Shown here one piece after another: positions 1 through 40,875 of a stretch of DNA of 40,875 nt (its first letter is position 1; every line of letters begins with the position of its first letter). The notes beneath the pieces were generated by a model. The model ran no database searches and was not told where the DNA came from. It was given only the letters and a program-made list of their open reading frames with translations. Source of the DNA: Candidatus Parcubacteria bacterium (GTDB lineage Bacteria; Patescibacteriota; Microgenomatia; Levybacterales; GWA1-39-11); NCBI GenBank assembly GCA_003599595.1, contig QZIP01000006.1, positions 1 to 40,875 of the forward strand. Reading direction: 5' to 3'. Made by a program: the position numbers and the translations under genes.

Positions 1-50
1 CAGGATCAAGAATTATGCTAATAGGTGATGAAGAATCTCTTCTTTCCTAA
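1..50 (+). CDS. 3' end of an upstream gene (partial, unidentified)
   Basis: The third forward frame is open from the window edge to a TAA at 48-50 and reads GSRIMLIGDEESLLS. The stop lies 11 nt before secD, which fits the tail of a co-directional gene. Too little is present to name a product, and a chance open frame is possible. Confidence 0.3.
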   Translation, partial: GSRIMLIGDEESLLS

Positions 51-61
51 AGACACTAAAA

Positions 62-1438
62 ATGAAAAACCCAAAAATATTTGTTTTAATTATCTTTTTA
101 TTTTCAATTCCTCTTTTTGTTTTAGATCTTCCAAGCTTAAAAAAAGTGTGGGTTCCGTTTGTCAATAAATCCATAGAATTAGATAAATACATAAACACTT
201 CAAGTATTAGCTTAGATTTTGGTTTGTTTCAAATACAAAAGGATGTAAACTATAGACTTGGATTAGATCTTCAGGGTGGAACAAAATTAACTTATAAAAT
301 TGATATGTCTAATGTTCCAGAAGGTGAAGAAGAGAATGCCTTTGAGTCTTCAAGGACAATTGTGGAAAAAAGGATAAATTTCTTTGGAGTTTCTGAGCCA
401 ACACTTCAAACGCTTAAGATAGGAAGTGAATATAGACTAACGGTGGAGCTTCCAGGAATGACCAACGTCAATGAGGCAATTGAGTTAATAGGTAAAACCG
501 CACAATTAAGTTTTTGGGAGCAGGGAGAGGGATCCAAAAGCGCCCAATTATCAAGCGGATCCGCTAGCTTGTTTCCTCTAGGAGTTACAGAGGTTTTGGG
601 CAACAATCCTGTCAAGACAAAACTTACCGGTAAAGATTTAAAAAGCGCAAAAGTGGTATTTGATCAAAATACTGGACAGCCGCAAGTGCAATTAAATTTT
701 AGTCCGGAAGGCGGAAAGCTATTTGCAGACATTACTAAAAGAAATGTAGGTAAGCCTCTTGTAATAGTTTTAGATAATCAGCTTATTGAAGCACCAAATG
801 TTATAGAGCCAATATTAAATGGGGACGCTGTTATAAATGGAAGTTTTACTACTCAAACAGCAAAAAACCTTGCAATTCAGCTTAATGCAGGAGCCCTTCC
901 TGCACCTCTTGAAGTAATTGCTCAAAACACTGTTGGCCCATCTCTTGGGATAGAGTCTCTCAAAAAAAGTCTTTTTGCTGGATTTTTAGGTTTGCTTTCA
1001 ATAATTATTTTTATGGTTTATCTGTATAGAAAAGAGGGAATTATTGCCTCACTTGCTTTGTTTGTCTACACAATAATAGTTTTGTTTATCTTTAAATTTA
1101 TACCTATTACCTTAACCCTTGCTGGAATCGCAGGATTTATTTTGTCTATTGGTATGGCAGTGGATGCAAACGTTTTAATATTTGAGAGAATGAAAGAAGA
1201 GTTTAGGGCAGGTAAACCTAAAGATATTGCTTTAAGGATTGGCTTTTTGAGAGCATGGACTTCTATTAGGGACTCTAATGTTTCAAGTCTCATAACCTGT
1301 TTCATTCTTTTCTATTTTGGTACAGGCATTGTTAGAGGATTTGCATTAACTCTTGCAATAGGAATTTTAGTTTCTATGTTTTCTGCTATTATTGTAACCA
1401 GAAACTTATTATCTGTTTTAGATATTAATAAAAAATGA
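62..1438 (+). CDS. secD: Protein translocase subunit SecD
   Basis: SecD works with SecF in the cytoplasmic membrane, using the proton gradient to assist late steps of SecYEG protein export. The 458-residue product has an N-terminal membrane segment (about 5-25), the family motif RLGLDLQGG near residue 65, a periplasmic P1-like region, and a cluster of about five membrane helices from roughly residue 300 to the end, including the conserved GMAVDANVLIFERMKEE segment. It is somewhat shorter than E. coli SecD, as is common in small genomes. The TGA stop overlaps the secF ATG (ATGA), so the two are translationally coupled. No Shine-Dalgarno is obvious before the ATG. Confidence 0.97.
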   Translation: MKNPKIFVLIIFLFSIPLFVLDLPSLKKVWVPFVNKSIELDKYINTSSISLDFGLFQIQKDVNYRLGLDLQGGTKLTYKIDMSNVPEGEEENAFESSRTIVEKRINFFGVSEPTLQTLKIGSEYRLTVELPGMTNVNEAIELIGKTAQLSFWEQGEGSKSAQLSSGSASLFPLGVTEVLGNNPVKTKLTGKDLKSAKVVFDQNTGQPQVQLNFSPEGGKLFADITKRNVGKPLVIVLDNQLIEAPNVIEPILNGDAVINGSFTTQTAKNLAIQLNAGALPAPLEVIAQNTVGPSLGIESLKKSLFAGFLGLLSIIIFMVYLYRKEGIIASLALFVYTIIVLFIFKFIPITLTLAGIAGFILSIGMAVDANVLIFERMKEEFRAGKPKDIALRIGFLRAWTSIRDSNVSSLITCFILFYFGTGIVRGFALTLAIGILVSMFSAIIVTRNLLSVLDINKK

Positions 1439-2340
1439 AAAACATAAACATAATAGGTAATAAAAATTTATATTTTATTATTTCAGCAATAGTTATTGTT
1501 CCTGGACTCATTTCCTTATTTTTATTTGGCTTAAATTTGTCAATTGATTTTACTGGAGGATCCAGAATAGAATATCAAATATCAAATATCAAAGATCAAA
1601 AAGAATTTAATAAAGTTATTAATGATCAAAATGTTAACCTCGTGTCTGTTAAGAAGAGTTCAAATAACCTATATACACTCAGGACTAATATTATTGATCA
1701 AAAAAAATACAAACAAATCACAGAAAGTATTAAAAAAAAGTATGGAAACGTTAAAGAGCTTAGCTTTGAAACAGTAGGACCAGTAATTGGTAGTGAAACA
1801 AAAAATAATGCTTTAAAAGCAGTTCTGGTTGCTTCAGTTGTTATTACTTTATATATTGCTTTTGTTTTCAGACAGGTTTCAAAGCCCGTGGCATCCTGGA
1901 AATTTGGCATAGCGGCAATCATTGCTCTTCTTCATGACATTTTGATAGTTATTGGAATTTTTTCTCTTCTAGGTCACTTTTTCAAGGTTGAAGTTGATTC
2001 CCTTTTTATCACTGCACTTTTAACAGTGATGGGTTTTTCTGTCCACGATACTATAGTTGTTTTTGATAGGATTAGGGAGAATCTTAAGAAAAATATCAGC
2101 TTTTCTTTTGAAGAAGTAGTTAACAACTCAATTCTGGAAACCTTTAATAGGTCATTAAATACGTCTCTAACCGTTGCACTGGTTCTAGTTTCACTTATTG
2201 TATTTGGAGGAGAAAGTATCCGCTGGTTTATTGCTGCCCTTTTGATCGGAATTATAAGTGGAACTTATTCTTCTATCTTCAGCGCCTCACCTATCTTGGT
2301 AGTCTGGCACGAATTTGATAAAAAAAGAAATAAGGCATAA
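1435..2340 (+). CDS. secF: Protein translocase subunit SecF
   Basis: This is the partner of SecD in the SecDF export motor. The 301-residue product has an N-terminal membrane helix followed by the diagnostic IDFTGGSRIEYQ segment near residue 37, a short extracytoplasmic loop, and a block of about five helices carrying the SecF hallmark SVHDTIVVFDRIREN. The start overlaps the secD stop by 4 nt. The gene ends about 27 nt from the stop of the convergent yqeY-like gene, with no convincing terminator between them. Confidence 0.97.
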   Translation: MKNINIIGNKNLYFIISAIVIVPGLISLFLFGLNLSIDFTGGSRIEYQISNIKDQKEFNKVINDQNVNLVSVKKSSNNLYTLRTNIIDQKKYKQITESIKKKYGNVKELSFETVGPVIGSETKNNALKAVLVASVVITLYIAFVFRQVSKPVASWKFGIAAIIALLHDILIVIGIFSLLGHFFKVEVDSLFITALLTVMGFSVHDTIVVFDRIRENLKKNISFSFEEVVNNSILETFNRSLNTSLTVALVLVSLIVFGGESIRWFIAALLIGIISGTYSSIFSASPILVVWHEFDKKRNKA

Positions 2341-2366
2341 TCGGATAAAAATTAATTGAAGGTTTA

Positions 2367-2828
2367 CTAATTTTGAGGATGTGGTAGTTCTTCTCTGACA
2401 ATTCTACTCACTAAGCTTCCTTCTGCTTTTCCTTTTACTTTTGGCATTAAAGCGCCCATTACTTTTCCCATATCGCTCATTGAGCCCGCCCCCACTTGTT
2501 GAACCGTTTCTTTTACAATCTTTCTAACTTCTTCTTCACTCATTTGTTCAGGTTGATATGTTTTTAATATCTCCATTTCTTTTTCTTCTTTGTTTGCCAA
2601 ATCTTCACGCTGTCCTTTTCTAAACATCTCAATTGACTCCCTCCTCTTCTTTATTTCCCTTGCTATAGCTTCCTGCACATCTTCATCTGTTGCCTCATAG
2701 CCTGCTCCTCCCTTTTGAATCTCATGATAGGTTATTGCGGACAAAAGCATTCTCAAGACTGAGGTCTTAAGTTCTTCCTTTGACAACATTGAATTTTTTA
2801 AATCTTCCTGAACTTTTCCTTTTAACAT
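2367..2828 (-). CDS. yqeY: GatB/YqeY domain protein
   Basis: The 153-residue protein is of the YqeY family, which resembles the tRNA-binding tail domain of GatB, the amidotransferase subunit that makes Gln-tRNA and Asn-tRNA. The precise role of stand-alone YqeY is not settled. Family-like segments include LRMLLSAI, AIAREIKKRRES and the C-terminal GKVMGALMPKVKGKAEGSLV. A TATAAT (minus strand, 2835-2840) lies 6 nt before the ATG and is embedded in the last codons and stop of the upstream CCA-enzyme gene, so the gene probably has its own leaderless promoter as well as possible read-through. Confidence 0.93.
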   Translation of the reverse strand: MLKGKVQEDLKNSMLSKEELKTSVLRMLLSAITYHEIQKGGAGYEATDEDVQEAIAREIKKRRESIEMFRKGQREDLANKEEKEMEILKTYQPEQMSEEEVRKIVKETVQQVGAGSMSDMGKVMGALMPKVKGKAEGSLVSRIVREELPHPQN

Positions 2829-2834
2829 ATATTT

Positions 2835-2840
2835 ATTATA
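2835..2840 (-). promoter_or_regulatory. -10 box for leaderless yqeY inside the cca stop
   Basis: TATAAT on the minus strand is followed by six nt (aaatat) and then the ATG of yqeY. Its last bases form the TAA stop of the CCA enzyme. With normal promoter geometry, transcription would begin at or next to the start codon. No good -35 was identified. Confidence 0.55.
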
Positions 2841-4233
2841 CCATTTCTTGCCCCAATTCTTTAATTCTCTTCATTAGATATTCCCTGTTATTTCTAGATA
2901 GATCCTCATCTACTTCCTCAAAAAGCTTGTTTAATATTTTTCCAATGATTGGCCCCGGTTTTACATCTAATTCTTTCATTACATCATGTCCATTAACTGC
3001 AAGATCATTTATTGAAAATGGTGGATTTAATTGTTTTTCAATTCTATCTTTGTATTTCCTAAGTCTCCAGCTTTCAGCTTTTACACCACTTCCTAATCTG
3101 TCTGCAATCCTTAGATCTATAGCATCTCTGACATTTTCAACCCCAACCCGTCTTATAAATCTTCTTACAGCGCTATCTGTGATATATTCGCTAACACTAA
3201 ACATATGCCACCTAACAAGAGTATATAACTTTTCTCTTTGTTTTTTAGAAAGTCTTAATCTACTCGCAATCTCCTTTGACAATCTTGCACCTACAACCTC
3301 GTGATTATAAAAAGTTATAAGCCCTTGTTCATCTTTTGATGCAACATATGATTTACCAATATCATGAAGCAATATTGCGAGATTAACTATTGAATCTCTT
3401 GTGGGAGAATTTTTAAGGGATAAAAGACTATGTGTAAATACATCATCTTTATGGTGTCTGTCAGGTCTGACCTGTGAGATGCTTTTACCTTTTGTAAGCT
3501 CCGGAAGTATTATTTCTAAAATCCCTGTTTCATCAAGAAGTTTTATACCTTCATACGGATTGTTGCTCTCTAAAATCTTTAAGAGTTCATCTCTAATCCT
3601 CTCAAATGAAATATGGGAAATCAATCTTGAATTAGCAGTTATTGCTTCATGTGTTTTTTGTTCTATCTTAAATCCAAGCTGTGCTGCAAACCTGATTGCT
3701 CTCATAAGCCTCAAAGCATCCTCTTGAAATCTTTCATATGGATTGCCTTTAGCCTTTATAATTTTATTTATCAAATCATCCTGTCCGTTGAACGGATCAA
3801 TGAGTTGAAGTCTATAATCATTATTTGTGAATATAATATCGCCCGCTACTGCATTAATCGTAAAATCCCGTCTTTTTAAGTCTTCCTCAAGTGTCTTTCC
3901 CCACTCGACCTGATCAGGTCTTCTTAAATCTTTATATCCTCTTTCTGTTCTAAAGGTAGTAATTTCAATATAATTTTTCCTTTCAAGACCCTCATCCTCT
4001 ATTTTTTTTTCTTCATAAGGAATGCCCACTGTGCCAAATTTATTATCATAAAAAGAATCATGAAATATTACTTGAATCTGTTCTGGAGTGGCATTGGTGG
4101 TTAAGTCCCAATCTTTGACTTCCCGGTCCATTATTAAGTCCCTTACGCATCCGCCAACTAGATAAACTTCAAATCCCGCGTCCTTAATTTTTTTATAAAT
4201 TTCCAAAACTTCCTTTTTAATTTTAGCCTCCAT
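2836..4233 (-). CDS. cca: CCA tRNA nucleotidyltransferase / poly(A) polymerase family, with HD domain
   Basis: The enzyme adds or repairs the 3' CCA of tRNAs. The 465-residue protein has the nucleotidyltransferase fold with GGCVRDL and the metal-binding pair in KDWDLTT (about residues 26-46), a tRNA-binding helical region with RLMRAIRFAAQLGF, and an HD domain with LLHDIGKSY near residue 288. It is the natural partner of the tRNA-Gln gene in this window, which does not encode CCA. The start codon is 61 nt from the divergent recJ ATG. Poly(A) polymerase activity cannot be excluded by sequence alone. Confidence 0.94.
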   Translation of the reverse strand: MEAKIKKEVLEIYKKIKDAGFEVYLVGGCVRDLIMDREVKDWDLTTNATPEQIQVIFHDSFYDNKFGTVGIPYEEKKIEDEGLERKNYIEITTFRTERGYKDLRRPDQVEWGKTLEEDLKRRDFTINAVAGDIIFTNNDYRLQLIDPFNGQDDLINKIIKAKGNPYERFQEDALRLMRAIRFAAQLGFKIEQKTHEAITANSRLISHISFERIRDELLKILESNNPYEGIKLLDETGILEIILPELTKGKSISQVRPDRHHKDDVFTHSLLSLKNSPTRDSIVNLAILLHDIGKSYVASKDEQGLITFYNHEVVGARLSKEIASRLRLSKKQREKLYTLVRWHMFSVSEYITDSAVRRFIRRVGVENVRDAIDLRIADRLGSGVKAESWRLRKYKDRIEKQLNPPFSINDLAVNGHDVMKELDVKPGPIIGKILNKLFEEVDEDLSRNNREYLMKRIKELGQEMV

Positions 4234-4294
4234 ATGTTAATATATATAGACAAAATATTCTAGTTTTATTCCAGGTTACAAGACCAAGTATAAC

Positions 4295-5950
4295 ATGAAA
4301 AAATGGAAACTCTTAAGTAATAATACTAAATTAGAAAAGCCAGATCAAATCGTAGAACAGCTTCTTGTTAACAGAGGGATTGAGAAAAATAAGATCGGTG
4401 AATTCCTAAATCCTAATTTGTCTCAGGTTAATTTTAAGTCTGTTGGAATTGACCAAAAAGAAGTAAAAAAAGCAGTTGATAGAATACAAAAAGTAATTAA
4501 AAATAAAGAAAAAGTTATAATTTTTGGGGACTATGATGTTGATGGAATATGTGGTACCACCATCCTTTGGGAAGTTATCTATGATAGTCATAAAAACACC
4601 TTCCCCTATATTCCGGACAGAGAAGAAGAAGGATATGGTCTAAGTGTATCTGGAATAAAAAATATTTTAGTAAAATATCCTGATTGTAAATTAATTATTA
4701 CCGTTGATAATGGAATTGTTGCAAATGAGGCGGTAGATTTTGCAAACAGTAAGAATATTGATGTAATAATTACAGATCATCATTTAAAAGGAAAAAGATT
4801 GCCAAAAGCGCATTCTATTATTCACACCACACACATTTGTGGAAGTGCAGTTGCTTGGCTTTTTTCAAAAGAATTAGACCTTACAAATAAATTCAAAAAT
4901 CATTTGGAGCTTGCTGCAATTGCCACAGTTGCGGATCTTGTTCCTTTGCAGGGAGCAAATAGAACAATTCTCAAATTTGGTTTAGACGCATTAAAACAAA
5001 CAAAAAGAATAGGACTTACTGAATTATTGATTGAGTCTGGAATAGATAGATATAAATTAGGGACTTATGAGATTGGACACATAATAGGTCCCAGAATCAA
5101 TGCCAGTGGAAGAATTACCCATGCACTTGATAGCCTGAGGCTTCTTTGTACAAAAAATCATCTAAAAGCAAGAGAGTTTGCCACACTGCTTGGTAAAACA
5201 AATAAAGATAGACAGCTTATGACTAGCCAAACGTTTTCAGAAGCAAGATCAAGTTTTTCCAAAGAAAAACTATCCTCAAAAATAATATTTGCATCTCATA
5301 AGTCATATAACCAGGGAATAATTGGTCTTGTTGCCTCAAAACTGGTAGAAGAATTTTATAGACCATCTTTTGTTTTGTCTATTGGTGAAAAGTTTTCAAA
5401 AGGCTCTGCAAGATCTATTTCAGGATTAAACATTATTGAATTTATCCGCTTATCATCCCCTCTTTTGGCAGAGGCAGGGGGTCATGCTATGGCAGCAGGC
5501 TTTACTGTTGAAACTGCAAGAATTGATGATCTTAAAAAAGATTTTGAAAAAAGAGCGCTGGAGCTAATAAATGAAGAGCTTCTTCAAAAAACCATAAACA
5601 TTGATTTTGTCCTTGACTTAGAGCATATAAACTTTGACCTTTTTGATGCAATCCAAAAACTTGCACCTTTTGGAATCGGCAATCCAGAACCTGTATTTGT
5701 TGCCCGTAAGGTCAAAATTGAAGATTTGAGACTGGTTGGAGCAGGAAAGCACGTAAAACTAAAAGTCAAAAGTCAAAAGTCAAAAGTCAAAAGTGAGGAG
5801 TTTGATTCGATTGCGTTTGGAATGGGTGAGAAGGCGGAAGAACTGAATATTGGCGGCACAATTGATATTGTCTATACAATTAGTTTAGACACCTGGAATG
5901 GGACCAAAAAACTACAACTAAAGATTAGAGATATAGAAACAAACAAATAA
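4295..5950 (+). CDS. recJ: Single-stranded-DNA-specific 5'-3' exonuclease RecJ
   Basis: RecJ resects 5' DNA ends in recombination and repair. The 551-residue product has the DHH phosphoesterase motifs GDYDVDG (about residue 80), VDNGI and TDHH (about 163), the DHHA1 motif GGHAMAAGF (about 397), and a C-terminal OB-like domain beginning at INIDFVLDLEH. The OB region carries a 7-nt tandem repeat (5761-5794) that encodes a Lys/Ser/Gln/Val-rich insert. A TATAAC hexamer abuts the ATG directly, so the exact transcription start is unclear. Confidence 0.95.
   Translation: MKKWKLLSNNTKLEKPDQIVEQLLVNRGIEKNKIGEFLNPNLSQVNFKSVGIDQKEVKKAVDRIQKVIKNKEKVIIFGDYDVDGICGTTILWEVIYDSHKNTFPYIPDREEEGYGLSVSGIKNILVKYPDCKLIITVDNGIVANEAVDFANSKNIDVIITDHHLKGKRLPKAHSIIHTTHICGSAVAWLFSKELDLTNKFKNHLELAAIATVADLVPLQGANRTILKFGLDALKQTKRIGLTELLIESGIDRYKLGTYEIGHIIGPRINASGRITHALDSLRLLCTKNHLKAREFATLLGKTNKDRQLMTSQTFSEARSSFSKEKLSSKIIFASHKSYNQGIIGLVASKLVEEFYRPSFVLSIGEKFSKGSARSISGLNIIEFIRLSSPLLAEAGGHAMAAGFTVETARIDDLKKDFEKRALELINEELLQKTINIDFVLDLEHINFDLFDAIQKLAPFGIGNPEPVFVARKVKIEDLRLVGAGKHVKLKVKSQKSKVKSEEFDSIAFGMGEKAEELNIGGTIDIVYTISLDTWNGTKKLQLKIRDIETNK
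5761..5794 (+). repeat. AAAAGTC heptanucleotide tandem repeat inside recJ
   Basis: Four full copies of AAAAGTC and most of a fifth lie in the OB-domain region of recJ. The unit is not a multiple of three, so gain or loss of one copy would shift the frame of the last 50 or so codons. Confidence 0.9.
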
Positions 5951-5971
5951 ATATTTTCACTTTATTTTTTT

Positions 5972-6211
5972 TTATATTCCTCTAGGTATCCCTTCGGTTA
6001 GAACATATTCTTGTGGGCTTGAAGCTTCTCCGTTCGAGCGGTGATTATTTTTTCTAACAGGCACCAGTAATTCTCCCGTTTCAGAAGGAAAAATCTCACA
6101 ATTAGGATCTCTTATTTCTTCTCTTGTGGCCTGCCTATATGGCCCACAATAAACCCATTCATCAGACAAGCCAAAACAATTACGATGTGACAATATTTCT
6201 CTGTAGCTCAT
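5972..6211 (-). CDS. Small hypothetical protein behind a structured leader
   Basis: The family was not recognised. The 79-residue product is soluble-looking, with a Cys in each half (HRNCFGL and DPNCEIF) and a polar C-terminus. The track begins at a TTG (6223), but the ATG at 6211 is preferred because it follows GGGA at a suitable distance. The TTG lies in the U-tract of an upstream terminator hairpin. Transcription would start near 6356 from a good sigma70 promoter and cross a long rod structure and that terminator before reaching this ORF, so its expression would need read-through or antitermination. It is real with moderate confidence only. Confidence 0.5.
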   Translation of the reverse strand: MSYREILSHRNCFGLSDEWVYCGPYRQATREEIRDPNCEIFPSETGELLVPVRKNNHRSNGEASSPQEYVLTEGIPRGI

Positions 6212-6221
6212 ATTTTTTCCC

Positions 6222-6256
6222 AAAAAAAATCTCCCGCTTTTTGGCTGGGAGATCTT
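6222..6256 (-). terminator. Rho-independent terminator
   Basis: On the minus strand, ATCTCCC and GGGAGAT form a 7-bp stem extended by GC pairs around a short A-rich loop. Eight Us follow. It lies just upstream of the ATG at 6211 rather than after a gene, which suggests the end of an sRNA or an attenuator. Confidence 0.75.
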
Positions 6257-6356
6257 GATAATGACTTTTCAACAATGCACAAAATCTCCCTCTCTATCTA
6301 TTCTTAGAGATGCAGGAGTGTTGTGCTGTATATTGTTGAAAAGTTTCCATAATTAC
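6222..6356 (-). ncRNA. Candidate structured sRNA or attenuated leader
   Basis: Downstream of the promoter the minus-strand transcript can fold into a long bulged rod. Its elements are a 13-bp perfect stem (6264-6276 with 6332-6344), a 6-bp stem GCACAA/TTGTGC (6277-6282 with 6321-6326), a CTCC/GGAG stem, and TCTCT/AGAGA closing a loop of about 10 nt. A terminator hairpin with a U8 tract follows. GGGAGAT occurs both inside the rod and as the 3' arm of the terminator, so the terminator 5' arm has two possible partners. I do not recognise this as 6S, SRP RNA, tmRNA, RNase P or a T-box. It may be a free sRNA or an attenuator for the small ORF that follows. Confidence 0.6.
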
Positions 6357-6362
6357 ATAAAT

Positions 6363-6391
6363 ATAGTACAAGATAAAAACCGCCTTGTCAA
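6363..6391 (-). promoter_or_regulatory. Sigma70 promoter for the structured leader/sRNA
   Basis: The minus strand carries a consensus TTGACA (-35, 6391-6386), a 17-nt spacer and TACTAT (-10, 6368-6363). The predicted start is near 6356. This is one of the two best canonical promoters seen in the window. Confidence 0.7.
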
Positions 6392-6424
6392 TACAAGAAA
6401 AAAAAGGTATGATATAAAAGTTAA

Positions 6425-6541
6425 AATAGTTAGTTGGTTATTGGCTCAGAGTTAGTTAGAGAATTACTTAATTACTATTTACTAATTACTCAATTACTAG
6501 TTTCCACCAACTAGCTAATCACAAACTAACATAAGCTTATA
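6425..6541. repeat. AT-rich imperfect inverted repeat upstream of aspS
   Basis: The stretch is built from repeated TTAGTTAG and ATTACTAATTACT-like words. Its left part (gttagttggttattggctc) is an imperfect reverse complement of its right end (ccaaCTAGCTAATCacaaactaac). It looks like a low-complexity or MITE-like scar. No gene or RNA was recognised in it, and the promoter of aspS must lie within or beside it. Confidence 0.4.
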
Positions 6542-6545
6542 TTTC

Positions 6546-7916
6546 ATGCAAAGAACCTTAACTACAGAGACAATTGAAAAAGTTGGACAGAGAGTACTTC
6601 TTGAAGGTTGGGTTGAAAGAGTGAGGACCCACGGAAAGCTTGTGTTCTTGGATTTACGCGACCGTAAAGGATTGATACAAGTTGTTGTAAATGCTCAAGT
6701 TTCTCAGGAAGCTTTCAATGTTGGCACAGAGCTTAAGCCTGAGGATGCAGTAGGGTTGGTGGGCATTGTCAATAAAAGACCGGAAAGAGCAATAAATAAA
6801 GAAATTAAAACTGGCATTGTAGAAATAGAAGCAAAGGAAATGAAAATTCTATCAAAGGCAAAAACCCTGCCTTTTGATATGACCAAAAAAGAATTGAAAC
6901 TAGAACTTCCTACCCTTTTTGACCATAGGTCTCTTACCTTAAAACACCCAAAACAACAGGAAATCTTTAAAGTTCAAGAAGCTATTGCTGATGCTTTCCG
7001 TGAAGCGGCAAAAAAACTTGATTGTACAGAGATCTTTATTCCAACAATTGCCGCATCTGCAACAGAGGGTGGAGCAGAGGTGTTTAGGGTTAATTATTAT
7101 GGCTTTCCAGCATATCTTACGCAAAGTCCACAGTTGTATAAGCAGATTATGGCGGGGGTCTTTGAAAGGGTATATACCATAGCTCATGCTTACAGGGCAG
7201 AACCTTCAGTTACTACAAGACATCTAACGGAAACTGTTCAAATGGATTGTGAAATAGCGTTTATTAATAGCTTTGACGAGCTTTTAGATGCGCTTGAATT
7301 TGTTGGAGCTTACGTTATTTCAGAAGCTGTTAAAAAATATGCTGATGCTATTCTTTCATTTGCCAAAGAATTACCTCTTGTTCCGGATCAGATTCCAAGA
7401 CTTAAAATGAGAGAAGCGCAGGAAATTATTTTTAAAAGAACAGGAAGAGATGTGAGGTCTGAAAAAGATCTTGCACCAGAGGATGAGAAAGAAATTTGGC
7501 TTTGGGCAAGGGAAGAAAAAAAATCAGATTTTGTTACGGTCACTCATTACCCAACAAAAAAAAGATCTTTTTATACAGCTCCTGATCCAGAAAATCCGGA
7601 ATATAGTCTTTCATATGATTTAATTTTTAAAGGAGTGGAGATACTCAGTGGCAGCCAGCGGATAAATGATTATGACGAGCTTGTTAAGGAAATAAAAGAG
7701 AGAGGTTTAAATCCAGCAGACTTTAGTCTTTATCTTCAGGCGTTTGAATATGGGATGCCTCCAGAAGGCGGATTTTCTTTTGGACTTGAGAGAATTACAA
7801 TGAAGCTTCTTGATCTTGCAAATGTTAGGGAAGCTTCGCTTTTCCCACGGGATATGGAAAGGGTAGATGAAAGATTATCCGTCATCCAAGAAAAACAACA
7901 AAGAAAAGAAAAGTAA
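6546..7916 (+). CDS. aspS: Aspartyl-tRNA synthetase, archaeal type (possibly nondiscriminating)
   Basis: This class II synthetase charges tRNA-Asp and, if nondiscriminating, tRNA-Asn. The 456-residue product has an N-terminal OB fold for the anticodon (GWVERVRTHGKLVFLDLRD), motif 2 with RAEPSVTTRHLTE near residue 215, and motif 3 GFSFGLERI near residue 417. It lacks the large insertion of bacterial AspRS (about 590 aa) and matches the shorter archaeal form. The segment EILSGSQRINDYDEL and the ending REASLFPRD favour AspRS over AsnRS. The neighbouring presence of a YqeY protein and GluRS fits an indirect Asn/Gln-tRNA route, but the amidotransferase itself is not in the window. Confidence 0.88.
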   Translation: MQRTLTTETIEKVGQRVLLEGWVERVRTHGKLVFLDLRDRKGLIQVVVNAQVSQEAFNVGTELKPEDAVGLVGIVNKRPERAINKEIKTGIVEIEAKEMKILSKAKTLPFDMTKKELKLELPTLFDHRSLTLKHPKQQEIFKVQEAIADAFREAAKKLDCTEIFIPTIAASATEGGAEVFRVNYYGFPAYLTQSPQLYKQIMAGVFERVYTIAHAYRAEPSVTTRHLTETVQMDCEIAFINSFDELLDALEFVGAYVISEAVKKYADAILSFAKELPLVPDQIPRLKMREAQEIIFKRTGRDVRSEKDLAPEDEKEIWLWAREEKKSDFVTVTHYPTKKRSFYTAPDPENPEYSLSYDLIFKGVEILSGSQRINDYDELVKEIKERGLNPADFSLYLQAFEYGMPPEGGFSFGLERITMKLLDLANVREASLFPRDMERVDERLSVIQEKQQRKEK

Positions 7917-7949
7917 GAAAAGTTTTACCGGAAAAGAACTTCGGTACTT

Positions 7950-8000
7950 AATCTCTATAATTTTAGAGATTGCTTCGGGCTTTAGTCTGGCAATGACAAA
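7950..8000. repeat. Copy of a GCAATGACA/AGATTGCTTCG dispersed repeat
   Basis: The sequence agattgcttcgggctttag...ggcaatgacaaa matches the well-known interspersed motif family typified by TGTCATTGCGAGG...GAAGCAATCT, here in reverse orientation. It is preceded by a small hairpin AATCTCT/AGAGATT. It overlaps the 5' part of the carboxypeptidase reading frame and supplies its likely ATG (7993). A second, longer element of the family lies at 10061-10157. Confidence 0.6.
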
Positions 8001-8958
8001 TTTCCGTCTAAGTCTTGTTAGCCTTCGGCGTGAATTTTGTATTGCTTTAAAGAATTTATTTAAGCCTCAGCTTAAAAAAGGAATAGTTCTTCTTTTTTTG
8101 ATCAACTTATTATTAGTGATCTTATTATTTTATTATCTAAATAAAATAGAAGAAAATAAAGTTAACAATCTAAGCATTAAAGATGTTAGGATAAATTCCC
8201 TTCCTTTCTTAAGTAGCACCCCCAAGTTTGATATTACAGCAAGATCTTATATAGTCTATGAAAAAGATTCAAGGACCATAGTTTTTTCAAAGAATGAAAA
8301 CCTAAGATTTGCTCCCGCTTCTACAGTAAAGATTATGACTGCTCTTGTTTCTCTTGAATATTATGATTTAGATGAGTATTTAAGTACACAGAATGTAAAT
8401 ATGGTTAAAGGATCAAAGATGGGAATTGTAGAAGGAGATTTAATAAAAGTGCAGAACTTATTATATGGGTTACTGCTTCCTTCAGGGAATGATGCGGCTT
8501 ATGTTTTGGCAAGTAATTATCCAGGCGGAATTAACACTTTTATAACAAAGATGAATAAAAAAGCAAAAGATCTAAAGCTTATCAATACATATTTTGTTGA
8601 TACAAGCGGTTATGAAGATGCAAATTATACAACTGCTTTTGATCTTGCACGGCTTGCTTCATACGCTCTTGAAAATAAAATGTTTCAAATAATTGTTAAA
8701 ACAAAATCAATTGGAATTTACGGTCAAAACAAGGCAAATTATTATAATCTTCAAAATTTAAATAAGCTTTTAGACATAGAAGGGATAGAAGGAGTCAAAA
8801 CAGGTTTTACAGAAGAGGCAGGAGGTGTTCTTGTCACAGCATTTGTTTATAAGGGAAAGTCCTATATCTTAACCGTTTTAAAAAGTGAAGATAGATTTTA
8901 TGATACCCAAAACCTCATCAACAAAGTCATTAAAAACATAGAGTTAATAAAATATTAG
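7993..8958 (+). CDS. dacA: D-alanyl-D-alanine carboxypeptidase (S11 family, membrane anchored)
   Basis: This is a low-molecular-weight penicillin-binding protein that trims the terminal D-Ala of peptidoglycan stem peptides outside the membrane. All three active-site motifs are present: SxxK in PASTVKIMTA, SGN in LPSGNDAA and KTG in GVKTGFTEE. A single membrane helix (GIVLLFLINLLLVILLFYYL) anchors the N-terminus. The track begins at 7867 inside aspS, but that extension translates a dispersed repeat. The ATG at 7993 (321 aa) is more plausible. It follows aspS closely and may be co-transcribed with it. Confidence 0.88.
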   Translation: MTNFRLSLVSLRREFCIALKNLFKPQLKKGIVLLFLINLLLVILLFYYLNKIEENKVNNLSIKDVRINSLPFLSSTPKFDITARSYIVYEKDSRTIVFSKNENLRFAPASTVKIMTALVSLEYYDLDEYLSTQNVNMVKGSKMGIVEGDLIKVQNLLYGLLLPSGNDAAYVLASNYPGGINTFITKMNKKAKDLKLINTYFVDTSGYEDANYTTAFDLARLASYALENKMFQIIVKTKSIGIYGQNKANYYNLQNLNKLLDIEGIEGVKTGFTEEAGGVLVTAFVYKGKSYILTVLKSEDRFYDTQNLINKVIKNIELIKY

Positions 8959-8961
8959 AAG

Positions 8962-10035
8962 CTAAGGCAATAGGCTGATGTAGGCTAGGAAGTCGTTCCC
9001 TGAGAAAACCGCGATTGGATATAAATATTCCTGATTCTCATCATTTCCAAGAAAATAACCTATATAGACATCTTTAATATCTACTTTTGTTTTTCCTTTT
9101 GGATTATAAACATATCCCTCACCTTCCTCTAAGTCCTTAAAAGCCTGTTGGGATGTTTTTATTGCATACTCTGAGAATTTATTTGTATCAGGAGTTAAAT
9201 GAGTAAAATTTGATTCAAGAATCTCAAGTCTTCTCTCTCTTTCTCCAATTATGAAATTCATATCAGAACCGGTAAAATCAGAATAATATATGTCAACATT
9301 ATTTATCGGAGCTTGTACAAGACCTATCTTGACTATTTGTGCCAAAGATTTATCTCCCACCTCAATAAAGTCTTTACTATCAAGTTTAAAATATGACAAT
9401 TTTGTTTTACTTAGATCCAAATCGTTTAAGTCACTTCCTATCGTTTTTAAAAAGTTAACCGGAATATCAGTAATTCCTTGACTTTGCAATAGTCCTTGAT
9501 TTGCAAGTAGACTCTTATTATCTAGATAGTCAGAATAAATGTTAAAATTTCTAGAAATAATATCATACTCAATCTGCCTGGTAAGGTTTTTTGATTTATC
9601 ACCCCACCTATAAACAGTATCAGAAATTTTTGTTTCTTGTTGATCAAAGCCAATATTTGTCAGACTATTCCTTGCACTTTGAAGATTAAATAATCCTGCA
9701 TCTCCCTTTTTAATCTTATATATGTTAATTCTATCGGGAAAAACCGGCAAATAACCGGAAACCGTATTAATTACAAAATCAATATTATATTCTTCTTGAT
9801 TTGGGAAATTTAAAGATGGAAGCTTTCCAAATCTTTCTTCAGGAGCTGATGGGACAGGAGGAGATATTTGTAATAGTAAATAGTTTCCAAATCTAAACAA
9901 TAAAAGCAGAAGAACTATTATTCCTAAAAAAATTGCGGAGAATTTTATTAAAAGTCTTGTTTCTTTTGTAGCTTGTGCTAAAGACAACATACCTTGAGTA
10001 TATGAAAAATTTACGCTATCATGCAAGTGGAGCAT
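8962..10035 (-). CDS. Single-pass membrane protein of unknown function
   Basis: The family was not recognised. The 357-residue product has a short cytoplasmic N-terminus, one strong hydrophobic helix (LLIKFSAIFLGIIVLLLLLF, about residues 28-47), a Pro-rich linker (PPVPSAPEERF) and a large extracytoplasmic domain rich in Asn, Asp and aromatic residues. Internal Met16 (MLSLAQA) is an alternative start. It ends 3 nt from the convergent carboxypeptidase stop. A cell-envelope role is inferred only from topology. Confidence 0.8.
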   Translation of the reverse strand: MLHLHDSVNFSYTQGMLSLAQATKETRLLIKFSAIFLGIIVLLLLLFRFGNYLLLQISPPVPSAPEERFGKLPSLNFPNQEEYNIDFVINTVSGYLPVFPDRINIYKIKKGDAGLFNLQSARNSLTNIGFDQQETKISDTVYRWGDKSKNLTRQIEYDIISRNFNIYSDYLDNKSLLANQGLLQSQGITDIPVNFLKTIGSDLNDLDLSKTKLSYFKLDSKDFIEVGDKSLAQIVKIGLVQAPINNVDIYYSDFTGSDMNFIIGERERRLEILESNFTHLTPDTNKFSEYAIKTSQQAFKDLEEGEGYVYNPKGKTKVDIKDVYIGYFLGNDENQEYLYPIAVFSGNDFLAYISLLP

Positions 10036-10060
10036 AATTTATATAATTGAATATTCTTTA

Positions 10061-10157
10061 ATTGTCATTGCGAGGAGTAAAACGACGAAGCAATCTTTTG
10101 ATCAAAGTTTTTGAGATCGCCGCGCTCTCCGTCTGACGGATCGCTCGCGATGACAAT
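10061..10157. repeat. 97-bp palindromic interspersed element (GTCATTGCGAGG family)
   Basis: The element starts ATTGTCATTGCGAGG and ends CTCGCGATGACAAT, giving terminal inverted repeats. Internal CGACGAAGCAATCT and GATCGC...GCGCTC words match a widely dispersed bacterial repeat family. It has no coding potential. It fills most of the gap between the divergent membrane protein and gltX genes. Confidence 0.75.
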
Positions 10158-10165
10158 CTAACAAG

Positions 10166-10171
10166 TATAAT
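10166..10171 (+). promoter_or_regulatory. -10 box immediately before gltX
   Basis: TATAAT ends 3 nt before the gltX ATG, directly after the palindromic element. Transcription from it would start at or just inside the first codons, so the gene may be leaderless or use an earlier promoter in the repeat. Confidence 0.4.
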
Positions 10172-10174
10172 AGT

Positions 10175-11617
10175 ATGATTGTAAATTTAGATTTAGATAA
10201 AAAGATAAATGTTAGGACAAGAGTAGCTCCTTCTCCCACAGGCTATCCACATATTGGAACAGTGTATCAGTCTTTATTTGACTATGCATTTGCCAAAAAA
10301 AATAGCGGTCAGTTTATAGTTAGGATAGAGGATACAGACAGGAAAAGATTTGTAGAAGGTGCAGAAGAAAAAATATATGAAGCTTTAGACTGGTTTAATC
10401 TAGAAGAAGATGAAAGTCCCAGAAAAGATGGATTGTACGGTCCGTACCGTCAGTCGGAAAGACTTGGGATTTATAAAAAATATGCAGAAGAACTTGTAGG
10501 AAAGGGCAATGCTTATTACTGTTTTTGTTTGCCCCAGAGGCTTGAAGAGGTCCGTAAGATTCAACAGGCAGAAAAAAAACCGTTAATGTATGACAAGTGC
10601 TGCCGCAATAGCTCTTTACTAGAAGCAAAGAAAAAAGTAGAACAAGGTGAATCTTACACAATCCGTCTCAAGGTTCCAGAGAATCAAAAAATAATTGTAA
10701 AAGATGAAATAAGAGGAGAAATTGAGTTTGAATCAAATTTAATAGATGATCAAGTTTTAATTAAGTCAGACGGTTTTCCAACTTACCACCTGGCAGTTGT
10801 TGTAGATGATCATCTCATGGAAATAACTCATCTTGTTAGGGCAGAGGAATGGATTTCTTCAAGTCCAAAACATATTCTTCTCTATGACTTTTTTGGATGG
10901 GAAAAGCCTTTATTTTTCCATACAGCAGATCTTAGAAATCCTGATAAATCCAAGCTTTCAAAAAGACATGGTCACACAAATGTTGCCTGGTATCAGGAAG
11001 AAGGATATCTTCCGGAAGCAATATTGAATTATTTAGCTCATTTAGGCTGGAGTCACCCAAAAGAAGAAGAGGTATTTAGCTTGGAAGAATTTATAGAGCT
11101 ATTTGAGTTAAAAGATCTGAGTCCAGTAGGTCCAATTTTTGATTTTGATAAATTAAATTGGATGAATGGAATTTATATAAGACAATTAACAGTTAAGGAA
11201 TTGTCTAAAAGACTTAAAGAATATAATCATAATCTCCTAAAACACCCAATAGAAAAAAACAAGGACTATGAGGATGAAGATATTTTTGAAAGAATAGTTA
11301 TTCTTTCCCAGAGCAGAATCAGTACTTTAAAAGATTTTTTTACATTAGCTCAAGTTTTCTTTGAAAACCCCAAATACATATTAGAAGATGATAAAAGATC
11401 TGTCGCAAAAGCTTTAATCACCCAGCTTAAGGAAATAAAAGATTGGAATAAGGATAATATATTTTTAGTTTTTAAAAATATAATGCAGGACTATAAAATA
11501 AGAATGCCTGTTCTTTACGGCATTGTAACGGGTCAAGAAAAAGGATTGCCTTTGCCTGAAACATTGGAAATTCTTGGAAAAGAAGAAACGGTAAAATGTC
11601 TTAAAAGTTTAGTCTAA
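10175..11617 (+). CDS. gltX: Glutamyl-tRNA synthetase
   Basis: This class I synthetase attaches Glu to tRNA-Glu, and to tRNA-Gln if nondiscriminating. The 480-residue product has the HIGH-type signature in PSPTGYPHIGT (about residues 19-29), a Cys-rich segment CFCLP...YDKCCR typical of zinc-binding GluRS, the KMSKS-type motif KLSKRHG near 259, and a helical anticodon-binding C-terminus. No GlnRS is visible, and the tRNA-Gln gene in the window may be charged by this enzyme followed by amidation. The stop overlaps the next ATG by one base (TAATG). Confidence 0.96.
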   Translation: MIVNLDLDKKINVRTRVAPSPTGYPHIGTVYQSLFDYAFAKKNSGQFIVRIEDTDRKRFVEGAEEKIYEALDWFNLEEDESPRKDGLYGPYRQSERLGIYKKYAEELVGKGNAYYCFCLPQRLEEVRKIQQAEKKPLMYDKCCRNSSLLEAKKKVEQGESYTIRLKVPENQKIIVKDEIRGEIEFESNLIDDQVLIKSDGFPTYHLAVVVDDHLMEITHLVRAEEWISSSPKHILLYDFFGWEKPLFFHTADLRNPDKSKLSKRHGHTNVAWYQEEGYLPEAILNYLAHLGWSHPKEEEVFSLEEFIELFELKDLSPVGPIFDFDKLNWMNGIYIRQLTVKELSKRLKEYNHNLLKHPIEKNKDYEDEDIFERIVILSQSRISTLKDFFTLAQVFFENPKYILEDDKRSVAKALITQLKEIKDWNKDNIFLVFKNIMQDYKIRMPVLYGIVTGQEKGLPLPETLEILGKEETVKCLKSLV

Positions 11618-12204
11618 TGACAAGATTTGCAAAATTTATATCTTATATTTTCCATCCAATAGTCTTTTTTCTCATCATGCCCTATGTTATTGTCTACAAA
11701 ATAACCGCAAACCATTTTTATGCAATAAAGTGGGAAGTATTTTCCTCTGCTTTTATATTTATGGGAATAATATTAATTTTATTTGGAAGATTAAGGGGAG
11801 CTTTCTCAGATGAGGATGTTTCAGTTAGAAATGAAAGAAATAGATTATTTTTTATTTTATATATCCTCTCTTTATCATATTTTGTTATCGCCCTTTTCTT
11901 CAAGGGAATATTTTTCCCTTTATCTATTATTGCTTTTAGTATAGTATTGGGAATTCTACTTTTTAATATTGTAAATAAATTTATAAAAGTCAGTATACAT
12001 TGTGCAATAGCTTCTGCTTTTGTAACCGCCATTGCTATTTTATTGGGAATAGAAGGGTTTTTGGCTACAATTTTTATTATTCCTTTAACTATCTGGTCTA
12101 GAATAGTCCTTAGAAAACACACAGTTAATGAAGCGGTAATTGGAGGTTTTCTTGGTATTTTAATAACCTTTTTAACATTTTTAACCGGTAAATATTTTTA
12201 CTAA
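11617..12204 (+). CDS. PAP2-family membrane phosphatase
   Basis: The 195-residue protein is almost entirely membrane helices. It keeps the core of the PAP2 (type 2 phosphatidic acid phosphatase) signature: a His in SIHCAIAS (motif 2, usually SGH), and WSRIVLRKHTVNEAVIGG (motif 3, SR...H...D with the last acid as Glu). Motif 1 is weak. The family removes phosphate from lipid phosphates such as undecaprenyl pyrophosphate. It overlaps gltX by one base and precedes a DgkA-like lipid kinase, which suggests both act on the undecaprenyl carrier. The substrate is inferred. Confidence 0.8.
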   Translation: MTRFAKFISYIFHPIVFFLIMPYVIVYKITANHFYAIKWEVFSSAFIFMGIILILFGRLRGAFSDEDVSVRNERNRLFFILYILSLSYFVIALFFKGIFFPLSIIAFSIVLGILLFNIVNKFIKVSIHCAIASAFVTAIAILLGIEGFLATIFIIPLTIWSRIVLRKHTVNEAVIGGFLGILITFLTFLTGKYFY

Positions 12205-12211
12205 AATGAGA

Positions 12212-12217
12212 TATAAT
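12212..12217 (+). promoter_or_regulatory. -10 box for leaderless dgkA-like gene
   Basis: TATAAT is followed by six nt (taatat) and the ATG at 12224. There is no room for a ribosome binding site, so the transcript would be leaderless. Confidence 0.55.
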
Positions 12218-12223
12218 TAATAT

Positions 12224-12598
12224 ATGATAAACAGTGATAAGCTTGTAAAATCTTTTGGATACGCTTTTGAAGGAATACGGTTTGCCTTTAAAAACAACCA
12301 AAATCTAAAAATAAATTTTTTGATGTCAACTGTTGTGATTGGAGCAAGTTTTTTCTTTCAGGTTAATACTTTTGAAAAAGGAATTTTAGGAGTAATGATC
12401 TTACTTCTTGCTTGCACTGAAATGATCAATACGGCAATAGAAGAGATGGTAAATTTTGTAACCCGTGAACATGCCCTAGAAGCAAAAATAGCCAAAGATG
12501 TCGCTGCAGGAATGGTTCTTTTAGTATTGATAGGATACTTAATAGTTGTAGGCCTAGTCTTCAAGCCCTACATAATCAAATTCCTAAACCTTAATTAA
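12224..12598 (+). CDS. dgkA: Diacylglycerol/undecaprenol kinase (DgkA family)
   Basis: The 124-residue integral membrane kinase phosphorylates diacylglycerol or, in Gram-positive-type enzymes, undecaprenol. The N-terminus SFGYAFEGIRFAFK and the signature CTEMINTAIEEMVNFVT (E..NTAIE..V) are clear, followed by a third helix. The length is typical of the family. It is 19 nt downstream of the PAP2 gene but has its own -10 box. The undecaprenol substrate is inferred from its neighbour. Confidence 0.93.
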   Translation: MINSDKLVKSFGYAFEGIRFAFKNNQNLKINFLMSTVVIGASFFFQVNTFEKGILGVMILLLACTEMINTAIEEMVNFVTREHALEAKIAKDVAAGMVLLVLIGYLIVVGLVFKPYIIKFLNLN

Positions 12599-12862
12599 TC
12601 AATTATTATCTCCTGTTTTAGATTGTCCAAGGGTTAATGCTAAAAGTTCTGACAGTCTTTTTACAAATTTTTTTGCATGTTCCCTGCTCATTCCAATTCT
12701 TGCCACAACCTGAAAATTCTTTTCACTGCCTATCTTTTGGCAAACATCGATTATTGTTCCATCGGTATTAACATTGATAAAAACCATATCTGTATAAAGA
12801 ATTGGGGTAGTCTGAGGATTAACATTTATCTTCAGTTGGTTATCATCTTTAGTCTTAGTCAT
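12599..12862 (-). CDS. DUF3467 family protein
   Basis: The 87-residue protein has the DUF3467 hallmark ARIGMSREHAKKFVKRLSE at its C-terminal half and the preceding segment of polar strands. The function of this family is unknown. It starts 3 nt after the stop of the tRNA-binding protein gene and is probably co-transcribed with it. It abuts the convergent dgkA stop. Confidence 0.8.
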   Translation of the reverse strand: MTKTKDDNQLKINVNPQTTPILYTDMVFINVNTDGTIIDVCQKIGSEKNFQVVARIGMSREHAKKFVKRLSELLALTLGQSKTGDNN

Positions 12863-12865
12863 GTT

Positions 12866-13189
12866 TTAAGATATTTTTTCTCCAGGTGAAACTTCCTCAT
12901 CTGGAACAATAAGTACGGGTTGGTTGTTTTGATTCTTAGCGGCAAGCAGCATTCCTTGACTTTCAAGACCCATTATTTCCCGCGGCTCAAGATTGGCAAT
13001 TATCACTATCTCTTTGTTTATTAATTGGTTTGGTTCATATTTCTTTCCAATCCCAGCAACTATTTGCCTTTTTTCATTCCCCAGATCCACGATCAATTTA
13101 ACAAGCTTATCTGAGTCTTCAACTCTTTCTGCTTCAATTATTTTTACCACTCTCAGATTTACCCTTTGAAATTCATCAAAATTTATCAT
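12866..13189 (-). CDS. tRNA-binding domain protein (MetG C-terminal/CsaA-like)
   Basis: The 107-residue protein is an OB-fold tRNA-binding domain. RVVKIIEAERVEDSDKL, the GIGKKYEP segment and the ending LEPREIMGLESQGMLLAA are characteristic of MetRS C-terminal, Arc1p and CsaA domains. It could be a trans-acting partner of a tRNA synthetase or a chaperone-like CsaA. The track starts at 13225, but the ATG at 13189 is favoured: TATAAT lies 6 nt before it, and the longer version would be translated across that promoter. Confidence 0.87.
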   Translation of the reverse strand: MINFDEFQRVNLRVVKIIEAERVEDSDKLVKLIVDLGNEKRQIVAGIGKKYEPNQLINKEIVIIANLEPREIMGLESQGMLLAAKNQNNQPVLIVPDEEVSPGEKIS

Positions 13190-13195
13190 AAAATG

Positions 13196-13201
13196 ATTAT
13201 A
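13196..13201 (-). promoter_or_regulatory. -10 box deciding the start of the tRNA-binding protein
   Basis: TATAAT on the minus strand is followed by six nt (cattttt-like spacer) and ATG at 13189. It supports the shorter start and a leaderless transcript. Confidence 0.55.
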
Positions 13202-13286
13202 TAACTTAAAGGGACTGAATCTCAATAATCTTGTTCAGATTTATTCCAGATTACACTCTTTCTTTATCCTTACATTATTTTATTTG

Positions 13287-13305
13287 TTATCTTAACTTAA
13301 GATAA
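13287..13305. promoter_or_regulatory. Perfect palindrome TTATCTTAA-c-TTAAGATAA
   Basis: Two 9-bp arms separated by one base lie between two divergent genes. The symmetry is typical of a dimeric regulator operator, but it could also be a simple hairpin. No regulator is assigned. Confidence 0.4.
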
Positions 13306-13357
13306 TAGGATGATTACGGTTTCAGAATAAGAGTATAATTAAAACTATTGAAAAGAT

Positions 13358-13363
13358 TATAAT
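13358..13363 (+). promoter_or_regulatory. -10 box for the acidic small protein
   Basis: TATAAT is followed by six nt (ctaatc) and ATG at 13370. A second TATAAT lies about 24 nt further upstream. Confidence 0.5.
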
Positions 13364-13369
13364 CTAATC

Positions 13370-13603
13370 ATGCCAAGAAAAAAAGTTATATCTCATGATA
13401 GGAAACATAGAGATGTTAAACCTCCAAATGTAAAAGGAGAAGAATCTATAAGTGGAGATATGACTACGCCAGATGCCGACGACAATGTTTTAGATAATGC
13501 CCATGAGGCGGGTCTTTATGAAGATGCGGATGAGGAGCATCCAAAAGAATTAGATTTGGGAGAAGAAATCAACAAAGATGAAAAAGATATTAGAGAAAAA
13601 TAA
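13370..13603 (+). CDS. Small, highly charged acidic hypothetical protein
   Basis: The 77-residue product has a basic N-terminus (MPRKKVISHDRKHRD) and a strongly acidic remainder (DADEEHPKELDLGEE). It has no membrane segment and looks disordered. The family was not recognised. A leaderless-type -10 box precedes the ATG. Just after the stop there is an unused-looking GGAGGTGA (about 13616), followed by a repeat tract rather than a gene. Confidence 0.65.
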   Translation: MPRKKVISHDRKHRDVKPPNVKGEESISGDMTTPDADDNVLDNAHEAGLYEDADEEHPKELDLGEEINKDEKDIREK

Positions 13604-13627
13604 AGTTTTAGGGAAGGAGGTGAAAAA

Positions 13628-13706
13628 TAGCGTTTAGTTTGAAAGCGTTAAGTTAGCGTTAAGTTGTATCAGTTAATTAAATTACTTAACTAAACGCTAG
13701 ACGCTT
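13628..13706. repeat. AGCGTTTAGTT/AAGCGTTAAG inverted repeat tract
   Basis: The words tagcgtttagttt, aagcgttaag and tagcgttaag are followed by cttaactaaacgctagacgcttaag, which is largely their reverse complement. The tract can fold into a hairpin between two small genes. It resembles in style the tract before aspS, though with different words. Confidence 0.5.
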
Positions 13707-13727
13707 AAGAACTAATCAACTAATTAT

Positions 13728-13928
13728 ATGGCTTTTGAACACACAAATGCAAAAGGGACAAAGTATTATTTAAATTCAAAGAAAGTAATATTGAGAGGTA
13801 GTGGAAGAGAACAAACTATCTATTATTTTACAAGACAACCTACTGAAAACTCTATAGATAGTGTTCCTGAAGGGTTCATGGTGGTAGAAAATCCAAGAAC
13901 AGGTCTTCCAGTACTCAAGAGAGAATAA
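13728..13928 (+). CDS. Small conserved hypothetical protein
   Basis: The 66-residue product starts MAFEHTNAKGTKYYL and ends ENPRTGLPVLKRE, a layout I associate with a small protein common in Patescibacteria (recall only). It has alternating strand-like segments (KVILRG, QTIYYFT) and no membrane helix. No function is assigned. It faces the decayed glycosylase gene, whose stop is only 3 nt away. Confidence 0.7.
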   Translation: MAFEHTNAKGTKYYLNSKKVILRGSGREQTIYYFTRQPTENSIDSVPEGFMVVENPRTGLPVLKRE

Positions 13929-13930
13929 CT

Positions 13931-14534
13931 ATTCTAGACTTTTTGATATAAATATATTGTTGTTAATATAGAACCTTAAAGGCAAATGACCTGCCTTAGT
14001 TATTCCAATCCTTGTTGAAAATATTATTTCCCGCTTGTTTCTGTTAGCTTCAGGATAGGCCTTTTTAGATAAAATATTAACGGGTCCATTAATCAAGCTT
14101 GTTCCATCTAGTTTGTTTGTAATCTTAAACGCTTCTGTAAGTTTAGCTGGACCATTGCAAAGATTATAAATATTACCAACTCATCTTCTCTTTTTCATTA
14201 GTTTGATACCATCTATTGGTTCTATAGCCCTTATCAAAACCGCCTCTCCTGGAATTGCGACAACATTAAAACAATAAAGCATACCATAAATAAAATACAC
14301 ATAAGCCGTTCCAGGCTGCTCAAACATTGATTGATTTTTTTTAGTCTTGCCTTTAAGGGAATGAGAAGCGGTGTCGTTTCTAGCCAGATAAGCCTCTGTT
14401 TCAAGTATTCTTCCAACAGTTTTCCCTTCAGATGAGTTATGAACTAAAAAACATCCCAAGAGGTCCTGGGCCACTAAGATCGTTTTTCTTTTATAAAATT
14501 TGCCTGGTAAATCATATCTTAAAGATAAAATTAA
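13931..14534 (-). pseudogene. Decayed alkyladenine (3-methyladenine) DNA glycosylase
   Basis: The frame encodes the AAG/MPG family of base-excision glycosylases: [30 protein letters not shown], the [19 protein letters not shown] core and, past a stop, NLCNGPAKLTEAF. Two lesions are visible. A TGA at 14181-14183 follows KKRR exactly where homologues usually have Gly (GGA to TGA is one change), and reading resumes in frame to TAG at 13931. No ATG, GTG or TTG lies between the upstream in-frame TAG (14537) and the FYKR motif; the first usable start is GTG at 14474. Other genes here end in TGA, so recoding is unlikely. Confidence 0.8.
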
Positions 14535-14602
14535 CTAATATTTGAACTAAATTTGTATCTTATTTATTACATATTTTTGATGAAATCTTAATATGCCCGT
14601 GC

Positions 14603-14630
14603 TTGACAGTCACCCACGATTTTGGTATAC
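14603..14630 (+). promoter_or_regulatory. Sigma70 promoter for the GH18 gene
   Basis: TTGACA, a 17-nt spacer and TATACT form a near-consensus promoter. It lies inside the 5' extension of the ORF-track frame, showing that the real start codon is downstream. Confidence 0.75.
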
Positions 14631-14745
14631 TTCACACGCTCAAATTAGCCTCAAGAATTTATTCAAAAAACTTCAGGAAATCTTACTCCTGAAAAAGATA
14701 TTATTATTTAATCATATTTTTCAAAAAGGAGTAGTGGAAATCTTA

Positions 14746-16107
14746 ATGAATATACTAAATACAGACCTAGACATAGACCGGTGTAAAAAAAATAACCTAA
14801 AAAGTTTAGCAGATAAATTTTTAGGCAGAATAAAACAAAATCCTTTTTTCTCAATAATTCAGGAAAGGCTTAACACGCCAGAAAATAAAAAGAAGCTTTT
14901 TGTTTTCGCTATTGGTTTATTTTATCTATTTTCAGCTCTATTTATGGAACCAAGTTCTTATAATAAAGCAAGCATAATTTCTCCTTTAGCCCCTTCTTTT
15001 AACAGTATTACTTCAACAGCAGTCGATGACAATAAATATGAAGTTTTTGGATTCGCGCCATATTGGAATTTCACCAAGCTTGATAATATTGATTACAGTG
15101 TTCTAACGACCCTTGCATATTTTGATATTCCCGTTGCTGCTGATGGTAACCTAATACAAGGGGATGGTTATTACGCCTTTAAAGGCGACAAGGCAACAGA
15201 ATTATTTAAAAAAGCTCATAATAACGGTACTAGAGTAGTGCTAACCATTACCCAAATGAACAATTATGACATTGAAGCATTTCTTAATAGTGATACAGCT
15301 CAGAAAAGAGCAATTGACCAAACAACGGAACTAGTTAAAAAAAGAGGAATAGATGGCGTAAATATTGACTTTGAATATACAGGTGATCCGGGACAGGAGT
15401 ATAGAAATAAGTTTAGTACTTTTGTTGCAGATTTTACAAAGAAAATGCATAAGGAAGTACCTAATTCAAAAGTTACAGTTTCAGTTTATGCATCTGCAAT
15501 TAAAGAGCCAAAGGTATACGATATTCAATCATTATCAAAAAATAGCGACGGAATATTTATGATGGCCTACGATTTTGCAACCGCAAGCTCCGACAGTGCA
15601 ATGCCAACATCCCCGCTCTATGGACATAAAGAAGGTGAGTATTGGTACGATGTTTCCTCAGCAGTAGAAGATTTTCTAAAGCATATGCCTTCTGAAAAGT
15701 TAATCCTTGGCGTTCCTTATTATGGATACAATTATCTTGTTTCAGAACCAGGAGTAAAAGCTCAAACACTTCCGTACTGGAGAGGATCAATGGTTCAGAC
15801 ATATTCAGATGTAGAAGATGGTAATTCATCAAATGCCTTATCGGGTTGGGATGATAAGGGAAAGGTTTCCTGGAAAGCATATATTGATAGTAATTCCTAT
15901 GTATGGAGAATGGCATTTGTAGACGATCAGAAATCTTTAGGAATAAAGTACGATTTTGCTAAAGATAAAAAGCTTGGTGGTATAGGTATCTGGGCATTGG
16001 GGTTTGATGAAGGAAAAAGTGAGCTCTGGGAGCTTTTGAAAGACAAATTCGGGCAGAAAACTTCAAATAATGTTGCAAGTAGGAAGGTTAATATCAAAAA
16101 TATATGA
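14746..16107 (+). CDS. Glycoside hydrolase family 18 protein, membrane anchored
   Basis: GH18 enzymes cleave N-acetylglucosamine-containing glycans by substrate-assisted catalysis; bacterial wall-associated members act on peptidoglycan or chitin. The catalytic DxxDxDxE-type motif is present as DGVNIDFE, with a TIM-barrel pattern (FGFAPYW, LTTLAYFDI, GVPYYGYNY, GGIGIWALG). A membrane anchor lies near the N-terminus (KKLFVFAIGLFYLFSALFM). I chose ATG 14746 (GTG 14734 is possible) because AAAGGAG lies just upstream and the promoter at 14603 excludes the track start. Its stop overlaps the next carboxypeptidase ATG, suggesting joint wall remodelling. Confidence 0.88.
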   Translation: MNILNTDLDIDRCKKNNLKSLADKFLGRIKQNPFFSIIQERLNTPENKKKLFVFAIGLFYLFSALFMEPSSYNKASIISPLAPSFNSITSTAVDDNKYEVFGFAPYWNFTKLDNIDYSVLTTLAYFDIPVAADGNLIQGDGYYAFKGDKATELFKKAHNNGTRVVLTITQMNNYDIEAFLNSDTAQKRAIDQTTELVKKRGIDGVNIDFEYTGDPGQEYRNKFSTFVADFTKKMHKEVPNSKVTVSVYASAIKEPKVYDIQSLSKNSDGIFMMAYDFATASSDSAMPTSPLYGHKEGEYWYDVSSAVEDFLKHMPSEKLILGVPYYGYNYLVSEPGVKAQTLPYWRGSMVQTYSDVEDGNSSNALSGWDDKGKVSWKAYIDSNSYVWRMAFVDDQKSLGIKYDFAKDKKLGGIGIWALGFDEGKSELWELLKDKFGQKTSNNVASRKVNIKNI

Positions 16108-17198
16108 ATATAAAAAGAAGTCTAATAAGTAATAAAATAAAGTCTTTAAACTGGAAAATTTTTTGGATCGGTTTTGTAGCAGGATTTCTTGGTATATTTT
16201 TATCTCAACTAGGATTAAGGCCCCCTCAATTTCTCCAGTCCGCAACTAATCAGGTGCAAAAATCTCAGGTAAATATATTCAATATCTCAAACAGCATAGT
16301 AGAGGAAAAGATAAAAGACAAAACCAACGATTTTCAATTAAGAAAAGACGGAGGTTCTAGTCATAATATAAATATACAACCATCTTTTAACACCAATACA
16401 AGTTATGTAGTAGTTGACTACGACACAGGAGAAATTTTAGCTGAAAAAAATATGTCAGAAAAACAACAAGTAGCATCTCTTACTAAAATAATGACAGCTA
16501 TTGTTTCTTTAGATCTTGCTTCTCCTCAGGAGATATTTAGTGTTTCCGGAGGTGCGGCTATGATTAACCCAACAAAAATAGGAGTAGTGGAGGGACAAAA
16601 AATGACACTTTCAGAACTGCTTCAGGCAACTCTATTAACATCTGCAAATGATGCGGCAGAGGTTATAAAGGAAGGCATAGATAATAAATATGGCAAAGAA
16701 AGTTTTATAAAAGCAATGAATGGCAAGGCATCTTTTATTGGTTTAAAAAATACCAGATTTGACAATCCACAGGGATTTGATTCAGAGAATAACTATAGTA
16801 CAGCGTATGATCTTGCTGTTCTCTCAGGATATGCACTAAAGAATTATCCTTTAATTGCAGAAACCGTTAGAAAAGATTATGAGTTTTTGTCAGAAAATGA
16901 AAACCACAAGCAGTTCGATCTTTATAATTGGAACGGTCTTTTAGATGTCTATCCAAACATTAAAGGTATAAAAATCGGAAACACAGACAGAGCAGGCTAC
17001 ACAACTATAGTTATGTCAGAAAGGGAGAATAAGAGAGTTTTAGTTGTGCTTTTGGGAGCTCCTGGTGTAATAGATAGGGATCTTTGGGCCTCGCAACTAT
17101 TAGACATAGGTTTTAATAAACAAGCAAACTTGGCTTCTGTAAACATCACAGAACAAGAGTTGCAAACAAAATACAGTACCTGGAAGTTCTGGAACTAA
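16104..17198 (+). CDS. D-alanyl-D-alanine carboxypeptidase-like protein with KIG triad
   Basis: This is a second S11-family penicillin-binding protein of 364 residues, with an N-terminal anchor (IFWIGFVAGFLGIFLSQL), a linker and the catalytic domain. SxxK is intact (SLTK, residues 125-128) and so is SAN (180-182). The third motif, normally KTG, reads KIG (290-292). That Thr contacts the substrate carboxylate in the family, so activity may be altered or lost. The 4-nt ATGA overlap with the GH18 gene indicates translational coupling. It differs clearly from the carboxypeptidase at 7993. Confidence 0.88.
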   Translation: MNIKRSLISNKIKSLNWKIFWIGFVAGFLGIFLSQLGLRPPQFLQSATNQVQKSQVNIFNISNSIVEEKIKDKTNDFQLRKDGGSSHNINIQPSFNTNTSYVVVDYDTGEILAEKNMSEKQQVASLTKIMTAIVSLDLASPQEIFSVSGGAAMINPTKIGVVEGQKMTLSELLQATLLTSANDAAEVIKEGIDNKYGKESFIKAMNGKASFIGLKNTRFDNPQGFDSENNYSTAYDLAVLSGYALKNYPLIAETVRKDYEFLSENENHKQFDLYNWNGLLDVYPNIKGIKIGNTDRAGYTTIVMSERENKRVLVVLLGAPGVIDRDLWASQLLDIGFNKQANLASVNITEQELQTKYSTWKFWN

Positions 17199-17301
17199 CC
17201 TTCTTCACTCTCTTTACATTTCAGTTGCAGTCTTTACAACTCACACTAGTTCACAATTCCGCCCTCACAAGCTCATTTTATTCTCTCAATTCTCCCCAAT
17301 T

Positions 17302-17460
17302 CACCTTGGAGGTGTATTTCCCTTGACACCTCGGTATAAAAATCATTGATTCCTCTTACCATCAATTATTCAACAACATAATCATTTCAATTTTTGCCAA
17401 GGTGACCTAGCTAAAACACCTCCGAAGTGAACTATGCCTGTGCTTACTTAGGTACACATT
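17302..17460. mobile_element. Solo non-autonomous REP/MITE copy of the RAYT element
   Basis: The left end (CACCTTGGAGGTG hairpin, then a TTGACACCTCGGTATAA segment) is nearly identical to the left end of the transposase-bearing element at 19142. The right end (AAGGTGACCTAGCTAAAACACCTCC...TTACTTAGGTACAC) matches that element's right end. About 55 bp of unrelated sequence replaces the transposase gene. It is a classic deletion derivative that could be moved in trans. The rest of 17199-17522 shows no gene. Confidence 0.8.
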
Positions 17461-17522
17461 TTGATGATTAGGGAAAATAAAGAATTAAAGGTTTAATAGC
17501 AAGCACAAGCCGAAAGTATCCA

Positions 17523-19076
17523 TTATTCTAATACTAATTGGTAATTGGGTGGGAGGGATACATTTGATTGTTGAACAGGATAAGACAATCTATAGGGTTG
17601 TAGTAAGCTCGAGCATAAAGTATTATCTGCTAATTCTTTAGTGTTCAGATCAATCAGTATCCAATTTTCTTCTCCCACACACACATTAGTATTATCAAGT
17701 CCTCTGAATGAAGGTGATCCATTTCCATTTACTAGGATCTCATCAGGGTAATCTAAGACCTTTTCCATCTTAAGGGTATTCAAATAAAAAACATATAAAG
17801 ATTCAGAACTAGTCAAAAATACTTTCTCAGTTTTATCATAATACACGATGTCAATAATGTTTTTGGGCATCTGTTCATTACTAATAAGATCATATGTAAG
17901 CAGGGTAGTTAGACTTGTTGCTTGAATATTTTTATATAATTTTTTCTTCAAATCATTGGAATATTCAGAACTTGCAATGATTGCTCTATTTTTAGTATTT
18001 ATTCCTAATATAACATCTCCTTTATCATTATCTGCAAATTGTTTCACTTTTTTATTTTGTATATCAAGTAAATAATCTTTTTCTCCACTAAGAAGTAAAT
18101 ATTGATCTTTTACTTTTACTATTCCTGCTGCCATCGTGTCTACTAATTTTTGAGCTTTACCAGTAGGGGGAAGATCTATCCAGAAAGCTGCAGCATAAGC
18201 ATATTCTAATAATCCACCAAGAGAAAAGAACAAAGTATTGTTTATTATCTGAAAATCAAATATATTATGTAGCCCTTTTTTGTATTTTGGATGTGTAAAT
18301 TGATTTTTAAAATTTTCTTCATCAAAAATTATTTTAGTTTCACCTGTTTTTGTATTGTAGCTGTAGACATAAGGAGTTTGAGATATTCCCGAGCCTTGAG
18401 TTAAGGCGGGAGTATCGTAAAAAAGTAGATAATCATTCCAAGTTAAAAGATAGGGCTTATAATAGTCATGGCCTGGTTGAGAAAAAGTAAAAATTTTTTC
18501 TTCTTTACCCTCTGAATTTCTCTTTAAGATCCATTTTTTAGCAACTGGCGTTGAAGAAATGACTTGGTTTGTAGAAGATACACTATCTTCTTTAGTATTA
18601 CTTGATAAAGCTTGAGTAATCAAGCTTAGGATTAAAAAGACAGCCGCAATAATTAAAATAGCAATAAATTCAGTGCGGACTTTTGCTTTTTCTTTGTTTC
18701 GTGAGAGATTCTCAACTACCTGTTTGTCTGTTCTTTCTTCTTTCACTTTTCCTTTAAAAATAAAAGTAGTTAAATGACGGATAAAAACTCCACAATACAT
18801 CGTAATGTAAAAGCCCATAAATAATAAAAGCATGAAATGCAGATTTTCTCTAAAAATCTCTAGAGTTGAAGTTTTTTTACAAGAAGAAGAAAAAAGAGCC
18901 ATTGAAAAAAGAGAAAGCAAGAACAAGACAAGACTACTGATCAAAAATTGAATTGGCCTTTTTTGAGAACTAGAGGAAGTAACAATACCCAAGACAAAAC
19001 TAACCAGAAATAATGCAACAATTACAACAAAAATAATCCCTGCAAAAAAGAAAGCAGCTAAACCACAATCATTCAT
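17523..19076 (-). CDS. Multi-helix membrane protein with large extracytoplasmic domain
   Basis: The family was not recognised. The 517-residue product has four predicted membrane helices (about residues 10-32, 42-62, 79-100 and 137-157), separated by a charged cytoplasmic loop (KGKVKEERTDKQ). After the last helix comes a domain of about 350 residues. That domain has repeated aromatic and beta-strand blocks (YKPYLLTWNDYLLFYD, YVYSYNTKTGETKIIF, KVKDQYLLLSGEKDYLLDI) suggestive of a beta-propeller. Its function is unknown. It sits between two copies of the RAYT element. Confidence 0.75.
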   Translation of the reverse strand: MNDCGLAAFFFAGIIFVVIVALFLVSFVLGIVTSSSSQKRPIQFLISSLVLFLLSLFSMALFSSSCKKTSTLEIFRENLHFMLLLFMGFYITMYCGVFIRHLTTFIFKGKVKEERTDKQVVENLSRNKEKAKVRTEFIAILIIAAVFLILSLITQALSSNTKEDSVSSTNQVISSTPVAKKWILKRNSEGKEEKIFTFSQPGHDYYKPYLLTWNDYLLFYDTPALTQGSGISQTPYVYSYNTKTGETKIIFDEENFKNQFTHPKYKKGLHNIFDFQIINNTLFFSLGGLLEYAYAAAFWIDLPPTGKAQKLVDTMAAGIVKVKDQYLLLSGEKDYLLDIQNKKVKQFADNDKGDVILGINTKNRAIIASSEYSNDLKKKLYKNIQATSLTTLLTYDLISNEQMPKNIIDIVYYDKTEKVFLTSSESLYVFYLNTLKMEKVLDYPDEILVNGNGSPSFRGLDNTNVCVGEENWILIDLNTKELADNTLCSSLLQPYRLSYPVQQSNVSLPPNYQLVLE

Positions 19077-19141
19077 AAGGATAAATTTATCATCTCATAG
19101 AATTTTTTTGAAGTAAAGAGATCTTTTCAGATTGGTCAGTC

Positions 19142-19970
19142 TCACCTTGGAGGTGTATTTCTCTTGACACCTCGGTATAAATATACTACGCTATAAATAT
19201 TAGCAACATTAATACCTATGCCTGCAAGAACAGTACCTTTAATAACAGATCAGTATTACCATATTTTTAACAGAGGGATTAATAAACAGCCAATATTTTT
19301 AGCAATAAAAGACTACGCACGTGGCAAAGATTTAATAAATTTTTATTCTTTTGCGAACATTAGGATAAGATTTTCAAAATTTTTAATCTTATCAAATGAA
19401 AAAAGAACAGAATATTTAGAAAATCTTAAAAAAGAAAATAATAAAATTGTAGAAATTACAAGCTTCAACCTTATGCCCAATCATTTCCATTTATTGATAA
19501 AACAATTAAAGGATAACGGAATTTCAAAATTTATGAGTGATTTTCAAAACAGTCTTACAAAATATTTAAATATTAAATATAAGAGAATAGGACATCTGCT
19601 ACAAGGTCAGTTTAAAGCAGTTAGAATCGAAGACGATGAACAGCTATTGCACGTTAATCGATATATTCATATTAATCCTCATACTTCATTTATTGTTAAA
19701 GATATTGATGCGCTCTTAGATTATAAATGGTCATCATTGCCTGAATATTTAGGGGAAGTGAAAGATGAGATTTGTAATAAAGAAATAATTCTATCCCATT
19801 TCAAAGATACAGAAGATTATAAAAAATTTATTACTGATCAAGCTGATTATCAAAGGGAACTTGGCAAGATTAAGCATCTGATCCTAGAAAAATAAAAATA
19901 TACCGGGGTGACCTAGCTAAGACACCTCCAAGGTGTACTTGAAGGTGTACTTAGGTATGCGTTGGTGCGT
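19142..19970 (+). mobile_element. RAYT (IS200/IS605-like Y1) element with hairpin ends
   Basis: A left end (19142-19180, CACCT-TGG-AGGTG hairpin) and a right end (19901-19970, GGTGACCTAGCTAAGACACC hairpin followed by two AGGTGTAC words) bracket a single HUH transposase gene. There are no long terminal inverted repeats, as expected for single-strand transposition. A solo derivative lies at 17302-17460. Confidence 0.8.
19218..19895 (+). CDS. REP-associated tyrosine transposase (HUH/Y1 family)
   Basis: The 225-residue enzyme cuts and joins single-stranded DNA at hairpin ends. It has the N-terminal YYHIFNRGIN, the metal-binding HUH motif in MPNHFHLLIK, LLQGQFKAV, and the catalytic Tyr region LLHVNRYIHINP, all diagnostic of TnpA_REP. 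Its element ends flank it on both sides, so the unit looks complete and possibly active. The ATG lies about 40 nt after the left end, whose last bases (CGGTATAA) could supply a -10. Confidence 0.93.
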   Translation: MPARTVPLITDQYYHIFNRGINKQPIFLAIKDYARGKDLINFYSFANIRIRFSKFLILSNEKRTEYLENLKKENNKIVEITSFNLMPNHFHLLIKQLKDNGISKFMSDFQNSLTKYLNIKYKRIGHLLQGQFKAVRIEDDEQLLHVNRYIHINPHTSFIVKDIDALLDYKWSSLPEYLGEVKDEICNKEIILSHFKDTEDYKKFITDQADYQRELGKIKHLILEK

Positions 19971-20097
19971 TGTTTTCTTGTTTCTTCATAACTTATTTAA
20001 TGACTGATCTTCGAGTCTTCTTACCTTCTTTTTTCATTAATCTTACCTTGGATCAATAGACTTCAGCTACTATTTAAGAGAACTTAAGTTTGTTTTC

Positions 20098-22263
20098 ATG
20101 AAAACAAAAAAAACATTGAGAATCGTATTATCTTTGTTAAAAAGCTTCTTGGTAATTTTTTTAACTTTCTTTACTCTCTTCTTTTTTACATCTGTTTTCA
20201 CATACTTCTATTTTGCCCAGGATTTAACAACTAAAGAGAGCATAATGAATAGAAGTGATACAGGACTGGTTTTATTAGACAGACAAGAAAAACCTTTTTT
20301 TTACTTTTATCAAGCCAAAGTTAAAACATTCACTCCCTTATCTCAAATTCCCTCTTACCTACAGCAAGCAATAATAGTTTCAGAAGACAAAGATTTTTAC
20401 AAACATCCGGGATTTTCTCTTAGAGGAATTATCCGCTCGGTTATATTGGATATAAAAGAGAGAAGATTCGCTTATGGTGGTTCAACAATAAGTCAGCAAT
20501 TAATAAAAAACTCTCTGCTTACATTTAGAAAAGATTTTTTAAGAAAAGTACAGGAAGTAGTATTGGCGCTGGAACTTGAGAGAAATTATAGCAAAAAAGA
20601 AATATTAGAAATGTATTTAAACTCTGTATATTTTGGCAAAGGAGCCTTTGGAGTAGAGCAGGCATCAGAAGCGTATTTTGGTAAAAAAGCAAGAGATTTA
20701 ACTCTTGCCGAATCTAGTTTTCTTGTCTCCTTACTTCCCGCTCCTTCTGATTTTTCAAATGATAATCTAGATAGATATAAAGCAAGACAAAAAAACATCT
20801 TACAAAAAATGGTTGATCAGGGATATATTTCAGAAAAGCAGAAAGAAAATGCCAAAAAACAGAAACTAACATTTAAATCATCAGAAGAATATAACTCAAT
20901 CGGTATTCACTTTGCTTTAATGGTAAGAGATAGATTAGTAAAGAGCTTTGGAGAAGAAAATATTATTAGGTCAGGTTTTAAGGTAAAAACAACTCTAGAT
21001 CCAGATTGGCAAAAGTTTGCAGAAGAAACAGTCAAGAATAACGTTGAAAATTTAAGGGTGTCAGGTGCTTCAAATGGCTCTGCAGTTGTGATAAATCCAA
21101 AAACAGGAGAAGTGAAAGCCTTAGTGGGAAGCTATGATTGGTATGATGAAGAGTTTGGGAAATATAATGTTTCAACCAGTCTAAGACAGCCCGGTTCTTC
21201 TTTCAAGCCAATTTACTATTCGGCGGCTTTTGAAAAGGGAATAATTACCCCCGCTACAATACTGCAAGACAGACCAACAGATTTTGGTGGGGGTTACAAG
21301 CCTAAAGATTATGACGGTAGATATAGAGGCCCGGTGACGGTAAGACGCGCTTTGTCAAACTCTCTAAATATTCCTTCAGTTGAGGTAATGTCAAAACTTG
21401 GAATTGATCAGGCCCTTGAGATGGCGCAGAGATTAGGACTTACAACATTAACAAATACTTCTGATTACGGTTTGTCTCTGGCTCTTGGAGCGGGAGAAGT
21501 AAGACTTTTGGAGATGACAAGTGCCTACGCTGTTTTTGCCAATAATGGAATGAAAAATGACATCGCCTTCATGCTAGAAATTAAAGACAAGGAAGAAAAG
21601 AAGATCTATTCATACAAACCGAAAAACGAGAATATTTTAGATTCCAAATACGCCTTTTTAATATCATCAATTCTTTCAGATAATCAAGCAAGAGCTGAAG
21701 TATTTGGTAATACGTTAACAATATCAAAACCTGCTGCTGTAAAAACAGGCACAACAGAAGATTACCGCGATGCCTGGACAATAGGATATACCCCCTCTTT
21801 GGCAGTCGGGGTATGGGTAGGAAATAATGACAATAGGCCAATGAATAGTATAGCCGGATCCCTGGGGGCCGCACCCGTCTGGAGAAGTCTTATGGAAAAA
21901 TTTTCAGAAGGAACAAATATAGAGACATTTGATCCGCCTAACGGGATAGTAATCGGCTCCGTTTGCCGGAGTTTTGAGCTGTCTTCAAAAGCCGCAACAT
22001 CATCTGGAGGTTTTAGGGAATATTTTGTACAGGGTACAGAGCCGGATTACCTTTGTTCTACAAGGGTTAACAACGGTTCTCAGAATAGGTCACCATCGGT
22101 GGTTAAAACCATACCTCAAGTACCCGCTACATCTATCCCATCACCTGTTAATTCAACCAATATACCTTCATTCCCTACACAAACTCCTATAAACACCATT
22201 GTTCCAACTTCTACAGTCACATCTTTCCTCTCACCCACTTTTACACCATCAATATCTCCATAA
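20098..22263 (+). CDS. Penicillin-binding protein 1A (bifunctional transglycosylase/transpeptidase)
   Basis: This class A PBP polymerises and cross-links peptidoglycan outside the membrane. The 721-residue protein has a membrane anchor (about 10-40), a GT51 domain with VSEDKDFYKHPG, GGSTISQQLIKN and LEMYLNSVYFGKGAFG, and a transpeptidase domain with SSFK (in LRQPGSSFKP), SLN (in ALSNSLNIPS) and KTG (in AVKTGTTEDYRDAW). A Pro/Ser/Thr-rich low-complexity tail follows residue 660. The catalytic residues are all present. It is the main wall polymerase of this window and pairs functionally with the two D,D-carboxypeptidases. Confidence 0.96.
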   Translation: MKTKKTLRIVLSLLKSFLVIFLTFFTLFFFTSVFTYFYFAQDLTTKESIMNRSDTGLVLLDRQEKPFFYFYQAKVKTFTPLSQIPSYLQQAIIVSEDKDFYKHPGFSLRGIIRSVILDIKERRFAYGGSTISQQLIKNSLLTFRKDFLRKVQEVVLALELERNYSKKEILEMYLNSVYFGKGAFGVEQASEAYFGKKARDLTLAESSFLVSLLPAPSDFSNDNLDRYKARQKNILQKMVDQGYISEKQKENAKKQKLTFKSSEEYNSIGIHFALMVRDRLVKSFGEENIIRSGFKVKTTLDPDWQKFAEETVKNNVENLRVSGASNGSAVVINPKTGEVKALVGSYDWYDEEFGKYNVSTSLRQPGSSFKPIYYSAAFEKGIITPATILQDRPTDFGGGYKPKDYDGRYRGPVTVRRALSNSLNIPSVEVMSKLGIDQALEMAQRLGLTTLTNTSDYGLSLALGAGEVRLLEMTSAYAVFANNGMKNDIAFMLEIKDKEEKKIYSYKPKNENILDSKYAFLISSILSDNQARAEVFGNTLTISKPAAVKTGTTEDYRDAWTIGYTPSLAVGVWVGNNDNRPMNSIAGSLGAAPVWRSLMEKFSEGTNIETFDPPNGIVIGSVCRSFELSSKAATSSGGFREYFVQGTEPDYLCSTRVNNGSQNRSPSVVKTIPQVPATSIPSPVNSTNIPSFPTQTPINTIVPTSTVTSFLSPTFTPSISP

Positions 22264-22264
22264 C

Positions 22265-22303
22265 AAAAATAAGGAACTCTTTCTGTATCCTTACCTTATT
22301 TTG
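22265..22303 (+). terminator. Probable terminator after PBP1A
   Basis: AAAATAAGG and CCTTATTTT form a 9-bp AT-rich stem around a loop of about 19 nt, just after the stop codon, with a short T run. Stability is modest. Confidence 0.4.
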
Positions 22304-22340
22304 CGGATTATCTTAATCTACAAATGTATTATTAATTTAT

Positions 22341-22595
22341 ATGAATATCCTAACCTGGATCCTATTTGGACTAATAGTAGGGGTTATTGCAAACTTCTTG
22401 GACCCAAGACCATCAAGGGGAGGAATTTTTGGTGCAATAATTTTGGGGATAGTTGGAGCTTTACTGGGAGGTTTTCTTTCAAATTTCCTTTTTGGAATAC
22501 CATTAACAGGTTTTGATATCCGTTCTCTTATCATTGCAGTAATTGGCGCACTTATCTTGCTTTTTGCTGGAAGAACTTTTCAGAGACAAACATAA
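22341..22595 (+). CDS. GlsB/YeaQ/YmgE family small membrane protein
   Basis: The 84-residue protein has three membrane helices with the Gly-rich pattern of the transglycosylase-associated / GlsB family (WILFGLIVGVIANFL, GGIFGAIILGIVGALLGGFL, IAVIGALILLF). Members are often induced by stress, and the biochemical role is unknown. TATTAT lies 8 nt before the ATG. The track line 22199-22516 is an out-of-frame shadow. A second family member is divergent at 23069. Confidence 0.85.
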   Translation: MNILTWILFGLIVGVIANFLDPRPSRGGIFGAIILGIVGALLGGFLSNFLFGIPLTGFDIRSLIIAVIGALILLFAGRTFQRQT

Positions 22596-22620
22596 AAAAT
22601 GAAATTAACTAAATATTTGA

Positions 22621-22760
22621 AAGCTAGGGGTTGGGAGTAGAGCTGGGTTGTCCAAGGATAGAGGACTACCGGTATGTAAATTAGGGTAGTTGCTTCACCA
22701 AAAAATCCAATAAGCTTCTCGGTTCTACCCTACCAACCAGTGTTATCCCAGTCATTCTTG
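22621..22760. other. Candidate structured non-coding region
   Basis: This stretch is richer in G+C than its surroundings and has no ORF. GGTTGGgaGTAG can pair with CTACcctaCCAACC, while TAGGGTAG can alternatively pair with CTACCCTA. GTCC/GGAC forms a small inner hairpin. Further along, CGGATtattgATCCG and ATCCataaag...ttttGGAT add hairpins. No known RNA family was recognised. It could be an RNA element or a degraded gene. Confidence 0.3.
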
Positions 22761-22888
22761 ACAGTATTATAGTCTCTAAATTGCACGGATTATTGATCCG
22801 CGATATCCATAAAGATTTACTTTTGGATTTGACGGATGTATCGTAATCTGTGTGATCATAAATATTAGTTAATGTTTTAGTTGTACAT

Positions 22889-22981
22889 ATGGGTAAAAAA
22901 ATATTAAAATTATTACATAGAATAAAAGAAAAAGATCTTATTAAATCTTTTATAATCCTCTTTAAAACACCAGTTCTTTAG
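22889..22981 (+). CDS. Possible 30-residue cationic amphipathic peptide
   Basis: A short ORF begins MGKKILKLLHRIKEKD and ends with a hydrophobic tail. Its Lys/Leu spacing is amphipathic. There is no clear Shine-Dalgarno, and the ORF may be chance in AT-rich DNA. The surrounding 22596-23026 holds no other gene. Confidence 0.2.
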   Translation: MGKKILKLLHRIKEKDLIKSFIILFKTPVL

Positions 22982-23026
22982 GTAGTTTTGATTTCATTAA
23001 AGACAAAGATAATTGTGAAGATATAT

Positions 23027-23062
23027 AAAAACCAGGCAATATTTGTATTGCCTGGTTTTTTT
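23027..23062 (-). terminator. Strong rho-independent terminator (bidirectional)
   Basis: AAACCAGGCAATA and TATTGCCTGGTTT form a 13-bp stem with a 4-5 nt loop and T runs on both strands. On the minus strand it immediately follows the stop of the GlsB-like gene. Confidence 0.85.
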
Positions 23063-23068
23063 GAATTG

Positions 23069-23317
23069 CTATCTATAAACTATTCTTCCTATCCAAATTA
23101 CAGCTATTGCTCCAAGTATGGCAACTATAATACTATAAAGGTTAAAGCCTGTAACTCCTGGTTGTCCCAAAAGAGTCATTATGAATCCTCCCACCACGGC
23201 TCCTATTATTCCAAGCAAAACATCCATTACCATATTTGACCTTGGGCCTGTTCTCATGATAACAGAAGCTACCCAGCCAACTATTCCTCCCAATATAATC
23301 CAAAGTAATATATCCAC
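23069..23317 (-). CDS. GlsB/YeaQ/YmgE family small membrane protein (second copy)
   Basis: The 82-residue protein has the same three-helix Gly-rich layout as the protein at 22341 (LLWIILGGIVGWVASVIM, DVLLGIIGAVVGGF, VAILGAIAVIWIGRIV). The start is GTG, supported by an unusually good Shine-Dalgarno (GGGAGGTGA) a few bases upstream. It ends at a strong terminator. Its promoter region is shared with the divergent histidine kinase gene and contains the TAAGAW boxes, so it could belong to that regulon. Confidence 0.88.
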   Translation of the reverse strand: MDILLWIILGGIVGWVASVIMRTGPRSNMVMDVLLGIIGAVVGGFIMTLLGQPGVTGFNLYSIIVAILGAIAVIWIGRIVYR

Positions 23318-23382
23318 ATCCTCACCTCCCTTCTCTTATAATTTAATGAGATAGGTTAAGTACAAATATTAATTCTCTCCCA

Positions 23383-23422
23383 TTAAGATGTAGTTAAGAT
23401 ACTGTAAGAATTAATTAAGAAT
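23383..23422. promoter_or_regulatory. Four TAAGAW boxes in helical phase
   Basis: TAAGAT begins at 23384 and 23395 and TAAGAAT at 23405 and 23416, giving spacings of 11, 10 and 11 bp. This phasing is typical of direct-repeat sites for OmpR/PhoB-type regulators. Two TAAGAATT copies 42 bp apart also precede the response regulator gene (27298-27346). Confidence 0.5.
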
Positions 23423-23469
23423 GAATATTAATTGATTTACATAATGAAGTAATTTTGGTAAGATTAGCC

Positions 23470-23475
23470 TAGAAT
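23470..23475 (+). promoter_or_regulatory. -10 box for the histidine kinase
   Basis: TAGAAT is followed by seven nt (attgaat) and the ATG at 23483. It favours this ATG over the TTG at 23477 and predicts a leaderless transcript. Confidence 0.45.
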
Positions 23476-23482
23476 ATTGAAT

Positions 23483-25150
23483 ATGGAAAACTTAATTGGA
23501 AAAATAAACAAAACAGGACTAAAATTTTTAGAGCCACTATCTCTTCAAAAAACCTATAAAACCATTATGAGTGAGGCGCTTAATCTGACAAAAGCAGAAT
23601 ATGGAGAAATATATATCAGAAACAAAAGAGAATTTGAAAAAGTATATGCAATACCAGAAATCCTCTTCAGTGTTAAGGCGCGGAAAAAAGGATTTACCTA
23701 CAAATCCTATAGAGAAAACAAACCTTTTAAAATTGACATAACCGAAGCCAGTAAAATTCATCCTGAATTAATAAAACTGGGAGTAAAATCCATTCTTTTT
23801 ATCCCTTTATCTTACAAAAGTAAATCGATAGGGGTACTTACAGTTCAGTTTAAAAATATAAACAATTATGATAGGGAAGACCTTAAGAAGCTTAGAATTT
23901 TTGGTTCAATGGCGACCCTTACTATCCTTAAGGCAAGGTATCAAAGTGAGGCGCGTGAAGCCATTAAATCAAGGGATACATACAAACGGACAGAAAATAT
24001 TTTAGAAAAAATAAATAAATCAGCACTCAATTTCTTAGAACCATTAACATATGAAGAAACAGGGAAAATTGTTGTTAGGGAATTAATGGAGGTTGTTGAT
24101 GGAGAAGATGCTACTATGGTCTTACCAATAAAAAACACCTTTAAAGTTTTTTTTCCTACGTCAGAAAAGATTGGAAAAATAAAACCAAGAGACAAAGGAT
24201 ACGCTTATAGAGCGCTTAATGAGCAGATTCCCTTTATGATTCATTTGGAAGAAATGTCAAAACCTCATCCGGAAATTATTAAACAAGGAGTCAAATCAAC
24301 CCTATTTATTCCCCTTTCATATAAAAAGCAATCTATTGGTGCTCTTGTTGTTTTCTTTTACAAAGACAGGAAGATGTCCCAAGAAGAATTAGACATTTTA
24401 AATTTATATGGTTCCCTGGCAACTTTAGCGCTTAGAAAGGCACAGCTTCATCAAGAAACCAATAGGGCATTGGAAGCACGGGACTTGTTTATGTCTATTG
24501 CTTCTCATGAGTTTAGAACGCCTCTTACTTCAATTAACGGTTATGCTCAGCTTCTTTATAACAAGCTTTCCAAAGACAATAGTACAGAAGTTAAATGGGC
24601 AAAAATAGTATATGAAGAAGGGGTAAGGCTAACAAACTTAATTAAAGAATTATTAGACGTTAACAGGATTAAAGCAGGTCAAATGCAGTATTTTCTTAGA
24701 GAAAATAGTATTTTAGACATTGTTAATAGGGTTGTTTATGGTTTCCGTTTTGAACATCCTGGACGTAAGTTGATATTTAAGAATAGTTTAAGCAGTCAAA
24801 ACACTTTTGTTATTGGTGATTATGACAAGCTGGTGCAGGTGTTTAATAATCTCTTGGAAAACGCTGTAAAATTCTCTTCCCCAGAGGAGCCTATTTTTAT
24901 GTCTTTATATTTAAGAGACCCAAATTTTGTTATAGAAATAGTAGACAAAGGAAAAGGAATTGATAGAAAAGATATTAATAGAATTTTCGAGGGATTTCAG
25001 AAAGCAGATAGTGGAATTGATGAAGGAATGGGAATAGGATTGTTTTTGGCAAAAAACATAATTGAAAAACATAAAGGTAGCATAAAAGTTCAATCAAAGC
25101 TAAATAAGGGAACAAAAGTAAGAATATTATTGCCGCAAATAAAGATATGA
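23483..25150 (+). CDS. Soluble sensor histidine kinase with tandem GAF domains
   Basis: The 555-residue protein has no membrane helix. Two homologous GAF-like domains (about 1-165 and 170-325) share matching signatures (LNFLEPL, GVKS.LFIPLSYK, IG.L.V.F) and so arose by internal duplication. A HisKA domain follows, with the phospho-acceptor His in SHEFRTPLTSINGY near 340. The HATPase has NNLLENAVKFS, DKGKGI and GMGIGLFLAK. It probably senses a cytoplasmic small molecule or redox signal. Its stop overlaps the next ATG (ATGA), and an OmpR-type regulator gene converges on the operon. Confidence 0.93.
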   Translation: MENLIGKINKTGLKFLEPLSLQKTYKTIMSEALNLTKAEYGEIYIRNKREFEKVYAIPEILFSVKARKKGFTYKSYRENKPFKIDITEASKIHPELIKLGVKSILFIPLSYKSKSIGVLTVQFKNINNYDREDLKKLRIFGSMATLTILKARYQSEAREAIKSRDTYKRTENILEKINKSALNFLEPLTYEETGKIVVRELMEVVDGEDATMVLPIKNTFKVFFPTSEKIGKIKPRDKGYAYRALNEQIPFMIHLEEMSKPHPEIIKQGVKSTLFIPLSYKKQSIGALVVFFYKDRKMSQEELDILNLYGSLATLALRKAQLHQETNRALEARDLFMSIASHEFRTPLTSINGYAQLLYNKLSKDNSTEVKWAKIVYEEGVRLTNLIKELLDVNRIKAGQMQYFLRENSILDIVNRVVYGFRFEHPGRKLIFKNSLSSQNTFVIGDYDKLVQVFNNLLENAVKFSSPEEPIFMSLYLRDPNFVIEIVDKGKGIDRKDINRIFEGFQKADSGIDEGMGIGLFLAKNIIEKHKGSIKVQSKLNKGTKVRILLPQIKI

Positions 25151-26592
25151 TGAGAAGAGAAAATGCTCCCATTCAAAATGTATTAGGTTTGCTACCATCT
25201 GAAATGAATCCTGAAATAGGTAGTAGAAGAGAGGTATTACAGCCACCCTTCTCTTCATCTCTTAATCCTCCATGTTTCTATGAGTTTTCTCAAGAGATGG
25301 AATTGTCCCTTGAACTTATACAGATTATGGAAAAGATAGCAGAGATGAGAGGTGAAGAGGGTATGGAAGTGTTTTTCAGCATAGAGGGAATGGATAAATA
25401 TGTTGCTAAAATGATTTATGAAATACAAGAAAAGCCCCAAGAAAGGCACTTTTTGGTAATAATGGGCGGGACAGGAGCAGGTAAAGAAGCTCTGGGAAGT
25501 GGAATAATTCAAGTATTTAATCAGGTTCTTGCTCCGCTTTTAGAAGAAAAAGAAGCAAGGTTAATGTTGAAATATATGTCAAATTCAGACTCATTGAAAA
25601 ATGCCCAGGAAGTGGGTCAAATGCCCCAAGACAAATGGGTAAATGAAGTTCCGCCGGAGGATTTGCCAAAATACACGCAGGCGGGCACAGATCAGATGGT
25701 GAACGCAGTACAATGGCTTCAAGAAATGCCCGGAAAAGATAAAAAAGGTAAGACAGTTACTGCGGTTGGAATATATGAGGTTTTAGGTATAACAGATGCT
25801 CATCCTGAAGATCCAAATGACTTCTCTTTCCCTCGGTTTGCAGAAGGAAAGATGCCCATAAAACTAAATATGGGAGGAGGACTTGTTCAGATGTTGGCAA
25901 ATGAAGTTCCTGAAAATCATCATGTTATTGCCTTAACTTCAGATTTAAACGTAATCATGAAAGCAGCAGCTATACGGGGATTTATAGAAGAAGCATACAA
26001 AATGTATAAAAGTGGAAATTTTACAGATAGAGACTTAAAACTTACGCTTTCTTTATTAGAAGAGTTGGGAATGAAAATAGATGATCCTAACATTACGATA
26101 GAGGATCTTGTTAAAAGCAATGGAGGAAGAGATGTTGCGCAGATAGTCTACGGTGCAATAGATCAAGTGTTAATTAGGTTTTTGCCTGAGATACTGTGGG
26201 AATGTTCTGATGAAACAAGGCTTAAATTCGCAAAGGCCACAGAAAGAAAAAGAATCACGTCAAAATATCTTGAGAAAAACCCAGAGGTTAGAAAGGAATT
26301 AGAAAGAGGGTATATGATGATTTTATTGAGAAGTTGGGGAATAAGTGAACACAATGTATTTATAGGAGAAAACAATGAAATTAGTGTTAATAAAGAAACA
26401 GAACCAAAAGAGAAAGGTGGTAAAAGGAGAGAAGAAGGAAAAATAACAAGAACACATAAAAGGGGTTTAATTAAAAAACTTGCCTTCCCCCCACCTTGGA
26501 AAAGGGAAAAAGATATGAGAAGGTGGCAAAGACAAAGAAAAAAAACCAATCCAACTCAACTAAATGGCTTACACGGAGAATTTTATATATAA
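25147..26592 (+). CDS. P-loop NTP-binding protein of unknown function, coupled to the histidine kinase
   Basis: The family was not recognised. The 481-residue product has a clear Walker A (MGGTGAGKEALGSG, about residues 111-124) and a possible Walker B-like strand (HHVIALTSDLN). A helical middle and a very basic C-terminal tail (KRGLIKKLAFPPPWKREKDMRRWQRQRKK) follow, which could bind nucleic acid or membrane. The P-loop neighbourhood resembles nucleotide or adenylate-type kinases more than AAA machines. It is translationally coupled to the histidine kinase, so it may be an effector or signal input of that system; this is inference from context. Confidence 0.8.
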   Translation: MMRRENAPIQNVLGLLPSEMNPEIGSRREVLQPPFSSSLNPPCFYEFSQEMELSLELIQIMEKIAEMRGEEGMEVFFSIEGMDKYVAKMIYEIQEKPQERHFLVIMGGTGAGKEALGSGIIQVFNQVLAPLLEEKEARLMLKYMSNSDSLKNAQEVGQMPQDKWVNEVPPEDLPKYTQAGTDQMVNAVQWLQEMPGKDKKGKTVTAVGIYEVLGITDAHPEDPNDFSFPRFAEGKMPIKLNMGGGLVQMLANEVPENHHVIALTSDLNVIMKAAAIRGFIEEAYKMYKSGNFTDRDLKLTLSLLEELGMKIDDPNITIEDLVKSNGGRDVAQIVYGAIDQVLIRFLPEILWECSDETRLKFAKATERKRITSKYLEKNPEVRKELERGYMMILLRSWGISEHNVFIGENNEISVNKETEPKEKGGKRREEGKITRTHKRGLIKKLAFPPPWKREKDMRRWQRQRKKTNPTQLNGLHGEFYI

Positions 26593-26605
26593 CCTTAACT
26601 GTCCT

Positions 26606-27277
26606 TTACTCCTTAATCATATATCCAAACCCTCTTACTGATTTGATCAGATTCTTTTCATAGCCGGAATCCACTTTTTTTCTGATATATCCCATATACA
26701 CATCTACAACTCTCGTCTCAATATCAGGCGAATAAAGCCAGATTCTGTTTAATATCATCTCACGGGTTAGTATCCTGCCTTTGTTGTGCATTAAGTATTC
26801 AAGAAGCCTAAATTCTCTGGGAGTTAGTTGAATAAGTTTTCCATCCCTTTTTACCTCAAGGGTTTGTTTGTCAAGCTCTAGATTTCCAACTTTAAGCTTT
26901 GAACTATCGCTTTCCGGCTGCCTAAGTCTTGCTTTGATTCTTGCCAGAAGCTCATCTGCAACAAATGGCTTTGTAATATAATCATCTGCTCCAATATCAA
27001 ACCCATGAACAATATCTGCCACCTGATCCTTTGCTGTTAATATTATCACAGGAAGTTTTGGAAATTTTTTTCTCAGCTCCATACACACTGCTTCCCCACT
27101 CATATTAGGAAGCCCTAGATCTAACACCACAAGGTCAGGTTCAAGTTTTTTAACCAGATTTAAAGCCGCAATTCCATCAGGGGAAGATTGTACGGCATAT
27201 CCATTGTCTAAAAGGAGTTCTCTGATATAACTTTGGACGCTGTTGTCGTCTTCTACAACTAAAATTGTATTAGCCAT
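26606..27277 (-). CDS. OmpR/PhoB-family response regulator
   Basis: The 223-residue protein has a receiver domain with the acidic pair VVEDDN, phospho-acceptor Asp in VVLDLGLP (about residue 52), Thr in ILTAKD and Lys in TKPF. A winged-helix DNA-binding domain follows (ELDKQTLEVKRDGKLIQLTPREFRLLEYL). It converges on the GAF-GAF kinase operon with a 13-bp gap and is its likely partner. The track start at 27289 overlaps the TATAAT box, so the ATG at 27277 is preferred. Confidence 0.95.
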   Translation of the reverse strand: MANTILVVEDDNSVQSYIRELLLDNGYAVQSSPDGIAALNLVKKLEPDLVVLDLGLPNMSGEAVCMELRKKFPKLPVIILTAKDQVADIVHGFDIGADDYITKPFVADELLARIKARLRQPESDSSKLKVGNLELDKQTLEVKRDGKLIQLTPREFRLLEYLMHNKGRILTREMILNRIWLYSPDIETRVVDVYMGYIRKKVDSGYEKNLIKSVRGFGYMIKE

Positions 27278-27287
27278 TATGATGACC

Positions 27288-27346
27288 ATTATAGCAAATT
27301 CTTACAATTGATCAATACCTTCGGAAACTTTCTTTCATAATTCTTA
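27288..27346 (-). promoter_or_regulatory. Response-regulator promoter with TAAGAATT boxes
   Basis: On the minus strand, TATAAT (27293-27288) lies 10 nt before the ATG at 27277. TAAGAAT occurs at 27304-27298 and again at 27346-27340, 42 bp apart (about four helical turns). The motif also occurs before the kinase gene, suggesting auto-regulation. The rest of 27347-27519 shows no gene. Confidence 0.45.
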
Positions 27347-27519
27347 CTTTTTAAAAAATTTAAGATTAATTGATTCGAAGCCCCAAATGATACACGGGAA
27401 TATCACTCCCCTTCATCTCTTTCTATCCTGTTTCTTACAATCTTTTAGTTAAAATATCAATCCAAGCAAACATTATTAAAAACTAAATAGTTTAGGAAGT
27501 TTATTATTTCAAAAATATT

Positions 27520-27726
27520 TTAAAATCTTTCCTTAGACATTCTTCCTTGACCTTCTATGGTGGATAATGTATTTAAAACTTCCTCAATATGTGTGACATC
27601 TGGAAGAATAAATTCAACACCTAGCTCCTTTGCCTCTTCCCCGTTCATTAGACCGCTTAGAACTGCAATTGGCCTCCTTGTAACAGGGTGTAACCTTAGA
27701 AGAAGGTTAATCCCACAAATACTCAA
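27520..27726 (-). pseudogene. C-terminal remnant of a response-regulator receiver domain
   Basis: The 68-residue frame opens at a TTG and reads like the second half of a receiver domain: GINLLLRLHP (after the missing phospho-Asp), PIAVLSGLMNGEEAKELGVEFILPD and IEEVLNTL. The N-terminal half with the acidic pair and Asp is absent, and the position normally holding Lys-Pro is not conserved. The break coincides with a perfect 28-bp palindrome immediately upstream. It probably makes no functional protein. Confidence 0.55.
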
Positions 27727-27727
27727 A

Positions 27728-27755
27728 TGCTTTGATGATTTAAATCATCAAAGCA
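27728..27755. repeat. Perfect 28-bp palindrome (TTTGATGATTTAAATCATCAAA core)
   Basis: The sequence is fully self-complementary about 27741/27742. A diverged copy (ttgctttgatga...tcattaaagcaa) lies at 30123-30152. The palindrome supplies the stop codon of the P-loop kinase gene and marks the broken edge of the receiver-domain remnant, so it looks like an inserted short repeat. Confidence 0.75.
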
Positions 27756-28287
27756 AAATAAATAAACCTTTATCGTTTTGAATAAGCTGAAATAAATTTG
27801 AAGCGTCTTCTTCAGGAGAGTTAATATTTTCATAAACATATCCCGGCCAACTCTTAACTTCATCCCGGTCTCTTTGATCTTTTTCTAAATCAATAAGCGA
27901 ATGCGGTCCCCGTTTGTGAAGTCTCTGTTTTCTTAAAGATATTGGAATGCTTAGATGAAAAAGATAAACTGAACAATTTATTTTTACTTTTTCAACAAAA
28001 GCAATCACATTCTCCTTTGTTAAAAATCTTTCACCAATAGCAATTACTATAAAGTTTTCTTGAAGATATTTGTTGATGTCCTGGGCAAAATTTATTCTTG
28101 CATTTAATTGATCCTCTTTTTCTCTTTCTTTGTCCTCCCAAACCCAAGAAGGATTGAATTCCTCAACATAAGTATCTAAATCCAAAAGTACAGCCCTTTG
28201 TTCAAGTTTTTGAAATTTTTCAACAAGCAAATTTCCTAAAGTATTTTTTCCAGAAGCTGGTCCACCATCAATTAATATCAATTTCAT
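27748..28287 (-). CDS. P-loop kinase-like protein
   Basis: The 179-residue protein starts MKLILIDGGPASGKNTLG, a Walker A of the small-kinase type. DLDTYVEEF follows, then a basic lid-like region (RKQRLHKRGPHSLIDLEKDQRDRDE). This resembles uridine-kinase, adenylylsulfate-kinase or zeta-toxin-like folds, but the substrate cannot be named. TATAAA lies 8 nt before the ATG. Its stop codon falls inside the 28-bp palindrome, so the native C-terminus may have been altered. Confidence 0.7.
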   Translation of the reverse strand: MKLILIDGGPASGKNTLGNLLVEKFQKLEQRAVLLDLDTYVEEFNPSWVWEDKEREKEDQLNARINFAQDINKYLQENFIVIAIGERFLTKENVIAFVEKVKINCSVYLFHLSIPISLRKQRLHKRGPHSLIDLEKDQRDRDEVKSWPGYVYENINSPEEDASNLFQLIQNDKGLFILL

Positions 28288-28372
28288 ACAATATTTTTAT
28301 AAGTCTTCTTATCTGAAAGTTGTGTAGCTTCTCCAGGTCATTGTAACAAAAGTTTATATTTTCTATCTTAAA

Positions 28373-28870
28373 TCATTTTATATATTGATATATTCCGTAC
28401 GAAAAAATTCCCTTATTGTGCTTTGCATTTATTATAAATGGTAACTCAAAAACGTCTTGTAGAAAATCTGTAGTATCGCGGGTCATTAAGCAGATATTTT
28501 GCTTATACTGTATTAACATTGAACCTAACATTAAATCCGTAACATCAAGAGCGGTTCCATCAATTCCATACTCGCGGATTAGTTTAAAAGTCAGATCAAA
28601 GTTTTCAGGTAAAACTGGAATTGTTACATCTATTATGTCGTTAATTAGCTTCTCCTTTTCCTTGTATTTATTGGCACTGGCAGATCCTTTTAGCAGTTCG
28701 TATTTAACAAAATTTATTGTAGTAAGGGTTACATCTGCCTTTTTTAACTCGTTAAAAAAGCTTCTAAAAACAGTATGTTGATTTGCAGCATCTCTAAATA
28801 TATTAGTATCTAGTAGAAGGTGTTTGTTTTTAAGAAAGGCAATAAGGGAGGGAGGATATATTATCTCCAT
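28373..28870 (-). CDS. PIN-domain ribonuclease, probable toxin
   Basis: The 165-residue protein has the PIN acidic residues in order: Asp in LLLDTNIF, Glu in VKYELLKG, Asp in DVTDLMLG and Asp in MTRDTTDF. These would hold the metal ions of a VapC-like RNase. It overlaps the upstream small gene by about 41 nt in another frame, a typical toxin-antitoxin arrangement. Confidence 0.82.
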   Translation of the reverse strand: MEIIYPPSLIAFLKNKHLLLDTNIFRDAANQHTVFRSFFNELKKADVTLTTINFVKYELLKGSASANKYKEKEKLINDIIDVTIPVLPENFDLTFKLIREYGIDGTALDVTDLMLGSMLIQYKQNICLMTRDTTDFLQDVFELPFIINAKHNKGIFSYGIYQYIK

Positions 28871-28991
28871 ATTTTAATCTCTTTTCATTCAAGTACTTCT
28901 CTTCTTCCTCCAGGCTTTTTCTAACTTTTTTTGCTACTTTGGCAAATTCCTTCTCATTAATTAATTTTTTGCTTTTTGCTTTAGGCAACAT
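28830..28991 (-). CDS. Putative antitoxin of the PIN toxin
   Basis: The 53-residue product is Lys/Glu-rich and helical (MLPKAKSKKLINEKEFAKVAKKVRK). The track begins at 29012, but the ATG at 28991 is preferred because GAGGAG lies about 8 nt upstream and the earlier ATG touches the -10 box. It precedes and overlaps the PIN gene. No DNA-binding domain is obvious in such a short protein. Confidence 0.65.
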   Translation of the reverse strand: MLPKAKSKKLINEKEFAKVAKKVRKSLEEEEKYLNEKRLKYGDNISSLPYCLS

Positions 28992-29012
28992 ATTTTTTTC
29001 TCCTCTCTTCAT

Positions 29013-29033
29013 ATTATAGACATACTATATAAT
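29013..29033 (-). promoter_or_regulatory. Promoter with overlapping inverted repeat for the toxin-antitoxin pair
   Basis: TATAAT (29018-29013, minus strand) and a TTGACA about 15 nt upstream form a promoter with a short spacer. ATTATAG-acata-CTATAtAAT is an inverted repeat covering the -10, suitable as an autoregulatory operator. Confidence 0.45.
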
Positions 29034-29122
29034 TGTCAATATTGTGTTAAAGATATGTAATATAAATATTAGAAAACCTAGTAATTAAGGCTAAATTTTA
29101 GTAGAATATAAACACTTTCTAT

Positions 29123-29179
29123 TGCGGGGTCGTCTAATGGTCCGCCAGAGGCGGGATTTCGCCAAAGGCGAATAGGACA
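29123..29179 (+). pseudogene. Truncated tRNA-Gln copy split by a palindromic insert
   Basis: TGCGGGGTCGTCTAATGGT (29123-29141) is identical to the first 19 nt of the intact tRNA-Gln, and TAGGACA (29173-29179) continues its D-arm. Between them sits a 31-nt insert of two small hairpins, CCGCC-aga-GGCGG and TTCGCC-aaa-GGCGAA. Homology ends before the anticodon stem. A promoter-like TAGAAT lies upstream. Confidence 0.7.
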
Positions 29180-29253
29180 TGAAGAATTGGTACGTTTACT
29201 TATTAAGTTAAAAGTTGTACGGAAGCAAGGAGAAAGGAAAAATATTTGATCAA

Positions 29254-29324
29254 TGCGGGGTCGTCTAATGGTAGGACACGACACTCTGAATGTCGGTATT
29301 GGGGTTCGAATCCCTGCCCCGCAG
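29254..29324 (+). tRNA. tRNA-Gln (anticodon CUG)
   Basis: The 71-nt sequence folds as a tRNA. It has a 7-bp acceptor TGCGGGG/CCCCGCA with U1-A72 typical of tRNA-Gln, and a D-arm GTC..GAC. The anticodon stem CGACA/TGTCG carries loop CTCTGAA (anticodon CTG), and the T-arm has loop TTCGAAT with two wobble pairs. The discriminator is G73 and CCA is not encoded, so the CCA enzyme (2836-4233) is required. Confidence 0.93.
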
Positions 29325-29670
29325 CTCGTCTTTCGCTAAAGCTACAGACGATCTATGCATTACGTTTATATACTGAAAAGTTCAAAATCCACCACCCTAT
29401 ATTATGGTTATACTGCTGATTTAAAGAAAAGGATCAAAGAGCATAATGATGGAAAATCAAGTTATACAAAACCATTAATTCCATGGAAACTTGTCTGGTA
29501 CTGTGCTTTTCCAAATGAAAAACAAGCAAAAGATTTTGAACTTTATCTAAAAAGTGGGTCAGGTAAAGCTTTCACTTATAAAAGATTAGTAATGTAGTCT
29601 TAGCGAAAGATGATTTGAGGATAATTTAAGGTGCTCTGAAGTTTTAACGAAAGACACCCTGCCCCGCAGC
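29312..29670. mobile_element. GIY-YIG cassette inserted at the tRNA-Gln 3' end
   Basis: CCCTGCCCCGCAGC, the 3' end of the tRNA, is repeated at 29312-29325 and 29657-29670, bracketing a GIY-YIG gene like attachment-site duplications. Just inside, CTCGTCTTTCGCTAAAGCTAC (29325-29345) is an inverted match to GTAGTCTTAGCGAAAGATGAT (29594-29614). No integrase is present, so the mover is unknown. Confidence 0.6.
29355..29597 (+). CDS. GIY-YIG nuclease domain protein (first copy)
   Basis: The 80-residue protein is a single-domain GIY-YIG nuclease of the small UvrC-N-like (COG2827-type) group. It has YVYILKS, the signature LYYGYTADLKKRIKEHN and the conserved Glu region KDFELYLKSGSG. The first half-motif reads YVY and the second YYG, as in this group. 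Lying between a tRNA-end duplication and inverted repeats, it may be a mobile passenger or homing-type gene. Confidence 0.88.
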   Translation: MHYVYILKSSKSTTLYYGYTADLKKRIKEHNDGKSSYTKPLIPWKLVWYCAFPNEKQAKDFELYLKSGSGKAFTYKRLVM

Positions 29671-29679
29671 CGATTCGAC

Positions 29680-29806
29680 TCACTGCGCTCGCTCACGGCT
29701 ATAGCCGCATTATTTAACATACTAAAAATGTAGGAAAAGTTTCGATTCAATATGAGTTGAATCGTCCTGAGCGAATGGTGAGCAGAGTTGAACCAGAGTC
29801 GAAGGA
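29680..29806. repeat. Cluster of short palindromic repeats
   Basis: Three motifs occur in a row. The first is a CACTGCGCTCGCTCACGG word with flanking GCCG/CGGC. The second is a CGATTCAA-tatgag-TTGAATCG hairpin (29743-29764). The third is a CCTGAGCGAATGGTGAGCAGAG...GAGTCGAAGG element of a type seen dispersed in many environmental genomes. They fill the space between the two GIY-YIG genes and carry no gene. Confidence 0.6.
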
Positions 29807-29817
29807 AGTTATTAACC

Positions 29818-30069
29818 ATGTCATATTTTGTCTATATTCTCCGTACATCTTCAAATACTCTTTATATTGGTCAGACAAATAATTTAGAAAAAAGAGTAAA
29901 AGAGCATAAAGCTAAAACATCAAAATCATCTAGATATGTTAGGTCATTTCCATCTTTTGAATTGGTATATTTAGAAACCTATTCAACTAGAAAAGAAGCT
30001 ATGCAAAGAGAACATCAACTTAAAAATTGGACAAAAGCAAAAAAAGAGGCTTTAATTAATGGAGATTGA
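29818..30069 (+). CDS. GIY-YIG nuclease domain protein (second copy)
   Basis: The 83-residue protein has YFVYILRTS, LYIGQTNNLEKRVKEHK and a Glu-containing EAMQREHQLKNWTKAKK tail. It is clearly related to, but diverged from, the gene at 29355. The track start at 29788 reads through a dispersed repeat, so ATG 29818 is preferred. Such proteins are often encoded in multiple copies next to repeats; their cellular role is not established. Confidence 0.88.
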   Translation: MSYFVYILRTSSNTLYIGQTNNLEKRVKEHKAKTSKSSRYVRSFPSFELVYLETYSTRKEAMQREHQLKNWTKAKKEALINGD

Positions 30070-30122
30070 AATTACTAAAAAAACTTTAGATAAGAACTTA
30101 AAAGAAGGTTAAATCCTCACAA

Positions 30123-30152
30123 TTGCTTTGATGACTCAAATCATTAAAGCAA
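30123..30152. repeat. Diverged copy of the TTGCTTTGATGA palindrome
   Basis: ttgctttgatgactcaaatcattaaagcaa is an imperfect version of the perfect palindrome at 27728-27755. Confidence 0.6.
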
Positions 30153-30180
30153 AGAAGGACAAAATATAAGAAGTTTTCCC

Positions 30181-30229
30181 TAGGTTGCCTAGCTGGACAA
30201 CCTCCCAGGTTGCACACAGGTTGCACAAA
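30181..30229. repeat. REP-like end of a second RAYT-type family (copy A)
   Basis: The order GGTTGCCTAGCTGGACAACCT, CCC, AGGTTGCACAC, AGGTTGCAC mirrors the RAYT right end GGTGACCTAGCTAAGACACCT, CCA, AGGTGTAC, AGGTGTAC. The stem words differ in a paired way. No transposase of this second family is in the window. The rest of 30070-30285 is non-coding. Confidence 0.6.
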
Positions 30230-30285
30230 TTTGACAAGGAAGATATTTGGTAGAATGTGGATGTTGAAAAATAAAATAAGAAAGT

Positions 30286-30612
30286 TTATTTATCATCTCC
30301 TTTACTATTTAAAGCTTCGGGTTCAACCATTAGTACAAAAGATTTTTCTTTGGCAATAGGTCGATGCCTTAATCCTTTTGGGATCACCGTCCCTTGTCCA
30401 GCCTTAAGGTTTATATCACCTTCCTCCGTTTCAATTATGATTTCGCCCTTATAAATAAGGAAAAATTCGTCTTCATTTTCATGAACATGCCAATGATATT
30501 CTCCCTCAAAAATAGCTACTCTTAAAACCTGACCATTAAATTCTGCTACATCAACTGGTGACCAAGCTTTATCAATTTGTTGTTCTATTTCATCTAAGCT
30601 AATTTTTTTCAT
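30286..30612 (-). CDS. Small cupin-domain protein
   Basis: The 108-residue single-domain cupin has both conserved motifs. The first is EYHWHVHENEDEFFLIYKGE (two His and Glu as metal ligands). The second is GQGTVIPKGLRHRP with a further His. It could bind a divalent metal and act as an isomerase, dioxygenase or sensor; the substrate is unknown. The divergent methyltransferase start is 111 nt away. Confidence 0.88.
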   Translation of the reverse strand: MKKISLDEIEQQIDKAWSPVDVAEFNGQVLRVAIFEGEYHWHVHENEDEFFLIYKGEIIIETEEGDINLKAGQGTVIPKGLRHRPIAKEKSFVLMVEPEALNSKGDDK

Positions 30613-30723
30613 GGATCAATTTTATTTTACCAAATAGTTACTAATTTTATTGTAACAAACGAATAGCTGAAAGACAAAATCCTATAGTTTGAGATTTTAC
30701 TCACTTTTTGCTAAAATACATTC

Positions 30724-31329
30724 ATGTCTGAACGATTTCTAAATAGGTTTATACCAGAGAAACAATGCGTGCCAGGTCTTCCTTGCACTGAAAATGTTAC
30801 TTATAGGGCTAGCTATAGTTACGTGGAGTATTTACTTTGGAAATGGAAAGGACAGAATGGTGTTGTTAATTTGAATTCATTGCAAGAAGCACGTGTGCTT
30901 GACTTAGGTTGTGGTACGGTAGAAAATGGGATAAAATTCAGAGGCAGTTCTACTCCTTGTTTCTGTCATATAACTGCGCTCGCAGGAGCGTATACTGTTG
31001 GGGTGGATAGTCAAAAACCACTTCACGGAGAAGCTAAGTGGTTTAATTTTGCTCAAGCAGATTTAGTTGACATCATTTTAAACAAAGGTCTTCAGAATAT
31101 CCCAGCAATTAAAGGGAAAACTTTTGATATTATAACCGCCAAATGTCTACTCGGAGATTTGATTGACCCTAATATATTATTTAGACTACATAGGTTAGGT
31201 ATCGATTCTGAAGATTTTGAGCAATCATTGCTTTCCCAAACCAGGGATCTACTCGATTTAGATGGTATTATTGCAATAAATTCACGTTGTTTTAGACAAG
31301 AAGGCTCTGACTTAATTGAGACTTTTTAA
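30724..31329 (+). CDS. Class I SAM-dependent methyltransferase-like protein
   Basis: The 201-residue protein has the SAM-binding motif ARVLDLGCGTVENG (about residues 55-68), an acidic strand end TVGVDS, and FDIITAKCLLGD in the motif III/IV position. The C-terminus is short and divergent. The substrate is unknown. TAAAAT lies 6 nt before the ATG. The gene sits between two copies of the GGTTGCAC repeat, which suggests movement as cargo, and its end overlaps the degraded recombinase frame on the other strand. Confidence 0.65.
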   Translation: MSERFLNRFIPEKQCVPGLPCTENVTYRASYSYVEYLLWKWKGQNGVVNLNSLQEARVLDLGCGTVENGIKFRGSSTPCFCHITALAGAYTVGVDSQKPLHGEAKWFNFAQADLVDIILNKGLQNIPAIKGKTFDIITAKCLLGDLIDPNILFRLHRLGIDSEDFEQSLLSQTRDLLDLDGIIAINSRCFRQEGSDLIETF

Positions 31330-32297
31330 ATATAAACTAATTAGCTTATCAACCTCTCCCAGGTTGCCCACACAGGTTGCACACACGCATGTTGCGCATT
31401 TAAAAAGGTCTTTAAAAGCAAATGTTTTGCTTCCCCATTTTGCCTTTTTGAATGGAATGAATAACTTCTCTTGAACTTGATCAAAAATCTCTCTGGTTGT
31501 TAAAGGCTCGTGAGCACCTTTATACCAATTTCCACTTCCGACCGGATATTCAAACTCACCATAGTAGAAAGAATTTTGAGCATTAGATAAAGATTGTTTA
31601 GATGAACCTTTTTTCCTGATCTTGTGGTCATTCCGGCACTATCCATCCATCGCTTGAGTGTCCGTCCGCTATCTCCGTTCTTTGCAACTTTCTCAAACAT
31701 CTCAGTTATAAAAGGGGCACGTTCAGGATCCGGGATAATATCCTTTATTCCGTTCATTGCACGGTTGAAATAACCGATTGGCGGCATTCCGGGTCTCCAT
31801 CCCATGTTGCATTTTGCTCGAATACCCCTTTTTACATTTATTCCTTTTTGATGATTCTCAAGTTTTGCTTGAGAGCAGAGAATCATTAATAAAAACTTTT
31901 CATTTGGGTTATTTGAAAAACTTTGACTAAACGTTTTTATCTGTTGTAGTTTTCCTTGATCCATAAGATCCACAACTATCCCTAGATCTCCTGCATTATG
32001 ACTTAAACGGTCAGGAGCCCATGAGAGAATACCTGTAAACATTCCATTCCTAATATCTTCAAGAAGCTTTTTAAACACTGGTCGTTGTCCTGATTCTTTA
32101 GCAGAATGGCTCTCCCGGCGAATTTCTTTTATAAAGAACCCTTCTCGCTGTGCCAGTTCGCTCATTTCCTGAATTTGGGAGTCAATAGACATAGCTTGTC
32201 TTTCATCATCTTCACTAGATTTTCTTGCGTATAAGCAATATTCCACGCTTATTATTGGAGGCACTATTTGGTTTGCCGGGGCGGGTATTTTGGCCAT
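31312..32297 (-). pseudogene. Frameshifted large serine recombinase, 3' end captured by a repeat
   Basis: The N-terminal catalytic domain (YCLYARKSSEDDERQAMSID with the nucleophilic Ser, SWAPDRLSHNAGDLG) and the recombinase domain (GMPPIGYFN, SGRTLKRWM) are good. At LYLMLK a one-base deletion in a run of four As (31574-31577) breaks the frame. Restoring it gives FYYGEFEYPVGSGNWYKGAHEP and continues to the zinc ribbon start KTFAFKDLFKCATC. There the family sequence stops and the frame runs through the GGTTGCACAC repeat to TAA at 31312. The track version (31500-32309, TTG start) is the part before the shift. Confidence 0.78.
31340..31398. repeat. REP-like end of the second RAYT-type family (copy B)
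   Basis: TTAGCTTATCAACCTCTCCCAGG, CACAGGTTGCACAC and a GCATGTTGCGC tail match copy A at 30181 in the same orientation. It replaces the expected 3' end of the serine recombinase gene. Confidence 0.6.
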
Positions 32298-32311
32298 TTC
32301 AATGGTCAAGG

Positions 32312-32386
32312 TACCGGGAATCTCTCGAGAAGTCCAGCCTCAAACAGTTCCCAAGCTAATGTTATCTTTGTTATATTTAGCATATT
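32312..32386 (-). pseudogene. Possible remnant of a helix-turn-helix transposase N-terminus
   Basis: Upstream of the recombinase the minus strand carries AGGAG, an ATG and a frame reading NITKITLAWELFEAG before a stop. A neighbouring frame reads YAKYNKDNI. Joined by one shift they resemble the first helix of IS481/integrase-type transposases. The match is short and from memory. Confidence 0.25.
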
Positions 32387-32457
32387 CATATCTTACTCCT
32401 ACTGTCGGATTTCTACGGAGAATATTGCGATATGTTGAATTTGATTCTGAATAAAGA

Positions 32458-32463
32458 TATAAT
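32458..32463 (+). promoter_or_regulatory. -10 box for the RNHCP gene
   Basis: TATAAT is followed by seven nt (ttaattt) and the ATG at 32471, predicting a leaderless transcript that could also drive the sugar genes behind it. Confidence 0.5.
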
Positions 32464-32470
32464 TTAATTT

Positions 32471-33013
32471 ATGTCTGAGAAGTTTGCTGATGAAGTTGGA
32501 GAAGATGATACAGTTGGATTTTGGAAACAATCCAGAAAGGATAAAAGGAGAATTTTTGATATGAAAAGACAGAAAGAAAAACTAGGAGGAGGTTTTAAAT
32601 GTTCTCATTGCGCCACATTTGTGCCCATAAATCAAGAAATGGGTACTGCTCATAGAAATCATTGCAATCAATGCTTATGGTCAAAACATGTGGATGAAAA
32701 AACTTCTGGAGACAGACAATCTATCTGCCAAGCTGGAATGGAGCCAATAGGAATTACCTTAAAGCATGAAGGCTTAGATAAATACGGGCATGAAAAGCTA
32801 GGCGATGTTATGCTCGTACATAGATGTACAGGATGTGATAAATGCGTGATTAATAGAGTTGCTGCTGACGATCCATCAGATACTATAGTGTCTATTTTTG
32901 ATAAATCTCAAGTACTACCGCAGGACATAAAAGATAGGCTGCAAAAAGAAGGTATTGACTTAATAACAACTGATCAAAGACCAATGGTGCAAGAACGGCT
33001 TTATGGCAAGTAA
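32471..33013 (+). CDS. RNHCP domain zinc-ribbon protein
   Basis: The 180-residue protein has FKCSHC, the family-defining RNHCNQC (RNHCPxC type) and a further pair in HRCTGCDKC, giving several Cys pairs that should bind zinc. LGDVMLVHRC is also typical. RNHCP proteins have no established function. The stop overlaps the start of the nucleotide-sugar dehydrogenase by 11 nt, so the two are probably co-transcribed. Confidence 0.88.
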   Translation: MSEKFADEVGEDDTVGFWKQSRKDKRRIFDMKRQKEKLGGGFKCSHCATFVPINQEMGTAHRNHCNQCLWSKHVDEKTSGDRQSICQAGMEPIGITLKHEGLDKYGHEKLGDVMLVHRCTGCDKCVINRVAADDPSDTIVSIFDKSQVLPQDIKDRLQKEGIDLITTDQRPMVQERLYGK

Positions 33014-34325
33014 CATGCAAGCTCATAAAATAATACCTGCCCATAAGCTCCGAAGCAACAATATTGTCGTTGTAGGGTTAGGATATGTTGGATTACCACT
33101 TGCGCTTCTAGCTAAAAAAAATGGGTATAACGTTAGTGGAATTGTAAGAAGTAAATACAAAGCGGATTTGATCAATAAAAAAATTTGTCCCTTCGAAGAT
33201 AAAAGCATATCAAGAGAACTTAAACAACACTTTATTTCTGCAACTGTTGATTTCTCTATAATAAAAGACGCTGATATCGTAATAATTTGTGTGCCAACCC
33301 CGGTTGATGGTTATCATAAACCTGATTTAGAACCAATTATTACTACTAGTAAAAATATTGGAATAAATTTAAAAAAGGGTACCCTCATTATTTTAGAATC
33401 TACAGTAAACCCAGGTACTATACGTGAACAGGTCATTCCATTGCTTGAAAGAGAATCAAAATTAATTGCTGGAAAAGATTTCTACATTGCTCACTGTCCA
33501 GAGAGAATAAATCCAGGAGATACCACATGGAACGTTAAAAATATTTCTAGAATCGTCGGTGGCTTTGATGATAAAAGTCTTGAAAGAGCAGTTAGATTTT
33601 ACAAGTCTATTATATCTGCAAAAATTAAACCTATGCAATCAATCGAAGAAGCAGAGGCTGTAAAAATTGTGGAGAATTGTTTTAGAGATATAAATATTGC
33701 TTTTGTGAATGAATTAGCTATATCGTTTTCCTTATTGGGAATAGACGTAGTAAATGTTATAGAGGGTGCTTCGACTAAACCTTTTTCATTCTTACCTCAT
33801 TATCCAGGATGCGGCGTTGGAGGACACTGTATACCAGTAGATCCTTATTACATGATTGAATATGCTTCAGGAAAAGGCTTTAGCCACAGATTTTTGTCTT
33901 TAGCGAGACAAATAAATAACGATATGCCATTGTATACAGCTAATTTAGCTATAAATGAACTAGAAAATCAAGGGAAAAATCTTAAAAATTCCACTGTAAC
34001 TGTACTTGGTATTTCTTACAAGAAAAATATTGATGATTTTAGGGAAAGTACATCTTTTAAGATAATTGAGTCGTTAAAAAAGAGAGGGATTAATGTTAAG
34101 TCTTATGATCCTCATGTACTAGATAAGTCTACTGCTAAAAACCTTGATGAGGCATTGAATAACGCAGATGCTATCATACTTGCAACCGACCACGATGAAT
34201 TCTTGACATTAACTCCGGAATATTTATTGGAAAATAATATCAATATTTTAATTGATGGAAGAAATTGCTTTAATGGAGAACAATTTATTAAAGCAGGTAT
34301 CTATTACAAGGGAATAGGAAGATAA
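33003..34325 (+). CDS. Nucleotide-sugar 6-dehydrogenase (UDP-GlcNAc/ManNAc dehydrogenase-like)
   Basis: The enzyme oxidises C6 of a UDP-sugar to a uronic acid with two NAD+. The 440-residue protein has a Rossmann start VVGLGYVGLPLA, VPTPVDGYHKPDL, ESTVNPGT, and the catalytic Cys in PGCGVGGHCIPVDPYY. The C-terminal NAD-like domain has VLGISYKKNIDDFRES. The presence of HCPERINPGD favours the WecC/WbpA branch (HexNAc substrates) over plain UDP-glucose dehydrogenase. ATG 33015 is an alternative start that avoids most of the overlap with the RNHCP gene. Confidence 0.9.
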   Translation: MASNMQAHKIIPAHKLRSNNIVVVGLGYVGLPLALLAKKNGYNVSGIVRSKYKADLINKKICPFEDKSISRELKQHFISATVDFSIIKDADIVIICVPTPVDGYHKPDLEPIITTSKNIGINLKKGTLIILESTVNPGTIREQVIPLLERESKLIAGKDFYIAHCPERINPGDTTWNVKNISRIVGGFDDKSLERAVRFYKSIISAKIKPMQSIEEAEAVKIVENCFRDINIAFVNELAISFSLLGIDVVNVIEGASTKPFSFLPHYPGCGVGGHCIPVDPYYMIEYASGKGFSHRFLSLARQINNDMPLYTANLAINELENQGKNLKNSTVTVLGISYKKNIDDFRESTSFKIIESLKKRGINVKSYDPHVLDKSTAKNLDEALNNADAIILATDHDEFLTLTPEYLLENNINILIDGRNCFNGEQFIKAGIYYKGIGR

Positions 34326-34326
34326 T

Positions 34327-34401
34327 ATGCAAAACATAGCAGTTGCTTTAACTCATTTAATGACGGCATATTGGAATTATGAGCATGAAAAGATTATATG
34401 A
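34327..34401 (+). CDS. 24-residue upstream ORF coupled to the TIM-barrel gene
   Basis: An ATG preceded by AGGAAG opens a frame reading MQNIAVALTHLMTAYWNYEH and closes at a TGA that overlaps the next ATG. It starts just after the dehydrogenase stop. It could be a coupling or leader peptide, or a gene remnant. No known protein was recognised. Confidence 0.35.
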   Translation: MQNIAVALTHLMTAYWNYEHEKII

Positions 34402-35294
34402 TAAAACTTGCAGTTCCTTTCTTGCTATCCGAGCCTAAACAAATTCCCAATTCAATTAAGGGAAAAGATTTTTTTCTTGAAGGAATTGTTTTTGATGCAA
34501 ATTTATTTATAGAAGATACATACTGGGAAAAGATAGAGAATTCAATAATATTTTTATCTAAAAAGTTCCCGAATCAACTATATAGCTTGCATTTCCCTGT
34601 TAATAATGCAGACTATCTTACTTCCCCGAAGGTAAAAGAATATCTTTATAAATTCATAGATTTAGCTTTTAAACATAATATAAGCGTGATTGTATTGCAT
34701 AGTAATAGTATTGAATTATTGGAAACATTCAATATAAAATCTCTTGCCAAAAAAAGAGCGAGATACTTAGCCTTTTTTAAAAAATTAGACTTATATCTTT
34801 TAAATAAAAAGTTAAAAATATGTATAGAAAATATGCCGATAGTAGGTAACTCTGGAGAGGATGTAGATTGTATATTTGTTCTTCCTAAGGATTTTAAAAA
34901 ACTTAATTTTAATAATATCAAAATTACCTGGGATATTGGTCATTGGGCATACACATGGTCTGTTCTAAAATCATTGACAGCAATATCCCCTTATATAAAA
35001 ACAACAAAAGTACAATTTAATGAATTTTTAAAGTTAAGGAGAAATTTAGCGCATTTTCAATTTAGTTCATTTAGGACGATTGCATTGCCTGGCACCAATA
35101 GCGTATGCGTGGAAGGAGTTGTCCCTATGCAGGGAGATATTGATGAAAAGTTGCTCCAAAATGTCTTACATGTTATATATTCCTGGAAAGAGCAATATGT
35201 GATGTCTCTAGAGATACAGGACGAGGACTATGCTCATAGGGTTAATTTATTAAAGACTATCAACTGGATTGAAAATGTCATATTTCATTACTAA
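34398..35294 (+). CDS. TIM-barrel sugar isomerase/epimerase-like protein
   Basis: The 298-residue protein looks like an AP-endonuclease-2/xylose-isomerase-type TIM barrel. It has SLHFPVN, VLHSNS, CIENMP (metal-ligand Glu), KITWDIGHWAYTW (Asp/His) and VMSLEIQDED near the end. These positions match the metal site of the superfamily. In a nucleotide-sugar locus it may isomerise or epimerise a sugar intermediate. The specific reaction is unknown and similarity is moderate. It converges on the FemAB-like gene with an 11-nt gap. Confidence 0.65.
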   Translation: MIKLAVPFLLSEPKQIPNSIKGKDFFLEGIVFDANLFIEDTYWEKIENSIIFLSKKFPNQLYSLHFPVNNADYLTSPKVKEYLYKFIDLAFKHNISVIVLHSNSIELLETFNIKSLAKKRARYLAFFKKLDLYLLNKKLKICIENMPIVGNSGEDVDCIFVLPKDFKKLNFNNIKITWDIGHWAYTWSVLKSLTAISPYIKTTKVQFNEFLKLRRNLAHFQFSSFRTIALPGTNSVCVEGVVPMQGDIDEKLLQNVLHVIYSWKEQYVMSLEIQDEDYAHRVNLLKTINWIENVIFHY

Positions 35295-35305
35295 CTTAAT
35301 GACCA

Positions 35306-36175
35306 TTATTCTATTATTATAAGAGGCATAAGCTTAGCTCCCCATTTTAATTTTGGTTGTTCTATAGTTGAAGAATGAGAAGACGCCATGTCTAAAAATG
35401 CAAATTTATTATCAATGCAAAAATTTAATGCTTCAAAAATAATAGCGTAGTTAGCAGACAGATTTCGGCCTATTTCATTCGAAGAATTCCACCAATAATA
35501 CATTGCATCTTTGTAATAAAAGAAAACGCTGCCAGCGACCAACATAGAATTATCAAAAGCTCCCAAAAAAAGAGTATATTTCATGTCTATTAAATCACTA
35601 AAAAAATCTTTTGGAGTAAGATAACTACTATTAACCCTATTCATTGTTTCTTTATAAAAAGAATAAAAAATATCCAGATCAACTTTCTTTATCTTTCTTA
35701 CTAAAATTCCATGCTTAAAAGCGTACCTCGCTGCAGTTCTTGTTTTTTTATGCATATTTCTTTCCTGGTCTATCATGGTTTTTCTTATCGGAACTATGGC
35801 AGAATATCTAGTCGCTTGAGGAACAAGATTTGGGTACAAAAAAATATTTTGTGGGAAAATAGTTATTCTTTCGATTCGGATCATATATTTTTTTTCTACT
35901 TCTTTTTTTATCTTAAGATTTAAATCAAATGGAAATAATTTGTCTGAAAAAACACCTCCATATCCAATAAAAGAAGAGTATCCTATATAAGCTTTGTTTT
36001 CCTGAAGTGAAAAATAATAATTTGTTTCCTTTATTTTTATTTCTAAATACCTATTTTTGAGTTTAAAATGTTTAGCAGAAAGATTTAGAAACAATGGTAA
36101 TTGAAAGTAATTATTGTATTTTGATTTTCCTAAAATTTTCCCCCATTCTGATTCCGAAATTTCCTTTATTTCCAT
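35306..36175 (-). CDS. FemAB/GNAT-fold acyl- or aminoacyltransferase-like protein
   Basis: The 289-residue protein fits the FemX/BioF2-like group. It has an N-terminal YFQLPLFLN segment, the RTAARYAFKHGI block, a central FLGAFDNSMLVAGSVFFYYKDAMYYWWNSS strand set, and the ending FLDMASSH...PKLKWGAKLMP. Family members add amino acids or acyl groups to peptidoglycan lipid intermediates or surface sugars. The track starts at a TTG inside the upstream gene; ATG 36175 is preferred, 4 nt after the upstream stop. It is the last gene of the minus-strand operon. Confidence 0.72.
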   Translation of the reverse strand: MEIKEISESEWGKILGKSKYNNYFQLPLFLNLSAKHFKLKNRYLEIKIKETNYYFSLQENKAYIGYSSFIGYGGVFSDKLFPFDLNLKIKKEVEKKYMIRIERITIFPQNIFLYPNLVPQATRYSAIVPIRKTMIDQERNMHKKTRTAARYAFKHGILVRKIKKVDLDIFYSFYKETMNRVNSSYLTPKDFFSDLIDMKYTLFLGAFDNSMLVAGSVFFYYKDAMYYWWNSSNEIGRNLSANYAIIFEALNFCIDNKFAFLDMASSHSSTIEQPKLKWGAKLMPLIIIE

Positions 36176-36179
36176 ATGC

Positions 36180-37370
36180 TTAATAGGTATTAACAAGACT
36201 TATTATCTTTTCGATCACATGCGTATTAATAGGATACCTAAATGGTATCGAAAGCGTTTTCCGCCACAATATTTCCACCATTTTTTTGTCAATAATTTTA
36301 TACTTCTTATAGGCATTAAAATAGTACAAAGGGAGATAATTCCAAGTTGTAGGAATATTATTCATATCTAGATATGAAGCCAATTTGTATCGATGATCAT
36401 CTTTAACAATTATTGTTGCGTATAAAGGTAACGACACATGCTCATGCTCGCTATATAAAAGATTGTATTTTAAGCGAGAACGTAATAATTCAAAATTCTC
36501 TTGCGTGGTATCATAATATTTTTTATATGTTTTTAATTTGCTTAACAGGCTAAAGAGTTGAGAGTCACTCATTCGATAGATAGGCACCGAATTAGGCTTC
36601 GTAATGTCAGTTGCCATTTTCTTTATATTTAATTTTATTAACAAAGGAAAATATTTACGAGCCAAAAATTTGAAGTAATAACGACCTCTCTGTAGGAAAA
36701 AACGTAATGCCATTCCGTCTACTTTGTTGGGGTAAAGCTTCTCAGCATATTTAATCAGACTATTATTATTTACCATTAAGCACCCTCCTCCTAGAGCAAA
36801 GAGATGCTTTCCTGGGCTAAAACTGTAAATCGAAATATCTCCAAATTTATTTAAATTTTTCTTTGAATCTAGATTCTCAAAGGTTTGGGCTAAATCGTTA
36901 ATAAAATAGAGATTGTTATTTTTACAAAATTCATTCAAGAGTTCTAAATTATCAACTAAACCATAAACATTTGTTGCAACAATTGCTTTTGTTCTGTTTG
37001 ATAAGGCTTTTCTTGCGCTTTTTATATTGATTCCTCCATAAGAATTTATATCTATAAGTACAGGAACTGCACCCGCAGCTATAATAGAATCAATAACGGC
37101 TGGGCAATTAAATGAAGTTATTAACACTTCTGAATTTGGAGCTAGATGCAGGGATTTAATAGCTAGCGTTAATGCGGCGCTTCCAGAGCTTGTGAAAAAA
37201 ATTTTTCGATGGTTCAATATGCTCTCCAAGCTTGTAATTATTTTATTCCTTTGTTTTTTTATAGGAACTAAGGCAAACAAATCAATAATCCAATCATTCC
37301 AAGGATATATTAATGAAATTTTAGAATGGGAAACGGGTGAATAATAAAAGCTTTTAGAATTCACTTTCAT
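36180..37370 (-). CDS. DegT/DnrJ/EryC1/StrS-family aminotransferase (second)
   Basis: This PLP enzyme transfers an amino group to a keto-sugar. The 396-residue protein has the substrate-binding FFTSSGSAALTLAI, an Asp/Gln pair in NDLAQTFE and the PLP lysine in SFSPGKHLFALGGG. It is more divergent than the DegT protein at 38278. Its ATG overlaps the stop of the epimerase gene (ATGA). Two DegT enzymes in one operon suggest either a diamino sugar or separate substrates. Confidence 0.82.
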   Translation of the reverse strand: MKVNSKSFYYSPVSHSKISLIYPWNDWIIDLFALVPIKKQRNKIITSLESILNHRKIFFTSSGSAALTLAIKSLHLAPNSEVLITSFNCPAVIDSIIAAGAVPVLIDINSYGGINIKSARKALSNRTKAIVATNVYGLVDNLELLNEFCKNNNLYFINDLAQTFENLDSKKNLNKFGDISIYSFSPGKHLFALGGGCLMVNNNSLIKYAEKLYPNKVDGMALRFFLQRGRYYFKFLARKYFPLLIKLNIKKMATDITKPNSVPIYRMSDSQLFSLLSKLKTYKKYYDTTQENFELLRSRLKYNLLYSEHEHVSLPLYATIIVKDDHRYKLASYLDMNNIPTTWNYLPLYYFNAYKKYKIIDKKMVEILWRKTLSIPFRYPINTHVIEKIISLVNTY

Positions 37371-38281
37371 AAAATAGCCTTTATTCCTTCTTCCAAAGAC
37401 GTTTTTGCCTCAAAACCAAGTAACATCTTTGCTTTATCAACAGAGGGAACACGTCTTTTAATTTCCAGATCAGATTCTCTAATACCATTTCTGCCGTATT
37501 GTTTATACTCTAATTTAGATTTTGATGTCGGAATGCACTTTAAGATTAATTGGGCTAAGTCATTCATTGTTGACTCATATCTTCGCCCTATGTTAATAAT
37601 TTCATACGTACTTTTGTCATACTCAAAAAGCTTGACAATTCCTTCAGTTGCATCTTTCACGTAAGTAAAACATCTAATTTGATTGCCATCTCCTAGTAGC
37701 GGAAGATTATCGCCCTGTAGCGCAAGATCAACAAAGATAGGAACGACAAAATGTTTTCTTTGGTGTGGTCCGTATACATTAAACAGCCTTACAATTCCTA
37801 CTCTCATATTGCTTTCTTTACTCACTTTCTCTAAATACTTCTCGATAAGCACTTTTGTTTTTCCGTATGTAGATATTGGTTCCAGATGACCATTTTCTTT
37901 GTACGGAACATCGGGAGAATTACCATATACTTCAGATGAAGAGGTAAACATAAACTTTTTAATATTTGCTTTTACACATAGGTCAATAAAATTCTTCGTG
38001 GCCGAATAATTTATTTTAATTACTTTTTCGGGATTTAAACGACATTTATCAACCCCAACTACGGCAGCGAGATGAAAAACCGCATCAACATCTTCCAATA
38101 GCGGTTTCATTACTAATTCATTGCTGAAATCTGCTTCGACAAATTTTACATTTCTTACATTAGGTTCATATCTGTCAACAATGGTAACATTGTAACCTTC
38201 TTTTATTAAATCGGGAACAAGATGTGTTGCAAGGAAACCAGCTCCTCCAGTCAATAAAATATTTTTGTGCTTTTTCTTCAT
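37367..38281 (-). CDS. NAD-dependent sugar epimerase/dehydratase (extended SDR)
   Basis: The 304-residue protein has the Rossmann motif LLTGGAGFLATHLV, the HLAAVVGV strand, Ser in FTSSSEVYGNS and the YxxxK pair in STYGKTK. RLFNVYGPHQ follows, all typical of UDP-glucose 4-epimerase-like SDRs. It could epimerise, dehydrate or decarboxylate a nucleotide sugar; a uronic acid from the dehydrogenase at 33003 is a candidate substrate. Both ends overlap neighbours by 4 nt. Confidence 0.9.
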   Translation of the reverse strand: MKKKHKNILLTGGAGFLATHLVPDLIKEGYNVTIVDRYEPNVRNVKFVEADFSNELVMKPLLEDVDAVFHLAAVVGVDKCRLNPEKVIKINYSATKNFIDLCVKANIKKFMFTSSSEVYGNSPDVPYKENGHLEPISTYGKTKVLIEKYLEKVSKESNMRVGIVRLFNVYGPHQRKHFVVPIFVDLALQGDNLPLLGDGNQIRCFTYVKDATEGIVKLFEYDKSTYEIINIGRRYESTMNDLAQLILKCIPTSKSKLEYKQYGRNGIRESDLEIKRRVPSVDKAKMLLGFEAKTSLEEGIKAIL

Positions 38282-39420
38282 ATAGTTAGTTTGTTAATTA
38301 TTCGACAAACTTTTTTTATTTGAGGTTCAGTTAAATCTTCAAAAAATGGGAGGGAGATTATTGAATCAAAAACTTTTTCAGTAATAGGCAAATGAATAGT
38401 ATTGTCCAATATCGTGCGATAATAAGATTGTAAGTGATTCGGAATAAAGTGGACACTTGTTCCTATTTCATTTTCTTTCAATAATTCAATGAGTGTATCT
38501 CTATTAACTTTAGACTTTTCTGTCAACCTGATGGTAAACAAGTGCCACGCATGCTGACTATCGGGATAAGGAGGGTCTATCGGCAATATAATACTAGAAT
38601 TATTTTTAAGATACTTTTTATATAATGAAGAAAGATGTTGGCGTTTTCTTACAGATTCTCTCACGTGCTTTAGCTGCTCAATACCTATAACTGCTTGGAT
38701 ATCTGTCATGTTATATTTATATCCAGGTGCAATAACATCATATTTCCAGCTTCCTTCTTTGCTATATCTTTTCCAGGCATTTTTTGAAATTCCATGAAGA
38801 CTCATAATCTTACTAAAAGTAGCTATCTCTTCATCGTTTGTGGTTATTATACCGCCTTCAATAGTAGTTAAGTTTTTTGTTGCATAAAAACTAAAACAGA
38901 CAGTGTTATCGCTCTCACCGATATATTTGCCTTTATAGCTAGTCATAAAAGCATGCGCCGCATCCTCAATAATGATTAGTTTATGCTTATTGGCTATGTT
39001 GTTAATTTTATCCATATCAGCAGGCATGCCCGCAAAATGTACAACTACTATGCCTTTCGTTTTCTTTGTTATTCGTTTTTCAATATCTACAGGATCTATA
39101 CACAGCGTATTTTCGTCTATGTCACAAAAAACTGGCTTAGCGCCAGCATGTACGATAGCATTTACTGTTGAAACAAATGTATAGCTAGGTACAATAATTT
39201 CATCTCCAGGACTAAATTTATGAGCGAGATATGCTAGGTGTAACGCTGCCGTGCAGGAAGATACGGCGATTGCATGTTGAGATTTAATAACTTCTGTAAA
39301 CTTATTTTCGAAAATTTTTACATTTGGACCAGTAGTTAACCATCCTGAATCAAATACTTTTTTCACAGCAGGATACGTAGAATTTGGAAGATGGGGTTTA
39401 TGAAAAGGGATATACGTCAT
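38278..39420 (-). CDS. DegT/DnrJ/EryC1/StrS-family aminotransferase (first)
   Basis: The 380-residue PLP aminotransferase has the classic SGWLTTGP start region, SSCTAALHLAYLA, EDAAHAF and the catalytic Lys in SFYATKNLTTIEGG. It also has KYNMTDIQAVIGIEQL and AWHLFTIRL. It resembles ArnB/PseC/WecE-type enzymes that aminate 4-keto sugars. It starts 2 nt after the M20 gene, and its TGA overlaps the epimerase ATG. Confidence 0.93.
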   Translation of the reverse strand: MTYIPFHKPHLPNSTYPAVKKVFDSGWLTTGPNVKIFENKFTEVIKSQHAIAVSSCTAALHLAYLAHKFSPGDEIIVPSYTFVSTVNAIVHAGAKPVFCDIDENTLCIDPVDIEKRITKKTKGIVVVHFAGMPADMDKINNIANKHKLIIIEDAAHAFMTSYKGKYIGESDNTVCFSFYATKNLTTIEGGIITTNDEEIATFSKIMSLHGISKNAWKRYSKEGSWKYDVIAPGYKYNMTDIQAVIGIEQLKHVRESVRKRQHLSSLYKKYLKNNSSIILPIDPPYPDSQHAWHLFTIRLTEKSKVNRDTLIELLKENEIGTSVHFIPNHLQSYYRTILDNTIHLPITEKVFDSIISLPFFEDLTEPQIKKVCRIINKLTI

Positions 39421-39422
39421 AT

Positions 39423-40721
39423 TTAAGTTTTAGACAGACCCGCAATAAATGCGGCCATTACCTGAGAAAACACAAACAACTCATCTCTTAACAAGAATTC
39501 ATTTGGAACATGTGCTTCCGTAAGATGTCCTGGTCCAAATATGGTTGTTGGCGTACCAGTTGCTATATAAAGTCTCATGTCGCAGGGTGAAGGAAATCCA
39601 GTTTCCGATAGGGGTCTATTTAAGAATTTTCCTGCTTGAATTAACGCATCGGGTATTGTTCTCTCAGATGAAATTGCCCCATCGAAACTCATATTCGAAA
39701 GAGAGATAGAAGCATTAAGAGATGGTTCAGAGGCTAATGTTTCTTCAAGAAGATTTTGAATGTCTTGGCGAGTTTGTTGAGGTGAAGAAAATAAAACTCC
39801 CTCAAGATTGCATGTTTCTGCCGGAACTGCAGGGTCCTGCCCTCCAGCAATTCTTCCAGTCACAAGAGGATTAACATTGCTCTCTTCAAACCCCGGCACG
39901 CCTACAATTACTTGTTTAAGCTTGGCACGTAAGCCGTTTAAACGATTATGTATTTCGACTGCAACATCAATAGCGCTTTGTCCTTCCGATGCTTGAGACA
40001 TATGCACCGGCGTTCCCCAACTTTTTGCCTGAAAGTGATGAAAGCCTAAGCTTGATTGATTAATCGTAAGACCTGTTGGTTCAGCAATTAATGCCCAGTC
40101 TGCCTTAGGACCATCAATAAGACATTTTAAAGTGCCATTCCCGCCTATTTCTTCATCAGCAACGCTATGAAATAAAATATTAACTTGCGGCGCTAAAGGA
40201 CTATTAAGAATATGCTTTAAAGAAAACAATAATCCAGCAACGCCACCGAGCATGTCTGTAGCCCCTCTTCCGTATATCCGATCACCTACAATAGATCCAC
40301 TTCTCCAAAGTGCTGGATCTTTCCATGTCTTTGGATCAAAAACCGGCTCAACATCAACATGTCCATTCAAAGCAAGCGTAGGAGCTTTATCATCAATATG
40401 TAAGATGCCCAATTGAGTAAGATTTTTTTCGGGAGAATAATGTTCAAATCGAGATCCCCAATCTTTAACTCGTGTATAAAGAGAGTGATTTCTCATAACA
40501 TCTTCTTGCACGTGTACTTCTTTAACCTGAAATCCTAATGATGTAAGCTCTCTACGAACGATAGATTGCGCTACTTTAATTCCGCTACCATCTTCTATAT
40601 AGGTTGGATAACATCGAATAAGATCTCCTACTAAATTTTCCAAATAAGGTCTATCTTTCTCCATTGAAGAAAGAATAGGCTCCAATACTTCTTTGGGTAA
40701 GCTATCTCTTTCGTTATGCAT
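39423..40721 (-). CDS. M20-family deacylase/peptidase (ArgE/DapE/CPG2-like)
   Basis: The 432-residue zinc enzyme has the metal and catalytic motifs NGHVDVEP (His and Asp), YGRGATDMLGG (Asp), and DEEIGGNG (Glu-Glu). A dimerisation region and the final FGPGHLTEAHVPNEF (His ligand) follow. The family removes acyl groups from amino acids or cleaves small peptides. Leading an operon of aminotransferases and a FemAB-like enzyme, it may deacylate an amino-sugar precursor or free an amino acid donor. The specific substrate is unknown. Confidence 0.88.
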   Translation of the reverse strand: MHNERDSLPKEVLEPILSSMEKDRPYLENLVGDLIRCYPTYIEDGSGIKVAQSIVRRELTSLGFQVKEVHVQEDVMRNHSLYTRVKDWGSRFEHYSPEKNLTQLGILHIDDKAPTLALNGHVDVEPVFDPKTWKDPALWRSGSIVGDRIYGRGATDMLGGVAGLLFSLKHILNSPLAPQVNILFHSVADEEIGGNGTLKCLIDGPKADWALIAEPTGLTINQSSLGFHHFQAKSWGTPVHMSQASEGQSAIDVAVEIHNRLNGLRAKLKQVIVGVPGFEESNVNPLVTGRIAGGQDPAVPAETCNLEGVLFSSPQQTRQDIQNLLEETLASEPSLNASISLSNMSFDGAISSERTIPDALIQAGKFLNRPLSETGFPSPCDMRLYIATGTPTTIFGPGHLTEAHVPNEFLLRDELFVFSQVMAAFIAGLSKT

Positions 40722-40875
40722 ATTAGTAACTAATGTTAACCTTATAATATCATATCTACGTTATTAAGGGAATAAATTAGGGTATTATGTACTTACGGGA
40801 CGAGATATAATGAATCGTGTCGGCAATTAAGACTGTCTATTCAAGCAAATTAAGCGATAGGGACATACTTTTACA
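40722..40875. other. Non-coding window end with AT-rich promoter-like sites
   Basis: On the minus strand a TATTATAAG lies about 20-25 nt before the M20 ATG and could be its -10. On the plus strand GATATAATG near 40805 resembles a -10 firing out of the window. No complete gene is present. Confidence 0.3.

Follow-up and report, generated by a model that had tools for sequence, protein, structure and literature searches.

A probable ribosome-mediated transcription attenuator divergent from aspS in uncultured Microgenomatia

The minus strand between the genes recJ and aspS of a 1.4-Mb Candidatus Parcubacteria draft genome carries an RNA element that very probably acts as a ribosome-mediated transcription attenuator, in which a rod (pairing 1:2), an antiterminator (2:3) and a terminator (3:4) would exclude one another. 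Element and adjoining small open reading frame (ORF) are part of the window, the whole stretch of 40,875 nucleotides that was analyzed. A first-pass annotation made from the letters of this stretch had proposed an undescribed structured sRNA or attenuator. The attenuator part of this proposal stands and the sRNA part is not supported, as a leader ORF of conserved position and frame makes up the rod's 5' arm and the element precedes a gene. The idea that opening of the rod would free an antiterminator is shared here, and the agent that opens it is most likely a ribosome and not a ligand. To our knowledge, how genes are regulated in the candidate phyla radiation has hardly been studied, since only a few of its members can be cultivated. 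Where a leader peptide names its signal, the amino acids made and monitored by these bacteria could be read from sequence alone.

The promoter agrees with the sigma-70 consensus at 10 of 12 positions, in line with its earlier description as near-consensus, and puts the predicted transcription start near position 6356 (minus strand). The 146 nt of minus-strand RNA have a predicted folding energy of -47.7 kcal/mol, compared to -24.8 +/- 3.3 kcal/mol for dinucleotide shuffles (z -6.9; 0 of 200 shuffles equally stable). Two structural claims of the annotation were reproduced by this fold, which consists of a multi-part rod and a terminator hairpin with a U8 tract. Two further claims, a duplicated GGGAGAT and a two-way pairing, could be confirmed by inspection: the heptamer occurs at 6290-6284 and 6236-6230, and ATCTCCC at 6253-6247 is complementary to either copy (Table 1). 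The intrinsic terminator directly upstream of the putatively controlled gene was recovered by the fold and by a covariance model (R1, match at 6296-6223, 54.6 bits, E 8e-12, with the window among the model's own sequences). It is absent from the list of a promoter and terminator scanner, probably because its core loop of about 11 nt exceeds the scanner limit of 8.

Table 1. Features of the element and its neighborhood, in window coordinates
Feature	Position	Strand	Sequence or remark
Sigma-70-type promoter	6391-6363	minus	-35 TTGACA 6391-6386, 17-nt spacer, -10 TACTAT 6368-6363
Leader ORF	6350-6294	minus	METFQQYTAQHSCISKNR-UAG; 18 codons, ATG to UAG, read from sequence
Rod (pairing 1:2)	6264-6344	minus	predicted fold and outer-stem covariation
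Rod outer stem	6344-6332 with 6276-6264	minus	ACTTTTCAACAAT with ATTGTTGAAAAGT; predicted fold
Region 1, inner rod	6319-6315	minus	ACTCC, pairs with GGGAG of region 2; predicted fold
Region 2	6290-6280	minus	GGGAGATTTTG; partner region 1 (rod) or region 3 (antiterminator)
Region 3	6256-6247	minus	AAGATCTCCC; partner region 2 (antiterminator) or region 4 (terminator)
Region 4 and U8	6236-6222	minus	GGGAGATTTT; U8 6229-6222; intrinsic terminator with region 3
79-aa hydrophilic ORF	5972-6211	minus	ATG at 6211, about 11 nt past the U tract; GGGA 6221-6218 ahead
recJ	4295-5950	plus	flanking gene
aspS	6546-7916	plus	flanking gene, transcribed away from the element

An open frame (ATG GAA ACT TTT CAA CAA TAT ACA GCA CAA CAC TCC TGC ATC TCT AAG AAT AGA TAG) forms the 5' arm of the rod, which suggested a leader peptide, a hypothesis that was then tested on relatives. 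Its ATG lies about 6 nt past the predicted transcription start with no evident Shine-Dalgarno sequence ahead of it, and its UAG is followed by AGA and then GGGAGA, which places the leader stop 3 nt ahead of the GGGAGA of region 2.

The consequences of ribosome position were modeled by folding the part of the RNA not covered by a ribosome whose leading edge lies 15 nt past the first base of the A-site codon. With codons 1-4 in the A site the inner rod is predicted to hold region 2 and the terminator to form; with codons 5-16 region 2 would pair with region 3 in the nascent transcript, favoring the antiterminator; with codons 17-19, stop included, region 2 would be masked and the terminator would form. 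Hence, the gene would be OFF without translation, OFF with smooth translation and ON when the ribosome is delayed inside the leader. RNA polymerase would start and a ribosome would load at once on the nearly leaderless ORF. If no translation takes place, the rod and the terminator would both fold and transcription would stop at the U tract; if translation runs smoothly, the ribosome at the UAG would cover region 2 and pairing 3:4 would again form. Only a ribosome delayed with its A site at about codons 5-16 would break the rod and leave region 2 free to pair with region 3 before region 4 is made, so that termination would be prevented and the 79-aa gene transcribed. In the full-length RNA, the terminator is predicted to be more stable than pairing 2:3 for stalls at codons 8-16. 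The antiterminator must therefore win kinetically, while region 4 is being made, and antitermination in known attenuators is likewise decided during synthesis of this region.

A DNA similarity search with the whole region against phages and relatives revealed no full-length homologue; the leads it gave were limited to the terminator core and to three syntenic loci. Weak DNA matches in two relatives, when folded, displayed this layout, likewise between recJ and aspS. The relatives in the genome collection were Levybacteria and other Microgenomatia. aspS was found in 60 of the 82 genomes of the order, and its divergent side was then inspected. This unveiled the element in 27 genomes of the order (Levybacteria, Microgenomatia), the window's included, so that about one third of the surveyed related uncultured bacteria have the switch beside aspS. 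Upstream of all 27 leaders lies a promoter of constant form, TTGAC-16/19-TANNNT, whose -10 hexamer in G050 matches at only 3 of 6 positions. The leaders start 6-22 nt downstream of the -10 hexamer, and the predicted untranslated part is therefore no longer than about 15 nt. In 26 of the 27 elements, including that of the window, the leader ORF is located between promoter and terminator and closes after 13-20 codons, a few nucleotides from region 2; the exception, G049, has no in-frame stop. Within a strict interval of -12 to +3, whose anchor was set independently of the frame, 24 of the 27 leader stops are found; the expectation from 1000 dinucleotide-shuffled leaders is 4.2 +/- 1.9 (maximum 11), and the other two reading frames give 0 and 6. 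The leader peptides themselves differ completely in sequence between genomes; frame, length and stop position are kept.

Terminators and short ORFs are frequent in AT-rich DNA, and the shuffles do place about 4 of 27 stops correctly. Nevertheless, a chance combination of a terminator with an AT-rich short ORF can hardly explain the locus, in view of the synteny kept in 27 genomes, the shuffle and permutation tests, and a pattern scan that gave 16 matches in 15 of 281 class genomes and none in the 281 with the reversed pattern.

Covariation of the pairings was assessed by an own-versus-foreign test, in which the arms of each element were paired with their own partners or with those of other genomes, a comparison that avoids circularity. 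In 20,000 permutations, from which near-duplicate genomes only had been dropped so that relatedness is not fully removed, own partners were preferred for pairing 2:3 (z 4.2, p < 5e-5), for pairing 3:4 (z 7.5, p < 5e-5) and for the outer rod between the leader and the spacer after region 2 (z 7.2, p < 5e-5). The check that the first-pass annotation had put forward, covariation across homologous loci, thus turned out positive for these three pairings. Among the three mutually exclusive pairings 1:2, 2:3 and 3:4, the inner core of 1:2 is alone in lacking such an excess (z 0.6), region 2 being nearly invariant. Compensatory changes in the terminator of an 18-sequence alignment went beyond shuffles (1 of 500 was as high). 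Pairing 2:3 was possible in 83% of the cells of the MAFFT alignment of 18 sequences; here its covariation, seen in the own-versus-foreign test only, did not rise above shuffles because the GGGAGA core hardly varies.

The strong fold with its own promoter and terminator would also suit a stand-alone structured sRNA that ends at the terminator while the downstream ORF is expressed separately, and under any model the OFF state would yield a short terminated RNA. What is conserved, however, is the reading frame rather than a sequence or a loop; the alternative 2:3 helix is conserved as well, and a small ORF follows the terminator within tens of bases of the U tract in homologous loci. An sRNA of this kind is thus quite improbable. 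Even less probable is a ligand-binding riboswitch or a tRNA-binding T-box-like attenuator. Both share the layout of a rod followed by terminator and antiterminator, but a conserved aptamer or specifier/T-box sequence is absent, the conserved bases being those of regions 2-4 only, the leader ORF is conserved in frame and an Rfam match of either type was not obtained.

The annotation had recognized no known RNA family, and indeed no Rfam family reached its threshold. The best relevant weak match is Phe_leader (RF01859; 20.6 bits compared to a gathering threshold of 55, E 0.72), whose layout aligns over the whole model and from which the window's leader differs by the absence of a Phe run. Membership in this family, with a score below threshold, was rejected together with the other weak Rfam matches. 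A short leader ORF and three mutually exclusive helices are shared with the trp, his, leu, ilv, thr, phe and pheST attenuators of Proteobacteria and Actinobacteria. These attenuators also share the position of the stop, at which a terminating ribosome covers region 2, and a terminator just before the gene. In contrast to them, the window's leader has no regulatory codon run and starts almost at the predicted 5' end, and the element lies ahead of an orphan gene and uses a GGGAGA/TCTCCC core that recurs at many of the clade's loci. As far as can be judged from sequence, the element conforms to the general definition of leader-peptide attenuation, a known mode of control, and departs from the amino-acid-specific definition. 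Beyond the two phyla, according to PMC2965389, such systems were known only for a His leader of Firmicutes, ermC aside. Reports of attenuators in Patescibacteria or the candidate phyla radiation were not found in the literature outside subscription papers and preprints.

The covariance model of the element has matches in 53 of the 82 genomes of the order. Away from aspS, the same chassis carries leaders rich in the product amino acid ahead of amino-acid genes, the families of which were confirmed: LLTIDLLL and LLLNLVLLL before leuA-type genes, IITITTI before ilvA, FWFYF before DAHP synthase, SPSSSS before a serB-serA fusion, MMEMM before a metE-type gene, KKK before aspartokinase, Leu/Ile/Val-rich peptides before ilvE and WW before a PALP-family gene resembling trpB. 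Leaders that name their amino acid in this way confirm that the chassis has been read correctly. In the window's own genome (G000:C21, L231, 1400-3433), infC-rplT is followed by an attenuator, two orphan ORFs of 103 and 105 aa and pheS, a gene named from its sequence. The leader is rich in Phe and Tyr (MENHLSTYFYFYFTSQTG..., with YFYFYF), an apparent case of phenylalanine attenuation of a tRNA synthetase with orphan genes in the same transcription unit.

Two other loci were noticed in this survey. A second attenuator of the window's genome (G000:C21, L067/L185, 2300-3610) has a Leu/Val-rich leader, MEIRSVVLLNLSVLLLEEYLGLGEKI, before ORFs of 241 and 115 aa without an assigned function. At L214 (1490-2313), the leader MFNGTQLVCCCAPLT stands ahead of a PIG-L-type deacetylase, possibly reflecting cysteine attenuation of a thiol-related pathway.

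A codon run for one amino acid, as present in the specific leaders elsewhere, is absent from the window's leader and from most leaders of the aspS locus. The commonest residue of the window's leader is Gln, with three scattered copies, and residue diversity is 0.65 in the aspS-locus leaders compared to 0.54 in the specific ones. The aspS-locus leaders are poor in Gly, Asp and Glu, but composition-keeping shuffles also give few of them, so that the base composition of the arm accounts for the scarcity. Nor does the controlled gene appear to make or charge a sensed amino acid: the 79-aa ORF is without family and aspS lies on the other strand. The lack of a codon run points to general slowing of translation as the likely signal, which would mean that one of several charged tRNAs runs short or that the ribosome is inhibited. 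Within the attenuator model, we lean towards this general signal over a single amino acid. An attenuator specific for one amino acid, e.g. His or Cys through codons 11-13 (CAC TCC TGC), is unlikely. It would fit the specific use of the chassis elsewhere in the order and the single His codon found in 14 of 26 leaders, where shuffles would give 7.9 (z 2.9); CAC can however be explained by pairing with GUG after region 2, and both the missing codon run and the higher residue diversity argue against it.

General sensing is proposed by analogy to the bmrB leader of bmrCD in Bacillus subtilis, which combines a leader ORF with three alternative stem-loops, requires translation for read-through and responds to protein-synthesis inhibitors generally, not to one amino acid (PMC4191407). 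The likeness is one of layout and response, and bmrB controls a drug transporter, whereas the window's element precedes an orphan gene. A second parallel for a general sensor of slow translation is ermC, as summarized in PMC2965389. The chances seem about even that one chassis (a nearly leaderless leader ORF, a stop by GGGAGR, YCTCCC, and GGGAGR-U) is used clade-wide in Levybacteria and relatives as a standard device serving many amino acids and one or more tRNA synthetases, and that its aspS-divergent version senses translational slowdown in general and drives a hypervariable slot filled by small lineage-specific proteins. If so, the aspS-divergent version would amount to a response to starvation or ribosome stress in an uncultured radiation. 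The switch also singles out a set of anonymous small proteins that are probably made under translation stress.

The small ORF that the annotation had placed just behind the terminator is the 79-aa ORF, encoded like the element opposite to recJ and aspS. recJ converges on it, so it is the sole gene directly controllable by the switch on the minus strand. It has no Pfam or NCBIfam family, no significant PHROG match and no convincing homologue; weak matches to proteins of 740-790 aa were inspected and dismissed as chance. It is the best non-seed match, among all ORFs of the loci retrieved, to 'GAFRP', a family of small proteins found at the same locus in six genomes, but with an E of only 0.023, and a genome-wide GAFRP profile search did not recover it in the window's genome; membership is not claimed. 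The slot downstream of the switch contains different small hydrophilic proteins in different genomes, some of which share the short motifs GRLPKSER and TGFW..TYYENGV, and one of which has a sigma-70 region 4 domain. Orphan proteins of about 420-480 aa that look alike by eye occur at L129, L131, L137, L151, L181 and L221, loci of the aspS-divergent site and of another attenuator; those tested had no Pfam or NCBIfam match.

Further arrangements were seen beside aspS. In several genomes a promoter lies directly ahead of the gene beside aspS. Five genomes beyond the 27 (G072, G027, G034, G028 and G012; loci L136, L160, L164, L165 and L167) have a shorter, different layout at the aspS-divergent locus, in which the stop of a short leader adjoins the 5' arm of the terminator (ACTTCC...GGAAGT). 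Here, a ribosome that has reached the stop would keep the terminator from forming, and the logic may be reversed. In the regions upstream of aspS at L130, L135, L155 and L161, inverted TTGACAAGC / GCTTGTCAA-like pairs without an attenuator surround the divergent promoter region and may be back-to-back promoters. In the window itself, four tandem 7-nt copies of GTCAAAA lie inside recJ at 5764-5793 and are read as KVKSQKSKVKS in the OB domain.
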